A stretch of 64,000 bases of DNA from Saccharofermentans sp. (GTDB lineage: Bacteria; Bacillota; Clostridia; Saccharofermentanales; Saccharofermentanaceae): NCBI GenBank assembly GCA_024403695.1, contig JAKSRI010000008.1:1-64000 (forward strand), read 5' to 3'. Of the stretch, positions 1 through 64,000 are shown piece after piece. A program made the position numbers and the translations under genes. Below the pieces are notes generated by a model. It did no database searches and was not told the origin of the DNA. It saw nothing but the letters and a program-made list of their open reading frames with translations. The stretch's first letter is position 1. Every line of letters starts with the position of its first letter.

Positions 1-1013
1 CTAAGACAGTTATCTGGAATGGTCCTGCAGGCGTATTCGAGTTCGAGAAGTTCGCAGTAGGTACAAAGGCTCTCGCTGAGGCAATCGCTAAGACAGATGC
101 TACATCTATCATCGGTGGTGGTGACTCTGCAGCAGCTATCGAGAAGCTTGGTTATGCTAGCCAGGTATCTCATATCTCCACAGGTGGTGGAGCTTCTCTC
201 GAGTTCATCGAGGGTAAGGTTCTCCCAGGTATTGATTGCCTCCTCGATAAGGAGACAGATCGTACATTCGCAGCTGGTAACTGGAAGATGAACTGCGGTA
301 TCCCTGCAGATGCAGCTAAGCTCATCAACGAGCTCAAGCCACTCATCACAGAGGCTAAGGCTAAGGTTGCTCTCGGTGTTCCTGCAACAGCTCTTGCAGC
401 AGCAGTAGAGGCAGCAGCTTACTCTAACATCAAGATCGCAGCTGAGAACTGCCACTTCGAGGAGAAGGGTGCATTCACAGGTGAGATTTCTCCACTCTGG
501 CTCGCTAAGATGGGTGTTTCTTATGTAATTCTTGGTCACTCTGAGCGTCGTGAGTACTTCGCTGAGACAGACGAGACAGTTAACAAGAAGGTTCATGCAG
601 CTCTCAAGTATGGTCTTAAGCCAATCGTTTGCTGTGGTGAGACTCTTGATCAGCGTAAGGCTAACGTTCATAAGGATTTCATTAAGGGCCAGATCGTAGG
701 TGCTCTTAAGGATGTTCCAGCTGATAAGATGTGCCAGATCACAATCGCTTACGAGCCAATCTGGGCTATCGGTACAGGCGAAGTTGCTACAGACGAGCAG
801 GCAGAGGAAATCTGCGCACTCATCCGTGAGCAGGTTAAGGATCTTTATGATGAGGAGATTGCTGAGGCTATCACAATCCAGTATGGTGGTTCTGTTAAGT
901 CCACATCTGCTAAGGGCCTCTTTACAATGCCTAACATCAACGGTGGTCTCGTTGGTGGTGCTTCCCTTAAGGCTGATGAGTTCTCCAAGATCGTTCTTGC
1001 TGAGGAGCTCTAA
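1..1013 (+). CDS. pgk-tpi: Bifunctional phosphoglycerate kinase / triosephosphate isomerase fusion (5' partial)
   Basis: The frame is open at the window edge, so the N-terminal part of the kinase lies outside. Read from base 3, about 86 codons give the C-terminal end of phosphoglycerate kinase (nucleotide-site GGGDSAAA, then [10 protein letters not shown] and the final helix ending [10 protein letters not shown]). No stop follows: after a joint of about three residues (ETD) the frame continues into a complete triosephosphate isomerase with AGNWKMN, the catalytic His in GHSERR, the catalytic Glu in [10 protein letters not shown], and the phosphate-binding YGGSV and GGLVGGAS loops. One cytoplasmic polypeptide therefore carries two glycolytic enzymes. 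The ATG at 288 is the Met of AGNWKMN with no ribosome site before it, so it is not a separate tpi start. Codons are strongly biased (ctc, atc, gct, aag), as expected for high expression. PGK-TIM fusions are known from Thermotogales. Confidence 0.95.
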
Positions 1014-1053
1014 TCCTAATCGGATTAAAAACTAATAATTCTTGATTGAATTT

Positions 1054-1090
1054 AATCCCTGATGTGCATTATGTGCATCAGGGATTTTTT
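1054..1090 (+). terminator. Intrinsic terminator after pgk-tpi
   Basis: AATCCCTGATG (1054-1064) pairs with CATCAGGGATT (1076-1086), and a T run follows (1085-1090). It ends the glycolytic transcript before the lic locus. Confidence 0.9.
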
Positions 1091-1106
1091 GTGCCGGAAA
1101 GTGGAT

Positions 1107-1135
1107 TTGACTAATATCAAAGAATCTTATATACT
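1107..1135 (+). promoter_or_regulatory. Promoter of the lic operon
   Basis: TTGACT (1107-1112) and TATACT (1130-1135) are separated by exactly 17 bases, a near-consensus sigma-A promoter. The predicted start, near 1142, falls inside the left arm of the inverted repeat at 1135-1182. Confidence 0.7.
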
Positions 1136-1182
1136 CCCCTTGTTCATTTTCTTATAAAAAAACGCAAAAATGAACAAGGGGA
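1135..1182 (+). promoter_or_regulatory. Perfect 16-bp inverted repeat over the lic start region
   Basis: The left arm at 1135-1150 (TCCCCTTGTTCATTTT) is perfectly complementary to 1167-1182, with a 16-base spacer. The right arm contains the ribosome site AAGGGG (1176-1181), four bases before the ATG at 1186; the left arm touches the -10 box. It could be an operator for the HTH domain of the gene it precedes, or an RNA hairpin hiding the ribosome site. With a start near 1142 the RNA would still form about 9 bp. It has no T run, so it is not a terminator. Confidence 0.75.
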
Positions 1183-1185
1183 TAT

Positions 1186-2958
1186 ATGATTACAAAATCA
1201 GAGTTTGATGTTTTATATTTTTTGATGAAAAATCCTGAAGGTGTTACTCAGAGAATGATTGCTAAGAACACGGGGTATTCTTTGGGAAAAATAAATAATA
1301 TTGTTAGTGAATTAACCGAGAAAAAGCTTGTTGAAGATGGTAAGCCAACAGAACTTGGATTAAAGGAGCTGTCTCCATATAAGGTGAAAAACGCTGTTAT
1401 TATGGCAGCTGGAATGTCTAGCCGATTTGCCCCTTTATCCTATGAAAAGCCAAAGGGACTTCTTGAAGTCAAAGGTGAGATACTTATCGAAAGAGAGATT
1501 GAACAGCTTTTTGAAGCGGGAATAAAGGATATTACGGTTGTAATTGGCTATATGAAGGAGAAGTTTTTCTATCTTCAGGATAAGTATGGTGTGAAGTTAG
1601 CTGTTAACCCTGATTACTATAAGTACAATAATTCCTCCACAGTTTATTGCGTAATGGATATTCTTGATAACACATATATTTGTTCTAGTGATAATTATTT
1701 TATGAAGAACGTGTTTGAAGAGTATGTATATCATTCATACTATTCAGCAATTTATGGTGAGGGAAGAACTGAAGAATACTGCATGGAATACGATAACCAT
1801 GGAAGAATAACCAATGTAACAGTTGGTGGTTCGGATTCCTGGTACATGTTGGGTCACGTTTATTTTGATAGAGAATTTAGCAAAAAATTCGTTGAAATAT
1901 TGAAGGAACAGTACCAGTTTCCGGAAACAAAGAAGCAGTATTGGGAAGATTTATATATTAAGAATATCAAGTCACTTGATATGTATATTCAAAAATATGA
2001 TTCTGATGTTATAAAGGAATTTGATTCACTGGAAGAATTGCGTGAATTTGATAATGCTTACATTAACAATATGGACTCGACTATTTTTGCTAATATCTGT
2101 GGATACTTTGGATGTGAACAAAAGGATTTGGAGTCAATTAAAGCTATTAAAAAAGGGCTGACCAATACATCTTTTACATTTAAATACAACGGAGATAAAT
2201 ACATATATCGTCATCCTAGTAGTGGAAGTGAGACCTATGTAAGTAGAAAAAGCGAGTCAGCTTTTCAAAACATTGCTAAACAGTTAGATTTTGATGATTC
2301 ATTTGTCTATATGGATGAAGAAAAGGGTTGGAAAGTATCAAAGTATATTCCTGACCTTCGCGAAATGGATTACAACAATGAGACTGAGGTGGACAAAGCT
2401 TTAGACATCCTAAAAAAACTTCATGGATATGATACTAAAGTAGATTACACCGTAGATTTCTGGGATAAGACAATGGCTTTGCATCATTATCTGACACTTT
2501 CGGGCAAGGCGGAGTTTACTGGATACGAAGACCTACTTTATGAAATGAAGAAGGTGAATGCAATCCTTGAAAAAAGCACATTAAAAAGAAACTGTCTTTG
2601 TCATCTAGATTGCTGTTCATATAACTTCCTTTTGGACGGAAATAATCAGCTGAGATTAATTGACTGGGAATATTCCGGTATGTGTGATCCCGCACTAGAT
2701 ATAGGTACATTTATCTCTTGTTCTGAATATACCTATGAAGAGGCACTAAGAATAATTGAAAAGTATCTTGAACATACTCCGAATGAAGCGGAAACAATTC
2801 ACTATTGTGGATGTGTAGCAATGACAGCCTATTTCTGGTTTTTATGGGCATTGTTCCAGGAAACTAGAGGGAATTTTGTTGGAGTATGGTTGCTTCGCTG
2901 GTTTCAGATCGCAAGAGAGTATTCAACAAGAGTTATCGAAATGAATAATGAATTATAA
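1186..2958 (+). CDS. licCA: HTH - CTP:phosphocholine cytidylyltransferase - choline kinase fusion (LicC-LicA)
   Basis: Three parts are visible in 590 residues. Residues 1-62 look like a winged helix (MarR-like: TQRMIAKNTGYSLGKINNIV, then a wing). Residues 68-290 are a nucleotidyltransferase with the signature MAAGMSSRF...KPKGLLEV (about 73-95), as in LicC. Residues 315-590 are a choline/aminoglycoside kinase fold with HLDCCSYNF (catalytic Asp475) and the metal-binding LIDWEYSG. The expected product is CDP-choline made from choline, CTP and ATP. LicC-LicA fusions are known (for example in treponemes); the N-terminal HTH is an added part. It is the first gene of the operon and is followed after 12 bases by a second kinase. 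It is more AT-rich than its neighbours. No LicD transferase is present in the window. Confidence 0.88.
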   Translation: MITKSEFDVLYFLMKNPEGVTQRMIAKNTGYSLGKINNIVSELTEKKLVEDGKPTELGLKELSPYKVKNAVIMAAGMSSRFAPLSYEKPKGLLEVKGEILIEREIEQLFEAGIKDITVVIGYMKEKFFYLQDKYGVKLAVNPDYYKYNNSSTVYCVMDILDNTYICSSDNYFMKNVFEEYVYHSYYSAIYGEGRTEEYCMEYDNHGRITNVTVGGSDSWYMLGHVYFDREFSKKFVEILKEQYQFPETKKQYWEDLYIKNIKSLDMYIQKYDSDVIKEFDSLEELREFDNAYINNMDSTIFANICGYFGCEQKDLESIKAIKKGLTNTSFTFKYNGDKYIYRHPSSGSETYVSRKSESAFQNIAKQLDFDDSFVYMDEEKGWKVSKYIPDLREMDYNNETEVDKALDILKKLHGYDTKVDYTVDFWDKTMALHHYLTLSGKAEFTGYEDLLYEMKKVNAILEKSTLKRNCLCHLDCCSYNFLLDGNNQLRLIDWEYSGMCDPALDIGTFISCSEYTYEEALRIIEKYLEHTPNEAETIHYCGCVAMTAYFWFLWALFQETRGNFVGVWLLRWFQIAREYSTRVIEMNNEL

Positions 2959-2970
2959 GGGGGATATAGT

Positions 2971-3870
2971 ATGGCTAGAGAAATTGTTGAGAAGGATATT
3001 TCTTTACTCGAGGACTTACTGAAGAAAGTTTTGAATAAGGAAACATATAAAAATATAGAGCGTCTTGGTGGTTTAACAAATCACACTTATAAAATTACGC
3101 TTGATAACGGTGAACAATATATTTTAAGAATTCCTGGAGATGGTACAGAAGAACTTATTAATCGTAAGGATGAGCAGAAGAGTACAATGCTTGCCTGTGA
3201 ACTTGGTATTGATGCAAAGTGTCTGTTCTTTGGAGAAGATGGATTCAAGGTAACTGAATATATAAAAGATGCAATTACAATGTCACCTGAAACGATTAAG
3301 GAACCTACTAATATTGCAAAAGTAGCTGATATTTTTAAAAAACTTCATTCCTCTGAGAAAGACACAGGAGTTCCATTTGAAGTTTTCGAGATGGCGGCTG
3401 GTTACGAGAAAATAATATTTGATAGCAATGTAAAGCTATATGAAGACTATGATGCTATTAAGGCACAGGTTATGGATATAAAGACTGAAATTGACTCTTC
3501 TTGTGACATTAAAAAGGTTCCATGTCATAATGATCCACTATGTGAGAACTGGGTTCTTGGAGAGAATCAGATGTATCTAATCGATTGGGAATATGCTGGA
3601 ATGAATGATGGTATGTGGGATTTGGCAGATGTTTCTATTGAAGCTAGCTATACACATGAAGAGGATGAATTATTGTTGAAAAAATATTTTTCTTCATCAA
3701 TTGATAATGGTACATGGAAGCATTTCTTGGCTAGTAAGATCTACGTAGATTATTTGTGGACGCTGTGGGCAAAGACAAGAGTGCCATTTGATGGACAGCC
3801 TATGGAAGATTGGGCCACAGAGCGTTATCTCAGACTTAAAAATAATATTATTGAATTTAATAAGATTTAA
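2971..3870 (+). CDS. licA: Choline kinase-like protein (LicA family)
   Basis: This 299-residue protein has the aminoglycoside/choline phosphotransferase fold. The N-terminal lobe has GGLTNHTYKI and ILRIPG; the catalytic loop is CHNDPLCENWVL and the metal loop LIDWEYAG. It is expected to phosphorylate choline, or a related amino alcohol such as ethanolamine, in the cytoplasm. The start follows GGGGGATATAGT. It sits between the licCA fusion, which already has a kinase domain, and the transporter, so the operon carries two kinase domains that may differ in substrate. Substrate is inferred from context. Confidence 0.85.
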   Translation: MAREIVEKDISLLEDLLKKVLNKETYKNIERLGGLTNHTYKITLDNGEQYILRIPGDGTEELINRKDEQKSTMLACELGIDAKCLFFGEDGFKVTEYIKDAITMSPETIKEPTNIAKVADIFKKLHSSEKDTGVPFEVFEMAAGYEKIIFDSNVKLYEDYDAIKAQVMDIKTEIDSSCDIKKVPCHNDPLCENWVLGENQMYLIDWEYAGMNDGMWDLADVSIEASYTHEEDELLLKKYFSSSIDNGTWKHFLASKIYVDYLWTLWAKTRVPFDGQPMEDWATERYLRLKNNIIEFNKI

Positions 3871-3883
3871 AGGAGGAATAGAA

Positions 3884-4828
3884 ATGATAGCTGGAATTCT
3901 TGCAGGACTTACATGGGCTCTTGAGACAGTAATTTTGGGTATAGCTCTTGCTATGACACCTTTCGTATCAACAGAACAGGCGGTGTTTCTAGCCCCTTTC
4001 GTATCGACTTTTTTGCATGACTTTTTCTCTGCAATATGGGCGATGATTTACAACACAGTAAGAGGTAATTTGTTGAAAGTTTTTGCGTGCCTTAAGAAAA
4101 AAGGTGGTCGCTTTGTTGTAGTAGCAGCAATTATTGGTGGACCTGTTGGTATGACAGGTTATGTTATGGCTGTAAATTATATGGGTGCTTCTATTGGAGC
4201 GGTTGCAAGTGCAATTTTTCCAGCAATTGGAGCCGTTCTTGCTTACTTTTTCTTGAAAGAGAAAATGCAGTGGTATCGTTGGATTTTGTTAATTATTACT
4301 TTGTTAGGTGTTTACGGATTAAGTTATTCACCTGATTTGAATATTCATAATTTTTGGCTTGGTCTTATTGGAGCACTCATGTGTGCTTTCGGATGGGGTA
4401 TCGAGGCGGTTATTCTTGCAAAGTGCATGCAGGATCCAGATGTCAAAGATGAATATGCACTTCAAATTAGACAGACAACATCCGCTATTGTTAACGGTGC
4501 AATAATACTTCCATTAATTAAGGGATGGGGATTTACAGCAGATTTGTTAACTTCAAATACAGGATGGCTTCTTCCAGTAATTGCTATCGCAGCATTATTT
4601 GCAACAGTATCCTACCTTTTCTACTACAGAGCTATTTCTCAGATTGGTGCATCAAAATCAATGGCTCTAAATGTTACTTATACAGCGTGGGCAATTGTGT
4701 TTACGGTGCTTATCTTAAGAGATACTTCCGTACTGACGCCTGTAACTATTATTTGTGCGATTGTTGTAGTTGTATGTGGTATTTTTGCTGCGGCTGACTT
4801 CAAGGATATTATTGGAAAAAATAGTTAA
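3884..4828 (+). CDS. licB: LicB-like choline permease (DMT/EamA family)
   Basis: The protein has 314 residues and about ten hydrophobic segments, with the two EamA repeats expected of drug/metabolite transporters (the first half has AIFPAIGAVLAYFFLKEKM, the second ends in a matching block). The start is the ATG at 3884, because AAAGGAGG lies 6-13 bases before it; an upstream start would overlap the kinase gene and has no such site. Position directly after two choline-kinase genes makes choline uptake the likely role, as for LicB. Substrate specificity cannot be read from the sequence. Confidence 0.82.
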   Translation: MIAGILAGLTWALETVILGIALAMTPFVSTEQAVFLAPFVSTFLHDFFSAIWAMIYNTVRGNLLKVFACLKKKGGRFVVVAAIIGGPVGMTGYVMAVNYMGASIGAVASAIFPAIGAVLAYFFLKEKMQWYRWILLIITLLGVYGLSYSPDLNIHNFWLGLIGALMCAFGWGIEAVILAKCMQDPDVKDEYALQIRQTTSAIVNGAIILPLIKGWGFTADLLTSNTGWLLPVIAIAALFATVSYLFYYRAISQIGASKSMALNVTYTAWAIVFTVLILRDTSVLTPVTIICAIVVVVCGIFAAADFKDIIGKNS

Positions 4829-4906
4829 TTTGTTGATATCTTGCCCATAGGGGCTTATTTAGTGTATCTTTATTCAAGAGTAAACTACTGGTTGGAGGAT
4901 ACTTAT

Positions 4907-5626
4907 ATGGGTGATTATTACATTCTTTATTTACTCGGTACACTTGCTGTTATGATTGGCAGCTTTGTTGTTCAGAGTAATCTTAAGTCAAAGGCAGCAA
5001 AGGGCAGTCAGATTAGAGCAGCTAGCGGTAAGACAGCAAATCAGGTTGTTGAAGAAATGCTTAGAGAGCATGGCATCACTGGCATTACGATCGACCACAA
5101 GCCAGGCGAACTTACAGATTGCTATTCTCCAAGAGAAGGAAAGATCTACCTTTCTGATACAACATATAATCAGTGCAGTATTACAGCTATTGCTGTAGCA
5201 GCACATGAGTGTGGACATGCTGTTCAGGATCATGAGAATATGCCTATTTACAGATTAAGACAGATGCTTGCACCTGTTGCTGGAATCAGCTCTCAGGCTG
5301 GAGTATGGCTTGCCATGATTGGCCTTATCGTTGCGCAGGCATCTTCTGGTGGAAGTGAGCTGGCATATAATATCTGCACACTTGGAATTATTATTTATAT
5401 GGCAGCATTTCTTTTTTATCTTGTAATGCTTCCTGTAGAGCGTAATGCAAGTAACAGAGCTTATAAGGATATGAAGCAGGCTGGCTGGGTAGGTCAGGAT
5501 CAGTTGAAGTTCTCCTACAAAGTATTACGAGCAGCTGGTGATACTTATGCTATTGCTCTTGCATCTGCTGCAGTTACACTTTTAAGACTTCTTGCTATCC
5601 GTGGTAATTCAGGACGTCGCAGATAA
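4907..5626 (+). CDS. Membrane zinc metallopeptidase (YugP family)
   Basis: The protein has 239 residues: an N-terminal membrane segment, a soluble part with the HEXXH zinc site in AAHECGHAVQ, then two or three hydrophobic segments and a basic end (RGNSGRRR). This is the layout of the YugP neutral zinc metallopeptidases, whose substrates are unknown. The ATG at 4907 follows TTGGAGG by 9 bases; an upstream in-frame start at 4841 lacks a ribosome site. It is a single gene closed by a strong terminator. Membrane-protein quality control is a guess from the family resemblance to HtpX. Confidence 0.88.
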   Translation: MGDYYILYLLGTLAVMIGSFVVQSNLKSKAAKGSQIRAASGKTANQVVEEMLREHGITGITIDHKPGELTDCYSPREGKIYLSDTTYNQCSITAIAVAAHECGHAVQDHENMPIYRLRQMLAPVAGISSQAGVWLAMIGLIVAQASSGGSELAYNICTLGIIIYMAAFLFYLVMLPVERNASNRAYKDMKQAGWVGQDQLKFSYKVLRAAGDTYAIALASAAVTLLRLLAIRGNSGRRR

Positions 5627-5654
5627 GTTTTATCGGTATTCTATGACTATTATG

Positions 5655-5680
5655 ACCGCTCCGTCAGGGGCGGTTTTTTT
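5655..5680 (+). terminator. Intrinsic terminator
   Basis: ACCGCTCC (5655-5662), loop GTCA, GGGGCGGT (5667-5674), then seven T. It closes the metallopeptidase gene. Confidence 0.92.
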
Positions 5681-5704
5681 GTTAAAATCTTATTAAATAT
5701 AGTG

Positions 5705-5717
5705 CTTCAAATTGAAG
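5705..5717 (+). promoter_or_regulatory. Short palindrome upstream of the GH94 gene
   Basis: CTTCAAATTGAAG is a perfect palindrome around one central base, followed by a second AT-only palindrome (5718-5731). It lies 60 bases before the ATG at 5778 and could be an operator. No confident promoter was recognised beside it. Confidence 0.3.
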
Positions 5718-5777
5718 TTTAAATATTTAAATGTTACCATCAAAGTTAGCGTAAATTATTAATTCTAGGAGGCGACT

Positions 5778-8435
5778 ATGAGCTACGAATTTATGGATAA
5801 AAAAGGTAATTTCAGATTGGAGAATCCTGATTTGTTCAGTTACCTTTATTTCCCAGTAGGATCCGAAAGCGGCATGATGGGTGCGGTTACACCAGAACTC
5901 GGAGGTGACCTTAAGACATCACAGAATACATTCTTTTTGGAGCCAGTTAGTTCTGATAATCTCCATAACAATAGAAGCACACGTAATTTCTGGATTTATG
6001 AAGAGGGTAAGCCACTTGTATCTGCTATGGGCGCATCTTCTGCACAGAGCAGTAAGAAATTCACAGATGAGAAAGATGAAGTTACTTTCTATGGTGGACT
6101 TCTCTCCCAGAAGGTTGTTCGTAAGATTAATGGCAGAGGCATTACCACAGAGGTAACCACTTTCGTGCCAGTTCAGACACAGGACAAGGTGGAGCTTACA
6201 AAGATTGTTATTACAAACACAGGAGATAAGGCCATTACTTTTACACCTGTAGCAGCAACTCCTATTTATGGTCGTTCTGCTGATAACATCCGTGACCACC
6301 GTAACGTAACTGCTATGCTTAACAGAATGCTCGTTACAGATTATGGTACAGTTAACAACCCAACTCTTACATTTGATGAGAGAGGACACAGACGTAATAA
6401 GGTTGTTTATGGTTTCTTCTCCGCTGACGGTGAGGGTAAGAAGCCAGTTGGTGCATGTCCTGTAGCTGAGGACTTTATTGGTGAGGGTGGTTCCTTTGAT
6501 AACCCTAGATTCCCTGTTACAAAGACTCCTTGTAATGCTGCTGGTTACCGTGAGGACGGTTTCGAGGCAATGGGTACAGCTTTGTATGCTGATAAGACAC
6601 TTCAGCCAGGCGAGAGTGCTACTTACGTTGTCGCTCTTATGGTTGATGATATCGCTCGTCCTGCTGATACAGACGCTGATCTTCAGGCTGATGCTAAGGC
6701 ACTTGAGGATAAGGCAAAGAAGTATCTCTCTGCAGCAAGCTTTGATGCTGAGTATGAGAAGCAGCAGGCTTACTGGGATAAGAAGAATAACATCGCATTC
6801 AGAACAGGTGATAAGGCATTCGATAACTGGATGTACTGGGTAGGTGTTCAGCCAATGCTCAGAAGAATCTTTGGTTGTTCCTTCCTTCCACACCATGACT
6901 ATGGTAAGGGTGGCCGTGGATGGCGTGACCTCTGGCAGGACTGCCTCGCACTTATCATCATGGATCCAAGTGATGTTCGTGCAATGCTTATCGATAACTT
7001 CGGTGGTGTAAGAACAGACGGAACAAATGCCACAATCATTGGTTCTAAGAGCGGTGAGTTTATCGCAGACCGTAATGGAATTACTCGTGTATGGATGGAT
7101 CACGCTATGTGGCCATTTATGACAATGGAACTTTATATTAAGCAGAGCGGTGATATTGGAATTCTCGATGAGATTGCTCCTTACTTTATTGACCGTCAGG
7201 TGATGAGAGGTGAGGCACTTCTCGACGCTAGCGAGCTCGATGAGAAGCTTACAAATAAGGGTACAGTTATCGAGCATCTTCTCCTTCAGAACCTTGCTGC
7301 TTTCTTCGATATCGGTGAGCACGGTCACATGAAGCTTCGTGGTGCTGACTGGAACGACGCTCTCGATATGGGTAAGGACCGTGGTGAGTCCGTAGCATTT
7401 ACAGCTGCTTATTGTGCTAATTACAGACGCCTCGCTGGTATTCTTAGAAAGTATTCTGAGATTAAGGGTGTTGACGTTATCGAGGCTGCAGCTGAGCTTG
7501 ATGGCCTTATGGGTGTGCCTTCTGAGAAGAAGATGCAGTCCACTCTCAGAGACTATTGTGAGTCCGTTAAGTATGGTTTTGGCGGTGCCAAGATGGTATA
7601 CGAGATCGAGGATATCGCTAAGGATCTTGAAGACAAGGCAAATTATATCGAGAAGCACATTCTCGAGAACGAGTGGTTCACAGATGCTGATGGTTATTCA
7701 AGATTTAACGGTTACTATGACAACAGTGGTCGCGCTCTCGAGACAGGTGATGCGGGTAACATGATGCTCACTTCTCAGGTATTTACTGTAATGTCCGGTA
7801 TCGCTTCTGAGGATCAGGTTAAGGAAGTAGTTAAGTCCGCTGACAAGTATCTCTACGATGAGGCTATCGGAGGCTATAAGCTTAATACGAACTTCCATGA
7901 GATTAAGACTGATATGGGTAGAATGTTCGGTTTCTCTTACGGACAGAAGGAGAACGGTGCAGTATTCTCACACATGACAGTTATGTTCGGTAATGCTCTT
8001 TACACAAGAGGATTTAAGGATGAAGGATGGAAGGTAATCGGCACTCTTTACAGACACGCTACAGACTTTGCATCAAGTAAGATTTTCCCAGGTGTTCCTG
8101 AGTATTTCGATCCTAAGGGTCGTGGTGTTTACCACTATCTCACAGGTGCTGCTTCATGGCTCATGCTCACAGTACTTACAGAGATGTTCGGTGTTAAGGG
8201 TGATTACGGCAGCCTTAAGTTCGTTCCACAGCTCGTTGAATCCCAGTTCGATGAGAATGGCGAGGCGGGTGTAAGCTTCGAGTTTAATGGTAAGCCAATC
8301 GACGTAACTTATAAGAAGACAACAGGCGTTTCTTCTGTAGCTTCCATCACAGTTGATGGCGCTAAGGTGGTAGAGGGCTCCAACGTGCTCCCAGCTGATA
8401 AGATTGGCAGCAAGATTGTAGTAGAACTTGCATAA
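5778..8435 (+). CDS. GH94 family glycoside phosphorylase
   Basis: The 885-residue protein has the family GH94 layout: an N-terminal beta-sandwich domain (to about 290), a linker helix, an (alpha/alpha)6 barrel with GGRGWRDLWQD and the catalytic acid Asp524 in GADWNDALDMG, and a C-terminal beta domain. Such enzymes reversibly phosphorolyse beta-glucosides to glucose 1-phosphate, saving ATP. It is a little longer than cellobiose phosphorylases (about 810), nearer to laminaribiose-type members; the disaccharide cannot be assigned from sequence alone. Lack of a signal peptide points to the cytoplasm. A strong AGGAGGCGACT ribosome site and biased codons suggest abundant protein. No sugar transporter is adjacent. 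Confidence 0.9.
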   Translation: MSYEFMDKKGNFRLENPDLFSYLYFPVGSESGMMGAVTPELGGDLKTSQNTFFLEPVSSDNLHNNRSTRNFWIYEEGKPLVSAMGASSAQSSKKFTDEKDEVTFYGGLLSQKVVRKINGRGITTEVTTFVPVQTQDKVELTKIVITNTGDKAITFTPVAATPIYGRSADNIRDHRNVTAMLNRMLVTDYGTVNNPTLTFDERGHRRNKVVYGFFSADGEGKKPVGACPVAEDFIGEGGSFDNPRFPVTKTPCNAAGYREDGFEAMGTALYADKTLQPGESATYVVALMVDDIARPADTDADLQADAKALEDKAKKYLSAASFDAEYEKQQAYWDKKNNIAFRTGDKAFDNWMYWVGVQPMLRRIFGCSFLPHHDYGKGGRGWRDLWQDCLALIIMDPSDVRAMLIDNFGGVRTDGTNATIIGSKSGEFIADRNGITRVWMDHAMWPFMTMELYIKQSGDIGILDEIAPYFIDRQVMRGEALLDASELDEKLTNKGTVIEHLLLQNLAAFFDIGEHGHMKLRGADWNDALDMGKDRGESVAFTAAYCANYRRLAGILRKYSEIKGVDVIEAAAELDGLMGVPSEKKMQSTLRDYCESVKYGFGGAKMVYEIEDIAKDLEDKANYIEKHILENEWFTDADGYSRFNGYYDNSGRALETGDAGNMMLTSQVFTVMSGIASEDQVKEVVKSADKYLYDEAIGGYKLNTNFHEIKTDMGRMFGFSYGQKENGAVFSHMTVMFGNALYTRGFKDEGWKVIGTLYRHATDFASSKIFPGVPEYFDPKGRGVYHYLTGAASWLMLTVLTEMFGVKGDYGSLKFVPQLVESQFDENGEAGVSFEFNGKPIDVTYKKTTGVSSVASITVDGAKVVEGSNVLPADKIGSKIVVELA

Positions 8436-8460
8436 GTTAGTATAAAAATTAATCTTTACA

Positions 8461-8488
8461 TGTCCCTGGGCAGCAACGCCTGGGGACA
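8461..8488 (+). terminator. Stem-loop after the GH94 gene, possible weak terminator
   Basis: TGTCCCTGGGC (8461-8471) pairs with GCCTGGGGACA (8478-8488), using two G-U pairs, with loop AGCAAC. The following bases are TTATATATAATA rather than a T run, so termination may be weak. Confidence 0.6.
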
Positions 8489-8505
8489 TTATATATAATA
8501 AAAAT

Positions 8506-9153
8506 ATGAGACTATTAATCGACAAAAAGAACGGTCCAATCGTTATACATATAACAGGAAAACATGAGTCATCTCAGACGGAAGCTTTGTGCGACGCAGT
8601 AACGGCATGTACTACATCTGATTTTACAATGTACGAGGTTATGGTTGAGGACTGGGACAGCATGCTGACCCCATGGCCAGCAAGTGGAATATTTGGTGGC
8701 AGAGATTTCCAGGGTAATGCCCGAGAGCAGCTTTCTGCTATAGAGACCACCATTCTTGAGGAGCTTGGCGAGAATAACATCTCTCAACGCCCAATCTATA
8801 TCGCAGGTTACTCCCTGGCAGGTCTTTTTTCTCTATGGGCAATGTGCGAAAGCAATATTTTTGACGGGGCAGTCTCTGCTTCTGGGTCACTTTGGTATCC
8901 AAATTGGTGTCAGTATATAGGAGAACAGAATTTTGCTAGCGCTAAAAAAGTATATCTAAGTCTCGGCGACAAGGAACCCAAGACAAAAAATCAGGTTATG
9001 AGTACGGTGGGAATTAGCACCCAGAAAACCTACGATATATTATGCGATAATTCTATGGTTAGCAGATCGACTTTTGAATGGAATGAAGGCGGACATTTTA
9101 CTAATCCGATGGAGAGAATAGCAAAGGGAATTGCCTGGATAATTGACAACTGA
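8506..9153 (+). CDS. Alpha/beta-hydrolase, putative esterase
   Basis: The 215-residue protein has the nucleophile elbow GYSLAG, a later Asp in LSLGDKEP and a His in EGGHFTNP, giving a plausible Ser-Asp-His triad of the enterochelin-esterase-like family. No signal peptide is seen, so it should be cytoplasmic. The ATG at 8506 has only a poor ribosome site, but the fold begins at once (LLIDKKNGPIVIHI), so the start is reasonable. It opens a run of closely spaced same-strand genes to 12014. Substrate unknown. Confidence 0.75.
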   Translation: MRLLIDKKNGPIVIHITGKHESSQTEALCDAVTACTTSDFTMYEVMVEDWDSMLTPWPASGIFGGRDFQGNAREQLSAIETTILEELGENNISQRPIYIAGYSLAGLFSLWAMCESNIFDGAVSASGSLWYPNWCQYIGEQNFASAKKVYLSLGDKEPKTKNQVMSTVGISTQKTYDILCDNSMVSRSTFEWNEGGHFTNPMERIAKGIAWIIDN

Positions 9154-9200
9154 GTACAGGCAATTAAAATCAGAATAAGAATTTAATTCGAGGGTAGTTT

Positions 9201-10145
9201 ATGGATACAATAACATTTGATGCAGCGTGCGGCGGAGGCAATAAGATAGTTGCTTTTTTCTGCCCAACTGACAAGGTTCAGCCAGCAAAGGGTATCGTTC
9301 AGATTTGTCATGGTATGGCAGATTATTTCTGGCGCTATAAAGAGTTTATTGAATATCTTAATGACGAAGGCTGGAATGTCTGTGGAATGGACATGATGGG
9401 CCATGGTCAGACCTATGAGGCAAATAAGAATAACGATATGCCACTGGGTTATTTTGGAGACTGCAAGGATTCAGCTATGTGCATCTTAAAAGACGAGATG
9501 ACACTTCATAAACTTGCAATCGAGCATATGGGACCTGCAGATAATTATGTTCTGTATGGCCACAGTATGGGTTCCTTTGTCGCTCGTAATATTTATATGA
9601 CACCTGATTATACTAATCAGTTTACAAAATATGTTTTTGCCTCCACCATGGGCACTAACCCTGCGGTCGGGGCGGGCCTTGTGCTTTCGAGCATTGGCAT
9701 GATGTTTGGTCTTAAGTCCAAGCCTGGAAAGCGCCTTAACAAAATTGCTTTCGGAACCTATAACAAGCGCGTTCCTAATAAGAAAACGGACTTTGACTGG
9801 ATTAGCACAGATGATGAGGTTGTTGCCACTTATTGCGCAGATCCTCTGGCGGGTTTTCTTTTTACGTGGAAAGGTTTTAAGGATTTATTCACTTTTGTTA
9901 AGCGAATGCAGTCACCTGAGGCGTATAATAATGCAGGTAAGGCGCCATGCCTTCTGACTTATGGTGAAGATGATCCTGTTGGAAGTTACGGTAGTGGTCC
10001 ACGTGAGGTGGCAGAGAAATACCGCGCAGCAGGCAAGGTAGTGACTGTTAAGAATTATGGTCATTATCGTCACGAGATTCAGAATGAACCAGAAGTAAAC
10101 AAACAATATTTTAGGGATATCGCGGACTTTATCGCACTCCCATAA
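9201..10145 (+). CDS. Alpha/beta-hydrolase (serine aminopeptidase S33 / monoacylglycerol lipase-like)
   Basis: In 314 residues the features are an oxyanion-side HGMADYFWRY, the nucleophile elbow YGHSMGS, an Asp in YGEDDPVG and a His in GHYRHE, all in the order of the lysophospholipase/monoacylglycerol-lipase group. GAGGG lies 7-11 bases before the ATG. There is no signal peptide. It is probably co-transcribed with the esterase upstream (47-base gap) and the small protein downstream (15-base gap). A lipid or acyl-ester substrate is an inference from the family. Confidence 0.82.
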   Translation: MDTITFDAACGGGNKIVAFFCPTDKVQPAKGIVQICHGMADYFWRYKEFIEYLNDEGWNVCGMDMMGHGQTYEANKNNDMPLGYFGDCKDSAMCILKDEMTLHKLAIEHMGPADNYVLYGHSMGSFVARNIYMTPDYTNQFTKYVFASTMGTNPAVGAGLVLSSIGMMFGLKSKPGKRLNKIAFGTYNKRVPNKKTDFDWISTDDEVVATYCADPLAGFLFTWKGFKDLFTFVKRMQSPEAYNNAGKAPCLLTYGEDDPVGSYGSGPREVAEKYRAAGKVVTVKNYGHYRHEIQNEPEVNKQYFRDIADFIALP

Positions 10146-10160
10146 TAGGAAAGAGGACAT

Positions 10161-10655
10161 ATGATTACATCTAATCCAACTGAAGAGCAGTTTAATAACT
10201 GGCTCGCACTCTGGCAGCAGTATGCTCCAACACTTAAGCCTAATCGCCGTTCTGGTATCGAGGTTATTCGTTTTATTCAGAAGAAGTATAAGGTGAAGGA
10301 GATTCGTGATCAGCGCGCAATGCTGGATTTTGCAGCGGCTATCTATGCTAATGGCTGGATGCGCGACAAGCTTCCTAAGGGACTGGAGCCAGACATTCAT
10401 GTATTTAGAATTCTTGAAGAGGGCCCTGGAGTTAAGCTTTATGAGGAGCAGGATGAGGAGTTCCGCTTTAATGGTGAGACAACAGATATCGTTGTTATGG
10501 TAGATAAGGAAAGTGGTATCTACCAGGTAGAGGGCAGCAGCGCTCTCTGGGATGACCTTTGCTGCTATCAGGGACTTGACGCGGAGGATATTCAGAATCC
10601 TGTTAATGTTGGTCTTTATGTTGAATGCATGCGCAAGGCCGGCAAGATGAATTGA
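10161..10655 (+). CDS. Conserved-looking protein of unknown function
   Basis: I do not recognise this 164-residue protein. It is soluble and mixed alpha/beta, begins with a Trp-rich helix (EEQFNNWLALWQQYAPTL) and ends with a Cys-containing helix (VGLYVECMRKAGKMN). There are no membrane segments or known motifs. It has a good ribosome site (AGGAAAGAGGAC) and tight spacing to its neighbours (15 and 24 bases), so it is a real operon member. The context (hydrolase before, thioesterase after) does not fix a function. Confidence 0.7.
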   Translation: MITSNPTEEQFNNWLALWQQYAPTLKPNRRSGIEVIRFIQKKYKVKEIRDQRAMLDFAAAIYANGWMRDKLPKGLEPDIHVFRILEEGPGVKLYEEQDEEFRFNGETTDIVVMVDKESGIYQVEGSSALWDDLCCYQGLDAEDIQNPVNVGLYVECMRKAGKMN

Positions 10656-10679
10656 TATTATATTTGAGAGGGTAAAGAA

Positions 10680-11102
10680 ATGAGTAAGCTTCCAATTTAT
10701 GAGCACGTTGTACAGTATTATGAGACAGACCAGATGGCTGTAGTTCACCATTCTAACTACATTAGATGGTTCGAGGAAGCTAGAGTGTATATCTTCGATA
10801 AAATTGGTCTTGGTTATCGTGAGATGGAGGAGAATGGAATCGTTAGTCCGGTTACTTCTGTTACCGCCGAATTTAAGACAATGACTAAGTTCTACGATAC
10901 TGTAAATATTGAAGTAAAGTTTGTTAAGTTTACAGGTGTTAGGCTCTATATCGAATATATCATTAGTGATAAAACCACAGGTGAAGTCCGTTGTACTGGT
11001 CGAAGTGAGCATTGCTTTATCGGTAATGACGGCAAGATTATCTCTATTAAGAGAAGCAATCCAGATATTTACGAGAAGATGCAACAGTATATAGAGGAGT
11101 AA
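10680..11102 (+). CDS. Acyl-CoA thioesterase, hotdog fold (YbgC/FadM-like)
   Basis: This 140-residue protein has the 4-hydroxybenzoyl-CoA thioesterase/YbgC signature near its start: YYETDQMAVVHHSNYIRWFE, including the conserved Asp. The length matches the single-hotdog family, which acts as a multimer to hydrolyse acyl-CoA or acyl carrier protein thioesters in the cytoplasm. The ribosome site GAGAGGG precedes the ATG. The next gene starts three bases after its stop, so they are co-transcribed. Confidence 0.87.
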   Translation: MSKLPIYEHVVQYYETDQMAVVHHSNYIRWFEEARVYIFDKIGLGYREMEENGIVSPVTSVTAEFKTMTKFYDTVNIEVKFVKFTGVRLYIEYIISDKTTGEVRCTGRSEHCFIGNDGKIISIKRSNPDIYEKMQQYIEE

Positions 11103-11105
11103 TTA

Positions 11106-12014
11106 ATGGTTGATATAGCTATCGTAGGTGCAGGTCCTGCGGGAATGGCAGCTGCAATTTATGCTAGTAGAGCTGGAAAGAATGTGGTTGTATTCGAGGG
11201 TGAGGCATACGGTGGACAGATTATAAACACACCAGAGGTGGAGAACTATCCTGGTCGTAAAAATTTTTCAGGTTTTGAATTTGCGCAGGAACTTAAGTCT
11301 CAGATGGATGACATGGGGGCTAAGCTGGAGTTCGATTTTATAAGAGAAATTACTGGTAATAGTACTGATGGGTTTGTGCTTCATGGTGAGTATGGAACCG
11401 AAATAGATGCAAAAGCAGTAATTATTGCTACGGGTGCCAAGTCCAGGCCATTAGGCGTTAAGGGTGAGGAGCAGCTTATAGGAAAGGGAGTTTCCTACTG
11501 TGCTACCTGTGATGGAAACTTTTATAAGGGCAAGATTACTGCTGTTATCGGTGGTGGCAATACGGCATTAGAAGATGCAATTTATCTATCCAACGTGTGC
11601 AGCAAAGTTTATCTCATACACAGACGTGATGAACTTCGTGGGGAGAGACGATTACAGGAAAAGCTAGCGTCACTGGATAATGTCGAGAGTGTTTTATCCT
11701 ATACAGTTGATGAATTAATCTACGAAAACAGACTTAACGGTGTTAGGTTAAAATCCACTAAGGGTGAGAGTGACATTACTCTTGCTGTTGATGGCTTATT
11801 TGTGGCTGTTGGACAGATTCCTTCCAGTAGCGTTGTTTCCGGAGTTATTGATTTGGACGACAGTGGATATATTATTGCTACCGAGAATTGTCACACTAAT
11901 GTAGAGGGTATTTTTGTTGCAGGAGATGTGCGTACCAAGAAGGTTCGTCAGCTAGTAACAGCTACATCTGATGGAGCGACTGCTGCCCTTGTAGCATGCG
12001 ACTTTTTGGGGTAA
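11106..12014 (+). CDS. trxB: Thioredoxin reductase-like flavoprotein
   Basis: The 302-residue protein has the FAD motif GAGPAGMAAAIYASR (about 8-22), ATG in VIIATGAKSR, the redox-active CATC (132-135), the NAD(P)H motif GGGNTALEDA and the C-terminal FAD motif GIFVAGDVR. This is the full thioredoxin reductase layout: electrons pass from pyridine nucleotide through FAD to the disulfide and on to thioredoxin or a similar carrier. No thioredoxin gene is adjacent, so the partner is open. It ends the run of genes started at 8506, and its start follows AGAGGAG inside the previous gene. Confidence 0.9.
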   Translation: MVDIAIVGAGPAGMAAAIYASRAGKNVVVFEGEAYGGQIINTPEVENYPGRKNFSGFEFAQELKSQMDDMGAKLEFDFIREITGNSTDGFVLHGEYGTEIDAKAVIIATGAKSRPLGVKGEEQLIGKGVSYCATCDGNFYKGKITAVIGGGNTALEDAIYLSNVCSKVYLIHRRDELRGERRLQEKLASLDNVESVLSYTVDELIYENRLNGVRLKSTKGESDITLAVDGLFVAVGQIPSSSVVSGVIDLDDSGYIIATENCHTNVEGIFVAGDVRTKKVRQLVTATSDGATAALVACDFLG

Positions 12015-12065
12015 AATAGATAGTCGATTTTATTGATTTTATTAGGTTTTCCGGAGGAAAATGAA

Positions 12066-13298
12066 ATGGGAAGAAACGTTTACGATATACTTGAGGAGCG
12101 TGGCTATATTTCACAGGCTACACATAAGGACGAGATCTATGAGATGCTTGGTAAGCCAGGCGTATCTTTCTATATTGGATTTGATCCTACAGCTGATTCC
12201 CTTCATGTAGGTCATTTTGTTCAGATGATGGTTATGAGCCACATGCAGAAGGCTGGTCACAGACCAATCGCTCTCATGGGTGGTGGTACAGCAATGGTTG
12301 GTGATCCATCAGGCAGAACAGATATGCGTCAGATGATGACAGTAGAGACAATCGATCACAACGTAGAGTGCTTTAAGAAGCAGATGGGTAAGGTTGTAGA
12401 TTTTGATGATGGTAAGGCTCTTATCGTTAACAACGGTGACTGGCTCCGTGATCTTAACTACATCGAGTTCCTTCGTGACATCGGACCTCACTTCTCTGTA
12501 AATAAGATGCTTACAGCTGAGTGCTACAAGCAGAGACTTGAGAAGGGTCTTTCCTTCCTTGAGTTTAACTACATGCTTATGCAGAGTTATGACTTCTACT
12601 ATCTCCACCAGAAGTATGACTGTTGCCTCGAGCTTGGCGGTGACGACCAGTGGTCCAACATCATCGGTGGTGTAGAGCTCATTAGACGTAAGGAGCAGGC
12701 TCCAGCTTATGGTCTTACATTTACTCTCCTCACAAACAGCGAGGGTAAGAAGATGGGTAAGACAGCTAAGGGTGCTGTATGGCTTGATCCTAATAAGACA
12801 CCTGTATTTGATTTCTACCAGTACTGGAGAAACGTTGATGACGCAGATGTTATCAAGTGCATGAAGCTTTTGACTTTCATCGAGATGGACGAAATCAACG
12901 AGTACGCTAAGCTTACAGATTCTGCTATCAACGAGGCTAAGAAGAGACTTGCCTTCGAGGTTACAAAGATCGTTCACGGTGAGGAAGCTGCTCTTACAGC
13001 TAAGAAGACAGCTGAGGATCTCTTCGAGAATAAGGGCCGTTCTGAGGATATGAAGACAACTGAGATGACAGCGGCTGATATCGCTTCTGGCAAGCAGCTC
13101 GCAGACGTTATGGTTGATGCAGGTATCTTCAAGTCTAAGGGTGAGGCTAAGAGAATGATGCAGCAGAAGGGTGTATATCTTAATGACGTAGTTGTTGAGG
13201 ATATGTTCTATGCACTTAGCGATAGCGACTTCGATGAGAATGGTGAAGCAATTGTTCGTAAGGGTAAGAAGGTTTACCACAGACTTAAGAAGGTGTGA
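12066..13298 (+). CDS. tyrS: Tyrosyl-tRNA synthetase
   Basis: The 410-residue protein is a class I synthetase with the HIGH-type motif HVGH (47-50) in [11 protein letters not shown], the tyrosine site ([12 protein letters not shown], then [11 protein letters not shown]), the KMSKS-type KMGKT and a C-terminal S4 RNA-binding domain. It charges tRNA-Tyr. The ATG at 12066 lies 8 bases after GGAGG (12053-12057); the ATG at 12061 is out of frame. The 51-base gap before it holds no T-box leader, unlike many Firmicute tyrS genes. Confidence 0.96.
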
Positions 13299-13301
13299 TA
13301 T

Positions 13302-13330
13302 TTGATTTATATATCGTAAAAAGGTATATT
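13302..13330 (+). promoter_or_regulatory. Candidate promoter of the first lipoprotein gene
   Basis: TTGATT (13302-13307) and TATATT (13325-13330) are 17 bases apart, directly after the tyrS stop and 43 bases before the ATG at 13374. Confidence 0.5.
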
Positions 13331-13373
13331 TATACATAGGGTAACCTAATTAGAAAAAAAGAAGGAATAAAAA

Positions 13374-13901
13374 ATGAAGAAAATTAAGACAATCGTTTCT
13401 GGTTTGCTTATCGGTGCAATGATGATGTCTTTTGCAGGTTGTGCAAGCGTTAAGGCACGCGATAAGAAGGAAGTTAAGGATATCCTTAAGGAGAAGCTCG
13501 AGCTTAAGAAGGATAAAGATTTTAAAAATCGTAGTTATGATGACTATGATTATTTCTATGGCGAGAGTGGTAAGGCATATTTCTCAATCTATATTTATGA
13601 TGATGAGGATGATGCTGCTGATGTTTTCGATGATCTCTATGATAGTTATGAGGATGATCTCGAAGATGATGTATTCGATGGCAAGATTAAGTTGAAGTCA
13701 TCTGATACTTCCGGTTATGTAACATTTAAGGGTGAGTGCACAGATGATGATGCTGAGTGCTTCTTAGAAGATGAGTATTACTATGGTGGTGTTTACTATG
13801 CAGATAACATGGTTATTAGAGTAAGCGCAAGTAAGGATAAGGATAATGCTCGTGATGACGTTAATGCTTTCCTTAAGGCATTCGGTCTTCCAAAGCCATA
13901 A
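13374..13901 (+). CDS. Acidic lipoprotein, paralogue 1 of 3
   Basis: The 175-residue protein has a lipoprotein signal (KK, hydrophobic core, lipobox SFAGC with Cys at about 22), so it is expected on the outer face of the membrane. The mature part is very rich in Asp/Glu and Tyr (DDYDYFYGES; DDEDDAADVFDD) and ends with the block YYYGGVYYADNMVIRV and a helix finishing GLPKP. The same order recurs in the next two genes, so this is a tandem family. The function is unknown; the acidic, tyrosine-rich surface could bind cations or cell wall polymer. A good ribosome site (AGAAGGAATAAAA) precedes it. Confidence 0.85.
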   Translation: MKKIKTIVSGLLIGAMMMSFAGCASVKARDKKEVKDILKEKLELKKDKDFKNRSYDDYDYFYGESGKAYFSIYIYDDEDDAADVFDDLYDSYEDDLEDDVFDGKIKLKSSDTSGYVTFKGECTDDDAECFLEDEYYYGGVYYADNMVIRVSASKDKDNARDDVNAFLKAFGLPKP

Positions 13902-13927
13902 TCATTGATTATTAACTTAACTATTAA

Positions 13928-13956
13928 AACAGAGTCCTTCGGGACTCTGTTTTTTG
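13928..13956 (+). terminator. Intrinsic terminator after lipoprotein 1
   Basis: AACAGAGTCC (13928-13937), tetraloop TTCG, GGACTCTGTT (13942-13951) and a T run. The stem closely resembles that of the terminator at 14585, as if copied with the gene. Confidence 0.95.
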
Positions 13957-13993
13957 TTATAATTATTCATATTTAAAATTAACGGAGTGACAC

Positions 13994-14560
13994 ATGAGAA
14001 TTTTCACTAAAGTTGTATCAATGATTCTTATAGCATCTATATCTTTGGGTATGGTTGCATGTTCAGATAGCGGATCAAAAAAGAAGGATAAGAAAGACAG
14101 GGAAAAGAAAGAAAAGACAAAGGTCGAAGAATGGTCTATTGATGACTTCGAGGATTTCCTTGACGATTATACAGATGGTGATTACTTTGATCGTGATTAC
14201 GATAATTGCTATGGTCTCTTAAGTGATAGTGGCGATGTAGTTATCAATTATCGCTGGTATGATGATGAAGATGATGCAGAAGATTATTTTGATGTTGCAT
14301 ATTCAGGATTCGAGGAGGATTTTGATGATGACCTCTTTGATGGTAAGCATGATATGAAGCGATCTGGTAGCCAGGGCTATGTAGTATTAGCGGGAGAAGG
14401 CGAGGACGATGGTTCCTGGATATATGAGGATCAGTATTTTTATGGTGGAGTATATTATGCAGACCATATGGTTGTAACTATTATTACAACTAGGGATAAA
14501 GATAAAGCGCGTGAACATGTTGATGAAGTTCTGAAAGAACTGAATTTCCCTAGGCCATAA
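13994..14560 (+). CDS. Acidic lipoprotein, paralogue 2 of 3
   Basis: The 188-residue protein has a signal peptide with lipobox GMVAC (Cys about 23), then a Lys-rich spacer (about 30-45) and an acidic domain (DDFEDFLDDYTDGDYFD). The second half matches paralogue 1 block by block: DDEDDAEDYFD, DDDLFDGKHDMKRSGSQGY, YFYGGVYYADHMVV and an end of NFPRP. The Lys-rich spacer is unique to this copy. The start follows AACGGAG. It is probably a surface lipoprotein of unknown role. Confidence 0.85.
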   Translation: MRIFTKVVSMILIASISLGMVACSDSGSKKKDKKDREKKEKTKVEEWSIDDFEDFLDDYTDGDYFDRDYDNCYGLLSDSGDVVINYRWYDDEDDAEDYFDVAYSGFEEDFDDDLFDGKHDMKRSGSQGYVVLAGEGEDDGSWIYEDQYFYGGVYYADHMVVTIITTRDKDKAREHVDEVLKELNFPRP

Positions 14561-14584
14561 TTCAAGTGATAGTTAAAACAGTAA

Positions 14585-14613
14585 AACAGAGCTCTTTATT
14601 GGGCTCTGTTTTT
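14585..14613 (+). terminator. Intrinsic terminator after lipoprotein 2
   Basis: AACAGAGCTC (14585-14594), loop TTTATT, GGGCTCTGTT (14601-14610) with one G-U pair, then T. It is related to the stem at 13928. Confidence 0.92.
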
Positions 14614-14693
14614 CATTTGCAATCTACTTCGCATCGTGGACAAAATGTTAATAAAATGTTAACATAACTAAAAATAGATAAGAGGTCCTGAAT

Positions 14694-15245
14694 ATGAAAA
14701 AAACAACAAAATGCTTATCTCTAATAGTGATTATGATGTTGGCATTTGTTTTTTCAGGTTGTTATTTTAAATCTGCTACAGCAACTGAATTTGAAACTGC
14801 ATTGAAGGAAGAAATGGGTGCGCCAGAAGGTGGATATACAGTCGCAGCATATACTCCTGATAATACTCCTATAAGAGGATGCAATAAGGTTATTACATAT
14901 TATGGTAACGGTGTTAGTTGTACTTATTTAGAATTTCTAGATGATGACAGCGCTTCTAATTATTTCAATAGATATCACGAGAATTTTGAAGATATTTTTG
15001 AAGATAGTTTCTTTAAGGGTGAGTGTAAAAAGAGCACATCAGGCTCACGTGGATATGTTTATTTGAAGGGTTCATTTAGTTGTGAACCTGGAAGATCTCT
15101 TTTCGGTGTTGGCCAGACATATGGTGGTGTTTATTGTGAGGGTAATGTTGTGGTTATGGTAATTACGCATATGGAGAACACCTCACGCTTTGCGGCAAGA
15201 GATTTCCTTAAAAAGTTGGGATATCCTTATATAGAGGTACAATAA
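14694..15245 (+). CDS. Lipoprotein, divergent paralogue 3 of 3
   Basis: The 183-residue protein has a lipoprotein signal (KK, core, lipobox VFSGC with Cys about 23). The mature part is less acidic than in paralogues 1 and 2 but keeps the skeleton: FLDDDSASNYFNRYHENFED, FFKGECKKSTSGSRGYVYL, QTYGGVYCEGNVVVMV and a final helix ending LGYPY. It has gained cysteines (for example NGVSCTYL and VYCEG). AGAGG lies before the start. No terminator was found after it. Function unknown. Confidence 0.82.
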   Translation: MKKTTKCLSLIVIMMLAFVFSGCYFKSATATEFETALKEEMGAPEGGYTVAAYTPDNTPIRGCNKVITYYGNGVSCTYLEFLDDDSASNYFNRYHENFEDIFEDSFFKGECKKSTSGSRGYVYLKGSFSCEPGRSLFGVGQTYGGVYCEGNVVVMVITHMENTSRFAARDFLKKLGYPYIEVQ

Positions 15246-15271
15246 ACGGACACTTAACAGCATAATTTGTA

Positions 15272-15300
15272 TTTACAAACAAACGTTCGCTTGTTAGAAT
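15272..15300 (+). promoter_or_regulatory. Promoter of the DUF4130-type gene
   Basis: TTTACA (15272-15277) and TAGAAT (15295-15300) are separated by 17 bases. The spacer holds the LexA-like box at 15276-15289. Confidence 0.6.
15276..15289 (-). promoter_or_regulatory. LexA-like SOS box inside the promoter
   Basis: On the minus strand the sequence is CGAACGTTTGTTTG, close to the Firmicute LexA consensus CGAACRNRYGTTYC (two differences). Its place between -35 and -10 suits repression. One site judged by eye is weak evidence, but the downstream gene belongs to a presumed DNA-metabolism family. Confidence 0.5.
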
Positions 15301-15338
15301 GACTTCACAGCTAATTTGTGTGGAGGTGAGATTCTAGC

Positions 15339-16085
15339 ATGTCGAACGTTTTTTATAACTTTACTTATGATGGAACGTTTGAGGGATTACTTTGCGTTTT
15401 GTTGAGATGTATTAGTACCAGAGTCATTCCTAAGAATATTCAGCCTGACTATATACTTAGTAGTAAATTAGAGTTTGAACAGTATACGCATATTGTGACT
15501 AACGAGTCGTTAGCTCATAAGTTATACGATTATATAGGTAAATTTGCTGACGTACAGGTTCAGCAGATGGTACGAGATTGTTTCCTTACGAGTCTTCCTA
15601 ATAAGGAGGTTGATATATATATGCTCGTCAGACAGGCTCTGTGGCGCGGTAATAGCGTTGGTGACGATTTTAGCAATGATTCACTTAGACGTATTCAGAT
15701 GGCCATTAGAGACCTTTACAGAGAGTCACAGAGCATTCCCTATGATATCAACTTCTCTCATTTCATTAATACAGATATCTCGATTATTAATCCTAGGAAT
15801 ATTGTGCTTCCAGTAATGATGGATAGTGTTCTCAGAAATACAGCTATGGAAGATTTTCTACTGTATGACAGACGACATAAATTGGCGCTTCTTAGAAGAC
15901 GTGACAATGACTATATTGTAGATACTAGTCGAATAGCTGTTAAGACAGAGATTAATCACGACTATGTATATAATTCCCTTTGGAAGCATTTTATTAACGA
16001 GGGGAATATCAGGCGAATCAGACCTTTACATGTCTGCGGCAGACTGACTGATAATCCAACTATGTTATGGGATATTGCCAAATAA
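15339..16085 (+). CDS. DUF4130 / TIGR03915-type DNA-metabolism protein
   Basis: The 248-residue protein opens with FTYDGTFEGLLCVLL, the hallmark of the family annotated as probable DNA metabolism protein, usually encoded next to a radical SAM partner. The middle and C-terminal parts fit DUF4130 (LYDRRHKLALLRRRDNDYIVDTS; HFINEGNIRRIRP). The partner gene is not in this window, so it must lie elsewhere or be absent. The start follows GGAGGTGAG. The LexA-like box in its promoter supports a role in DNA damage response; the biochemical activity is not established. Confidence 0.8.
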   Translation: MSNVFYNFTYDGTFEGLLCVLLRCISTRVIPKNIQPDYILSSKLEFEQYTHIVTNESLAHKLYDYIGKFADVQVQQMVRDCFLTSLPNKEVDIYMLVRQALWRGNSVGDDFSNDSLRRIQMAIRDLYRESQSIPYDINFSHFINTDISIINPRNIVLPVMMDSVLRNTAMEDFLLYDRRHKLALLRRRDNDYIVDTSRIAVKTEINHDYVYNSLWKHFINEGNIRRIRPLHVCGRLTDNPTMLWDIAK

Positions 16086-16112
16086 AAAGAGGACTGCAAT
16101 TAGCAGTCCTCT
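16081..16112 (-). terminator. Intrinsic terminator of the acyl-CoA synthetase gene
   Basis: AGAGGACTGC (16088-16097), loop AATTA, GCAGTCCTCT (16103-16112). On the minus strand the stem is followed by TTTTTATT, so it ends the minus gene. It may also act in the plus direction, weakly, because no T run follows there. Confidence 0.85.
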
Positions 16113-16139
16113 TGGAGTTAATCAAGATGTTAAGCTATA

Positions 16140-18506
16140 TTACTTGTTAGCATCGTTGGATCTAATTTCTGTACGGCGAATCTTACCAGAGATTGTCTTA
16201 GGAAGCTCCTCAACGAACTCTACGATACGTGGGTACTTATATGGAGCTGTCTTTTCCTTAACGTAGTTCTGAATCTCCTTCTTGAGTTCCTCAGAAGCCT
16301 CAGCCTTACCAGGAACAAGAACGATAGTAGCCTTAACTACGATACCACGAACACCCTGTGGGTCTGGTGCACCAGTTACAGCACACTCGAGTACATATGG
16401 GAGCTCCATGATTACAGACTCGATCTCGAATGGTCCGATACGGTAACCAGAAGATTTGATAACGTCATCGATACGACCTACGTACCAGATGTAGCCATCC
16501 TCATCCATCCAAGCTGTATCACCTGTGTGATAGTAACCATCGTGCCATGCCTCAGCTGTCTTCTCCTCATTTCTGTAGTAGCAGGAGTAGAGACCAGTTG
16601 GAATATACTCAGAAGTCTTGATACAAATCTCGCCTGTCTCACCTGGCTTGCAGTCCTTATCGTCTGCATCGAGGATATGGATGTCATAAAGTGGGTTTGG
16701 CTTACCCATAGAACCCATACGAATCTTAGAACCAACGAGGTTAGCGATAGCGAGAGTTGTCTCTGTCTGACCGAATCCCTCCATGAGACGGATACCTGTA
16801 GCCTTAATCCACTGATTAAATACCTCAGGGTTAAGAGCCTCACCAGCTGTTGTAGCGTACTTGATAGAGGAGAGATCATATTTATTAAGATCTTCCTTTA
16901 CAAGGAAACGGAACATTGTTGGTGGAGCACAGAATGTTGTAATTCCGTACTTAGCGAACATAGGGAGAATCTCATCAGACTTGAACTTGTCGAAGTCGAA
17001 TGTGAAGATAGGAGCCTCACAGAGCCACTGACCATAAATCTTACCCCAGAGTGCTTTACCCCAACCTGTATCAGAGATTGTGAAGTGGAGACCATTAGGG
17101 TCTACATTGTGCCAGTGCTTAGCTGTTGTGATGTGGCCTAATGCGTACAAATGAGAGTGCAATGCCATCTTAGGATAGCCAGTTGTACCAGATGTGAAGA
17201 ACATTACCATTGGATCGTTACCACAGGAACAATCCTCTGGACGCTCGAATACATCGGAACACTCTTCGATTCCCTTATCGAAGTCGAGCCACTCACCGCG
17301 AGCACCATTAACCATCATGAACTTTGTAGGAGCATCCTCGCCGTTTGCTGCCATTGTTTTAGCAGCCTTCATTGCTTCCTCAGCTGTATCTCCGTCTGGT
17401 GTCATAACAACTGCGGATACACCAGCAGCCTTATAACGATAATCGAAATCATGCTCACGGAGGAGGCAAGTAGCAGGAATAGCAACAGCACCGAGCTTTT
17501 CAAGACCTACAATGGAGAACCAGAACTGATAGTGTCTCTTAAGGATGAGCATAACCTTATCGCCCTTCTTGATGCCGAGGCTCTTGAAGTAGTTAGCAGC
17601 CTGGTTTGTTCTCTTGCTCATTTCCTCAAAAGTAAATCTGTGGTCTGTAACGCCATCCTTGGCAACCCACATCATTGCTGTCTTATCTGGTGTCTTCTTA
17701 GCGATTTCATCAACTACATCAAAACCAAAGTTGAACTTATCACATGCTTCCTTATGGAAACCTACCTTTGTAAGCTTACCTGTGGAATCAAACTCATCCC
17801 AGAAGAAGTGCTTGTATACAGGGTCAACTACATTAGTAGCGAGATCTGTGTTTGTAACAGAATCTGTCTTGAGCTCTGTCTTAAGAGTCTCCTTACGTGT
17901 CTTGCCCTCTGTCCAAGCTTCTGGATTAAAGATGATGGAGTAGAACTCACAGTCCTCGCCACCAACAGCACACTCATAGTGTGGTGTCATACTATCAAAG
18001 AATACGGAATCACCCTCACGAAGGATTTCTGAGTTATCTCCGAGGAGAACCTTAAGAGTACCCTTTGTAATAATGAACATTTCCTGACCAGCGTGAGAAT
18101 GCATCTCATATGGTGGGTTAAGAGCGTCATCAGAGTAAGGGATTACTACGTGGAATGGCTCGAAGAACTTGTTTCTGAATCTAGAACCAAGACGTTCGAA
18201 CTTAAATCCGTCACGACGTGCAATGGAACGACCCTCACCCTTTCTTGTTACTGTGTACTCTGTAAGTGAAGCAGAAGAACCTTCCATAAGTTCCTGCATA
18301 TCAATCTCTGAGATAGCTGCTACCTTAGAGAGGAAGCTATAGTTGAAGTCCTTCTCGCCGTTCTCATAAGTAACGTACTCAGCTTCACCCATGCCAAGCT
18401 TCTCAGCCATTTCAGCTGTTGTGAGTTCCATGTCGAGACGAAGTCCCTTAACACGGTCTGCGATTTCCATGATCTTCTCGCTCATGTTTACATCTAATTC
18501 TGACAT
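16140..18506 (-). CDS. HTH - cupin - AMP-forming acyl-CoA synthetase fusion (medium-chain type)
   Basis: The 788-residue protein has three parts. Residues about 8-68 are an XRE-type helix-turn-helix (TTAEMAEKLGMGEAEYVTYE). Residues about 100-190 are a cupin (HSHAGQEMFIITKGTLKVLL, then DSVFFDSMTPHYE). Residues about 240-788 are an AMP-forming synthetase with TSGTTGYPKMALHSH, GFGQTET, YHTGDTAW, SSGYRIGPFEIE and the catalytic Lys775 in TISGK. The synthetase part resembles the ACSM/medium-chain group (butyrate, branched short acids) more than acetyl-CoA synthetase. The start at 18506 follows GGAG; an upstream extension would run into the leader RNA. The gene is preceded by an isoleucine-type T-box, so the acid it activates probably feeds isoleucine synthesis. 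Biased codons suggest good expression. Confidence 0.88.
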   Translation of the reverse strand: MSELDVNMSEKIMEIADRVKGLRLDMELTTAEMAEKLGMGEAEYVTYENGEKDFNYSFLSKVAAISEIDMQELMEGSSASLTEYTVTRKGEGRSIARRDGFKFERLGSRFRNKFFEPFHVVIPYSDDALNPPYEMHSHAGQEMFIITKGTLKVLLGDNSEILREGDSVFFDSMTPHYECAVGGEDCEFYSIIFNPEAWTEGKTRKETLKTELKTDSVTNTDLATNVVDPVYKHFFWDEFDSTGKLTKVGFHKEACDKFNFGFDVVDEIAKKTPDKTAMMWVAKDGVTDHRFTFEEMSKRTNQAANYFKSLGIKKGDKVMLILKRHYQFWFSIVGLEKLGAVAIPATCLLREHDFDYRYKAAGVSAVVMTPDGDTAEEAMKAAKTMAANGEDAPTKFMMVNGARGEWLDFDKGIEECSDVFERPEDCSCGNDPMVMFFTSGTTGYPKMALHSHLYALGHITTAKHWHNVDPNGLHFTISDTGWGKALWGKIYGQWLCEAPIFTFDFDKFKSDEILPMFAKYGITTFCAPPTMFRFLVKEDLNKYDLSSIKYATTAGEALNPEVFNQWIKATGIRLMEGFGQTETTLAIANLVGSKIRMGSMGKPNPLYDIHILDADDKDCKPGETGEICIKTSEYIPTGLYSCYYRNEEKTAEAWHDGYYHTGDTAWMDEDGYIWYVGRIDDVIKSSGYRIGPFEIESVIMELPYVLECAVTGAPDPQGVRGIVVKATIVLVPGKAEASEELKKEIQNYVKEKTAPYKYPRIVEFVEELPKTISGKIRRTEIRSNDANK

Positions 18507-18598
18507 TTTTGTACTCCTTTGTGTTAATTCTCTTTGCCCATAGGTGTCAGCCTTGTGGCGGTTGATTCTGCCTGCCAGGTAAATGGAATTAGGGCAAT

Positions 18599-18893
18599 AA
18601 AAAAGCCCCAAGCCTTCTTTCCTTCGAAGCAACTTGAGACGAATAAAATCCGCGGTACCACTCAACTTGTGTTAAAAAACACCACCTTATGGGTTCTGAC
18701 AAACCCCTTGCCTTAACGCGGCTGCCTTCGGGAACAGTCTACTAAGGTTATCCTCTGGATGAGGGACCCGTTCGGTGATCCTGCTCGGAAGTGATAAGTC
18801 TATGAGTAATAACATGGTATCGGTTCTCAGCTAACCCGATTCTCTGTAGCCAGTAAATACTCGACCGTCTTCGTCATAGCATTTCGTGTCTAT
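18599..18893 (-). ncRNA. T-box riboswitch, isoleucine-type, upstream of the acyl-CoA synthetase fusion
   Basis: Read on the minus strand, stem I starts with GCTATGACGAAGACGG (near 18880), followed by ACAGAGAATCGGG and GCTGAGAACCGAT. The specifier loop has TTATCA before the stem strand CTTCCGAGC, so the specifier is ATC (18793-18795), isoleucine. The T-box GTGGTACCGCGG is at 18650-18661; its UGGU pairs with ACCA, which fits tRNA-Ile with discriminator A. The antiterminator pairs TTGAG with CTCAA; the same CTCAAG pairs with CTTGGG in the terminator, which ends in a T run (18599-18604). Uncharged tRNA-Ile should therefore turn the gene on. Confidence 0.92.
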
Positions 18894-18903
18894 ATAAATA
18901 AAC

Positions 18904-18939
18904 ATTATAGAGAATAATCTGTGCAATCTCGTTTGTCAA
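18904..18939 (-). promoter_or_regulatory. Candidate promoter of the T-box leader
   Basis: On the minus strand TTGACA lies at 18939-18934. A -10 box TATTCT (18916-18911) is 17 bases away; a better TATAAT (18909-18904) is 24 bases away, too far for the same -35. Which one is used is open. Confidence 0.5.
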
Positions 18940-19074
18940 CACCTATATTTGCTAAGTTTTATTAATATTTTATTTACACGGAATAAAAGGAATGTACATT
19001 TGAGACTAATAAAATGTAACTATTAATATTAGGTCTGTTAGCAGACAAAATCTGTACGTAAGAGAGGGAGTATT

Positions 19075-20547
19075 ATGTACGAGAAATATTTAGTAACAGG
19101 TGCACTTTATCCGGTAGGTAACCTTGTGGTTAAGATGCTTTTGGAAGAGGGTAAAAAGGTAAAGGTTCTGGTACCACCTGAGGCAGATCTTTCCATTCTC
19201 GACGGATTAGATGTTGAGATTTCTGAGGGTCAGATATTCGAGAAGGATTCTATGAAGGATTTCTTTAAGGTTGACGATCCAAGACATTCAGCTGTTATTC
19301 ATACAGAAGAGATTGTAAGTATTTCCGCAGAGACGAATATTAATATGAGACGTATTAATGTTACTGGTACAAATAATGTAATTGATCAGTGCGTTAAGAC
19401 AAAGATCGGAAGAGTTGTTTGTCTCGGTTCTGCATATGCCATTAATCCTAAGTCAGCTCGTGAGAATTCTGTAATGAGTTTTGATAGAACAAAGGTTGAA
19501 GGTGATTATGCGAAGACAAAGGCAGAGGCTGCTTCTTATGTAATGGAGAAGGTTTCCCTTAACAAGCTTAATGCATCACTTCTCTTGCCAACATTTATTA
19601 TTGGTCCTGGTTTTGGTGATGACTATGACATGAACAGAATCCTTAAAAGTTATCTCGAGAAGGGTTTGTCTCCTGTTAAGGGTGGACATGCTTTCGTAGA
19701 CGTTCGTGATGTTGTCCTTGCATTACTTGGTATTACTGAGGATGGACAGGCTGGTGCAAGTTATGTTCTTAATGGCGAGCACAAGAAATCAGAGGATTTC
19801 TTTGCAGACGTTAGTAAGGCTAATGGTTCTAGTGATCCTGTTAAGACTATGCCAAAGTGGATGATGGGTAAGACACTTGGAAAGTTTGTTGACACTTACT
19901 ACAGAATTTCCAAGAAGGAGAACCCAAAGGAAGTATATGCCTTGTTCATGAATGCTCCTGATCACAACTATGACACTACAGCTGATAAGATGTTGCCATC
20001 CGGTGAACTTAGAAGCGTATTTGATTCTATCAATGATGTAATTCACAAGGTTGAGGTTGATGTTTCTGAACTCGTACCAAAGGCTGAGCCTGCTGAGGAA
20101 GAGGCAGAGACCGAAGCTGATGAGACAGCTGAAGTTGTTGAAGCAGTAGAAGAGAAGGCTGAGCCAGAAGAGAAGGAAGAAAAGGACGATAGACTCCTTC
20201 CTAAACTCAATATTCCAAGTGTTCTTGGTACACTTAATGCCATGTCACAGAAGAAGGAAGAAGAGAAGGTAGAGGAGAAAGCTAAAGCTGAAGAAGCTCC
20301 AGCAGAGGCTGAACCTGAGGTTGAGGCTGAACCTGAGGTTGAGGCTGAGCCTGAGGAAGAAGCAGAACCAGAGACAGAGGAAACAGTAGAAGCTGATGAA
20401 CCTGCAGAGGAAGTGGCTGAGGCAGAAGAAGCAGAAGAGGTTGCTACAGAGGCACCTGCTGAGGATGCAGTTGTTCCAATCTGGGAGAGAATGAAGAGCG
20501 ATGCTCCACTCGATGATTTGGACGACCTTGATGATCTCAATTCATAA
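19075..20547 (+). CDS. Epimerase-like extended SDR with a long acidic tail
   Basis: The 490-residue protein has an N-terminal Rossmann domain of the NAD(P)-dependent nucleoside-diphosphate-sugar epimerase type: TGALYPVG replaces TGxxGxxG, and the catalytic pair is Y145/K149 in YAKTK. From about residue 325 to the end it is a low-complexity Glu/Ala/Pro region (repeats of VEAEPE), interrupted by RLLPKLNIPSVLGTLN (about 375-392) and ending PIWERMKSDAPL plus Asp-Leu repeats. A charged tail on an SDR is unusual and may bind a partner. The start follows GAGAGGGAG. The substrate is unknown. A single gene between a T-box leader and a strong terminator. Confidence 0.8.
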   Translation: MYEKYLVTGALYPVGNLVVKMLLEEGKKVKVLVPPEADLSILDGLDVEISEGQIFEKDSMKDFFKVDDPRHSAVIHTEEIVSISAETNINMRRINVTGTNNVIDQCVKTKIGRVVCLGSAYAINPKSARENSVMSFDRTKVEGDYAKTKAEAASYVMEKVSLNKLNASLLLPTFIIGPGFGDDYDMNRILKSYLEKGLSPVKGGHAFVDVRDVVLALLGITEDGQAGASYVLNGEHKKSEDFFADVSKANGSSDPVKTMPKWMMGKTLGKFVDTYYRISKKENPKEVYALFMNAPDHNYDTTADKMLPSGELRSVFDSINDVIHKVEVDVSELVPKAEPAEEEAETEADETAEVVEAVEEKAEPEEKEEKDDRLLPKLNIPSVLGTLNAMSQKKEEEKVEEKAKAEEAPAEAEPEVEAEPEVEAEPEEEAEPETEETVEADEPAEEVAEAEEAEEVATEAPAEDAVVPIWERMKSDAPLDDLDDLDDLNS

Positions 20548-20573
20548 TTGATTGATTAATTTAGTAACATTTG

Positions 20574-20603
20574 GACCGTCTCCATTTCGGAGGCGGTCTT
20601 TTT
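20574..20603 (+). terminator. Intrinsic terminator after the epimerase-like gene
   Basis: GACCGTCTCC (20574-20583), loop ATTTC, GGAGGCGGTC (20589-20598) with one G-U pair, then TTTTTG. Confidence 0.92.
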
Positions 20604-20656
20604 GTTTTTGGCAGAGTTTGGACATCACACCGACATTTTTGTGTTATTATGCTCAC

Positions 20657-21247
20657 ATGAAAAAGATAGTTTTAGCTAGTGCGTCACCTAGACGCAAGGA
20701 ATTAATGTCGCTTATCACATCAGATTATGTTGTGATTACTGCCGATGTGGATGAGCGTGCAATTGAGGATGGCCTTAAGGGGGAGCACCCGCTTGTAGTG
20801 GCCAAGGAGTTAGCACGCGCGAAAGCAAAGGCCGTGTACGAGACTTTGGGTAGTCAGCGTCAGGCAGAGGTGGCTGTAATTGGTGCAGATACGTCTGTAA
20901 TTATTGACGATAAAATTCTGGGCAAACCATCATCCAAGGACGATGCCCGTGAGATGCTGACATCCCTTTCGGGCCGCACACATAGTGTTGTTACAGGAGT
21001 GGCGGTAATTACATCTGAGGGTGAAAATGTTTTTGCAGAGGAAAGCATAGTTGAGTTCTCACCTCTTGATGATTACCAGAAGAATCTAATCGAGAAATAT
21101 ATCAATACAAATGAGCCTTATGACAAAGCGGGTGCATACGGAATTCAGGAGGGTGGAGCCCTTCTAGTCAAGTCGGTATCTGGTGATTATTTTAATGTCG
21201 TTGGATTACCTGTAATGAGGCTTAGCAGGGAACTCAGTTGTCTATAA
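20657..21247 (+). CDS. maf: Maf nucleotide pyrophosphatase
   Basis: The 196-residue protein begins KKIVLASASPRRKELM, the Maf/HAM1-like signature, and continues with GADTSVIIDDKILGKP and SGRTHSVVTGV, all typical. Maf proteins hydrolyse non-canonical or methylated nucleoside triphosphates and can affect division. The ATG at 20657 is chosen because the fold starts there; no clear ribosome site is seen, so the message may be leaderless or the site weak. Its last 14 bases overlap the end of the convergent GGDEF/EAL gene. Confidence 0.92.
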   Translation: MKKIVLASASPRRKELMSLITSDYVVITADVDERAIEDGLKGEHPLVVAKELARAKAKAVYETLGSQRQAEVAVIGADTSVIIDDKILGKPSSKDDAREMLTSLSGRTHSVVTGVAVITSEGENVFAEESIVEFSPLDDYQKNLIEKYINTNEPYDKAGAYGIQEGGALLVKSVSGDYFNVVGLPVMRLSRELSCL

Positions 21248-23081
21248 AGAATCTGCATGCATATTCCAGTGCATCTCTGGCATTAAGAGGCATGCACAAA
21301 TGCTTTCCCTGGAAGTAAGCACATCCGAAGTCAACAAGTGTGTTGAACTGCTCTGATGAGCCAACACCTGTAGCTGCAACTGCGATATCAATATCATTAA
21401 GAAGTTCAATAATTGACTTGGTTAGGATGTGTTGTGCGCTTCCTTCTGACATATCCTCAGTAAAGTGACCATCGAGCTTAACCAGTGAGATAGGAAGCAA
21501 TGGAATGTTATTGAGGGAAGAATATCCGCGTCCGAAGTTATCAAGTGCCATCTTAAGACCCATGGAATCGAATTTCTCGAGAACAGGTCTAATGTTGTGA
21601 GTAACAGAAGTGAGACCTTCCTCAGGGATATCTATGATAATGTTTTTGATGTTGCATCCAGATTCTTCAATTGCAGCAGATAAGTCCTGAACAATAGAAG
21701 CACTTCTAATCTGAGTGATAGAGAGGTTAATTGTCATAGTGAGATTAGGCTCAATGGCATTAATTTCTACAAGTTTTTTAAGTGCGCTACGCATCGAGAT
21801 ACGACCAATCTCATAGATATCGCCAGTTTTCTCAGCGTAATACAAGAAAGCTCTTGTGTTAACTACGCCATATGTAGGGCTGTTCCATCTAGCAAATGCC
21901 TCAAAACCTGTTAATTTTTTCTTGTTATCAAAACGTGGCTGATACACCATGTAAATCTCGTCATTAGCTATAGCATCGCTAAAAATCTTTTTTAATTCCT
22001 TAATTGACAAATCCTTAAAATCTGACAGAGATGCCTTACGAAGATGCTCTGGAAGGATCTCGTGGTCAGGTGTGAACTTAACATATGCAGGATTACGCAT
22101 GCGTGACTCAGCCAGGTGAACTAATTCGCCAGGGAATCTGCCATCTCTAGGATACTGAACTATTCCACAAAGGAAGTTGGAGTGCGGATAGTCGGCAATA
22201 GCATTTTTAATTACATCAACATAGTTATTAGCTTCGTCATCATTGCTGAATCTTGCAGTAATAACTGCAAACTCATTACGTGATACTCGGCCTACAAGAT
22301 CACTTGGATGTGTTGCCTCTCTTAATTTATGAGCCATAGCCTGAATAGAGAGGTCTACGATTCTGTGACCCAACTTGTGAGAGAAACGAACCTGATCAGT
22401 AACTGTTACATAGTAAACGTAAATAGGGTTATGTTCACTAAGGAACTTATCAGAATTCTGGTCTTCTTTAATGGACTTATCGATAAGGTGATCGAGATGG
22501 TCAATAATCATGTCTCTATTAGGCAGAGTTGTCATAGTATCGATTGGTTTGGATACAGACATCTCGTAAACCTCAGCGACATTCTGCTGATCCTTGACGT
22601 TGTCGTGACGGATAATAAGGCTTGTTCTCTGAACTGTATCTTCGATAAGCGCGTGAGTCTCGCTGTTAATTCGTCTGTTTTGCTCGCGCTCGAGTCTCTG
22701 ACGAAGCGCGTCCATGTTGTTTGCAATACGTCTGAAGAAGAGTTGGAACATAAGAATGATTGCCAGGGACATTAGGGCGATGGTAATCATATATAGTCTT
22801 GTAGTTTGCTCGGATAGTATATAGCGATAAACGTAAATAATAATTTGAACGATAGTGAGGAAAAGTGAGATAACAAATCCTGGTGTTCCCAAAGCCAAAT
22901 TAAAAACAATTGAAATAACAACAAGGAATATAGAAATAAAAATTTGCAGGGAACCCTGATAAATAATGCTCTGCGCAGCAAGACCACTGACAAAAAGCAA
23001 TGTCAGCAGGACTGTTGAGGCAATGAAGCTATTACGCTTCTTGAAAAACAAATTTATCTCATCATAATTCATAAGACTCAT
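21234..23081 (-). CDS. Membrane protein with degenerate GGDEF and degenerate EAL domains
   Basis: The 615-residue protein has about four membrane helices (20-118), a coiled region, a GGDEF-like domain (about 180-340) and an EAL domain (about 360-610). The diguanylate cyclase signature is SRNEF (267-271), so synthesis of c-di-GMP is unlikely. In the EAL part, EAL reads EAF (394-396), the paired metal aspartates DD read D514-N515, and the EGVE loop reads TGVG (571-574). Loss of these acids makes phosphodiesterase activity unlikely; c-di-GMP or partner binding is more plausible. It overlaps maf by 14 bases. No strong ribosome site is seen at the ATG at 23081; an in-frame ATG at 23072 is an alternative. 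Confidence 0.88.
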   Translation of the reverse strand: MSLMNYDEINLFFKKRNSFIASTVLLTLLFVSGLAAQSIIYQGSLQIFISIFLVVISIVFNLALGTPGFVISLFLTIVQIIIYVYRYILSEQTTRLYMITIALMSLAIILMFQLFFRRIANNMDALRQRLEREQNRRINSETHALIEDTVQRTSLIIRHDNVKDQQNVAEVYEMSVSKPIDTMTTLPNRDMIIDHLDHLIDKSIKEDQNSDKFLSEHNPIYVYYVTVTDQVRFSHKLGHRIVDLSIQAMAHKLREATHPSDLVGRVSRNEFAVITARFSNDDEANNYVDVIKNAIADYPHSNFLCGIVQYPRDGRFPGELVHLAESRMRNPAYVKFTPDHEILPEHLRKASLSDFKDLSIKELKKIFSDAIANDEIYMVYQPRFDNKKKLTGFEAFARWNSPTYGVVNTRAFLYYAEKTGDIYEIGRISMRSALKKLVEINAIEPNLTMTINLSITQIRSASIVQDLSAAIEESGCNIKNIIIDIPEEGLTSVTHNIRPVLEKFDSMGLKMALDNFGRGYSSLNNIPLLPISLVKLDGHFTEDMSEGSAQHILTKSIIELLNDIDIAVAATGVGSSEQFNTLVDFGCAYFQGKHLCMPLNARDALEYACRFFIDN

Positions 23082-23143
23082 TATCTAATACAAATATGAC
23101 AAACGCGTGAAGAAAAAGTAATTTTTTATTTATAAGTCGAGCG

Positions 23144-23821
23144 CTAGTTGTTCCAAACTCTAATGCTGTAATCGCAGTTATTGGCCATGATTTCCCAATT
23201 CTCTTCAGTACCAACACCAACGATATCAAACACCGCGCAGACTTTAAAATTACCGGTCTGTGCCCCGATGACAGCGAGAGGAACATCCTCATAAACCAGT
23301 GTTTTTTCTGGATCGGAACTAATGGCTGCAGCTGTTTTTAAATAAATGTCAGGCTGTCTTTTGTCAGGGCAACCCTTTATGTCATCAAGCGTGAGAATGG
23401 CGCGAAACAAATCATAAACTCCACATCTTTTAAGAACGGCCTCAGTGTTAGGCCTTGTGAGGGCTGTGGCACAACCGATTTTAAAACCTGCCTTGTGTGC
23501 GGCCATGAGATATTCATAGGCACCTGGTTTAAGCTCCACAGTTTCTTTGTAACCGCGACCAACAAAGTCATTCCATTCCTTCATGATGGATTCAGGAGAA
23601 TCTGGAAGATTGAATCTGTTCTTGGTGTAAAGTGCCGCGTCATCTATGGATACACTTTTAACATAGTCTGTGTAATCTGGTGTAACCTCAAAACCTCTTT
23701 TGGACAAAAAGGCTATGTCTGCCTGTGCCCAGAGATTCATAGAATCCAGCAGGGTTCCATCCAGGTCAAAAATCAGCCCATCGAATTTATTTTTCAGTTC
23801 GTCTAGATATGGATAACTCAT
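23144..23821 (-). CDS. HAD-family phosphatase (beta-phosphoglucomutase-like)
   Basis: The 225-residue protein has HAD motif I FDLDGTLLDS, a helical cap, motif II in CATALTRPN, a lysine in GCPDKRQPDIY and motif IV VYEDVPLAV (Asp). The cap and order match the subfamily of phosphoglycolate phosphatase and beta-phosphoglucomutase. A sugar phosphate is the likely substrate but is not determined. The start at 23821 is the first Met at which the fold begins (SYPYLDELKNKFDGLIFD). It is divergent from the esterase gene at 23920. Confidence 0.85.
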   Translation of the reverse strand: MSYPYLDELKNKFDGLIFDLDGTLLDSMNLWAQADIAFLSKRGFEVTPDYTDYVKSVSIDDAALYTKNRFNLPDSPESIMKEWNDFVGRGYKETVELKPGAYEYLMAAHKAGFKIGCATALTRPNTEAVLKRCGVYDLFRAILTLDDIKGCPDKRQPDIYLKTAAAISSDPEKTLVYEDVPLAVIGAQTGNFKVCAVFDIVGVGTEENWEIMANNCDYSIRVWNN

Positions 23822-23864
23822 AATGGATTTATTATAACCCAAATGTAAAATAACTAAATTGATT

Positions 23865-23893
23865 TTGGCTGTTCTGGTACATATAGTTATATA
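23865..23893 (+). promoter_or_regulatory. Promoter of the esterase - LtaS-like operon
   Basis: TTGGCT (23865-23870) and TATATA (23888-23893) are 17 bases apart, 27 bases before the ATG at 23920. Confidence 0.5.
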
Positions 23894-23919
23894 TAGTTTA
23901 AGTGACGAGAGGGCATACC

Positions 23920-24771
23920 ATGGACTTATTTGCGAGACAGCGAGAAACATTTATTAAAAATTGTATAGAATTTGATACACCACGTTTGCAGAGTGAAGAA
24001 TATCCATCTGAGGTAAAGGTGGATAGTGATATTAAGTATGGTAAGCATGTTCTTGATGTTTACTGGCCACAGAATGATAAAGCTAAGCCTGATAGTAAGG
24101 ACGCTTTCTTTTTGATTCATGGTGGTGCTTTCGTATATGGTTCTAAGGAACTCGACAAGAGATTTGGTATGTATCTTGCCTTGGAGTCAGGACTTCCTGT
24201 TGTTAATGTAAATTACACTCTCATGCCAGAGGGTGATCTCAAGACAATTCTTGATGAGCTTTTCCAGGCTGTGGATTATGTTGCAGACAATTATGGCTTC
24301 AACAGACTTCACTATACAGGCGATTCTGCTGGCGGATATCTCGCCTTCATTATGAGCTGTCTCACAATGGATAAGAGTGCCAGAGAAGAGGCAGGTCTGC
24401 CTGGTGATATTAAGGTTACAGTGGGTTCTGTTAACCCTGTATGCGGATGTTATAAGAATAGAAAGTTCGGATTCCCTGGATGGTATTTTGAGAAGGATAA
24501 TAAGCTTCCAAAGTTCTGCTATAACCTGTTTGATCTTGTTAAGAGAACAGGTTCTCCAAACGCGGCTATCGTTACAGGTGATAAGGATTTCCTTCGTAAG
24601 GAAAATCAGAAGCTTAAAAACCTCTATGATGAGATGGGCATTAAAGCAGAATTTATTGATGCTGTTTCTAATGATGACGAGCAGGCATTCCATGTTTTCC
24701 CTATTGCTCAGCCAACTAAACCACAGGCCTTTGAGGCAGTAAGGATGTTTGCTAGAAATGCCATCGGTTAA
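23920..24771 (+). CDS. Alpha/beta-hydrolase, hormone-sensitive lipase-like esterase
   Basis: The 283-residue protein has the HSL/BD-FAE signature: oxyanion motif HGGAF, nucleophile motif GDSAGG, an Asp in VTGDKDFLR and a His in EQAFHVFP, a complete triad. It is a cytoplasmic carboxylesterase of unknown substrate. The ATG at 23920 follows GAGAGGG by 6 bases and is preferred to an upstream GTG. Its end overlaps the start of the LtaS-like gene by 14 bases, so the two are translationally coupled. Confidence 0.85.
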   Translation: MDLFARQRETFIKNCIEFDTPRLQSEEYPSEVKVDSDIKYGKHVLDVYWPQNDKAKPDSKDAFFLIHGGAFVYGSKELDKRFGMYLALESGLPVVNVNYTLMPEGDLKTILDELFQAVDYVADNYGFNRLHYTGDSAGGYLAFIMSCLTMDKSAREEAGLPGDIKVTVGSVNPVCGCYKNRKFGFPGWYFEKDNKLPKFCYNLFDLVKRTGSPNAAIVTGDKDFLRKENQKLKNLYDEMGIKAEFIDAVSNDDEQAFHVFPIAQPTKPQAFEAVRMFARNAIG

Positions 24772-26890
24772 GTTAAAAAAAGAATCTGTTACAAGTTATC
24801 TGACACCGTTTATTCTGCCTTGTGTAATCCTCTATTACGAGGCCGTTTTTGGGTTGTCTGTTCATGGCTCAGCCTTCTGGAAAAGTATTATTCACGTAGT
24901 ACTGGCATCCATTTACTTTGGTCTTCCGGTGGGAATTATTGCCAGCTTCTTGCGCCGTAAGGCAGCAGCTGCACTTACTATTGCAGCATCCCTGGTGGCG
25001 GCCCTTCCATATCTCGTGGAATATTTTATAAATATGCAATTCAAGACACTCTATGACATTAATACCATTACTAATGGTCAGGGGGATGCACTTACTGGAT
25101 TTCGTTCCACGATTATTGACCTGATGCTAAGTACCTCTGGACTTCTTAGAATCGCACTTTTCCTGTTGCCAGCTATAATTTTGTTGGTTCTCGCCATTAT
25201 TGGCAAACTGCATGAGCCAACCCATGACAAGTGGTACATCGGTATTGTTGTTATTGTGTGCATTAGCGCACTTCTTGCTAATATGGCTATTATCAGATTT
25301 ACGCCGACTGCTTATAACGCTTATAAGGTTGAGTATAGTTTCCAGAATGCTGAGGCTAAGTTCGGACTTCTGGAGGGACTTTCTCTTGATTTGCGTAACA
25401 AGATTAGCCCTGAGGATGTGGAGTTTTCTCATGAAGATGACGTAATGAGTCAGGCTGAGCTGGAGGCATTGTTGGCACAGAATAATGTGACTCCAACCCC
25501 AACTCCGACACCGGTTCCAGCGCCAGTGGAGCCAGGTGCAACTCCAACACCAACACCAACTCCAACACCAGTTCCTCAGCCTCAGACCATGAACATTAAT
25601 TTTGAATATCTGGCTGAGAATTCGACTGGTACTATTCAGAAACTTAATTCATACTGTGCTACTCTCACACCGACCACAACCAATGAGTACACTGGTATGT
25701 TTAAGGGCAAGAATCTGATTCTTATTACAGCAGAGGCATTTACTGCTGAGGCTATTGATCCTGAATTGACCCCAACACTTTATAGAATGTCAACTAAGGG
25801 AATTAATTTTAATGATTTCTATGTGCCTGCAACTGCTGGTACAACTGGTGGTGAGTTCTCTCATATATTTGGAATGCTTCCTATCGATGGAGGAAGTTCT
25901 GTTCCTCATATGACTGCGCGTGGAAATGCCTACTTTAACATGGGGGCTACTCTTAACAGAGAAGGTTATTATGGAATCGCATACCATAATAACGACTATA
26001 AGTACTATAGCCGTAATGAGACTCATAACAAGCTTGGCTATTCGGAGGGCTTTATCGGATGGGGTAATGGTCTGGAGGATTATGTAGATCCTGTATGGCC
26101 AGAAAGTGATCTTCAGATGTTCGAGGCTACAGTTCCAACTTATATTGATAAGCAGCCATTTAATGTGTATTACATGACCGTAAGTGGTCACAGCAACTAT
26201 AGTAAGGGCGCCAATGCTCAGTCACGTGCTCACTGGGATGAGACAGAGTGTCTCGCTGGTATTTATTCAGAGAGAGTGCGTGCATATAAGGCTGCAAATA
26301 TAGAACTTGATGTGTCCATGAAATACCTTATCGAGGAGCTGGAGGCAGCAGGAATTGCTGATGATACAGTAATCGTAATCTGTGCTGACCACTATCCATA
26401 TGGTCTTGATAAGGATGCTGGTCCTGGCCACATGCCATACCTTTCTGAGCTTTATGGATATGATGTTAAAAACTACATTCAGCGCGACCATAATCGTCTG
26501 ATTATCTGGAGCGGATGTCTCGAGGATCAGGAGCCAATCGTTGTGGATTCACCTGTATCCAGTATTGATATCCTTCCTACATTGCTCAATCTGTTCGGAT
26601 GTAAGTGGGATTCCAGACTTCTCCCTGGACGCGACGTATTCTCTGGTGCGATGGCTATTTATTTCAATCTGAATTATGACTGGAAGACTGACCTCGGAAG
26701 CTATAGCAGTTCCAAGGGCGAGTTTACTCCAGTGAATGATTCTGTATATATCCCTGAGGGATATGTGGATTCAGTCCGTGCTATAGTATCAGACAAGATT
26801 ACCTTCATGAGGGGAACTTTATCTTCCGGTTACTACGATTATCTGTTTGGTGTTAAAGAGGGAACAGAACCTGCTGTTCCTAATCCATAA
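24758..26890 (+). CDS. LtaS-like membrane sulfatase-fold enzyme
   Basis: The 710-residue protein has five membrane helices (to about 190), an extracellular linker rich in Thr-Pro (about 245-275, encoded by a near-perfect DNA repeat at 25490-25575) and a sulfatase/alkaline-phosphatase-fold domain (about 310-660). The domain opens GKNLILITAEAFTAEAID, has the probable nucleophile Thr in ATAGTTGGEFSH, and later VICADHYPYG. This is the plan of lipoteichoic acid synthase, which transfers glycerol phosphate from phosphatidylglycerol outside the membrane. Whether it makes a polymer or decorates one is not readable. The ATG at 24758 is used because it lies inside the previous gene; a TTG at 24749 is possible. 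Its stop abuts the convergent SDR gene with no gap. Confidence 0.87.
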   Translation: MPSVKLKKESVTSYLTPFILPCVILYYEAVFGLSVHGSAFWKSIIHVVLASIYFGLPVGIIASFLRRKAAAALTIAASLVAALPYLVEYFINMQFKTLYDINTITNGQGDALTGFRSTIIDLMLSTSGLLRIALFLLPAIILLVLAIIGKLHEPTHDKWYIGIVVIVCISALLANMAIIRFTPTAYNAYKVEYSFQNAEAKFGLLEGLSLDLRNKISPEDVEFSHEDDVMSQAELEALLAQNNVTPTPTPTPVPAPVEPGATPTPTPTPTPVPQPQTMNINFEYLAENSTGTIQKLNSYCATLTPTTTNEYTGMFKGKNLILITAEAFTAEAIDPELTPTLYRMSTKGINFNDFYVPATAGTTGGEFSHIFGMLPIDGGSSVPHMTARGNAYFNMGATLNREGYYGIAYHNNDYKYYSRNETHNKLGYSEGFIGWGNGLEDYVDPVWPESDLQMFEATVPTYIDKQPFNVYYMTVSGHSNYSKGANAQSRAHWDETECLAGIYSERVRAYKAANIELDVSMKYLIEELEAAGIADDTVIVICADHYPYGLDKDAGPGHMPYLSELYGYDVKNYIQRDHNRLIIWSGCLEDQEPIVVDSPVSSIDILPTLLNLFGCKWDSRLLPGRDVFSGAMAIYFNLNYDWKTDLGSYSSSKGEFTPVNDSVYIPEGYVDSVRAIVSDKITFMRGTLSSGYYDYLFGVKEGTEPAVPNP

Positions 26891-27595
26891 TTAATCCAGA
26901 TTCCAGCCGTGTTCACCGTGGTAGATCATGGCTTTGGTCATTCCACCATCAATAAGGATATCTTCACCTGTAATGAAACCTGCTTTATCGGAGGCGAGGA
27001 ACAATACCATATTGGCAATATCCATAGGGTTTCCAACACGTCCAACAGGCTGCTGATATGCGTCAGGACCTTCGTATTCTGTGTATGCAGTATCAATCCA
27101 TCCTGGTGAGATGGAGTTAACGCGTGCCTTACCTGCGAGACTTACTGCCAGTGCGTGTGTGAGGGAAGCGATTCCACCCTTGGCTGCAGTGTAGCTCTCG
27201 GTTTGTGGCTGAGACATGCCTTTACGAGAAGAGGCAATGTTAATTATGCTGGCACCGTGTGCGAAATGGTCTGCGAAAAGCTTTGTGAGGTAAAAAGGGG
27301 CAGTTACTCCTACGGCAAGCGCGTACTGGAAGTCTTCATATGAACACTCATCGATGCCCTTCATGAGAGGAAGTGCGTTGTTTACCAGAACGTCCACGTG
27401 GCCGTAAGAGCTTATTACGTGCTGGGCGAAAGCCTCAAGCACGTCCTTCTTACTGATGTCACCAACGTAGTGATCACCTTCCTGCTTATCTATAACTATT
27501 ACTTTGGCGCCCACTTTGCTAAATTGTTCTGCAATGCATTTTCCAATGCCCTGAGCACCACCTGTTACTACAACAACTTTGTTCTCAAAATCCAT
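26891..27595 (-). CDS. Short-chain dehydrogenase/reductase
   Basis: The 234-residue protein is a classical SDR: TGGAQGIG cofactor loop, NNA in LVNNALPL, catalytic Ser in NIASSRKG, Y-x-x-x-K in YTAAKGG, and SPGWIDTAY. An acidic residue after the second strand (IDKQEGD) suggests NAD preference. The substrate is unknown. It starts one base after the MFS gene, so they form an operon, and the exporter/permease may move its substrate or product. Confidence 0.87.
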   Translation of the reverse strand: MDFENKVVVVTGGAQGIGKCIAEQFSKVGAKVIVIDKQEGDHYVGDISKKDVLEAFAQHVISSYGHVDVLVNNALPLMKGIDECSYEDFQYALAVGVTAPFYLTKLFADHFAHGASIINIASSRKGMSQPQTESYTAAKGGIASLTHALAVSLAGKARVNSISPGWIDTAYTEYEGPDAYQQPVGRVGNPMDIANMVLFLASDKAGFITGEDILIDGGMTKAMIYHGEHGWNLD

Positions 27596-27596
27596 A

Positions 27597-28787
27597 TTAT
27601 TTTTTCCTCACTTTAATTGTAGCTGCGTAAGCACTGTTACAAAGTCCTAAGATAGCTGAAATCATGAATAGTGTCTCGATACCGAGTGTCTGCCAGATCC
27701 ATCCACCGAATAACGCGATAACAAGGGTAACCAGATGGTTAACTGAAATGCCTGTAGATATTGTCGCACGCATTTCTTCATTATTATCTGAAATATCCTG
27801 TACATATACATTAGAAGCCATAGATGCAAGAGATATTATGGAGTCCAGAATGTAGTTCAGACAGCAGATAATGAATGCAATCTTCATATCAAATATGTGG
27901 TGGGCGAATCCGTAGAAGAAACATACAATTACAAGAATCAGCGTATCAGACACCATTACGATTTTATAGCCAAGCTTGTCGATAATCTTTCCGATGACAG
28001 GTGAGAAGAAGAAGCTCAGCAGCGCAGATATAGCGAAGAGAATACTGATAGTAGTAGCGCTGGCACCGTAGAAGAGAATCAATACATAAGGGCCAAAGGT
28101 GAAGAATACCTGTTTACGTGCGCCATAGAATAATTCCAGCATATAGAATTTTGTGAATTTCTTGTGGAAATAAAGTTTTCTTTTGGCCTTGTCAGTCTCG
28201 CTGTTAGATGTAAGTCCCAGTGAGAGAATCATACCTGCGCCCATGAGAATTGTAGCTACAGCAAAGAATGTTTTATATGGCTTCTGGCTCACAAGGAAAA
28301 TAAAGGAAATGATGATTACTGCATATCCTATAAGTGTTCCTATCTGATATAAGGCCTGCTGATATCCGAGTGCCTGACCACCCTTATCTTTATTGGAATA
28401 TTCGAGTGATAAAGTACTTTTCATACCCAGCTGAATATGTTCACCGAGGGAGATGATACAAACCGCCATGGTGACGAGAAGTTTGCCAGGTGATACTAGG
28501 GATAACATACCCATACCGATCATCATTATTACAGCACCCAGCTTATAAAGTTTCTCAGCTGAGAACATATATAGAGCTGCCAGGATTGCTATAAGGAGAA
28601 AACCCGGAATCTCTCGGCAGAATTCGATAACACCACGGTCAAATTCTCCGATTTTAACAATCTCAGCAAAGTAATTATCGATGATGCCTTTGTATATTCC
28701 GTATCCTATTCCAGTGACAAAAAGAGATAGGAGGAAAAACCTCACTCCTCGCTCATTTTTAAAAGTTGATTTTATACTCTCGAACAT
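27597..28787 (-). CDS. MFS transporter
   Basis: The 396-residue protein has about twelve membrane helices in two halves, with a cytoplasmic loop rich in Lys between (NSETDKAKRKLYFHKKFTKFYM). The loop after helix 2 and the duplicated halves fit the major facilitator superfamily. Substrate is unknown. It is the first gene of an operon with the SDR at 26891. Confidence 0.83.
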   Translation of the reverse strand: MFESIKSTFKNERGVRFFLLSLFVTGIGYGIYKGIIDNYFAEIVKIGEFDRGVIEFCREIPGFLLIAILAALYMFSAEKLYKLGAVIMMIGMGMLSLVSPGKLLVTMAVCIISLGEHIQLGMKSTLSLEYSNKDKGGQALGYQQALYQIGTLIGYAVIIISFIFLVSQKPYKTFFAVATILMGAGMILSLGLTSNSETDKAKRKLYFHKKFTKFYMLELFYGARKQVFFTFGPYVLILFYGASATTISILFAISALLSFFFSPVIGKIIDKLGYKIVMVSDTLILVIVCFFYGFAHHIFDMKIAFIICCLNYILDSIISLASMASNVYVQDISDNNEEMRATISTGISVNHLVTLVIALFGGWIWQTLGIETLFMISAILGLCNSAYAATIKVRKK

Positions 28788-28846
28788 ATTGTTTCTCGCT
28801 TACCCTAGTGAATTAGTTGAATTATAAGTTAAAAATATTGGGATGT

Positions 28847-28876
28847 AAAAAAGCGGCCTCAAGTTAATGAAGCCGC
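28847..28876 (-). terminator. Intrinsic terminator of ribU
   Basis: On the minus strand GCGGCTTC (28876-28869), loop ATTAACTT, GAGGCCGC (28860-28853), then six T (28852-28847). Confidence 0.92.
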
Positions 28877-28905
28877 CTAAATCCAAGTCTTAATATTTAT
28901 GAAAA

Positions 28906-29532
28906 TTACTTATGTGTCTCATCATAAGTTTTGTTGATAAGCTTTGAAATTGGCTTATAAACCCAGAATGTGATAAATGAGATGACGATTCCCTTGAAAA
29001 GGTTGAATGGCATGAATACCCAGAAGATAAGTCCAAGCTTAGATGTTACATGTGGGTTAGCTGCAGCAGCCATTCCAATGATTGCTGGAAGTGGGAATCC
29101 CAATACAGATCCATAAAGTGGAAGAGTTACGAAGTAATTGAATGGAGCAGCAATCAATGTGAGAACGATTGTAGCGGCAGCCATTCCAATGATGGCACCC
29201 TTACGTGTACGGTTCTTCGTGTAAATCACGCTTGCTGTGCATACAAAGATGCTGCCTGTGATGAAGTTAGAAATCTCACCGATGTACTGTGTGCCAGTTG
29301 CTGGAGCATGGATAAGGTTCTTAAGGAATTCGATAATGATTCCGTATACGGGACCCAAAGAGAAAGCACCGATTAATACTGGAAGCTCAGAAAAATCGAA
29401 CTTAAGGAAAGCAGGCATAAATGGAAGTGCAAATTCCAAGTACATAAGCACTACAGCCATAGCTGTGAGAATACCTGCGCTGGCGATTTTACGAATGCTG
29501 ATAGCATTACTTCTAGTTGTGTTTTTGGACAT
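28906..29532 (-). CDS. ribU: Riboflavin ECF transporter substrate-binding protein RibU
   Basis: The 208-residue protein has about six membrane helices and the features of the S component: KFDFSELPVLIGAFSLGP near the first helices and NPHVTSKLGLIFWVF. The FMN riboswitch directly upstream, with the ribosome site AAAGGAG just after the aptamer, makes riboflavin uptake the secure role. RibU works with a shared energizing module (EcfA, EcfA', EcfT) that is not in this window. Confidence 0.95.
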   Translation of the reverse strand: MSKNTTRSNAISIRKIASAGILTAMAVVLMYLEFALPFMPAFLKFDFSELPVLIGAFSLGPVYGIIIEFLKNLIHAPATGTQYIGEISNFITGSIFVCTASVIYTKNRTRKGAIIGMAAATIVLTLIAAPFNYFVTLPLYGSVLGFPLPAIIGMAAAANPHVTSKLGLIFWVFMPFNLFKGIVISFITFWVYKPISKLINKTYDETHK

Positions 29533-29550
29533 AAAAAATACGACTCCTTT

Positions 29551-29690
29551 CGTCCGGACTTTAACCGTCGGCCACGGAATCGAACCGTGTCAGTCCTGCC
29601 TTAAAGATTTTGCAGGAGTTGCGGGCTTATGATCAGCATATATGCATCTCAATCACCGCCGGTGGGGAAACTAACCCCGCCTTGGATTCG
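29551..29690 (-). ncRNA. FMN riboswitch (RFN element)
   Basis: On the minus strand the conserved blocks appear in order: AAGGCGGGGT, CCCCACCGGCGGTGA, AGCCCGC, GGCAGGACTGA, GATTCCGTGGCCGACGGT and AGTCCGGACG. The ribosome site AAAGGAG follows the last helix strand within three bases and no terminator is seen, so control is probably at translation. Confidence 0.96.
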
Positions 29691-29695
29691 TGGGT

Positions 29696-29724
29696 ATTAT
29701 ATTATGTAGTGCGCTAAAGTGCAA
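29696..29724 (-). promoter_or_regulatory. Promoter of the FMN riboswitch - ribU
   Basis: On the minus strand TTGCAC (29724-29719) and TATAAT (29701-29696) are separated by 17 bases. Confidence 0.75.
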
Positions 29725-29804
29725 TATGTATTAGCTTGGTTTGACGATGCTATAAATATAGAGTAGTGTAGACCATATAAATAAATTACAGGTGGAATAA
29801 GTCG

Positions 29805-30740
29805 GTGGATTATTTATCTAAGGAACAGACAAATCGGATAAAAGGCATTTTGTGCCTGATGGTAGTATTTGGTCACAGCATGAATGGTTATCTAGAATTA
29901 GTGGGACCATGGGCTGTATCTGTATTCTTTTTGCTGAGTGGATATGCATTGTCTTATACTTCAAGCAAAGCAGAGATAACACCGAAGTTTATTGTTAGAA
30001 AATATAAGAATATACTCCTGCCATATCTTGTCGCAGCGGTTTTCTATCATTTGCTATTCTGGTTTTATCCATCTGCTAACAATTACAATTTGATTGGCGG
30101 ATTGGTAAAATCTTACCTCGTGTTTACACCAACTGTTCAGGCTGGATGGTATATCGAGGCTACAGCAATACTATTTACATTCTATTTTATAGCGAGAAAA
30201 ATCGCGGGTGATAATCCAAAGAAACTGCTTATATCTTTTGCGGTATTGTATGTAATATTTGCAGTTATTGTGGCGTTTACAGAAGGGTACTGGGTAATTC
30301 GTAACATGCACTGTTTTATTTTAGGTGTTGCTTTGCATCTTTTCAGAAAAACTATAGATGCGAAATTTACTAGCAAAGACACTTTCAGATATGTAGCGCT
30401 TATCGTAATTGCTATCACTCTCGTTCTTCCAAATTATTTCTATGCTGATGAGAATCTTGCATCAAATCTGGTTCTGTTTGCTACATATACTATGGCACCA
30501 ATCGTATTTATATATGTCAGCAACAGCATTTCTTTCAAGGGAAAAATTCTGGATTTCTTAGGAAAGTATTCTTTGTGGATTTATTTGTTCCATGTTGGTG
30601 TTCAGTATTTACTGTTCTCTAGTGTGTTAGCGGGAAAATCTTTACAGACATTTGTATTTTTTCTTTTGTCACTTGCTCTGACTTTGGTTATAGCAATACC
30701 GGTTGGAATGATTTATAACAAAATTTCAAAGAAAAAGTGA
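29805..30740 (+). CDS. Acyltransferase family 3 membrane protein
   Basis: The 311-residue protein has about ten membrane helices and the family motifs: an early His in MVVFGHSMNGY and the RKYKNILLPYL block. Such proteins O-acylate (often O-acetylate) sugars of surface polymers. The start is GTG at 29805, nine bases after AGGTGG. It is a single gene; the acceptor is unknown. Confidence 0.83.
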   Translation: MDYLSKEQTNRIKGILCLMVVFGHSMNGYLELVGPWAVSVFFLLSGYALSYTSSKAEITPKFIVRKYKNILLPYLVAAVFYHLLFWFYPSANNYNLIGGLVKSYLVFTPTVQAGWYIEATAILFTFYFIARKIAGDNPKKLLISFAVLYVIFAVIVAFTEGYWVIRNMHCFILGVALHLFRKTIDAKFTSKDTFRYVALIVIAITLVLPNYFYADENLASNLVLFATYTMAPIVFIYVSNSISFKGKILDFLGKYSLWIYLFHVGVQYLLFSSVLAGKSLQTFVFFLLSLALTLVIAIPVGMIYNKISKKK

Positions 30741-30816
30741 GCTCGTTATAAGCTCGAAAACCCTTGATTTTACTGGGTGTTACGGAGAGTAACAACGATG
30801 TCACAGCTAGTTTCTT

Positions 30817-30876
30817 GTTTGTCACTATGGTCTGGTCGTAGGATGACCTTGCAAACAAAAAACGCCGTCTGACGGC
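30817..30876 (+). other. Structured leader before the XRE regulator gene
   Basis: The 159-base gap 30741-30899 has no gene. It holds an imperfect hairpin (GTTTG at 30817 with CAAAC at 30852; inner GGTC with GACC) and then GCCGT-CTG-ACGGC (30864-30876). On the minus strand this second hairpin is followed by GTTTTTTG, like a terminator, but no minus-strand gene precedes it. A GTTAC/GTAAC inverted repeat lies near 30779-30793. Role unknown. Confidence 0.4.
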
Positions 30877-30899
30877 AAAGTTAAAAGGAGGTCATTAAC

Positions 30900-31472
30900 A
30901 TGACATTTGGTGAGAAATTAAGAAACGCAAGAAAAGAATCCGGTTTATCCCAGGAGCAGTTCGCTGAGAAAATGAACGTATCAAGATCTGCGGTTGCAAA
31001 GTGGGAAACAGACAAGGGTATGCCTGACATTACAAATCTTAAGGCGATGTCTCAGCTTCTGAATGTGAGTGTAGATTATCTTGTAAGTGATGAAGATGAA
31101 ATCAGTTTCAACGCGATCAAGGAAGCGATTAATCTTAGTGATTATGAGAAGACTGGAAAAGCCAGATGCAAAAATGACGCGGTTTGTCTGGCAAAGAATC
31201 AGGATGCAACTGCTATTTATGCCCTTATGAGATCTAAGAAGATGAATAAGATCGAAAGTGTTATCGATTTTATTGCTGGTGCTGGTGTTGTTAATGTTCT
31301 TGACGCTGCAAATGATATGTCTTATTACTATCTTGTAGAGAAGAACAATAAGCAGTATTTTGTAAATGTGGATAAGGAATTTATCACAACAAAGGAACTT
31401 GTTAACAAGGTTAATCCTTCTAAGTTTGTTATTGGAAGTAATGTTTATAGAGGTTCATACAGACTTATTTAA
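30900..31472 (+). CDS. XRE-family transcriptional regulator
   Basis: The 190-residue protein has an N-terminal helix-turn-helix (residues about 5-60: SGLSQEQFAEKMNVSRSAVAKWE, shown here in part as SGLSQEQFAEKMNVSRS) followed by LNVSVDYLVSDEDE, typical of the XRE group. The C-terminal 120 residues are a small alpha/beta domain of unknown ligand. A strong AAAAGGAGG precedes it. It probably regulates itself and the membrane protein that follows 38 bases downstream. Confidence 0.88.
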   Translation: MTFGEKLRNARKESGLSQEQFAEKMNVSRSAVAKWETDKGMPDITNLKAMSQLLNVSVDYLVSDEDEISFNAIKEAINLSDYEKTGKARCKNDAVCLAKNQDATAIYALMRSKKMNKIESVIDFIAGAGVVNVLDAANDMSYYYLVEKNNKQYFVNVDKEFITTKELVNKVNPSKFVIGSNVYRGSYRLI

Positions 31473-31510
31473 ATTTAACCTGTTGTAAGGAGAATGTGGA
31501 GGGGAAACTC

Positions 31511-32008
31511 ATGAAAAAGGGGTTAGTAGATAAGTTAAGCATAGTAATGGCCATAATTATGAGTGTACTGGTTTTTTACACAGCAGGAATGCCACAGTCA
31601 TTCACTTGTGTAAATCACTTATATGAAGCTGAAAATCCTGAAGCATTCGGAGTTCGTCCACATAATCTGGTGGTAGATGGGGATAATATAACGTTTGAAG
31701 ACAATGAAGAATTCCTGGCAAAAGAAAAGGAATTAGAACTGGAAAGACAGAAGGTTAAGGATAAAATAGATCCTATTTTCAATAAGAAGATATCCCGTAT
31801 TCCTTTGTGGTTCCTGTATACATTTGAGTATGAAGAGTTTTCTGGTGGAATAGTGGCAGGTCTTTTTGCAGCAGTGATAGCTGCCTCAGTTGCACTGGTT
31901 ATATACAGAAAAAAACCTGCTGTTTTACTGACTATTTGTTGTATCGCTATCCCGATTTTAATCTATCTGGCATACAACACGGCAACTCACCCAACATTTT
32001 GCAAGTAA
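31511..32008 (+). CDS. Small membrane protein of unknown function
   Basis: The 165-residue protein has one N-terminal membrane helix, a charged extracytoplasmic or cytoplasmic loop with a Glu/Lys helix (EFLAKEKELELERQKVKDK) and two C-terminal helices. I do not recognise the family. The ATG at 31511 follows GGAGGGG; an in-frame ATG at 31496 overlaps that ribosome site and is rejected. It is probably in one transcript with the XRE regulator, a common regulator-plus-membrane-protein pair. Confidence 0.7.
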   Translation: MKKGLVDKLSIVMAIIMSVLVFYTAGMPQSFTCVNHLYEAENPEAFGVRPHNLVVDGDNITFEDNEEFLAKEKELELERQKVKDKIDPIFNKKISRIPLWFLYTFEYEEFSGGIVAGLFAAVIAASVALVIYRKKPAVLLTICCIAIPILIYLAYNTATHPTFCK

Positions 32009-32010
32009 GA

Positions 32011-32039
32011 AAAACGCCCTCTTTTAGGGGGGCGTTTTA
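32011..32039 (+). terminator. Bidirectional intrinsic terminator
   Basis: AAAACGCCCTC (32011-32021) pairs with the complement ending in GGGCGTTTT (to 32039), one G-U pair. Both ends are A/T runs, so it can end transcripts from both sides. Confidence 0.88.
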
Positions 32040-32102
32040 TGTGCAGTTGATGTAAAGAGGAAGAAATTTAACTTCGAGCGCCCTCCGCGTAAAAGTGAGA
32101 AT

Positions 32103-32165
32103 ATCTTGCTCTGCTAGTTCCGCAGGAGTGAAGCGACGAGGACTGTTCGTAGCCAAGAGCAAGAT
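32103..32165. repeat. Intergenic inverted repeat with internal structure
   Basis: ATCTTGCTCT (32103-32112) is the exact complement of AGAGCAAGAT (32156-32165). Between them smaller arms pair (AGTTCC with GGACT; CTA with TAG). The whole gap 32040-32174 has no gene. It lies just after the stop of the VanY-like gene on the minus strand but lacks a T run. It may be a small dispersed palindromic element or an RNA. Confidence 0.5.
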
Positions 32166-32174
32166 GTTCGAACG

Positions 32175-33071
32175 TCATTCATCCCATGGCACCACCTGCT
32201 GCTTACCGTAATAAGCCTCAAGTGACATATGGTTCTCATACAGATAGGTCGCGAGGTCCACGCCCACATAGCGGAAGTGCCAGCCCTCCACGCCGTAACC
32301 TGTTTCGTACACGTACTCTTCCTTATAGCGGTGGATGAGGCCGTATTTGTGACCGTTCTCGCAGATCCATTTACCTGTTGTTGTCTCGTCGAAGAAATCC
32401 ATTATGTTGTCGTGGCCGGCTGGAGTAATGTCCATGGCGAGCCCTAACTGATGTTCGGAACGACCAGGAATGGCATTTTTCTTGCAGGCGAAAGCCAGTC
32501 CGTTTTTGTCACGTGATCTGTCAAACAGATACTGCTGTGTCCAGTTGTCGCGGTAACCGGAAACGAGAGTTATGCCCTCGCCGGTTTCTGCCAGACAGTC
32601 AGTATAAAGCTGCTCCCAGGCAGCTGCTGCATCTGCGCGAAGCTGCTGGTCAAATGAGTGGCTGCAAGGTACAAGGTCTTCAGGAACGTAGTCCTCAGGA
32701 AGGGCGTAGTACTTGTTAACGAGTACTGTAATATCATTCGGATTATCTACTATTTGAGCGCGGATAGAGCGTGGGTCAACGAAGCCGTTGTACCAGGTCT
32801 CATCGAATTCTGGCTCTATATATTCAGGTGTTGGGGTTGGTTCTGGTGTAACAAGTTCAGTAATGTCAGGTTCTGTTGTTACAACGGCAAAAGTGCCCTC
32901 AGGTGTCTTATCGGATAATTCCATCGGAACGACAATACGTGTTTCCTCAGTAGTCTCTGGTGGTTCCTGAGACTGGCATCCGGAGGATATGAACATCACG
33001 CTAATTGTTAGCAGAGATATAAATTTAAAAGTTCTGTTAGTTGTCCTTCTCATAACTTTCACTTTCGCCAC
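32175..33071 (-). CDS. VanY-type D-Ala-D-Ala carboxypeptidase lipoprotein (M15B)
   Basis: The 298-residue protein has a lipoprotein signal (lipobox ISSGC, Cys about 32), a Thr/Pro/Glu linker (about 34-90) and a zinc peptidase domain with SGYRDNWTQQ, the zinc motif SEHQLGLAMD and GWHFRYVG. This is the LAS/VanY layout that trims D-alanine from peptidoglycan stem peptides outside the cell. The annotated start is GTG at 33071; the ATG six codons later (33053) fits the signal peptide as well. A -10 box ends only about seven bases before the GTG, which favours the later start or a leaderless message. Confidence 0.88.
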   Translation of the reverse strand: MAKVKVMRRTTNRTFKFISLLTISVMFISSGCQSQEPPETTEETRIVVPMELSDKTPEGTFAVVTTEPDITELVTPEPTPTPEYIEPEFDETWYNGFVDPRSIRAQIVDNPNDITVLVNKYYALPEDYVPEDLVPCSHSFDQQLRADAAAAWEQLYTDCLAETGEGITLVSGYRDNWTQQYLFDRSRDKNGLAFACKKNAIPGRSEHQLGLAMDITPAGHDNIMDFFDETTTGKWICENGHKYGLIHRYKEEYVYETGYGVEGWHFRYVGVDLATYLYENHMSLEAYYGKQQVVPWDE

Positions 33072-33082
33072 ATATTTTTAAC

Positions 33083-33110
33083 ATTATAACACTAGTATTT
33101 TTGATATAAT
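33083..33110. promoter_or_regulatory. Overlapping divergent promoters
   Basis: ATTATA (33083-33088) and TATAAT (33105-33110) are 16 bases apart. TATAAT serves as -10 for glmU on the plus strand, and ATTATA read on the minus strand is TATAAT, the -10 for the VanY-like gene. Each could lie at the other's -35 position. Confidence 0.5.
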
Positions 33111-33149
33111 TACTCTCGGAATATTTCGCATAGAAAGGCGTTTTTATAC

Positions 33150-34559
33150 ATGGATATTTGTGCAGTTGTAATGGCAGCAGGTAATAGTACCAGAATGAAG
33201 TCAGCTCATTCTAAGGTTGTTCACCAGGTTTGTGGTAAGCCTATTATTCAGTGGGTTGCAGATGCTCTTTGTGAAGCAGGCTGTAATGAGCAGGTTTACA
33301 TCGTTGGTGATAAGCAGGAAGAGATTCGTAATATTCTCGGCGAGTCTGTTGCTTATGTATTTCAGGAGCAGAGACTTGGTACCGGTCACGCAGTAATGCA
33401 GGCCGCACCTTTCCTCGAGGGAAGAGATGGATACACTATTGTTCTTCCTGGTGACTGCCCAATGGTTAGTGCAGACACAATTAACAAGTCTATCGAGAAA
33501 ATATCTGAGGGCGATTATGCAGCAGTTGTAATCACAGCTCAGGCTGATGATCCAACTGGTTATGGACGACTTGTCAGAGATGAGAATGACAACGTTCTTA
33601 GAATTGTAGAGCATAAGGATGCTACAGAAGAGGAGAGAGCTATCAAGGAGATTAACTCCTCAATGTATATTTTTAAGACAAGCCTTCTTCTCTCTGCTCT
33701 TGGAAGACTTAGTGCTTCCAATGCACAGAAGGAGTATTACCTCACAGATACAATCGGAATTCTTATTAATGATGGTCACGTAGTTAGTTCTGTAGTTTGT
33801 GATTTCGAGGATACTTTCGGTGTAAACGACAGAATTCAGCTCATGAGAGCTAATCAGATTATGAACAAGAGAATCCTTCGTAAGCACATGCGTAACGGAG
33901 TAGAGATTGTTGATGAGAATGCAGTATGGATTCACTCTGCAGTAGAGATCGGAAGAGATACAGTGATTCTTCCAGGCACAACAATCATGGGTAATACAGT
34001 TATCGGTGAGGAGTGTATTATCGGTGAGAATTCCCGTCTCGATTGTGTAGAGGTTGGTGACGGAACAGTTCTTGATTATTCCGTTGCAACTTCCTGCATC
34101 ATTGGTAAGAACTGCCGTATCGGACCATTCGCACACATCAGACCTTCAACTAAGATTGATGACAATGTAACACTTGGTGCATACGTCGAGGTTAAGAACT
34201 CTACTATCGGTGAGTATACAAGAGCACGACACCTTACATATATCGGTGATTCTACTGTTGGTAAGAACGTTAACTTCGGTTGCGGTACAGTAACATGTAA
34301 CTTCGATGGTCAGGATAAGGTTGGATGTATCATCGAGGATAATGTATTTATCGGTGGTAACTCTAATATTCTCAGCAGCGTTGTTCTTGGTAAGGACAGC
34401 TATATTGCTGCTGGTTCCACTATCACAGCAGACGTTCCTTCCTTAGGCCTTGGTATCGGTCGATCCAAGCAGGTTAACAAGGAAGACTGGGTAGCTCAGA
34501 AGAACAGACTTCGTGGTGCCAGCTTTATTAAGCTCGACAGCAAGCGTTCTGAGGTATAA
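33150..34559 (+). CDS. glmU: Bifunctional UDP-GlcNAc pyrophosphorylase / GlcN-1-P acetyltransferase
   Basis: The 469-residue protein has the N-terminal pyrophosphorylase (VMAAGNSTRMKS; QEQRLGTGHAVMQA; LPGDCPM) and, from about 250, a left-handed beta-helix acetyltransferase domain (hexapeptides such as IGEECIIGENSRL; HIRPSTKI; CGTVTCNFDG). It makes UDP-N-acetylglucosamine for the cell wall. The length is normal and GAAAGGCG precedes the ATG. It leads the operon with pth (11-base gap) and mfd, an order conserved in Firmicutes. Confidence 0.96.
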   Translation: MDICAVVMAAGNSTRMKSAHSKVVHQVCGKPIIQWVADALCEAGCNEQVYIVGDKQEEIRNILGESVAYVFQEQRLGTGHAVMQAAPFLEGRDGYTIVLPGDCPMVSADTINKSIEKISEGDYAAVVITAQADDPTGYGRLVRDENDNVLRIVEHKDATEEERAIKEINSSMYIFKTSLLLSALGRLSASNAQKEYYLTDTIGILINDGHVVSSVVCDFEDTFGVNDRIQLMRANQIMNKRILRKHMRNGVEIVDENAVWIHSAVEIGRDTVILPGTTIMGNTVIGEECIIGENSRLDCVEVGDGTVLDYSVATSCIIGKNCRIGPFAHIRPSTKIDDNVTLGAYVEVKNSTIGEYTRARHLTYIGDSTVGKNVNFGCGTVTCNFDGQDKVGCIIEDNVFIGGNSNILSSVVLGKDSYIAAGSTITADVPSLGLGIGRSKQVNKEDWVAQKNRLRGASFIKLDSKRSEV

Positions 34560-34570
34560 GGGGGATAACA

Positions 34571-35125
34571 ATGGCTAACGATACATGGATTATCGCAGGT
34601 CTTGGTAACCCTGGTGACAAGTACGCATATACATGGCATAACTGTGGTTTTCTCGCTATGGAGCTTCTCGCTGATAAATGCGGAATTTCTATGGACAGAA
34701 CTAAGTTTGACGGACTTTACGGCAAGGGAAAGTATAAGGGCAAAGATGTAATTCTTCTTAAGCCACAGACTTTCATGAATAATTCCGGTATGTCCATCGC
34801 GCCAATGGCTAACTTCTTTAAAGTGGATCCTTCCCACGTTATCGTTATTTATGATGACATTGATATCGCTATAGGTTCCATAAGAGTTCGTACCAAGGGC
34901 AGTGCGGGAACACATAATGGAATGAAGTCCATAATTAAGTGCATGGGTACACAGGATTTTCCAAGAGTAAGAGTTGGTACAGGTCCTGTGCCAGAGAAGT
35001 GGGCACTAATTGATTATGTATTGGCAGATATTCCTAAGGATATAAGACCAAAAGTTTACGAGTCTTTTGAAATGGCTGCAGATGCAGCATTAAAGTATAT
35101 TGAGAATAATGGACAAATCAATTAA
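34571..35125 (+). CDS. pth: Peptidyl-tRNA hydrolase
   Basis: The 184-residue protein has GLGNPGDKYAYTWHNCGF with the catalytic His, the Asn site in FMNNSGMS, and the DDIDIAIGSIRVR and GTHNGMKSI blocks. It frees tRNA from stalled peptidyl-tRNA in the cytoplasm. AAGGGGG precedes the start. Its last 17 bases overlap the mfd start. Confidence 0.96.
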   Translation: MANDTWIIAGLGNPGDKYAYTWHNCGFLAMELLADKCGISMDRTKFDGLYGKGKYKGKDVILLKPQTFMNNSGMSIAPMANFFKVDPSHVIVIYDDIDIAIGSIRVRTKGSAGTHNGMKSIIKCMGTQDFPRVRVGTGPVPEKWALIDYVLADIPKDIRPKVYESFEMAADAALKYIENNGQIN

Positions 35126-38100
35126 CGAATTACTTGAACTTATATCAAAAGATGAGAGGGTCATTCCAGCGCATGATGAATGTATGCGCATGGGGGCCCA
35201 TCTTAATGTGGCTGGTTTGGCCGAACAGCAGAAGGGATATTTTGTTGCTGCACTTGCTAACAGAGACAAGAAAAAGCCAGTAATTATTACCTCTGACTAT
35301 GGTCGTGCTAGAACTTTTGCCAATCACATTAAGCCTTTTGTTGATGGTGAAGTAGTTATTCTTAAGCCTAGTGAGCTGTCACTGGTATCTGCTGTGGCAA
35401 GTTCACGTGATACTGAGGCAGAGAGAACAGGACCTATTTCTAAGATATTGAAGTGCGACTTTGGCGCGGCTATTATTTGTGCCGGCGCACTCATGAATCT
35501 TATGATTCCTCATAAGACATATGAAGGACGAATTCTTAAGCTTAAGCTCGGCAATCAGATGGAGCCGGAGAAGGTTATTAAGAAGTTATCTGAGGCTGGT
35601 TATGAGCGCGTAAGTCAGGTAACGGCTCGCGGTGAATTCTCATCACGAGGCGACATTATTGACGTCTTTTCTCCTGACATGGAGTCACCACTTCGTATCA
35701 GCTTTTTTGATGACGAGATCGATCAGCTGAAGACATTTGATACAGATAGTCAGCGCTCTCTTGATTCACTTAAGAGTGCTGTGATTTATCCTGCCCAGGA
35801 GATTACTATCGACCCTAATCTTCGCGGCAGCTATGCGAAAGCAATGCAGCTGGCTGCGGCAGAAGACATTAACCACATGAACCAAAATTCTCAGCGCACT
35901 ATCGCTGAGCTTTTGCAGAGAACTACTCAGGCCGACGTGGAGGCTATGAGTGAGGGCGTGCGAATCAGTGGTATTGCCAGATGGCTGGGGGTAATTATTA
36001 AGGAGCCAGAGAGCATCCTTGATTATGTGGACCGCACGAAATGTAAGGTTTTCGTGGACGAGATGAGTGAGTGCAGAAGCCGCATTGATGGTTACGCTGC
36101 AGAGTACACTTCCCGCTGTCGTAACGCTTTCGAGCTTGGTTCCGCACCAAAGTGCGCTTTCGACGCCATGCACGACATCACTGAAGTTATGCGCAGAATT
36201 GATAAGCATGGGTCCATGATTACTATTGCATGCCTTGGTGCATCTGGAAATGGTTTGCCTGGTGGCAAGACAGTTGGTGTGTCCGGTGTTGCTGGTGATA
36301 ACTGGCGCGGTAGAGATAAGGAATTGGCGGCTGCCGTTAATTCATGGAAGAAGAATCAGACAGTTAAGTTTATGCTCTCAGGTGTGCAGAGAACGGAAGC
36401 CTTCCGTATTAGAATGCTGGAGGAGAAGGTTACACCTGATATTATTCCGGTAACTTTGCCTGAGGGATTTTTGTATCCTGAGATTAATCTTGTTCTTATT
36501 GGTGAGCAGGAAATCTTTGGTAGTGAGAAAAAGATTTCTACTAAGAAGACTGCCAAATCCGGAAACAGAATTACTTTCTTTGGCGATATCGCGCCAGGAG
36601 ACTTTGTCGTTCATGACGCACATGGTATTGGTCAGTATAAGGGCATAGTTAACCTTAGAATGGGTAAGTCGTCACAGGATTATCTGGAGATTGCCTACGC
36701 TAAGAATGCCAAGATTCATATACCTGTAGATAAGATTGATAAGCTTCAGAAATATGTAGGTCCTGCCGGTAGTAATCCTAAGCTTTCTTCCCTTGATTCA
36801 GGTGAGTGGAGCAAGCATGTGGAGCGTGCCAGAACCTCTATTAAGAAGCTTGCTTTTGACCTTGTTAAGCTGTATGCATCCAGAAGAGCCAGCAAGGGTT
36901 ATTCCTGTGAGCCAGATGATACATGGCAGAAGCAGTTCGAGGAGAGCTTCCCTTATGTGGAGACGGATGATCAGCTCGCTGCTATTCGTGATATTAAGAA
37001 GGACATGGAGTCTGATACACCTATGGACAGACTTCTTTGTGGCGACGTAGGTTTTGGTAAGACAGAGGTGGCATTCCGTGCCATGTTTAAGGCAGTTGCT
37101 AATGGTCGTCAGGCCTTCCTGTTGGCGCCTACAACTCTTCTTGCTCAGCAGCATTACGATAACTTTATAGAGCGTCTGGCGGGTTTCCCTATGCGTGTGG
37201 CATTGCTGTCCAGATTTGTTCAGCCTGCTGTAATTAAGGAGAATCTGAGAGACATCAAGGACGGCAAAGTTGATGTTGTCATTGGTACACACAGAATTCT
37301 TTCCGATGATGTTGTGCCACATAAGCTGGGACTTCTTGTCGTAGATGAGGAACAGCGTTTTGGTGTTAATCATAAGGAGAAGATTAAGGCCCTTCGAAGT
37401 AATGTTGATGTTCTTACTTTGTCGGCTACACCTATTCCTAGAACACTTCATATGTCCATGTCAGGTATCAGAGATATCTCCGTTCTTAACGATGCTCCGA
37501 TGAACAGACGTCCTGTTCAGACATATGTTGTAGAGTACGATGAAGAGATTGTTGTCCAGGCCTGCATGCGTGAGATTGGTCGTGGTGGACAGATATTCTA
37601 TCTGTATAACAAGACTGCTGATATCGATAAGAAGGCTCACTATCTGGAGTCCATTATGCCGGGTGTAAGAATTGCTTATGCACACGGTAAGATGAGTGAG
37701 CACCAGATGGAGAGAATTATTGAGTCCTTTATTGCTGGCGAGGCGGATGTTCTGGTATGTACAACCATCATCGAGTCTGGCGTAGATATGCCAAATGTTA
37801 ATACCATGATTGTAGAGGATTCTGACAGATTTGGTCTGTCTCAGTTGTATCAGATTAAGGGTCGTGTTGGTCGTTCTGACAGACAGGCATATGCATATAT
37901 TACATACAGTCCTGAGAAGGATATGAATTCTGATGCTCGTAAGAGACTTATGGCCATCCGTGAGTTTACTGAGCTCGGTTCAGGTATTAAGGTTGCCATG
38001 CGTGACCTGGAGGTAAGAGGTGCTGGTAATCTTCTTGGTGCTGAGCAGCATGGCCAGATGGATACTATCGGTTACGAGTTATATTGTCGTATTCTCGATG

Positions 38101-38603
38101 AAGAAATTAAGGTGCTCAGAGAAGATGGAGATACATCAGTTCTTCCTAGAATTAATGTTAGTTTGGAAGTAGACTTCGACTCTTATATTCCACCACGTTA
38201 TATCCAGGATGAAGCTGAGAGAATGGCGGCATACAGACGTATCGCGACTATAACAGACCGTAAGGATTATGATGATTTTATTGATGAAGTAACAGACCGT
38301 TATGGTGATCCTCCTAAGGAAGTGAATTTTCTTGCTGGAGCTGCGCTTATTCGAGGTCTGGCAGCGGCTTGTGGATTTGAGAAGATTAAGTTCAATGAGG
38401 CAGCTGTGCTTTTGTACTTTGCTCCTGACCGTAAGCTGGACAGAGAGGCGATTGGTAGAGTAGTTGGTACTGTGGAATATGCAGGACACGTTCTGTTCTG
38501 TGCACAGGGTCAGCCATATCTTCACTACAAGCCACGCACAAGACATCACAACAGAACGGTTAGAGAAGTTATAGAGATGCTGGAAATTATTTTGGGAAAA
38601 TAA
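35109..38603 (+). CDS. mfd: Transcription-repair coupling factor
   Basis: The 1164-residue protein has the full Mfd plan: a UvrB-like N-terminal part, an RNA polymerase-interacting domain (GDFVVHDAHGIGQY, about 500), a RecG-like translocase with Walker A GDVGFGKTE (about 645) and DEEQRFGV, and a C-terminal regulatory domain. It removes stalled RNA polymerase at lesions and recruits UvrA. The ATG at 35109 lies inside pth; a TTG at 35100 would be the only earlier start. Length is usual. Confidence 0.96.
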   Translation: MDKSINELLELISKDERVIPAHDECMRMGAHLNVAGLAEQQKGYFVAALANRDKKKPVIITSDYGRARTFANHIKPFVDGEVVILKPSELSLVSAVASSRDTEAERTGPISKILKCDFGAAIICAGALMNLMIPHKTYEGRILKLKLGNQMEPEKVIKKLSEAGYERVSQVTARGEFSSRGDIIDVFSPDMESPLRISFFDDEIDQLKTFDTDSQRSLDSLKSAVIYPAQEITIDPNLRGSYAKAMQLAAAEDINHMNQNSQRTIAELLQRTTQADVEAMSEGVRISGIARWLGVIIKEPESILDYVDRTKCKVFVDEMSECRSRIDGYAAEYTSRCRNAFELGSAPKCAFDAMHDITEVMRRIDKHGSMITIACLGASGNGLPGGKTVGVSGVAGDNWRGRDKELAAAVNSWKKNQTVKFMLSGVQRTEAFRIRMLEEKVTPDIIPVTLPEGFLYPEINLVLIGEQEIFGSEKKISTKKTAKSGNRITFFGDIAPGDFVVHDAHGIGQYKGIVNLRMGKSSQDYLEIAYAKNAKIHIPVDKIDKLQKYVGPAGSNPKLSSLDSGEWSKHVERARTSIKKLAFDLVKLYASRRASKGYSCEPDDTWQKQFEESFPYVETDDQLAAIRDIKKDMESDTPMDRLLCGDVGFGKTEVAFRAMFKAVANGRQAFLLAPTTLLAQQHYDNFIERLAGFPMRVALLSRFVQPAVIKENLRDIKDGKVDVVIGTHRILSDDVVPHKLGLLVVDEEQRFGVNHKEKIKALRSNVDVLTLSATPIPRTLHMSMSGIRDISVLNDAPMNRRPVQTYVVEYDEEIVVQACMREIGRGGQIFYLYNKTADIDKKAHYLESIMPGVRIAYAHGKMSEHQMERIIESFIAGEADVLVCTTIIESGVDMPNVNTMIVEDSDRFGLSQLYQIKGRVGRSDRQAYAYITYSPEKDMNSDARKRLMAIREFTELGSGIKVAMRDLEVRGAGNLLGAEQHGQMDTIGYELYCRILDEEIKVLREDGDTSVLPRINVSLEVDFDSYIPPRYIQDEAERMAAYRRIATITDRKDYDDFIDEVTDRYGDPPKEVNFLAGAALIRGLAAACGFEKIKFNEAAVLLYFAPDRKLDREAIGRVVGTVEYAGHVLFCAQGQPYLHYKPRTRHHNRTVREVIEMLEIILGK

Positions 38604-38647
38604 TTACTAGGTGTGATAAATTAATTAATATATTGGGAGGGTTAAGT

Positions 38648-39745
38648 ATGAGCATTTTTACATCAGACAAGAAACTGGGTTTTGGAACAATGAGACTTCC
38701 ACTTAATGACAGTGGTAAGGAGACTGATATTGATATCGAGCAGTCCTGCAAGATGGTTGATTACTTCATGGAGCAGGGATTTACTTACTTCGATACAGCA
38801 TGGATGTATCACGGATTCGAGAGTGAGAATGCGGTAAAGAAGATTCTCGTAGACCGTTATCCAAGAGAGAGTTATACACTCGCTACTAAGTTCCACGTTG
38901 GTTTTGTAAAGAGCAGCGAGGAGAAGGAGAAGGTATTTACTACACAGCTTCAGAAGACTGGTGCAGGTTATTTTGATTACTATCTCATCCATGACATCGA
39001 GCGTGGTAATTACGATAAGTATAAGGAGTACGATGCTTTTAACTGGGCTCGTGACAAGAAGGCAAAGGGCCTTATTAAGCACCTTGGGTTCTCTTTCCAT
39101 TCTGATGCAGAGCTTCTCGATCAGATTCTCACAGAGCAGCCAGATATGGAGTTCGTTCAGCTTCAGATTAACTACCTCGACTGGGAGTCAGAGAATGTTC
39201 AGTCCCGTAAGTGCTATGAAGTAGCAACAAAGCATAACTGTCCTGTAATTGTTATGGAGCCAGTTAAGGGAGGAACTCTTGTTAATGTTCCAGATGCTGT
39301 AAAGACTATGTTTAAGGATAGAGAGCCAGACCTTTCTATTCCTTCTTGGGCTATTAGATTTGTAGCATCACTTGATAACGTAAAGATGGTATTAAGTGGT
39401 ATGAGCAATATGGAGCAGATGCTTGATAACTGTTCTTACATGAAGGAGTTTAAGCCTCTCTCAGATGATGAGATGGATCTTTGTAAGATGGCTGGTAAGA
39501 TGATTTCGGGTGATATTAAGATTCCTTGCACAGGCTGTTCTTACTGTACAGAGGGTTGTCCTCTCGATATTGCCATCCCTAAGCTTTTCGCTCTTTATAA
39601 CGAGGACGGAAGCGATTACGAGGCAGCAGTTGCAGGTGGTGGAAAAGCATCTGAGTGCGTTGAGTGTGGTCAGTGCGAAGGCATTTGTCCTCAGCACCTA
39701 CCAGTAACAACATATCTTAAGGATGTTGCTAATAAGTACGAGTAA
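38648..39745 (+). CDS. Aldo/keto reductase with C-terminal ferredoxin-like domain (copy 1)
   Basis: The 365-residue protein has an aldo/keto reductase barrel with the tetrad Asp/Tyr (FDTAWMYH), Lys (ATKFH) and His (YLIHDIERG), and a C-terminal part with two cysteine clusters, CTGCSYCTEGCP and CVECGQCEGICP, each fit for a [4Fe-4S] cluster. Such proteins are common in anaerobes; redox partners are unknown. The ATG at 38648 follows GGGAGGG by about 8 bases. It heads an operon with a MaoC-like gene and a MATE exporter, and its paralogue at 45935 is also followed by a MATE gene. Confidence 0.9.
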   Translation: MSIFTSDKKLGFGTMRLPLNDSGKETDIDIEQSCKMVDYFMEQGFTYFDTAWMYHGFESENAVKKILVDRYPRESYTLATKFHVGFVKSSEEKEKVFTTQLQKTGAGYFDYYLIHDIERGNYDKYKEYDAFNWARDKKAKGLIKHLGFSFHSDAELLDQILTEQPDMEFVQLQINYLDWESENVQSRKCYEVATKHNCPVIVMEPVKGGTLVNVPDAVKTMFKDREPDLSIPSWAIRFVASLDNVKMVLSGMSNMEQMLDNCSYMKEFKPLSDDEMDLCKMAGKMISGDIKIPCTGCSYCTEGCPLDIAIPKLFALYNEDGSDYEAAVAGGGKASECVECGQCEGICPQHLPVTTYLKDVANKYE

Positions 39746-39764
39746 TTAGGAGCAATTCGGATAA

Positions 39765-40193
39765 ATGTATTTTGAAGATTTGTCTGTAGGCATGAGTATG
39801 CCATTGGATCCTGCAGTAATTGATAAAGATGACATGCTGGCATTTGCTAATAAGTATGATAATGTTCCTCTCCACACTGATGAGGAGTATGCGCGAGGAA
39901 CACGCTTCGGCAAGTTAATTGCCCCAGGTGTAATGTCGTTTATGGTGGTGTGGGCAAAGTATCTTGAGAAGGATTATTTTGGCGAGGAGCTTATCGCCGG
40001 TGCATCCACTAAGATTGAATGGTTTAAGCCAACATTTGCAGGAGACACTCTGATAGGAGTGGTTACAGTAACCAAGATGGTGGAACGTAATCCATATAAC
40101 GGTCTCGTGGAACTGACCATAGATATTACTAACCAAGATGGTGAGCTGGTCATGAGAGATGTTACTGAGGCGGTAATTAAGCGCAAGAGGTAA
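39765..40193 (+). CDS. MaoC-like hydratase
   Basis: The 142-residue protein has a hotdog fold with the MaoC/(R)-hydratase signature: AFANKYDNVPLHTDEEYA (Asp and His of the hydratase motif) and LIAPGVMSFM. Members hydrate enoyl-CoA or bind acyl thioesters. It is 19 bases after the aldo/keto reductase and 4 bases before the MATE gene. The substrate is not known. Confidence 0.85.
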   Translation: MYFEDLSVGMSMPLDPAVIDKDDMLAFANKYDNVPLHTDEEYARGTRFGKLIAPGVMSFMVVWAKYLEKDYFGEELIAGASTKIEWFKPTFAGDTLIGVVTVTKMVERNPYNGLVELTIDITNQDGELVMRDVTEAVIKRKR

Positions 40194-40197
40194 ATTT

Positions 40198-41559
40198 ATG
40201 CAAAACAGAATGACATCGGGAAATCCTATGTCCCTTATTCTGAAATTTACTATTCCACTCTTGCTGGGTAATATTTTTCAGCAACTTTATAACCTTTGTG
40301 ATACAGTCCTTGTCGGCAAGTTTGTTGGCAAGGATGCTCTTGCTGCAGTTGGATCTACAGGTACTGTAGTATTTCTTCTTATGGGATTCACAAATGGAAT
40401 GGTTACAGGATTTACTATTCTTACCAGTCAGAGATACGGTGCCAAGGATGACGATGGAACTAAGAAAACGGTAAGTACAGGTTTTATTCTGTGCATCGCC
40501 ATGATTGCCATTGTTACTACTATCAGTCTTCTTACAGTTAAGAACCTGCTGATTCTCATGAAGACTCCTACAGATATTTTTGATAATGCATACAAGTATC
40601 TTTCCATTATCTGCATGGGAATTTTTGCCACGGTTTTTAATAATTATTTTTCATCCCTTGTCAGGGCGATAGGTAATAGTAAGGCACCACTTTGTTTCCT
40701 GCTGTTTTCTGCTAGTCTTAACGTTATTCTGGATTTGCTTTTTATTGTTAAGTTTGGGTATGGAGTTGCAGGTGCGGCTTGGGCGACTGTTATCTCTCAA
40801 GCATCAAGCGCCGTTCTCTGTTTCTGCTACATTATGTTTAAGGTGCCATCCTTAAGACCGTCTCGAAAGCACTTAAAACTTGACGGCAAAATTGCTAAGA
40901 CACAGGTTATCCTTGGCATCCCGATGGCGCTCCAGTTTGGTATCACAGCTTCTGGAACTATAGTTATGCAGTCTGCTATTAATCGATTTGGTTCCACTGC
41001 TGTCGCGGCCTTTACAGCTGCCCAGAAGACACAGGGAATTCTTAATCAGGGTATGTTCACTATAGGGCAGACGATGGCTGCATATGTGGGCCAGAACTAC
41101 GGTAGTCGCGATATGAAGAGAATTCGTCAGGGTATTATTGCTTCCCTTAAGATTTTTGCCATTTATTCCGTGGTGTCCGCAGTTCTTATTATCACTTTCC
41201 TTAAGCCAACACTTACGATTTTCTTTGAGAAGGGAACAGATATTACTCCATTCCTGCCTTATGCCAGAACTTATATTCTCGAGAGTGCGAGCTGCTATAT
41301 GTTTCTTGCCATGATCTTTATTTACCGTAACTCTATGCAGGCGGTGGGTCATGGTGTAGCTGCTATGGTGATGGGAATTAGTGAGTTGGTAGCACGTCTT
41401 ATTACGTCATTTATCTCGATTCAGATGCACTCTTATTGGCTGGCAGTTGCTTCAGATCCTCTCGCGTGGGCTGCAGCTGGAATTCTTGGCATATTCCTTT
41501 GCCGTGGTGTTCTTAAGAAAGTTGAAGCTAAGTGGGAACTTAATCCGCAGACTGTGTAG
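40198..41559 (+). CDS. MATE family efflux transporter (copy 1)
   Basis: The 453-residue protein has twelve membrane helices in two related halves and the MATE start MSLILKFTIPLLLGNIFQQ, then DTVLVGKFVGKDALAAVG. It is expected to export cationic or drug-like compounds using an ion gradient. Its last 20 bases overlap the end of the convergent GT-C-like gene, with no terminator between. It is similar in plan to the MATE at 47058. Confidence 0.92.
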   Translation: MQNRMTSGNPMSLILKFTIPLLLGNIFQQLYNLCDTVLVGKFVGKDALAAVGSTGTVVFLLMGFTNGMVTGFTILTSQRYGAKDDDGTKKTVSTGFILCIAMIAIVTTISLLTVKNLLILMKTPTDIFDNAYKYLSIICMGIFATVFNNYFSSLVRAIGNSKAPLCFLLFSASLNVILDLLFIVKFGYGVAGAAWATVISQASSAVLCFCYIMFKVPSLRPSRKHLKLDGKIAKTQVILGIPMALQFGITASGTIVMQSAINRFGSTAVAAFTAAQKTQGILNQGMFTIGQTMAAYVGQNYGSRDMKRIRQGIIASLKIFAIYSVVSAVLIITFLKPTLTIFFEKGTDITPFLPYARTYILESASCYMFLAMIFIYRNSMQAVGHGVAAMVMGISELVARLITSFISIQMHSYWLAVASDPLAWAAAGILGIFLCRGVLKKVEAKWELNPQTV

Positions 41560-44023
41560 CGCGGAAAGATACAGCGTGAAGTGGGTAACCGAACATTCGG
41601 GTCTCGTTTGGATTAAGAAGTGTGCCATCCCACAGTTCGCTTGAGAAGGTAATAATATTTTTTCCATCCTTCATGTATGACTTATCGATGTTGAATGTAA
41701 ACCCGTTGTAGTTATCATCAATAGTTACGACAACGGTGTCGATATAAGTACCGTTGACACTTATATCGATTGAATATGGGTTTCCCGTTAATGCTACATA
41801 TGGTATTCCACCATAGAATTCCACGCTGGCGGTGTAGGAATCCTTTACAAGATAGCAGTTAAGGGTAACATCGGATTCACAGGTCCATGCATATTCGTCC
41901 TCATTTATGCTGAGGCCGTTGTAGCTGTTATAGAAGTGATTAATGTCATAGTCAGTTGGACCACTTTCCATAAGAGCGCATTTATAAACATATATTGATT
42001 TGGACTCTTCATTGAATGAGTTTGGATAAGTCAGAGTTGATGGATATGGATTATCATTATCAGGAATGTATGTGGTGTTGTCGGAGTAAACCAACTCCAT
42101 ATCAGCATAGTCATATTTAAGTTCAGATGAAGAGATAATGTATACGTTGCCACCTGAAGATCTTAAGATATCGTCAGCCTGGCTAGGGAGATCACCCAGC
42201 TGAGGATATACAGCTGCATCGGAGGTGTATCGAGTTGCCATCCACATAACAAGCTCAGAATCCTCAGCAACAATAATTGTATCTTCAGATGTAGCGATAT
42301 TTGAAATATCAGAAATAATGTGCCAGTTCATTTTGGTATCATCCACATGGTTAATGAGGAAGATATTAGCTGGAATGTTAATAACTATGCCAAGCACAAA
42401 GGCTGAATATACAAACCATTTCTTCATACCGTTTACCATGCTCATCACAAATAGAATGCTTACTGCCACAAACGGAATGAGGTATCTGCCCCAATAGTAG
42501 AGCATAGGTACGCTAACACTGAGGAATGCAGAATTAATAATGACGCAGTAGAAGAACATAATGGAGAGTACCATGATGGCATTATTTTTGATTAATTTTG
42601 CAGGTTTAATAGTAGCAATAATCAGAGCAACCACAAATAAAATCACTCCGGAAACAAGAATAAATCTGGTAAATGAATGAATCTTAAATTGATATAATAC
42701 AGCCCTTGTTATGGATTGCTCTTTATTACGGTGAAGGTAGATGCTGGCTACCATTTTAAGTATAGGTAGTATGATTAACAGACGCAGACAATTAAGGAAG
42801 AGTTTGTTGTTTGACAGAGATTTTAGAGATGTTTTTTTGCAGAATTTATTCACTATAAAGATATATAGCAATTCGATAATAAGAATTGCTACAGCCGCCA
42901 GAGTAATTAGCCAAGGCATTGTTTTCTCTGAGATTGTTTCCTGATATTTTCCAAACATGAATTCGTAATTGTTTGTTGTATATACTGGCTGAATTTTAAG
43001 TGAAGCCCACATAGCGACAATCCAGATTACAGGTATGCTAAGTAACAACATCGCATGGGACTTGCGGCGTGACAGAAAATACATCATGCCGTAGATACCA
43101 ATAAACACAGGTGCTTTGGTGTAGAAAGAAATATGATAGATAGAGAATACGATAACTGGGATAATGGAGTAATACTGTAGCTTTGCATCATCACTTGTAA
43201 TGAAATACATGAACAAGGCAATCATTACTCCTAAGAACAATTCTGTTAATGCAGATTTACCAAGCCATACTATGAGTGGACAAAATCCAACTGCGAATTC
43301 GCTAAGACAGCAAAGGTAATACTTTAGTCCTAAATTACGTGCGCAGAAGTAAGTTAATAGAAGAAGTAATACATAGAAAATTGACTGAATTCCCTGCATG
43401 TTACTATATCCACAGATAGATGCCCATGTGGCCATAAACGCGGAGAAAACAGGGATTCCATGGAGATATCCAGAAGGGGTCTGGCCCTCATTGACTGGTC
43501 TTAAATCGAGATAATCAGTTCTGTCTGTATCTAGTCCAGAAAGATTGTCAGCTTTGATATCAAAGAGTGTTTGATTATAGTCTGAGTGTTCGTAGTAACC
43601 TGGGAAATTCTTTATGGTCTTAGTGTCACCATCGAGAAATGCTAGAACCTGAGTTTGATAAACACCTTCATCCTGACCCATACCATAGTATTCATTTTTG
43701 ATACTGATAAGCGGTAATAATATCAAAGCTATTAGGAGTGGAATGATAAACTCTTTGGTTTTGGATGAGTTAAATTTGAAATGTTTCTTTTTTATCAAAG
43801 AAATGCTGACAATTACTGCCAGAATTATCAGTGTGGCACAAACCGTTCCTGTAATTGAGTAAATATCAAGGAAAAAAAGGCTAAAGGAAACGCAGGCATG
43901 AGTAACAAAATACAGACATACGCCAATAACGAATGTCTCAACGAAGTCCTTATTATCCAGAATAGTATTTGCCAGAAAAATCGCAACTATTATCCCGATT
44001 GCAAATATAATGCCAACTACCAT
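41540..44023 (-). CDS. Large GT-C-like membrane protein
   Basis: The 827-residue protein has about twelve membrane helices (to about 560) and a C-terminal extracytoplasmic domain (about 580-827, beta-rich). The first external loop has acidic residues in MGQDEGVYQT, in the place of the catalytic Asp-Glu of GT-C enzymes that use lipid-linked sugars. This suggests a glycosyltransferase for a surface polymer or protein, but no specific family is recognised. It is AT-rich and uses rarer codons than the metabolic genes. The downstream lipoprotein gene is on the same strand, 73 bases upstream. Confidence 0.72.
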   Translation of the reverse strand: MVVGIIFAIGIIVAIFLANTILDNKDFVETFVIGVCLYFVTHACVSFSLFFLDIYSITGTVCATLIILAVIVSISLIKKKHFKFNSSKTKEFIIPLLIALILLPLISIKNEYYGMGQDEGVYQTQVLAFLDGDTKTIKNFPGYYEHSDYNQTLFDIKADNLSGLDTDRTDYLDLRPVNEGQTPSGYLHGIPVFSAFMATWASICGYSNMQGIQSIFYVLLLLLTYFCARNLGLKYYLCCLSEFAVGFCPLIVWLGKSALTELFLGVMIALFMYFITSDDAKLQYYSIIPVIVFSIYHISFYTKAPVFIGIYGMMYFLSRRKSHAMLLLSIPVIWIVAMWASLKIQPVYTTNNYEFMFGKYQETISEKTMPWLITLAAVAILIIELLYIFIVNKFCKKTSLKSLSNNKLFLNCLRLLIILPILKMVASIYLHRNKEQSITRAVLYQFKIHSFTRFILVSGVILFVVALIIATIKPAKLIKNNAIMVLSIMFFYCVIINSAFLSVSVPMLYYWGRYLIPFVAVSILFVMSMVNGMKKWFVYSAFVLGIVINIPANIFLINHVDDTKMNWHIISDISNIATSEDTIIVAEDSELVMWMATRYTSDAAVYPQLGDLPSQADDILRSSGGNVYIISSSELKYDYADMELVYSDNTTYIPDNDNPYPSTLTYPNSFNEESKSIYVYKCALMESGPTDYDINHFYNSYNGLSINEDEYAWTCESDVTLNCYLVKDSYTASVEFYGGIPYVALTGNPYSIDISVNGTYIDTVVVTIDDNYNGFTFNIDKSYMKDGKNIITFSSELWDGTLLNPNETRMFGYPLHAVSFRATQSAD

Positions 44024-44096
44024 TTGCCCTCACTATTACACAGTAATACAACTTAATTATATCAGCTGTATATAAGACAAATATGTTAGTTTGGTG

Positions 44097-45212
44097 TTAA
44101 TTTCCGTTAAGAACGAATGAGAATAAATCAGTATCTATGAAGTTATCAATATCGTGGTAATCTGTCATATCGAGAGTGATAGTTTTTCCTGATATTGTTC
44201 CTAGAATTTCTCTCTTTGTTATGCTGTCAGTAATGATAATAGTATCTGCTTCTACGCGATAGTCACCGCTCTTGGAGAAAATATTGAAATTGATCTTGTT
44301 AACTTCACCCATGACAGTATCCATTACCATTTGGTGGATTTCTTCGTAGGTCATGCCGGTAACGATTTTCGCGGTCCCAATGGAAACACCTGTGCTGGCC
44401 TTTACGATAGCGTCCTCGTTGGCGGTCACATAGGCATCAATATCCTGGCGAAGTTTTGTCTCGTCGAGGTAAATGGAGGCGTGGTCATCCTCTATAACGA
44501 GGTAGAGGTATACATACAAAGTTCCGTCTAGAGTGACGGATTTACCAACTTCTGCTGACACCATAGAGTCAAAGTAGTACTTGTAGTCAATCTTGGCAAC
44601 ATATGTGCCGTCGTTAAGATCAGCAGGAACAACCACAGGTTTGAAATTGATAGTAAGGCCGACATAAGGTGTAACAGCTTCGACAATCTCACTGATATTA
44701 GTTACTTCCCAGTCTCCAGCATCGTTTTTTGTGAGTTTATAGGTAACTGGTATTTCTGTCCTGCCAGCTACATTAAGTGCGTTGGAAAAAGTTAAAGAAT
44801 CCTCTAGATTGTTATCATCTCTAATTACTTCATCGAAATCAGCGATAGTGTAAACAGCGTCTACAGAAGCTTCTGTAGAGGTAATGGAAAGAGATTCTTC
44901 ATTGATTGTTCCATCAGCAGTATCTGCTATGAGCTTATATGCTTCGTCATCACCTATTACATCGGTTATGAAGTCAGCATCGTGATAAATTATGCAATCA
45001 CTATTCTTATATATAACGGCGAGAACGGATTCTCTAGTGGCATTGACTTCAGCTTCCCATTCGCTAAGGTCAAGCAAATCTAGCAATGGATAAGTAACGT
45101 CGTCGTGCTTCTTTTTCTTAGTTTTTCCAGAAGTTAAACTGGCACATGACACCATAGTCATTACCATAGAAATTATTATAAAAAGAGATATTGATTTACG
45201 TAAAACCTTCAT
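44097..45212 (-). CDS. Lipoprotein of unknown function
   Basis: The 371-residue protein has a lipoprotein signal (lipobox MVSC, Cys about 23), a Lys-rich stretch (KTKKKKHDD) and a mature part with alternating beta strands, Thr/Asp rich. I do not recognise the domain; residues 45-180 look like an NTF2-like or DUF5105-type region (for example TNISEIVEAVTPYVGL), which is only a guess. It is probably on the outer membrane face and may be co-transcribed with the GT-C-like gene that follows on the minus strand. Confidence 0.78.
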   Translation of the reverse strand: MKVLRKSISLFIIISMVMTMVSCASLTSGKTKKKKHDDVTYPLLDLLDLSEWEAEVNATRESVLAVIYKNSDCIIYHDADFITDVIGDDEAYKLIADTADGTINEESLSITSTEASVDAVYTIADFDEVIRDDNNLEDSLTFSNALNVAGRTEIPVTYKLTKNDAGDWEVTNISEIVEAVTPYVGLTINFKPVVVPADLNDGTYVAKIDYKYYFDSMVSAEVGKSVTLDGTLYVYLYLVIEDDHASIYLDETKLRQDIDAYVTANEDAIVKASTGVSIGTAKIVTGMTYEEIHQMVMDTVMGEVNKINFNIFSKSGDYRVEADTIIITDSITKREILGTISGKTITLDMTDYHDIDNFIDTDLFSFVLNGN

Positions 45213-45383
45213 TCCGTTTATCCTTATTCCTTATTCGGATATATTTTAATATTCCGGTTCGGTGACTTCAAGTTAAGGGAACAGAAGTCTATTTAAAACA
45301 ACAAAATACTCATATTTATGTAATACATATCAAACAGCGGCTGATAGAATTAAGACTATAGTTAAGTTGTGGAGGTGCATATT

Positions 45384-45908
45384 ATGAACGAGACAATTAA
45401 GGTGTTGGAGACAAGAAGAAGTTGCAGAAACTTTGATTCCAGCAAGATGGTAAATGAGGAGACAGTAAACGCTATTTTGGAGGCTGGAACATATGCAGCT
45501 TCTGGTATGGGCAAGCAGAGTGCGGTTATTATCGCTGTTACAAATAAAGAAGTAAGAGATCAGTTATCCAAGGAAAACGCCAGTGTTATGGGTGTTAATT
45601 CCGATCCATTTTATGGTGCACCAGTAATTCTTATTGTTCTTGCTAACAAGGATGTTCCTACATATATGTATGATGGTTCTCTCGTAATGGGCAATCTTAT
45701 GAACGCAGCAAAGAGTCTTGGTGTTGACAGTATCTGGATTCACAGAGCTAAGGAAGAGTTCGAGTCTGACTTCGGCAAGAAGATGCTTGCAGATCTCGGT
45801 ATCGAGGGTAATTACGAAGGTATTGGTCACTGTGCTCTTGGTTATGCAGCATCTGAGCTTGGAGCACCAGCAGCACGTAAGGATAATTACGTTTATTACG
45901 TTAAATAA
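45384..45908 (+). CDS. Nitroreductase family protein
   Basis: The 174-residue protein has the FMN-binding start ETRRSCRNF, the AASGMGKQS loop and the GIGHCALGYA end of the nitroreductase fold. It is an NAD(P)H-dependent flavin oxidoreductase of unknown substrate, normally a dimer. The ATG at 45384 follows GGAGGTG by about 8 bases, so an upstream GTG is rejected. It heads the second aldo/keto reductase - MATE operon. Confidence 0.92.
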   Translation: MNETIKVLETRRSCRNFDSSKMVNEETVNAILEAGTYAASGMGKQSAVIIAVTNKEVRDQLSKENASVMGVNSDPFYGAPVILIVLANKDVPTYMYDGSLVMGNLMNAAKSLGVDSIWIHRAKEEFESDFGKKMLADLGIEGNYEGIGHCALGYAASELGAPAARKDNYVYYVK

Positions 45909-45934
45909 TTAATTTTTAGCAGGGAGATATTGCT

Positions 45935-47056
45935 ATGAGTCTTAATGTAAATGATATGCCTAAACTTGGCTTTGGCCTTATGAGACTTCCAGAGACTGAT
46001 GGTGCCATCGATCTGGAGAAGGTTAACCATATGGTAGATATGTATATGGAGAATGGATTCAACTATTTTGATACAGCATATGTTTACCATGGCGGTAATT
46101 CCGAGAAGATTGTTAAGGAAGCAATCACAAAGAGATATCCAAGAGAGGCGTTTACAGTTGCCAGCAAGCTTCCTGCATGGTGTATTAATTCTCTCGAGGA
46201 CAGAGATAAGGTATTTAACGAGCAGCTCGAGAGAACTGGTCTGGAGTTCTTTGATTATTATCTCCTTCACAGTGTTGAGGATGGTAATAACTATAACAAC
46301 TACGAGAAGTTTGACTGTTTTAACTGGGGAATGCAGAAGAAGGCCGAGGGCAAGATTAAGTATCTTGGTTTCTCATATCATGGCACACCTGAACTGTTAG
46401 AACAGGTTCTCGATAAGCATCCTGAGATTGAATTCGTTCAGATTCAGCTTAACTATGCTGACTGGGACAATAAGATTGTTCATTCAGGCAAGCTCTATGA
46501 GATTCTTCTTCGTCGTAATATTCCAATGATTATTATGGAGCCAATCAAGGGTGGAACCCTCGCTAATATGGATCAGGAATATGTTGACATGTTCAAGGCA
46601 GTTCGTCCTGATAAGTCTGTGGCATCCTGGGCTCTTCGTTTCTGTGGCAGTCTTCCAGGAATCGGTACTATCTTAAGTGGTATGGGTACAGATGAGCAGA
46701 TGGCAGACAACATCGATACATTTAAGAATTTTGAGCCACTTACAGAAGAAGAGAAGACAACAATTGATGCTGTTGTTAAGAAGATGCTTGATACACCATT
46801 GATCGGTTGTACTGCATGTAAGTACTGTGTTGACGGATGTCCTATGAATATCAGCATTCCAGATGTCATCAGTGCTATTAATACAAGACGTAAATTCCCT
46901 ACTGACGGAAGACCACAGTTCTTCTATAATGGACTCGGCGACAGAGGTGGCAAGGCCTCTGAGTGCGTAGAGTGTGGTCAGTGTGAGGGTGTATGTCCTC
47001 AGCATTTGTCTATCATCGAGCATATGAAGGAAGCAGTAGAAAAATTCGAGAACTAA
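45935..47056 (+). CDS. Aldo/keto reductase with C-terminal ferredoxin-like domain (copy 2)
   Basis: The 373-residue protein has the same plan as the copy at 38648: tetrad residues in FDTAYVYHGGNSE, VASKL and YYLLHSVEDG, and cysteine clusters CTACKYCVDGCP and CVECGQCEGVCP. The sequence is clearly related but diverged. AGCAGGGAG precedes the start. It lies between a nitroreductase (26-base gap) and a MATE gene (one-base gap). Confidence 0.9.
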   Translation: MSLNVNDMPKLGFGLMRLPETDGAIDLEKVNHMVDMYMENGFNYFDTAYVYHGGNSEKIVKEAITKRYPREAFTVASKLPAWCINSLEDRDKVFNEQLERTGLEFFDYYLLHSVEDGNNYNNYEKFDCFNWGMQKKAEGKIKYLGFSYHGTPELLEQVLDKHPEIEFVQIQLNYADWDNKIVHSGKLYEILLRRNIPMIIMEPIKGGTLANMDQEYVDMFKAVRPDKSVASWALRFCGSLPGIGTILSGMGTDEQMADNIDTFKNFEPLTEEEKTTIDAVVKKMLDTPLIGCTACKYCVDGCPMNISIPDVISAINTRRKFPTDGRPQFFYNGLGDRGGKASECVECGQCEGVCPQHLSIIEHMKEAVEKFEN

Positions 47057-47057
47057 T

Positions 47058-48428
47058 ATGTCAAAAGGAAAAAGTTCTGAACTTAATCTGACAGTAGGCT
47101 CTCCTTTTAAGCTTATAATTGCATTTGCAGTTCCGATGATTCTCGGAAACATGCTCCAGCAGTTATATAACTTTGTGGATACCATGATTGTCGGACATTT
47201 CCTGGGAATGAATGCTCTTGCAGGAGTTGGTGCTACAGGTAGCATTAACTTCTTAATTGTTGGATTTTGTATGGGTGTGTGCGCAGGTTTTGCCGTGCCA
47301 GTTGCTCAGAGTTATGGTGCTGAGGACTATGTTAAGCTTCGTAAATTTGTAGCTAACGCTTTGTATCTATCCATCGGACTGTCTGTTGTAATCACTGTTA
47401 TTGTATCTATTTGTTGCAGACAGATTCTCACTTTGATGCGCACTCCAGATGATGTTTTTGAATATTCATATGCGTATATTCTTACCATCTTTATCGGCAT
47501 TCCAGTTACATTCCTTTATAACGTTCTGGCAGGCATTATTCGTTCCATAGGTGATTCCAGAACACCGCTGATTTTTCTGATTATAAGTACATTTATTAAT
47601 GTGCTTTTGGACCTGCTGTTTATTGTGGTTTTCCACATGGGCGTGTTCGGTGCAGCGCTTGCAACTGTTCTTGCCCAGCTGATATCAGGTCTTATGTGTA
47701 TCGTTCTGGTCGTTAAGAAATTTACTATTCTTCATGTGTCCGGCAGCGAGTGGAAGGTGGACAATAAGTGTATGAAGAGACTTTGTGCCATGGGTCTTCC
47801 TATGGGACTTCAGTACTCTATTACAGCTATTGGCTCTGTAATTCTCCAGAGCAGTGTAAACGTGTTGGGTGCTATTTCCGTGGCGGCGGTTACTGCCGCA
47901 AGTAAGGTTAACATGCTGTTTATCTGCATTCTTGATGCCCTTGGTGCGTCCATGGCGACTTATGGTGGACAGAACCTTGGTGCAGGCAAGATACAGAGAA
48001 TCAAGAGTGGCACTTTGGCAGCGTGCGTTATTGGTGCGTGTTACTGCGTGATTGCTTTCGTGGCAGTGCTTTTTGTAAGACGTCCTCTGATTATGCTCTT
48101 TATTGATGACCCCGTTCCCGAAATGGTGGACAAGGCTGCACTTCACGTGTTGGTTACTATTGGGTGCATGCTGTTCCTAGTGCTTGTTAACGTGCTCAGG
48201 TTCCTTATTCAGGGCGTGGGCTTTTCCACTTTTGCCATCTTTGCGGGCGTGTTCGAAATGATCGCGAGAACCATCGCCGGTATCTTCTTTATTCCTCATT
48301 ATGGGTTTGTTGGTGCGTGCGTGGCATCGCCTTTCGCATGGCTCCTGGCGGACTTGTTCCTGGTTCCTGCTTTCTTCTATGTTGTGAAGAAACTAGAGAA
48401 ATCCCATAAAGAGAAGGGTGCCTGGTAA
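47058..48428 (+). CDS. MATE family efflux transporter (copy 2)
   Basis: The 456-residue protein has twelve helices and the start SPFKLIIAFAVPMILGNMLQ, then DTMIVGHFLGMNALAGVG, closely parallel to the copy at 40198. It starts one base after the aldo/keto reductase stop, so translation is coupled. Substrate unknown. Confidence 0.92.
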   Translation: MSKGKSSELNLTVGSPFKLIIAFAVPMILGNMLQQLYNFVDTMIVGHFLGMNALAGVGATGSINFLIVGFCMGVCAGFAVPVAQSYGAEDYVKLRKFVANALYLSIGLSVVITVIVSICCRQILTLMRTPDDVFEYSYAYILTIFIGIPVTFLYNVLAGIIRSIGDSRTPLIFLIISTFINVLLDLLFIVVFHMGVFGAALATVLAQLISGLMCIVLVVKKFTILHVSGSEWKVDNKCMKRLCAMGLPMGLQYSITAIGSVILQSSVNVLGAISVAAVTAASKVNMLFICILDALGASMATYGGQNLGAGKIQRIKSGTLAACVIGACYCVIAFVAVLFVRRPLIMLFIDDPVPEMVDKAALHVLVTIGCMLFLVLVNVLRFLIQGVGFSTFAIFAGVFEMIARTIAGIFFIPHYGFVGACVASPFAWLLADLFLVPAFFYVVKKLEKSHKEKGAW

Positions 48429-48464
48429 AATTTGAGGCAAATTTTAGTGATATGGCAAAAATAA

Positions 48465-48493
48465 TTGAGTTTTATTCGTAGCCCTTATATACT
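48465..48493 (+). promoter_or_regulatory. Promoter of the citrate synthase transcript
   Basis: TTGAGT (48465-48470) and TATACT (48488-48493) are 17 bases apart, and the c-di-AMP aptamer begins 10 bases later. Confidence 0.75.
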
Positions 48494-48503
48494 TAAATAA
48501 AGA

Positions 48504-48617
48504 TGCAAATTGTCGAGTGTCGTTAGACAGCGGAAGAACCAATTTTTGGGGCGTATCCATATGGAAGGTTACCTCAACCCAGCCCGTCAGCTAATTTCGT
48601 CAGGCAGAGGAATTGCA
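48504..48617 (+). ncRNA. c-di-AMP riboswitch (ydaO-yuaA type)
   Basis: The outer helix pairs TGCAAATT (48504-48511) with AATTGCA (48611-48617), with one bulge. Inside are the conserved blocks CGGAAGAACC (48531-48540), TTTTTGGGGCGTATCC, GGTTACC, ACCC and CCCGTCAGCTAATTTCG, then AGGC, in the same order as the B. subtilis ydaO aptamer. These are the most conserved blocks of the class, so the call is firm. The family usually turns genes off when c-di-AMP is high, through a terminator; one lies at 48641. Confidence 0.88.
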
Positions 48618-48640
48618 GTATATTTGTTTGCTATTCTATT

Positions 48641-48672
48641 TGCCATCCTATATTTAGGGTGGCATTTGTGTC
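48641..48672 (+). terminator. Terminator of the c-di-AMP riboswitch
   Basis: TGCCATCC (48641-48648), loop TATATTTA, GGGTGGCA (48657-48664) with one G-U pair, then TTTGTGTCTTT. The T run is interrupted, so it is a moderate terminator, as suits regulation. Confidence 0.65.
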
Positions 48673-48702
48673 TTTAGTACTAATTTTTAAGGAGGCACAG
48701 GG

Positions 48703-50037
48703 ATGGATAGCTCTAATATTTCAATGTACGCATCAAGGATGTGCGATACATGTAAGAAGAATGATTCAATTTCAGAGGAACTTTTTAAGCAGTATGGTGT
48801 TAATAGAGGCCTAAGAGATGTTAACGGTAAGGGCGTTCTTACAGGACTTACCAATATTTCTCAGGTGCTGGCTTTTAAGGATGAAAATGGTGTTAAGGTG
48901 CCAATTGATGGTGAGTTGTGGTACAGAGGATATCGTGTTAATTCCTTGATAAATGATATTAAGCCGGGTGAATTTGGCTTCGAGAGAATCGCATATTTGC
49001 TCCTTTTTGGAGAGAAGCCAACTGACAGTCAGTTTAAGGAGTTTTGCAATATAATCGGTGAGAACCGAACACTTCCAACCAATTTTACTCGAGACGTTAT
49101 TATGAAGGCGCCTTCCAAGGATATTATGAATTCAATGACTAGAAGTATCCTTACATTGGCTTCTTATGATGATAATGCGTTGTCGTTGGAGTTGGAAAAT
49201 TCTATTCGTCAGTGTCTGCTTCTTATCGCGCAGTTCCCTATGTTGGCGACATATGCATATCACGCATATAACCATTATTTCTGCGATACAAGTATGTATA
49301 TACATAGACCAGATCCTAATCTGTCTACAGCTGAGAATATCCTTACCATGTTAAGACCAGATCAGAAATATACTGAGCTGGAGGCGCGTATTCTGGATAT
49401 TGCTCTAATTCTTCACATGGAGCATGGTGGCGGTAATAACTCCACATTCACGACACGTGTAGTTACATCAGCTGGTACAGATACATATTCTGCCGTTGCT
49501 GCGGCAATGTGTTCTCTTAAGGGACCAAAGCATGGTGGTGCCAATATCAAGGTAATGGACATGATGTCAAATATTAAGGCTAATGTCAGTGATATTAATG
49601 ATAGAGAAGAGATTCGTTCTTATCTCTCCAAGATGCTCGCAGGTGAGGCATTCGATAAAAAGGGCCTTATTTACGGCCTCGGTCATGCTATTTACTCTGT
49701 ATCTGATCCACGTGAAGTTATCTTTAAGAGCTATGTAGAGAAACTGGCAGCTGATAAGGGCAAGTCTCAGGAGATGGCGTTCTATAACATCGTGGAAGAA
49801 GAGGGTATAGACCTTATTCGTCACTCCAGAAAGATTTACAAGGGAGTTTGTCCTAATGTGGATTTTTACAGTGGATTCGTATATGACATGTTGGGCATCC
49901 CATCAGAACTGTATACACCTTTGTTTGCTATTGCCAGAATTGTTGGATGGAGTTCTCACAGAATTGAGGAGCTGATTTGTATGAACAAGATCATCAGACC
50001 AGCTTATATGAGTGTCATGGAGAAGAACGAGGCATAA
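48703..50037 (+). CDS. gltA: Citrate synthase
   Basis: The 444-residue protein has the citrate synthase motifs: HMEHGGGNNSTFTTRVV (catalytic His, about 238), GPKHGGANIKVM, GLGHAIYSVSDPR (His, about 328) and CPNVDFYSGFVY (Asp). It condenses acetyl-CoA and oxaloacetate to citrate, the entry to 2-oxoglutarate and glutamate. The length is typical of the type found in Clostridia. AAGGAGGC precedes the start. Control by the c-di-AMP riboswitch is the notable point. No aconitase or isocitrate dehydrogenase is in the window. It ends five bases before a convergent gene. Confidence 0.95.
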   Translation: MDSSNISMYASRMCDTCKKNDSISEELFKQYGVNRGLRDVNGKGVLTGLTNISQVLAFKDENGVKVPIDGELWYRGYRVNSLINDIKPGEFGFERIAYLLLFGEKPTDSQFKEFCNIIGENRTLPTNFTRDVIMKAPSKDIMNSMTRSILTLASYDDNALSLELENSIRQCLLLIAQFPMLATYAYHAYNHYFCDTSMYIHRPDPNLSTAENILTMLRPDQKYTELEARILDIALILHMEHGGGNNSTFTTRVVTSAGTDTYSAVAAAMCSLKGPKHGGANIKVMDMMSNIKANVSDINDREEIRSYLSKMLAGEAFDKKGLIYGLGHAIYSVSDPREVIFKSYVEKLAADKGKSQEMAFYNIVEEEGIDLIRHSRKIYKGVCPNVDFYSGFVYDMLGIPSELYTPLFAIARIVGWSSHRIEELICMNKIIRPAYMSVMEKNEA

Positions 50038-50042
50038 TTTAA

Positions 50043-51143
50043 TTAGAATCTCATAGAAATAACTTTCCATTCGCCGTCCAGCTTTACACAGTAAAGTCGG
50101 GCGGTTGTTGGTACGATTTGATCCGCACCACCCATTTTCATGCTCTGCTCGATATATACTTCGATATAAGCAACAGTCTCTGAGTAAACGATGAATTCCT
50201 TAATTTCCTGAGTGGCAATAGTAGTGCCATAGTGAGAAGTAAAGTACTTAAGTGCAGTATTACGACTAATAGCATCGTAAAGCTGGCTGTCTTCAGGGAA
50301 ATAAGGTTTCAGATTCTCGAGCCTGTCATCCTTGGAAATAACATTTGCAAAAGTAATCGTGTAATTAATAGCGAACTCTTCCATCTGAGCCTTATCAGGG
50401 TGCTGGTCAGTATAACCAGTGGAGTAGAGATCCTTGGTTTCTTCATAAGTAACTTCTACTTCCTGGTCGAACATATCAGTAATCTTTACTTCAGGCTCGA
50501 GATAGAGGTCTGCCACGTAGTATTCGTGAATACCTGGCATTGTATCGTAGTCCATAAGGTAGTTCTCGTCAGATGGTTTTACTTCATCTGAGCATATATA
50601 ATTATCCTCGAGAAGGGTTCCATTAACATATACATGGAAGTTGCTAGGTGCACTAATATTAACTGTCTCAAATGGTTCAGTGTAATATGTGATATCCTTC
50701 AGCTGCCAAGTAGGGAATCCGAATTCTCTTGGATTCTGAAGATCTTTAATAAGAGAGAATTCAGCTATGACAAGACCATCAGCTTCAACTACATAAACAG
50801 GAAGTGCATCTGAATATTTACTTGAAGGCTGATATGTAATTTCTTTTCCGTCAATCATGTTGTGAATGTATTCCTTAACATGATCTTCTGTCTCGAATCG
50901 GGAGATTCTTGGCTTAGAGTCTAAGTGGTCCCAAAGATAATCCACGTCATAATTTTTAAGATGAGAATAAACATCATCTGCCACGTGAACTGGCAATGAA
51001 GCCTGATATACCTCTTCGTAATGAATCATGTAATCGTTAGCCTTGCCGTAGAACCAGTAAATAACACATGTAACAGCAATGAGCCATACAGCAAGGAGAG
51101 CAACGAATATAGGAAAATGTCTTATCTTAGCAATTCTTCTCAT
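50043..51143 (-). CDS. Membrane-anchored extracytoplasmic protein of unknown function
   Basis: The 366-residue protein has one N-terminal membrane helix (about 11-32) and a large extracellular part, rich in Tyr and acidic residues, with repeated short beta-type segments (for example PSNFHVYVNGTLLEDNYI). I do not recognise it. It follows the phosphodiester glycosidase-like gene with a gap of three bases on the minus strand, so the two are an operon and probably act together at the surface. Confidence 0.72.
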   Translation of the reverse strand: MRRIAKIRHFPIFVALLAVWLIAVTCVIYWFYGKANDYMIHYEEVYQASLPVHVADDVYSHLKNYDVDYLWDHLDSKPRISRFETEDHVKEYIHNMIDGKEITYQPSSKYSDALPVYVVEADGLVIAEFSLIKDLQNPREFGFPTWQLKDITYYTEPFETVNISAPSNFHVYVNGTLLEDNYICSDEVKPSDENYLMDYDTMPGIHEYYVADLYLEPEVKITDMFDQEVEVTYEETKDLYSTGYTDQHPDKAQMEEFAINYTITFANVISKDDRLENLKPYFPEDSQLYDAISRNTALKYFTSHYGTTIATQEIKEFIVYSETVAYIEVYIEQSMKMGGADQIVPTTARLYCVKLDGEWKVISMRF

Positions 51144-51146
51144 AAG

Positions 51147-52256
51147 TTAGCCCTCCTCTTTCTGAGGGAGAACTACCCACGCTGTTGGAATTGTTCTGTC
51201 TGAGCGGATATTAGCATTATCAACAATTTCCTCACCATTAAGGAACATAGAAGAGGACATTCCACCATCGAGATTGTAGGCATTTACTGCGCCGTACTGA
51301 AGCATAACATCGATAAGATCAGCCATTGATGCGCCCATGGATGTTGTCTTACGACCTTCGATACAAAGGAGAATTACGGCACCGTCAGCTCGCTGTCCGA
51401 TAGCGGAACGTGGGTTGAGACCTCCGCCTGAACCATTATATACAGCTGGTTCGCCATTTACGATAAGTGCAGGTCCAAATGATACACCATCTCTAACACC
51501 AAGACTCTGTGCATATCCAGGACCCATAGTTCCTACTATGAGAACGTTATCTCTGTTAAATCCGCAGAATGTAAAAGTTGTCTCCTGTGGCTCTGGATCC
51601 TCAACATATTCACCTGTCTCTTCATCAAGAATGAGTGGATAACCAACATGTCGGAGGCTGCCCTGAGAGAAAACCATTCCTAGCGGATAGCCGCCCATGC
51701 CGAGACCACTTTCATCTTCGTAACGTCCACCGTTAATTCCAGCAACACCACCATACTTGTTGATGATGCTCTCGAGTGTCATTCCGCTACTTTCCTGAGC
51801 GTACGTGGAGATGGTTCCACAAATAACTCTAGAAGGGTCATATACGATCATAAGATATCCGTGGTACATAGGACCAGAAATCTCGTGTATCTCAATTCCG
51901 TCACCATCTGGGTCGAGTGATTCTTCTTCTGTTTCTTCGTCCCTTACTATGGCAGCCTGCTTATCTTCACTTTCTTTCTGCATAATTGTGATAAGGGAAG
52001 GATCTGTAATTTCATCGAATTCAATTACTTTGTTCAGATCAAGGATAGCCTGAATTTCTTCTTCTGACATAACGAGTCTGATAACATTAGGGCCAAAACT
52101 GGACTCCATCATGGAAGTTACGAATATTTCTCTAAAGTGAGTTGATGGTCCCTCTATTGCTAATTTTAGGGCACCCCAAGCACCTACAACAATAATAATT
52201 AAGGTTGCAAACAATACAAGAAAAAATCTACCAATTATCTTAAGAGCTAGTTTCAT
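51147..52256 (-). CDS. Phosphodiester glycosidase family protein (NAGPA domain)
   Basis: The 369-residue protein has a membrane helix near the N-terminus (about 8-30) and a C-terminal domain of the NAGPA/DUF2233 type: VAGINGGRYEDE, SAIGQRADGAVILLCIEGR and NLDGGMSSSMF. This family removes or exposes phosphodiester-linked sugars and appears in exopolysaccharide genes. The protein is anchored outside. The start codon ATG at 52256 lies 197 bases before a divergent GGDEF gene; the ribosome site is weak. Confidence 0.85.
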   Translation of the reverse strand: MKLALKIIGRFFLVLFATLIIIVVGAWGALKLAIEGPSTHFREIFVTSMMESSFGPNVIRLVMSEEEIQAILDLNKVIEFDEITDPSLITIMQKESEDKQAAIVRDEETEEESLDPDGDGIEIHEISGPMYHGYLMIVYDPSRVICGTISTYAQESSGMTLESIINKYGGVAGINGGRYEDESGLGMGGYPLGMVFSQGSLRHVGYPLILDEETGEYVEDPEPQETTFTFCGFNRDNVLIVGTMGPGYAQSLGVRDGVSFGPALIVNGEPAVYNGSGGGLNPRSAIGQRADGAVILLCIEGRKTTSMGASMADLIDVMLQYGAVNAYNLDGGMSSSMFLNGEEIVDNANIRSDRTIPTAWVVLPQKEEG

Positions 52257-52453
52257 AAGATATATTTTACTCTTGGTTGTGTTAGTAGAAGGTTAATGTT
52301 ATGAGTCTATTATTTTACAAATGTCTTTTTTCACTTTTAGCGATGTATAGAAAATATCATGCGCAACTATTAACAATTAGTTTTTTTATATAACACGTGT
52401 TCTCAATACAAAGTAATTCGCTCCGTGTTAGGATAAAAAAAAGGAGCTTTCCT

Positions 52454-53623
52454 ATGTGGATTACTTATTACGTTGAAGTAAATTTAACTGCAATAATTAT
52501 AGCCGCTATATTGATTTTTCAGACTGCTCGTAAGACTTCAAGAGGCGCATCTTCCAATGTCGTTTTTTATATTTCATTATGGCTTTTGATTATCATGTGT
52601 GTAGGTGATATTGCTGCACTAACCCTAGATGGTGTTAAGTATCCTGGTGTGCACTTCATTGTTATTGCAGGTAACTCTATCTTTCTGGGCGCACAGGCAA
52701 TGCTGGCGTTTACATGGTTAGTATTTTTCCAGATTAGACTCAAGTTAATAAGGACAGTTGTATCTCCAAGAACGGTTCTGCTTGTGTTGCCATTGATTTT
52801 TTTCTTGGTGGCAATTATCTTGAATGTTTTCACAGGTCTTTTGTTTACGGTTGATAGTAATAATGTATACCGAAGAGCTGATTATATTTATATTCATTGG
52901 ATAGTCGAACTTATATATGTGTTGGGTTCCTTTGTTCAGCTTACATATGCGATTTGGAAAGCCAAAAACAAGATACAGCGTCGTGAATACACGTCATATT
53001 TTCTGTATTTTATTCCAACTCTGATAGCCGGAGGTTGGCAGATTAGTAATTTTGGATCGTCAACATTTCAGATTGGTGTTGCTATTTCTTCTCTTCTCGT
53101 ATTCATGCAGATTCAAGATAGTCAGATGATTCGCGATGAGCTTACAGGACTTAATAATAGGCGCTCTCTTCGTAATTATGAGGATGCACTCATAAGCAGT
53201 GGAGAAGAGGCTAATCTTACCTTGTTTATGATTGATGTTGATTCATTTAAGAGTATTAATGATACTTACGGTCACGTTACTGGCGACGAAGCACTCGTAC
53301 AGATTGCTAAAGTACTAAAGAGAGCATTAAGTCATATGCCGGGAAATAGAATTGTTATTTACAGATATGCAGGTGATGAGTTTGTGCTTGCATCTACTGA
53401 CATGAGTATTGACGTTATAAATCTTGCCAAGAAACGAATTCAGGAAGAGCTGGACTCCATTAACAACAGCAAGGTTAATCCTTATACACTGGGACTTAGT
53501 ATTGGCGTTGCCTCAGGAAGGTGCACTAGCACAAATGATTTTAATGAGATACTTCAGAGGGCAGACGACAGCATGTATCAGGTAAAGACCCGCAAGAAGA
53601 GAAAGACTAAGCAAACCCGATAA
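52454..53623 (+). CDS. Membrane diguanylate cyclase (GGDEF)
   Basis: The 389-residue protein has six or seven membrane helices (to about 220), then a GGDEF domain with DELTGLNNRRSL and YAGDEFVLAS (AGDEF, about 305-310), followed by SIGVASGR. The signature and the DxLT motif look intact, so it probably makes c-di-GMP from GTP. The input signal of the membrane part is unknown. The ATG at 52454 follows AAGGAG. No obvious inhibitory RxxD site was noted. Confidence 0.88.
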   Translation: MWITYYVEVNLTAIIIAAILIFQTARKTSRGASSNVVFYISLWLLIIMCVGDIAALTLDGVKYPGVHFIVIAGNSIFLGAQAMLAFTWLVFFQIRLKLIRTVVSPRTVLLVLPLIFFLVAIILNVFTGLLFTVDSNNVYRRADYIYIHWIVELIYVLGSFVQLTYAIWKAKNKIQRREYTSYFLYFIPTLIAGGWQISNFGSSTFQIGVAISSLLVFMQIQDSQMIRDELTGLNNRRSLRNYEDALISSGEEANLTLFMIDVDSFKSINDTYGHVTGDEALVQIAKVLKRALSHMPGNRIVIYRYAGDEFVLASTDMSIDVINLAKKRIQEELDSINNSKVNPYTLGLSIGVASGRCTSTNDFNEILQRADDSMYQVKTRKKRKTKQTR

Positions 53624-53655
53624 GGAGTTTGTTGAGCAGAAATTACTTTTGGAGT

Positions 53656-53730
53656 TGGCTCCCCCAACAGGAATCGAACCCGTATCGACAGTACCGGAAA
53701 CTGTAGTTTTATCCATTAAACTATGGGGGA
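53656..53730 (-). tRNA. tRNA-Arg (anticodon CCG)
   Basis: On the minus strand the acceptor TCCCCCA pairs with TGGGGGA; the D arm is GTTT/AAAC; the anticodon stem ACAGT/ACTGT encloses TTCCGGT with anticodon CCG; the T arm is ACGGG-TTCGATT-CCTGT; discriminator G and an encoded CCA follow. It decodes the arginine codon CGG. Confidence 0.95.
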
Positions 53731-53741
53731 CTATTCAGAAA

Positions 53742-54062
53742 TTAACCAAGAAAAGTTATAAGAAGACTTGTTACGAAAGCACCTGCGCATGTTCCAAGTG
53801 CAACCACTAGGAGACTTTTGCCCCGGTACGCCAGAATAAGTGCAATAACAAAGCCAACCGCTGCCGCAATAATGCTGTCAGTGGAGTAGAGGATGGCAGG
53901 GAAAGTCATGGCTGACAATACCGCATAAGGTATGTAGTCAAAGAATGCCTGCACGCGCTTGCTTTGGATTTTTTTCTTAAAGAGCACGAAAGGCACGGCA
54001 CGAATCAGGTAAGTTACTAGAACACTAACCAGTAGCAGAGGAACATAAATCGCATTATCCAT
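53742..54062 (-). CDS. azlD: Branched-chain amino acid exporter, small subunit (AzlD)
   Basis: The 106-residue protein has about four membrane helices and the AzlD start, with TYLIRAVPFVLFKKK, and overlaps the upstream azlC by 8 bases. AzlC and AzlD together are reported to export branched-chain amino acids (or analogues). Confidence 0.9.
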   Translation of the reverse strand: MDNAIYVPLLLVSVLVTYLIRAVPFVLFKKKIQSKRVQAFFDYIPYAVLSAMTFPAILYSTDSIIAAAVGFVIALILAYRGKSLLVVALGTCAGAFVTSLLITFLG

Positions 54063-54771
54063 TTGCGTTGTCCTCCTTTGGTGGCATTAAGAACACTCCC
54101 ATAAGTGATGCAATAATCGCACAGATAATAATGGCAAATCCTGATGAGATGTGCGCCTTAAGGAAAGGTACATAGTAACAGATTATAGAGAGAATAACAG
54201 CTACTATAGATACGAAAGCGATAGATTTGTTCTTGCGTGATACAGGGAGAACAATCGCAACAAACATACCATATATACCGATTGCAAGAGAATTTGTAAC
54301 GATGGCAGGGAGGATGTTGCCGCACACTGCTCCAAGAAGGGTGCCCAGAGTCCAGCCTAAGATAGGAAGCACTGCAAGTCCCAGCATATAGTTACGGGAA
54401 ACTTTTTCCTGGGAGGATGCCACGCCAAAGATTTCGTCGGTGATGGCAAAACCTGTAACAAGTCTTGCAGGTGTTGTCATGGTCTCGTCTGTCCTTTGTG
54501 ACAACGAAATGCCCATGAGTGAATAACGCAGATTAATAACCAGAGTGGATACTGCCATCTCGATCATTCCTCCTGAGAGGGAGATGCCTGGAGTGCCCAT
54601 AATGCCGACAGCGGCTACCTGACCTGCAGATGTGAGATTAAACAGGGACACCAAAACGGCCTGCCACCAGGATAGTCCCTGAGACACGGCCATTATTCCA
54701 AAAGAAAAGGATACTGATAAGTATCCCAATCCGATTGCTAATCCGTCTTTTATTCCCCTATTAAATATCAA
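54055..54771 (-). CDS. azlC: Branched-chain amino acid exporter, large subunit (AzlC)
   Basis: The 238-residue protein has about six to eight membrane helices and the AzlC motif SLFNLTSAGQVAAVG, plus NLRYSLMGISLSQ. The start is TTG at 54771, because the gene begins two bases after the preceding lipoprotein's stop and GGAG lies in its last codons; no better Met is seen before the first helix. Translation is thus coupled to the gene before it. It pairs with azlD. Confidence 0.88.
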   Translation of the reverse strand: MIFNRGIKDGLAIGLGYLSVSFSFGIMAVSQGLSWWQAVLVSLFNLTSAGQVAAVGIMGTPGISLSGGMIEMAVSTLVINLRYSLMGISLSQRTDETMTTPARLVTGFAITDEIFGVASSQEKVSRNYMLGLAVLPILGWTLGTLLGAVCGNILPAIVTNSLAIGIYGMFVAIVLPVSRKNKSIAFVSIVAVILSIICYYVPFLKAHISSGFAIIICAIIASLMGVFLMPPKEDNANG

Positions 54772-54773
54772 TG

Positions 54774-55319
54774 TTAGGATGCTCCGTAAAGTGATTTAAT
54801 CTGATTAAAATCAAGGTAGAAATCGTAAAAGTCTGCTCGGTCTTCTCGGTCAATCTCATAGAGATCATGATTTACAGAGTAGAGGATGCCGTCTCTTACG
54901 AGGAATTCAGTTAGTATATAGTTTCCTGCATTATCGACATACCATCTTGTGATATACATGTCGCTGTCGCTAAGTGAATAATATGTATCTCTTACAGGAA
55001 CTTCATAATTATCTATGTTACGTGAAGCCTCGAGCTCAGCCATTCTGTAAACGCCGTTATCAGCTTCAATATATCTGACAGAACAGGAAATTTCCTTTGT
55101 TGTATATCCATCAGTTACTTTATAGATATCATTATCATTTTCTTCTCTGTATGTGGAGTACGCGAGTCTGTAATCCTCAAAACTCTGACATACTTCCTCA
55201 TAATCAGGAAGAACTTCTTCTGTCTCGAATACGTCAGCATTCTCAGCACATCCTGCGAAGGATAATGCCAAGGTAAGCACTAGGACAAAAGATAAAATTT
55301 TAGTTACTATTTTTTTCAT
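54774..55319 (-). CDS. Lipoprotein of unknown function
   Basis: The 181-residue protein has a lipoprotein signal (MKKIVTKILSF core, lipobox SFAGC) and an acidic mature part, rich in Tyr and Asp (YSTYREENDNDIYKV; DREDRADFYDFY). I do not recognise a domain. The start is the MKK Met at 55319; a further upstream Met would disturb the signal peptide. The ribosome site is weak. It is followed directly by azlC. Confidence 0.75.
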   Translation of the reverse strand: MKKIVTKILSFVLVLTLALSFAGCAENADVFETEEVLPDYEEVCQSFEDYRLAYSTYREENDNDIYKVTDGYTTKEISCSVRYIEADNGVYRMAELEASRNIDNYEVPVRDTYYSLSDSDMYITRWYVDNAGNYILTEFLVRDGILYSVNHDLYEIDREDRADFYDFYLDFNQIKSLYGAS

Positions 55320-55428
55320 ACTGTGCATTATATCACAGACATTAATAATAAACATTGACAAATTTGAGTTCAGACATTAAAATTATCAAGCATTGCGAAT
55401 ATCGCAATTAATCGATCAATATACGTAT

Positions 55429-55521
55429 GGAGAAGTCGCGTAGCCTGGTCGAGCGCGCACGACTGGAAATCGTGTAAACCCCAAAAGGGTTTCGAGGGTT
55501 CGAATCCCTCCTTCTCCGCCA
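55429..55521 (+). tRNA. tRNA-Ser (anticodon GGA)
   Basis: The acceptor GGAGAAG pairs with CTTCTCC; the anticodon stem ACGA/TCGT encloses CTGGAAA with anticodon GGA; a long variable arm (ACCCCAAAAGGGTT) marks a class II tRNA; the T arm is GAGGG-TTCGAAT-CCCTC; discriminator G and CCA are encoded. Confidence 0.97.
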
Positions 55522-55523
55522 AT

Positions 55524-55557
55524 AAACCCTTTGGACATTTGTTCAAAGGGTTTTTTT
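55524..55557 (+). terminator. Intrinsic terminator after tRNA-Ser
   Basis: AAACCCTTTG (55524-55533) and CAAAGGGTTT (55544-55553), then a T run. Confidence 0.93.
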
Positions 55558-55584
55558 GTTTAATATGCAAATGGGAGATTATAG

Positions 55585-58149
55585 ATGAATTTATTTAAAG
55601 CATTATATTTATTATTCATTTATCCCTTGCAGTTAGGGTTTGAAATACTCTTTGATATTGCCTTCAGACATATTCATAATGTAGGTGGTGCGATTATCTG
55701 CCTAAGTTTGGTAGTGAATTTATTAGTGCTACCAATGTATATGCGTGCTGATAAAATCCAGAATGAACAAAGAGAAATTGAGAAAAAGTTAAAGCCTGGA
55801 ATTAAACATATAAAAAAGGCATTTTCTGGTGATGAGCGTTTTATGATGCTCCAGATGTATTACAGACTCAATAAATATAGTCCAATAATGGTTTTGAGAA
55901 GTGCTACATCATTGCTATTACAGATACCATTTTTCATGGCTGCATATAATATGCTTTCTTCATTGAATCTTTTAAAAGGCTCATCATTTTGGTTTATAAA
56001 AGATTTGGGTAGTCCTGATGCCTTGCTTTCAATGGGGACGTTCTCAATAAATGTTTTGCCAATCATAATGACATTGATTAACATTCTTTCAGGAGTCATT
56101 TATACAAGAGGACAGTCGTTTAGGGAAAAGGTACAGTTAAATACTATGGCGATACTGTTTTTGATTTTGTTGTATAACTCTCCTGCAGGACTTACTTTTT
56201 ACTGGACACTTAATAATGTGTTTTCTTTATTAAAGATCATTGTAGTATGGGCATATACAAGAATTAATATTTTAAAGATATGGTTACAGACTGTTATCAA
56301 GATGGCATGTTCTGTATCTGTCATTACTCCTGATGGTGGTTCTGTAGCGTTGTTTGCTTTGGCGCAGTTAGTTATTGCTACACTAACAGGTTTGTTAATC
56401 CCATCAGCGATTATTGCAGATTCTCCAATTGAATTTGTAAATCCATTTACTTTTGATGGACCGTCTATCTTGTTGGTTTATTCTTACCTGACAGCTTTAG
56501 GTGTATTTGTTGTTTGGTTTTCCATTGCGTATTATATGTTGCCTAAAAAATGTCGAGTAGTATTTTTTTATGTTTCTCTGATAATGAGTTGTGTTTTCCT
56601 GATTAATTACTTTGTCTCGGAGAAAATCTTTTTGTTGTTGAAAAATGGTATCACTGGGAAGCTTTTATATTTATGTTTGCTTATTCTTATTGCGTATCTT
56701 TTGATAGTCGTATATAAGCATTACAGACAGGTTGTTAGGGTGATTTTGATGGGGGGATTATTGGTTCTCCTGTCTATGAGTGTGTTGAACATCTCCAAGA
56801 TTAGAAAAGAATATGCTACATTTGTTAAGCCAACTAATAATGAAGAAATTTCTTTTAAGTTATCTACTAGTGGTGAAAATGTTGTTGTAATTATGATGGA
56901 TCGCAGTCTCGGATATGGTTTCGAAAAGGATTTTGAATTACTTCCGGAACTGAAGGATAAATTTGATGGATTTGTTTTTTATCCTAATACTATTTCATTT
57001 GGTGGTCATACTAATATTGCATCACCTGCTCTTTTCGGTGGATATGAATATACACCAGATATGATTAATTCTAGAAGTGATGAATCTCTCGCAAGTAAAC
57101 AAAATGAAGCTCTTAAGGTAATGCCAATGGTATTTTCTGAGGCAGGATATGACGTAACTGTTATTGATCCTCCTTTGGCGGGATATACAGATATTCCTAA
57201 CATGACGATATATGATGATATCGATGGTGTAAGTGCTTATTACACAGGAGATGCATTTAATCCAAATTCAGACATGTATAATGCGGAATTGCTTGCAAAT
57301 CGTGAAAGAAACATGTTTCTGTACGGTGTGTGTGCGTCGTTGGTTTATTCTAGAGATGTGTTTTTTGATAGCGGAAACTACCATAACCCGAATCTTATGG
57401 TTCAGATAGAATACAATTTTGCTAGTTGTGCTGAATTAAATGGTGAATGGTATAAATCAGCTGATTGTTACTATACGCTTCATTCATTGACAGATATGAC
57501 AGAAATTGTTGATGATGATAGTGATAACTGTTTATTATTTCAAAACAGACTGACACATGAGAATGTTCTCAAATTGTATGATTTGGTTGATGTAAATATA
57601 GATAAAGAACAGTTTAGAAATGATGTATATGCGATGCCTAACTATAATCAGTGGACTTATTGGCATTTCTATTCTGGTGGAATATCTTTGGATGTTCTTG
57701 CGCAGTGGCTCGATTATTTGAAGGAGAGTGGTGTATATGACAACACCAGAATAATAATTGTTTCTGATCATGGATTTCCTGTTAAGTACTGGGATGATTC
57801 TGATATGCAGGATGGATACACTACAGAATTTTATAATCCTGCATTTATGGTAAAGGATTTTAACAGTACTGGATTTATCGTGAGTGATGAATTTATGACC
57901 AATGCGGATACACCAGTTATAGCAATGGATGGAATTATTCAAAATCCTGTTAATCCATATACTGGAAATCCAATTGTGGATTCAGATAAGCATAGTGGAA
58001 TTATTCGAATTTGCGCTTCACATGAATATTTTACTAATAGAAACAATGGCAATGTTTTTGACAATCAGGATGGATGGTATGTGATTACAAATACGTCAGA
58101 TACTAGACATACATTTAATGTCGAAAACTGGACACATTATGATAAATAA
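55585..58149 (+). CDS. YidC-like insertase domain fused to a sulfatase-fold domain
   Basis: The 854-residue protein has two clear parts. Residues about 1-230 follow the YidC/Oxa1 plan: a first helix ending VVNLLVLPMYMRADK, a basic coiled cytoplasmic loop, QIPFFMAAYNM and SFWFIKDLGSPD. The arginine usual in the first helix (R before LLLLP) is Asn45, so canonical insertion is doubtful. Four or five more helices follow (to about 410). From about 430 there is a sulfatase/alkaline-phosphatase-fold domain outside the cell (ENVVVIMMDRSLGYG, SFGGHTNIASPALFGG, IIIVSDHGFPV). The next gene is a TagF-like transferase, so both probably serve one surface polymer. The code is AT-rich. The fusion may move and process lipid-linked phosphate units; this is inference. 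Confidence 0.82.
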   Translation: MNLFKALYLLFIYPLQLGFEILFDIAFRHIHNVGGAIICLSLVVNLLVLPMYMRADKIQNEQREIEKKLKPGIKHIKKAFSGDERFMMLQMYYRLNKYSPIMVLRSATSLLLQIPFFMAAYNMLSSLNLLKGSSFWFIKDLGSPDALLSMGTFSINVLPIIMTLINILSGVIYTRGQSFREKVQLNTMAILFLILLYNSPAGLTFYWTLNNVFSLLKIIVVWAYTRINILKIWLQTVIKMACSVSVITPDGGSVALFALAQLVIATLTGLLIPSAIIADSPIEFVNPFTFDGPSILLVYSYLTALGVFVVWFSIAYYMLPKKCRVVFFYVSLIMSCVFLINYFVSEKIFLLLKNGITGKLLYLCLLILIAYLLIVVYKHYRQVVRVILMGGLLVLLSMSVLNISKIRKEYATFVKPTNNEEISFKLSTSGENVVVIMMDRSLGYGFEKDFELLPELKDKFDGFVFYPNTISFGGHTNIASPALFGGYEYTPDMINSRSDESLASKQNEALKVMPMVFSEAGYDVTVIDPPLAGYTDIPNMTIYDDIDGVSAYYTGDAFNPNSDMYNAELLANRERNMFLYGVCASLVYSRDVFFDSGNYHNPNLMVQIEYNFASCAELNGEWYKSADCYYTLHSLTDMTEIVDDDSDNCLLFQNRLTHENVLKLYDLVDVNIDKEQFRNDVYAMPNYNQWTYWHFYSGGISLDVLAQWLDYLKESGVYDNTRIIIVSDHGFPVKYWDDSDMQDGYTTEFYNPAFMVKDFNSTGFIVSDEFMTNADTPVIAMDGIIQNPVNPYTGNPIVDSDKHSGIIRICASHEYFTNRNNGNVFDNQDGWYVITNTSDTRHTFNVENWTHYDK

Positions 58150-58172
58150 TTATAGAAAGGGAAACACAAGCT

Positions 58173-59402
58173 ATGATGCTATATATTGATCCTGGTACGG
58201 GAAGCATGCTTTTTACAATCCTTATAGGTGTGTATAGTGTTTTGGTGTTTTTCGTGCGCTCTATTTTTGTAAAGTTAAAATTTCTCATCACTAGTGGGAA
58301 GGCAGAGACTGATAAGAATACATACAAGTATGTTATTTTTGCAGAGGATAAGAGATACTTTACGACTTTTGGTCCTATATGTGATGAGTTTGAATCTAGA
58401 AAAATTGAACTGGTTTATATAACTTCATCAGAAGATGACCCTGTGTTTTTTAAGAATTATAAGTATATTAAGCCTTTGTATTCTAAGCGTGGCAATGTGA
58501 CATATTCCAAGATGAATTTGTTAAAGGCTGATATAGTTCTTTCAACAACACCTAATTTAGATGTATTTCAGTGGAAGAGATCTAGAGACGTAAAATGGTA
58601 CGTGCATATTTTTCATGCTTTCGGAGGAAGTAGTTTCTATAGAATGTTTCCTTTAGATATGTATGATGCAGTGCTATTGTCTGGTCCTGTTCACAGACAG
58701 GAAATTAGAAAATATGAAGAGCTTAGATCTATGCCTACTAAGGAACTGATTGATACAGGTATGCCTTATGCAGATTTATTGTATCGTCGTAAGTTGAACG
58801 CTCCTGCTATACATAATGAGGAACCTGTAGTTCTTTTGGCACCATCGTGGGGTGTGAATTCCATTTTTCAAATGTATGGTGAGAAATTTGTTTCTGCATT
58901 GGTGAATACTGGTTATCACGTAATAATTAGGCCGCACCCACAGTCTTATGTTTCTGAGAAAGATATTCTCGATAAACTTATGAAAATGTTTCCGGCTTCC
59001 GACAAATTGGAGTGGAATACCGACAGTGATAATTTTGATGTGCTTAATCGAGCTGATATTTTAATATCAGATTTCTCAGGTATTATTTTTGATTTTTCTT
59101 TGGTATTCAATAAGCCAGTAATCTATTCAGAATTCGAATTCGATTTCTCTCAGTACGAGGGGTATTGGAATGATGAGGAAAAGTGGCTTTTAAAAACTCT
59201 TAAAAAGATAGGCAAACCTGTTGGTAAAAACTTTGAGTCTGAGCTTAAACCACTGATTGACAGCAGTCTTCATGATGACGGACGATTTGATATTTACGAG
59301 ATGATTCGTAAAGAAGACTGGGTTAATATAGGGGAATCTGCTAAATATGCTGCTGACTATCTCATCAATAAACAAAAAGAGTTGAGCGAAAAAATGGATT
59401 AA
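58173..59402 (+). CDS. TagF/TagB-like CDP-glycerol glycerophosphotransferase family protein
   Basis: The 409-residue protein starts with a membrane helix and the motif IDPGTGSMLF, then a glycerophosphotransferase-like domain: HIFHAFGG (conserved His), DTGMPYADLLYRR, VLLAPSWG, IIRPHPQSY and LISDFSGIIFDFSLVF (catalytic acid region). TagF-like enzymes add glycerol phosphate or ribitol phosphate units to wall polymers. It lies 23 bases after the YidC-sulfatase fusion, with GAAAGGGA before its start. The nucleotide-alditol substrate is not determined. Confidence 0.85.
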   Translation: MMLYIDPGTGSMLFTILIGVYSVLVFFVRSIFVKLKFLITSGKAETDKNTYKYVIFAEDKRYFTTFGPICDEFESRKIELVYITSSEDDPVFFKNYKYIKPLYSKRGNVTYSKMNLLKADIVLSTTPNLDVFQWKRSRDVKWYVHIFHAFGGSSFYRMFPLDMYDAVLLSGPVHRQEIRKYEELRSMPTKELIDTGMPYADLLYRRKLNAPAIHNEEPVVLLAPSWGVNSIFQMYGEKFVSALVNTGYHVIIRPHPQSYVSEKDILDKLMKMFPASDKLEWNTDSDNFDVLNRADILISDFSGIIFDFSLVFNKPVIYSEFEFDFSQYEGYWNDEEKWLLKTLKKIGKPVGKNFESELKPLIDSSLHDDGRFDIYEMIRKEDWVNIGESAKYAADYLINKQKELSEKMD

Positions 59403-59508
59403 TTTAGTAGTTTAATAAATTACTTTCACTCGCTAAACTTGAGAATTATTTATAATTATGAAAATGTACAATATTGGTATGATTATAAAAAGGATATGAG
59501 ATATTTAT

Positions 59509-60681
59509 ATGGGTTTATTTGGTAGAAACAATATTGATGACTTCGACGATTATAAGAGAGAGCAGGCTCAGATGCGAAAAGAGCGTGATAAGTTTGATTC
59601 TTCAAATTCAGAAGGAAAAGCTAAAGCGAAGAACTTCGCCAAAAATGAAAAATTCAAGGTGGAAGAATTGCCTGATGGAAGTCTCCTTTATAAGAAGGAA
59701 AACATGGGTAAAGATGATCTTCTCCGTATAATGTTCATTTTGTTTCCAATTATTTTTGTAGGAGTGATGATTGCAACTGGAATTATTTACGGAAATATAT
59801 CCGAGATTGTTCCTGCAGCTATATTCTTTGCTGTTTTCTTTGGAATTATGTTTGCTGCTATGGGCACCGGTAAAAGATGTAAGAGTCTTAAATTAACATA
59901 TGATTCTATCGAGGTAGAGGTTAGTTCTAATAAGAAGTTGGTTTTTCCGTTGAGTAGTTACGAAGGATTATTTACAAAGAGAATATATGGAAAAAATCAT
60001 CATTATTCTGGCACTGTGTATCATATTCTTATCCGTGATGGTATGGAGGTTAAGAAGTTTAAGTTTTGCTCTTCGATTCCTGCAGCTGCTAGCGACTTTG
60101 ATTATAACGCCAAGAAAAGAAAGCACGAGCTTAATGGTCCTGAAGCGGATTATATAGTTGAAACTGGTAGAAAAACCTTCTCATGGTCCGAAAAGCTCAC
60201 AAAAGGTAATTGGACTACAAACAGATTGGCATTAATGATACCTGCTGTCGCTTTGATTATTATTGGTATTGCGTGTGCTATGATTTTTGGAGGTGACCCT
60301 GAAGAGGTAATCTTCCCAATGGTTGTTCTCATGGTTATGATTATTGTAACTGTACTTATCTATGTATTTGGGTCTAATTCTTTTATCCCAACTATCTACC
60401 CTGAGAGTATGACATTTGGGGAAGGGGAGCTTAGGATTAATGATTTGTCTATCTCTTCAAATGAGATAAAGGCAGTTTACATTACTCCTATCGGATCTGA
60501 TAATCCTCATGCTCCACATTGTAGTACATTCTATATTGCTGTGGAGAATGGACAATACAGATATAAGGCTGTACCAATGCTTTCTAGAAACGATCTGAGC
60601 TGGTCCTATGAGGAGTTTTATTATTGCTGTTATAATTGGTGTAAGATAAATAATGTACCTTTTATAGAGTATATTCTTTAA
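59509..60681 (+). CDS. Membrane protein of unknown function starting MGLFG
   Basis: The 390-residue protein has a hydrophilic N-terminus, two helix pairs (about 75-120 and 240-290) and two soluble beta-rich domains (about 125-200 and 295-390), which look like PH-like or bPH-type modules by strand pattern only. I do not recognise it. The N-terminal MGLFGRNNIDDFDD resembles that of the next gene. The ribosome site is weak and distant (AAGGATATGAG). Confidence 0.72.
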   Translation: MGLFGRNNIDDFDDYKREQAQMRKERDKFDSSNSEGKAKAKNFAKNEKFKVEELPDGSLLYKKENMGKDDLLRIMFILFPIIFVGVMIATGIIYGNISEIVPAAIFFAVFFGIMFAAMGTGKRCKSLKLTYDSIEVEVSSNKKLVFPLSSYEGLFTKRIYGKNHHYSGTVYHILIRDGMEVKKFKFCSSIPAAASDFDYNAKKRKHELNGPEADYIVETGRKTFSWSEKLTKGNWTTNRLALMIPAVALIIIGIACAMIFGGDPEEVIFPMVVLMVMIIVTVLIYVFGSNSFIPTIYPESMTFGEGELRINDLSISSNEIKAVYITPIGSDNPHAPHCSTFYIAVENGQYRYKAVPMLSRNDLSWSYEEFYYCCYNWCKINNVPFIEYIL

Positions 60682-60694
60682 TAAGGAGATTACT

Positions 60695-60991
60695 ATGGGA
60701 CTATTTGGTGGATATAACGAAGAAGAATTTCTCGATCCTGATGAGATCAGACTTCGCCGTGAGAGCGCTGCTAGAACTAAGAAGGCGCATAGAGATTGCG
60801 TTGCAGATCACCGTGACGATCATCCAGGCTCATATATGCCTGTTAACAATACTCGACCTCATAACGACTGCAAAGCAGATCACACTGATGACTTGAATAT
60901 TGCTAAGATAGTTTCTTTGATTACTACCGTTACAGTAATCATAATGGTGATTGTTTTTATTACCGTAATTGCATCGCTAATGATTTTTTAA
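60695..60991 (+). CDS. Small single-pass membrane protein starting MGLFG
   Basis: The 98-residue protein has a charged N-terminal part with many His, Cys and Asp (KKAHRDCVADHRDDHPGSY and HNDCKADHTDD) and one C-terminal membrane helix. The two Cys-x-Ala-Asp-His blocks (CVADH, CKADH) look like a repeated metal-binding motif. A strong AAGGAG precedes the start, and it is 13 bases after the preceding MGLFG gene. Function unknown. Confidence 0.78.
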   Translation: MGLFGGYNEEEFLDPDEIRLRRESAARTKKAHRDCVADHRDDHPGSYMPVNNTRPHNDCKADHTDDLNIAKIVSLITTVTVIIMVIVFITVIASLMIF

Positions 60992-61013
60992 TAGCAGAGT
61001 GTTTCAAGGCAAT

Positions 61014-61043
61014 AAAAAAGCGAACTTTTGGGTTCGCTTTTTT
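61014..61043. terminator. Bidirectional intrinsic terminator
   Basis: AAAAAAGCGAAC (61014-61025) is the complement of GTTCGCTTTTTT (61032-61043). It separates convergent genes and works on both strands. Confidence 0.95.
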
Positions 61044-61046
61044 ATT

Positions 61047-61688
61047 TTATAAACCACGATTCTGTTTGTATTCTTTAACTCGTGCCTTGTGTTCTTTGTT
61101 GTTCTCGTGTGTAAATCCTAGAAGAACATCGGAATTAACAGTTCTAAGTGCCTGGAATACACTTTTTATCTCATCTCCGTGAAGAGAAATACTGCTGGCA
61201 AACGTCTTAAGCTTGTTATCAATTGTGTATGCATGAATACTTGTAGCGCCTTTATAACTGTAACCATATGCGTAGTCGATAGTAGCCGGATCTATGATGT
61301 CTCCGCCAACTTCAAAAATGTGCTTATGTGTGATGATTGTTATTGGCTTGCTTTTACGAGAGTAAACATAGAGAGTGTCATTATTAATTTCGCTCATAAA
61401 TGCATCCTCACCATATTCTGCGATAAATGCCTCGAACTTCTTTCTTCCGGCTATTCCTTTGATAAGAAGAATCAATCCAGAAAGACCAACTACAAAACCT
61501 GCAACAGCCATCATTCCACATATAATGAGTACAATTGGATAGTCGCTTAAAAAGTCATTGTTGTTATTAAGTGTGATTACAGCTCCTGCAATGACATTGA
61601 GAGCTGCAAAAATTCCAAGACAAATTTTGCCGCTTTTAATAAAACTATTGTTTATAAATAGCTCAGTAGAAATGTTGTTTGTGTTCAT
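61047..61688 (-). CDS. Membrane protein of unknown function
   Basis: The 213-residue protein has two membrane helices near the N-terminus (about 20-40 and 50-75) and a soluble C-terminal part with YGYSYKGATSIHAYT and a basic tail (KEHKARVKEYKQNRGL). I do not recognise it; a bPH-like beta domain is possible. The start at 61688 follows GGGATAG, and is preferred over an upstream Met at 61721. Confidence 0.72.
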   Translation of the reverse strand: MNTNNISTELFINNSFIKSGKICLGIFAALNVIAGAVITLNNNNDFLSDYPIVLIICGMMAVAGFVVGLSGLILLIKGIAGRKKFEAFIAEYGEDAFMSEINNDTLYVYSRKSKPITIITHKHIFEVGGDIIDPATIDYAYGYSYKGATSIHAYTIDNKLKTFASSISLHGDEIKSVFQALRTVNSDVLLGFTHENNKEHKARVKEYKQNRGL

Positions 61689-61781
61689 AAATACTATCCC
61701 TTTATAAAAATATTGCTTCACATCCCTGCGAAACCCCTTAAACCGCTAATAAATATAGCAAGAAATGAATATTTGTGCAAT

Positions 61782-61813
61782 AAAAAGAAGGCGATTCGAA
61801 AGGAACCGCCTTC
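61782..61813 (-). terminator. Intrinsic terminator of gpmI
   Basis: On the minus strand GAAGGCGGTTC (61813-61803), loop CTTTC, GAATCGCCTTC (61797-61787), then TTTTT. Confidence 0.93.
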
Positions 61814-61836
61814 AGTGAATTTTAATTAATTAAGAA

Positions 61837-63429
61837 TTAAGCCTTCTTAACGAGGAGTGACTCACCTGTCATCTCTACTGGCTTCTCAAGACCCATGATA
61901 TCGATAAGTGTAGGAGCGATATCACAAAGCTTACCACCCTCCTTGAGAGTATAAGCATCATCATAGTTGTAGAGGATGAATGGAACTGGGTTAGTTGTGT
62001 GAGCTGTGTGTGGGTTACCTGTCTCGAGGTTGATCATCTGCTCGGCATTACCGTGGTCAGCACAGATAAAGAGAACACCATCTGTCTCCTTAACAGCTTC
62101 CATAGCAGAACCTACGAAGGAATCAACAGCCTCAACCGCTGCAACTGCAGCAGGGATAACACCAGTGTGACCTACCATGTCTGGGTTAGCAAAGTTGATG
62201 ATGATTACATCATACTTACCAGATCTGATAGCCTCATTGAGCTTAACAGATACTTCTGGAGCGCTCATCTCTGGCTGGAGGTCATAAGTAGCAACCTTAG
62301 GTGAGTTAACGAGAATTCTCTCCTCATCCTTGTTTGGCTCATCGAATCCACCGTTGAAGAAGAATGTAACGTGAGCATACTTCTCTGTCTCAGCAAGACG
62401 GAGCTGCTTCATATTGTTGTTAGCAAGGAACTCACCGAATGTATTTGTGATTTCAACCTTCTTGAATGCTACGAACTTGTTAGGGATAGACTCCTCATAG
62501 TTCTTGAAACAAACATATGTGAGTGGCATATAGCCGTTAGCTCTCTTAAGGAACTTAATGCACTTTGGATCCTCAGCGTCACCATCAGCTGCAGCAACAT
62601 CAGAATCAGCAAAGCAGAATGCCTTTGTGATCTCACGAGCGCGGTCTGGACGGAAGTTGAAGAAGATAACGGAGTCATCAGCCTTAACTGTAGCGATAGG
62701 AGCGCCTGCCTCATCAGTAATTACTGTAGGGAGTACGAACTCATCTGTAACACCAGCGTCGTAAGAAGCCTGCATAGCCTCGATACAATCAGTAGCCTTG
62801 TTGCCCTCACCGAGAACGAGAGCATCGTAAGCCTTCTGGATACGATCCCAGTTGTTATCTCTGTCCATTGCATAGTAACGGCCATGCATGGAAGCAACCT
62901 TACCAACGCCAATCTCATTCATCTTGTCAACGAGAGCCTGGAGGTAATCCTTACCAGATGCTGGTGGAGTATCACGGCCATCGAAGAATGGGTGAACATA
63001 AACGCGGTCAAGACCATTGCGCTTAGCCATCTCAAGGATTGCATAAAGGTGAGTGTTGTGTGAGTGAACACCACCATCAGAAAGAAGACCCCAGATATGG
63101 AGATCAGAATTCTTTTCCTTACAATTGTTAATAGCACGGAGGAGTTCCTCGTTCTCGAAGAAAACGCCATCCTCAATGTACTTTGTGATGAGAGTAAGAT
63201 CCTGGTAAATAATTCTACCGGAACCGATGTTCATGTGACCTACCTCAGAGTTACCCATCTGTCCGTCAGGAAGTCCTACAGAGAGACCGGAAGCGTAACC
63301 AAGCTGGTATGGAGCCTCAGCCATGAGCTTGTCCATGTTAGGTGTCTTGGCATCGTAAATAGCATTACCCTGTGTCTCAGGAGTGATGCCGTAGCCATCG
63401 AGAATCATCAAAACTACTGGTTTTGTCAT
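61837..63429 (-). CDS. gpmI: 2,3-bisphosphoglycerate-independent phosphoglycerate mutase
   Basis: The 530-residue protein starts KPVVLMILDGYGITPETQ and has the catalytic Ser in GQMGNSEVGHMNIG, the HPFFDGRDTPPASG and NFRPDRAREIT blocks, NFANPDMVGHTG and CADHGNAEQM. It interconverts 3- and 2-phosphoglycerate using two manganese ions. The length is slightly above the family average of about 510. AAGGAGATATATT precedes the start. Codon use is strongly biased, like pgk-tpi. Confidence 0.96.
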   Translation of the reverse strand: MTKPVVLMILDGYGITPETQGNAIYDAKTPNMDKLMAEAPYQLGYASGLSVGLPDGQMGNSEVGHMNIGSGRIIYQDLTLITKYIEDGVFFENEELLRAINNCKEKNSDLHIWGLLSDGGVHSHNTHLYAILEMAKRNGLDRVYVHPFFDGRDTPPASGKDYLQALVDKMNEIGVGKVASMHGRYYAMDRDNNWDRIQKAYDALVLGEGNKATDCIEAMQASYDAGVTDEFVLPTVITDEAGAPIATVKADDSVIFFNFRPDRAREITKAFCFADSDVAAADGDAEDPKCIKFLKRANGYMPLTYVCFKNYEESIPNKFVAFKKVEITNTFGEFLANNNMKQLRLAETEKYAHVTFFFNGGFDEPNKDEERILVNSPKVATYDLQPEMSAPEVSVKLNEAIRSGKYDVIIINFANPDMVGHTGVIPAAVAAVEAVDSFVGSAMEAVKETDGVLFICADHGNAEQMINLETGNPHTAHTTNPVPFILYNYDDAYTLKEGGKLCDIAPTLIDIMGLEKPVEMTGESLLVKKA

Positions 63430-63467
63430 AATATATCTCCTTATTAATTAGTTTCTATACGCACGTC

Positions 63468-63496
63468 ATTATAACACGTGGATTTCTTTGCGGAAA
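63468..63496 (-). promoter_or_regulatory. Promoter of gpmI
   Basis: On the minus strand TTTCCG (63496-63491) and TATAAT (63473-63468) are 17 bases apart; the -10 is consensus and the -35 is weak. Confidence 0.6.
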
Positions 63497-63498
63497 GT

Positions 63499-63528
63499 TT
63501 GCCTTTCGCCACAATTTGCTAGTAAAAT
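63499..63528 (+). promoter_or_regulatory. Promoter of the last gene
   Basis: TTGCCT (63499-63504) and TAAAAT (63523-63528) are 18 bases apart, 23 bases before the ATG at 63552. Its -35 overlaps no gene and faces away from the gpmI promoter. Confidence 0.45.
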
Positions 63529-63551
63529 AGTAACAACTTGGGGAGGTTTTT

Positions 63552-64000
63552 ATGAATACGGAGAAAGCATACGTTAGTGTTCTTAGTGGTTTTTTGGGTT
63601 TTTTTCTTGTTTTCTCGCTTATTGTTGCAGTAAATGGATTTAATCTCATGACTTTTGTTGTTAGTTCCAAGGCTGTTGTTGAGGCTATGGACTATGATGA
63701 GCTTATAGATTCTACAGAGAGAAAACTTCTGGCTTCATCTGAGTTTGAAGAGCTGGATGATATTGATGAGTTTACAGAAGCAGTTATGTCAAATAAGGCC
63801 TCTGAATATTATGTGGAGTCACTTCTTGATGCAGCTATTTTTGGAGACGATGTCTACGATTCAGACAAAATGTATGACCTCGTTGAAGATTCCACAGAGG
63901 AATTCTTTGATGAACATAGTGATATCTCAGCTTCTCAGAGAGAAGAGTTGTTGGAAGGCTTAATTGATATCATGGATGAATCCGTGGATGGCGTGGCTGA
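63552..64000 (+). CDS. Membrane protein, 3' truncated at the window edge
   Basis: The frame is open to the last base (149 codons visible). The ATG at 63552 follows GGGGAGG by 8 bases. There is one helix (about 10-40) near the N-terminus and then an acidic soluble region rich in Glu, Asp and Ser (EFEELDDIDEFTEAVM). A later helix may follow outside the window. I do not recognise the family. Confidence 0.75.
   Translation, partial: MNTEKAYVSVLSGFLGFFLVFSLIVAVNGFNLMTFVVSSKAVVEAMDYDELIDSTERKLLASSEFEELDDIDEFTEAVMSNKASEYYVESLLDAAIFGDDVYDSDKMYDLVEDSTEEFFDEHSDISASQREELLEGLIDIMDESVDGVA

Follow-up and report, generated by a model that had tools for sequence, protein, structure and literature searches.

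Enzymes of the LtaS/EptA/PptA type move phospho-head groups from lipids, and LicD is the usual ChoP transferase. Phosphocholine is added by PptA, a member of the alkaline phosphatase superfamily like the external domain described below, and Lic-1 and PptA were never found to coexist (PMC10434233). Cell-surface coating takes most of the bacterial phosphonate capacity, and the account of the phosphonyl tailoring (Pnt) pathway by Rice et al. (2019) goes no further than CMP-AEP, the enzymes past CMP activation being called enigmatic; nearby LicD-like transferases and glycosyltransferases are named there, while YidC and sulfatase go unmentioned (PMC6697681). YidC has a conserved arginine in its first core helix (R72 of YidC2; PMC8675477) and scrambles lipids in vitro (PMC10491306).

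Within the window, the 64,000-nucleotide stretch of DNA that we analysed from Saccharofermentans sp., an uncultured bacterium of gut type, a fusion protein which we will call FAM is followed by a TagF-like gene, TAG, both open reading frames lying where the preliminary description had placed them. No description of such a module was found in the literature searched. The features relevant to the analysis are:

1186-2958, + strand: fusion of a winged helix, a LicC/PntC-type nucleotidyltransferase and a choline-kinase-like part, 590 aa
2971-3870, + strand: choline/ethanolamine kinase-like protein (LicA-like), 299 aa; PF01633, E 1.5e-22
3884-4828, + strand: EamA-family transporter, LicB-like by position; PF00892, E 2.7e-19
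55585-58149, + strand: FAM, 854 aa, YidC-like domain, five predicted TM segments and a putative external phosphotransferase of the alkaline-phosphatase/sulfatase fold
55585-56256, + strand: YidC/Oxa1-like domain of FAM, residues 1-224; PF02096, E 7.5e-23
56257-56868, + strand: five hydrophobic segments of FAM, residues 225-428, LtaS/EptA-like; hydropathy averaged over 34 relatives
56869-58146, + strand: external sulfatase-fold domain of FAM, residues 429-854; Pfam match and invariant catalytic residues
58173-59402, + strand: TAG, predicted TagF/TagB-like transferase, 409 aa; PF04464, Pfam and profile matches
58173-58292, + strand: N-terminal membrane hairpin of TAG, residues 1-40, LYIDPGTGSMLF; near-invariant in 15 relatives

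That FAM joins a YidC-like domain, extra helices and an external sulfatase fold, as originally proposed, is borne out by Pfam (60KD_IMP at residues 34-220, E 7.5e-23; Sulfatase at residues 703-735, E 1.6e-6), by the match of the family profile to structures of YidC (E 9e-15) and of sulfatase-fold chains including LtaS (E 0.003), and by 59 distinct full-length relatives. Since these relatives come from many genomes and keep the same domain order, FAM is not an assembly chimera. The extra helices appear as five hydrophobic segments between residues 255 and 404 in the averaged hydropathy of the 34 relatives, and the predicted structure, made from a two-row alignment only (the window and L031), has a pLDDT of 34. 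The window protein found one relative among genome contigs, in a Saccharofermentans bin, and no relatives of the fusion were found on the viral contigs or plasmids searched.

The catalytic residue that the preliminary description wanted checked is T476, which sits at the nucleophile position of the external domain and is invariant among FAM relatives together with D439, H658, D728 and H729. With LtaS, EptA and PptA (PF00884) FAM shares the Asp/Thr/Asp-His metal-nucleophile set and, judged by hydropathy, a multi-helix anchor ahead of an external domain, but it differs from them in the whole extra N-terminal YidC-like domain, in the obligate TagF-like partner and in the linkage to Lic/PntC activation genes. 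The Pfam name Sulfatase and the best solved-structure matches, which are sulfatases and a phosphonate monoester hydrolase, would fit a true sulfatase hydrolysing host or plant glycans. However, the nucleophile is a threonine within H-T-N-I-A-S-P, the formylglycine motif C/S-x-P-x-R is absent, the domain hangs on a predicted multi-helix membrane anchor and its gene partners are biosynthetic, and we regard a hydrolase as very improbable.

The YidC-like domain passes the TIGR03592 cut-off (87.5 bits against 84.3, E 1.1e-24) and resembles YidC/Oxa1 insertases in sequence and helix pattern. It departs from them in the groove arginine, in its fusion to transferases and in its many paralogues (1 to about 19 per genome, frequently in tandem). 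In alignment to B. halodurans YidC2 the conserved arginine corresponds to Asn45 of FAM (55717-55719), and the replacement noted earlier in the single protein holds across the family, with Asn in 56 of the 59 relatives, Ser in two and Gly in one. In rare genomes the modules are swapped: the YidC-like part (60KD_IMP, E 6e-34 to 8e-31) and the TagF-like part (PF04464) are joined in a single polypeptide, the arginine position is Lys, and a separate sulfatase-fold gene lies nearby, with the catalytic D/T/H/DH aligned in three out of four. One such YidC-TagF gene sits inside a Ppd-NTPT-PepM-ADH operon. The swapped form is known in only one FAM-negative PepM genome (G088); it was not seen at the PepM loci of FAM-negative genomes within the stretches read, and plasmids gave matches to its YidC domain only. 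A working insertase, merely helping to fold or insert the transferase or protein acceptors, would account for the good Pfam and TIGRFAM matches, but is quite unlikely given the Asn or Lys in the groove, the joining of the domain to a cytosolic transferase in the swapped form and the multiplicity of paralogues. Judging from these sequence features, the YidC-like domain of FAM probably has no functional insertase role any more. The earlier suggestion that this domain, in which the insertase arginine is missing, deals with a lipid-linked substrate on behalf of the external phosphotransferase domain is one that we consider probable.

The assignment of the next gene as TagF-like also stands, as TAG matches PF04464 with 52.9 bits (gathering threshold 22.1, E 3.8e-14) and its profile matches Cps3D (E 5.6e-9) and TarL (E 7e-5); its predicted structure has a pLDDT of 52. 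H148, RPHPQ (253-257) and DFSG (300-303) are conserved. TAG has in common with TagB, TagF and TarL the fold family, the conserved motifs and, as predicted, the CDP-alcohol phosphotransfer chemistry. In contrast to these enzymes TAG is short, carries the YIDPGTGS membrane hairpin, falls below the NCBIfam equivalog cut-offs for TarL (16.9 against 1000 bits) and TarB (15.2 against 500 bits), and has neighbour genes that make choline and phosphonate donors. LicD (PF04991) gave no match in either FAM or TAG in Pfam.

FAM and TAG are, by their sequences and distribution, a conserved two-protein cassette, and this membrane machine occurs in many Clostridia. Among 391 genomes, 11 have full-length TAG together with FAM, one has FAM only, none has TAG only and 379 have neither (Fisher p 1.7e-20, a value that ignores relatedness in a set of mostly draft bins). 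A same-strand FAM adjoins 72 of the 75 TAG genes sampled in FAM loci, and a single TAG is often shared among several FAM paralogues. Many FAM loci are bare cassettes with no glycan genes. For the window copy a wider biosynthetic operon was sought, and the adjacent genes are not kept beyond close kin.

What is new is the recurrent siting of the cassette beside genes for cytidylyl-activated head groups. Of 87 loci, 28 have such a gene no more than 6 kb away; in the other 59 no activation gene is found within that distance, and it may be sited elsewhere in the genome. In 60 loci fetched regardless of head-group genes PepM was observed eight times against 0.36 expected (p 5.5e-9), and in 27 loci choline-kinase genes were observed nine times against 0.21 (p 2e-12), both p values ignoring relatedness. 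The neighbours are of four types: PepM-Ppd-AEPT-PntC for CMP-aminoethylphosphonate, PepM-Ppd-ADH for CMP-hydroxyethylphosphonate, LicA/LicC for CDP-choline, and a decarboxylase-nucleotidyltransferase fusion. PepM (TIGR02320), Ppd (TIGR03297) and AEP transaminase (TIGR03301) are over cut-off, and nucleotidyltransferase and CTP_transf domains, Fe-ADH, BCCT and choline kinase were also identified. Ppd, AEP transaminase, the PntC-like nucleotidyltransferase and PepM, often fused to a MobA-like NTP transferase or CTP_transf, are shared with the Pnt pathway, and a complete FAM-Ppd-PepM-AEPT-PntC-TAG cluster is found in another class (L209). The TAG and FAM trees show no fewer than 12-13 changes of head group, and therefore the linkage is recurrent and not one inherited accident. 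On the TAG tree, however, the head-group label clusters no more than taxon explains, so no specificity can be read from it. Across the family the presence/absence counts of FAM against PepM are 84/12/5/14 (p 1.7e-7, ignoring relatedness); five PepM-positive genomes lack FAM, which is thus dispensable for phosphonate makers, and in eight FAM genomes (64-89% complete) neither PepM nor choline kinase was found.

In the window genome the lic operon (1186-4828) lies 51 kb from the cassette and PepM is on another contig. The 590 aa fusion is, from its domain content, the likely source of CDP-choline or a like donor. The same NTPT-kinase-EamA order comes immediately after FAM in L134, and choline/ethanolamine kinase-like genes adjoin FAM in other genomes. 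These loci share with Lic-1 (LicA, LicB, LicC, LicD) the LicA- and LicC-like genes together with a transporter of the EamA family. The difference is that FAM and/or TAG adjoin the lic genes, and that LicD, present in 10 of 18 FAM genomes, was not found in the other eight, among them all four f2 genomes, three of which have a choline kinase adjoining the cassette.

These observations bear on the polymer elongation which the preliminary description had assigned to TAG. In that case TAG would polymerise alditol-phosphate from CDP-alditol, FAM would add phosphoglycerol from phosphatidylglycerol outside in the manner of LtaS, and the head-group genes would serve decoration by other enzymes. PF04464 and PF00884 are indeed the classical teichoic-acid families, and LicD is available in the 10 genomes. 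Nevertheless, we consider elongation unlikely and find it unsupported: TAG has ~410 residues, is far under the TarL and TarB cut-offs and often serves several FAM paralogues, no stand-alone glycerol-3-phosphate cytidylyltransferase was seen among the recurrent neighbours, LicD was not found in eight genomes, and many loci are the bare cassettes described above. Since the recurrent neighbours make single cytidylyl-activated head groups (phosphonates, phosphocholine and probably phosphoethanolamine), the co-occurrence check indicates decoration, not polymer synthesis. The module itself is real and conserved, and probably concerned with surface phospho-chemistry.

Decoration with CDP/CMP-activated head groups is, in our opinion, the likely general role of FAM and TAG, and they are fairly probably the transferase arm of such a surface pathway; most likely they both translocate small charged groups through the membrane and link them to the cell surface. 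Our best model is a route alternative to LicD, in which LicC/PntC-type cytidylyltransferases inside the cell would make CDP-choline, CMP-aminoethylphosphonate, CMP-hydroxyethylphosphonate or, probably, CDP-ethanolamine. TAG, anchored by its YIDPGTGS hairpin, would load a membrane lipid with phospho- or phosphono-X from the CDP/CMP donor, this lipid would then be brought to the outer leaflet by the YidC-like domain of FAM, whose family scrambles lipids in vitro, and the external domain would take X on Thr476 and donate it to a glycan or protein at the cell surface. This last step is suggested by the catalytic residues and the homology to LtaS/EptA/PptA, and the donor, acceptor and direction of transfer throughout are those that we infer. 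The three-step lipid route is plausible but tentative. At the level of sequence we observe two architectures, invariant active sites, obligate pairing, recurrent activation-gene linkage and the alternative YidC-TagF fusion. Alternatively, TAG could itself substitute for LicD by putting the head group on a lipid-linked glycan inside, with FAM an independent phosphoglycerol/phosphoethanolamine transferase on ordinary phospholipids and YidC an aid to flipping. TAG does occur beside choline genes with no adjacent FAM (L235) and with PepM genes (L214), and one genome (G001) has FAM without TAG. However, there is no TAG-only genome among the 391, FAM stands alone beside choline genes in L134 and L139, and YidC occurs fused to either enzyme, and so we find this independence of the two proteins rather unlikely.

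For Clostridia of the gut and rumen, in which coats of phosphonate and phosphocholine would influence host recognition and phosphorus cycling, the FAM/TAG cassette is a concrete candidate for post-CMP transfer. A YidC-fold domain in lipid chemistry also matters for the claim, made recently, that insertases scramble lipids. It is conceivable, though still speculative, that the YidC/Oxa1 fold has here become a dedicated lipid scramblase that works as a unit with a CDP/CMP-X transferase on the inner side and a Thr-phosphotransferase on the outer side. Phosphonates, phosphocholine and phosphoethanolamine would then arrive at the surface by an inside-out relay on lipids and not through LicD. If the relay is true, it would fill in the transfer steps that are still missing from phosphonate tailoring in bacteria and provide a YidC-family protein with a non-protein substrate.

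Both open reading frames of the cassette were confirmed where the preliminary description had placed them:

55585-58149 (+), FAM, 854 aa, fusion of a YidC-like domain, five TM segments and a sulfatase-fold domain
58173-59402 (+), TAG, 409 aa, TagF/TagB-like partner protein

FAM matches 60KD_IMP at residues 34-220 (E 7.5e-23), scores above the cut-off of NCBIfam TIGR03592 and, as a profile of 34 relatives, matches YidC structures at E 9e-15. There is a Sulfatase match near its C-terminus (E 1.6e-6), where the same profile matches phosphonate monoester hydrolase, sulfatases and LtaS, and five further hydrophobic segments (residues 255-404) lie between the two parts, so that from its sequence FAM looks like a YidC core followed by an apparently complete five-helix LtaS/EptA-type enzyme. 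Since the C-terminus of YidC is inside and five more crossings follow, the catalytic domain would be located outside the cell. D439, T476, H658, D728 and H729 are invariant across 59 relatives; the position of the YidC groove arginine (Asn45 in FAM) is Asn in 56, Ser in two and Gly in one. TAG belongs to PF04464 (E 3.8e-14). Its H148, RPHPQ and DFSG motifs are conserved, and its N-terminal hairpin, LYIDPGTGSMLF, is almost invariant. AlphaFold predictions from shallow input alignments gave pLDDT of 34 for FAM and 52 for TAG, and the fold assignments of both are therefore based on sequence. A 721 aa TAG homologue (fetched locus L140:10535-12700) has ~300 additional residues without a second Pfam match.

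The two genes are tightly paired: of the 75 TAG genes in the 87 loci fetched, 72 adjoin a same-strand FAM, in either order, and in a class sample of 391 genomes FAM is found in 12 and full TAG in 11, all 11 of them with FAM (p 1.7e-20). FAM is present in 100 of 115 genomes of the window's family (E 0.001; four of the 100 matched weakly), in a second family of the same order (one genus), in ~5% of genera of one very large family of the class (12/250 genomes), probably Lachnospiraceae, and in a single genome from another class. Most members of the window's genus carry from 1 to ~19 copies per genome; the window's genome has three FAM-TAG pairs. Several tandem FAM genes sharing one TAG are common (L113-L119), and paralogue expansion in L114 (G075:C37:1-20000) has placed up to eight tandem FAM genes or fragments with one TAG.

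Generic neighbours of the FAM-TAG loci compared showed no conservation. The recurrent theme is genes that activate a head group X (phosphonate, phosphocholine or, probably, phosphoethanolamine) as CMP/CDP-X, in four sets:

Set a: PepM, Ppd, AEP transaminase and LicC/PntC-like nucleotidyltransferase; CMP-aminoethylphosphonate pathway
Set b: a fusion of PepM, MobA-like NTP transferase and CTP_transf, plus Ppd and Fe-ADH; expected CMP-hydroxyethylphosphonate pathway
Set c: choline kinase, LicC-like nucleotidyltransferase (some with fused winged helix), BCCT or EamA transporters; CDP-choline
Set d: fusion of a nucleotidyltransferase with a PLP enzyme that is CobD/HisC-like, scores under the CobD cut-off and may be a phosphoserine decarboxylase, yielding CDP-ethanolamine

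Members of these sets occur within 6 kb of FAM-TAG in 12 of 60 loci taken regardless of them and in 16 of the remaining 27. With relatedness ignored, PepM is near the cassette in 8 cases vs 0.36 expected (p 5.5e-9), choline kinase in 9 vs 0.21 (p 2e-12), and FAM and PepM co-occur across the window's family (84/12/5/14, p 1.7e-7). The linkage is recurrent, as the TAG and FAM trees show 12-13 changes of head group, and in the other class a single cluster (L209) holds all parts in the order FAM-Ppd-PepM-AEPT-PntC-TAG. Two loci (L226:13147-15429 and L229:12787-15084) encode a 760 aa nucleotidyltransferase, CTP_transf and Fe-ADH fusion adjoining AEP genes, so that one operon might supply two phosphonate head groups. 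PepM scores above its curated cut-off in 86/115 genomes of the window's Saccharofermentans-like family, and phosphonate production looks near-universal in two of its genera.

The window's genome has two such operons:

1186-4828, lic-type operon in the window: winged helix, LicC-like nucleotidyltransferase and choline-kinase-like domain in a single protein (1186-2958), then a second choline kinase and an EamA transporter
L186:8771-12947 (G000:C17, a separate contig), operon of a PepM fusion (nucleotidyltransferase, CTP_transf and PepM), Fe-ADH-like and Ppd-like genes; expected product CMP-hydroxyethylphosphonate

The lic operon is 51 kb from the cassette, and the window's own FAM-TAG is tied to head-group pathways through family evidence, without adjacency; in another genome (L134) nucleotidyltransferase, kinase and EamA genes follow directly after FAM, in the window's order. 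The three-domain architecture of the 1186-2958 protein recurs across several families. Elsewhere in the window are three small lipoprotein-like genes of similar length in tandem (13374-15245) and, 3.3 kb from the cassette, a phosphodiester glycosidase (51147-52256; NAGPA, PF09992, E 8.9e-33), which could act on phosphodiester-linked surface sugars.

LicD is the usual ChoP transferase, and it was not found in 8 of the 18 FAM genomes in which it was sought. A choline kinase is present in all four second-family genomes, beside FAM-TAG in three, with no LicD and no PepM above cut-off; these genomes are 85-87% complete and absence there is thus suggestive only. LicD was also not found in two more complete genomes, G726 (98%) and G596 (99%). 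In a ChoP survey Lic-1 and PptA were never seen coexisting (PMC10434233), whereas here FAM, of the same superfamily as PptA but not PptA itself, adjoins lic genes.

Weak TAG matches in four genomes proved to be a swapped form, with a YidC domain joined directly to the TagF-like core:

L210:8444-10342, YidC-TagF fusion, within a Ppd-nucleotidyltransferase-PepM-ADH operon
L211:9048-11180, YidC-TagF fusion
L213:6791-8695, YidC-TagF fusion
L212:9556-11964, YidC-TagF fusion

They match 60KD_IMP (E 6e-34 to 8e-31) together with PF04464, and their arginine site is Lys. A separate sulfatase-fold gene is adjacent or a few genes away, and its D, T, H and DH align with FAM in three of the four; the L210 gene has an uncertain Thr alignment and no Pfam match, and the L211 gene starts with a YIDP hairpin resembling that of TAG. 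The YidC domain rides on either enzyme, which is the pattern expected if all work as one unit, and we suggest from these sequences that the YidC, TagF-like and sulfatase-fold parts may act as such.

CMP-AEP activation was established by Rice et al., 2019, who termed the later steps enigmatic (PMC6697681); YidC and sulfatase are absent from the text of that paper. Neither fusion was found described in the literature searched, with subscription papers largely outside its scope. Each part belongs to a known superfamily; what appears new is their combination, the module swap and the link to these pathways.

PF04464 enzymes transfer a phospho-alcohol from a CDP donor, and LtaS/EptA/PptA enzymes transfer lipid head groups via a Thr intermediate. 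With the parts acting as one unit, TAG would charge a lipid with X taken from CMP/CDP-X, the loaded lipid would cross the membrane via the YidC domain, and the outer FAM domain would move X onto the surface; the main rival to this scheme has TAG decorating a lipid-linked glycan by itself, with a separate role for FAM. YidC has been shown to scramble lipids in vitro, along a route that simulations locate in its groove (PMC10491306). One TAG accompanied by several FAM paralogues would fit one shared donor serving several acceptors.
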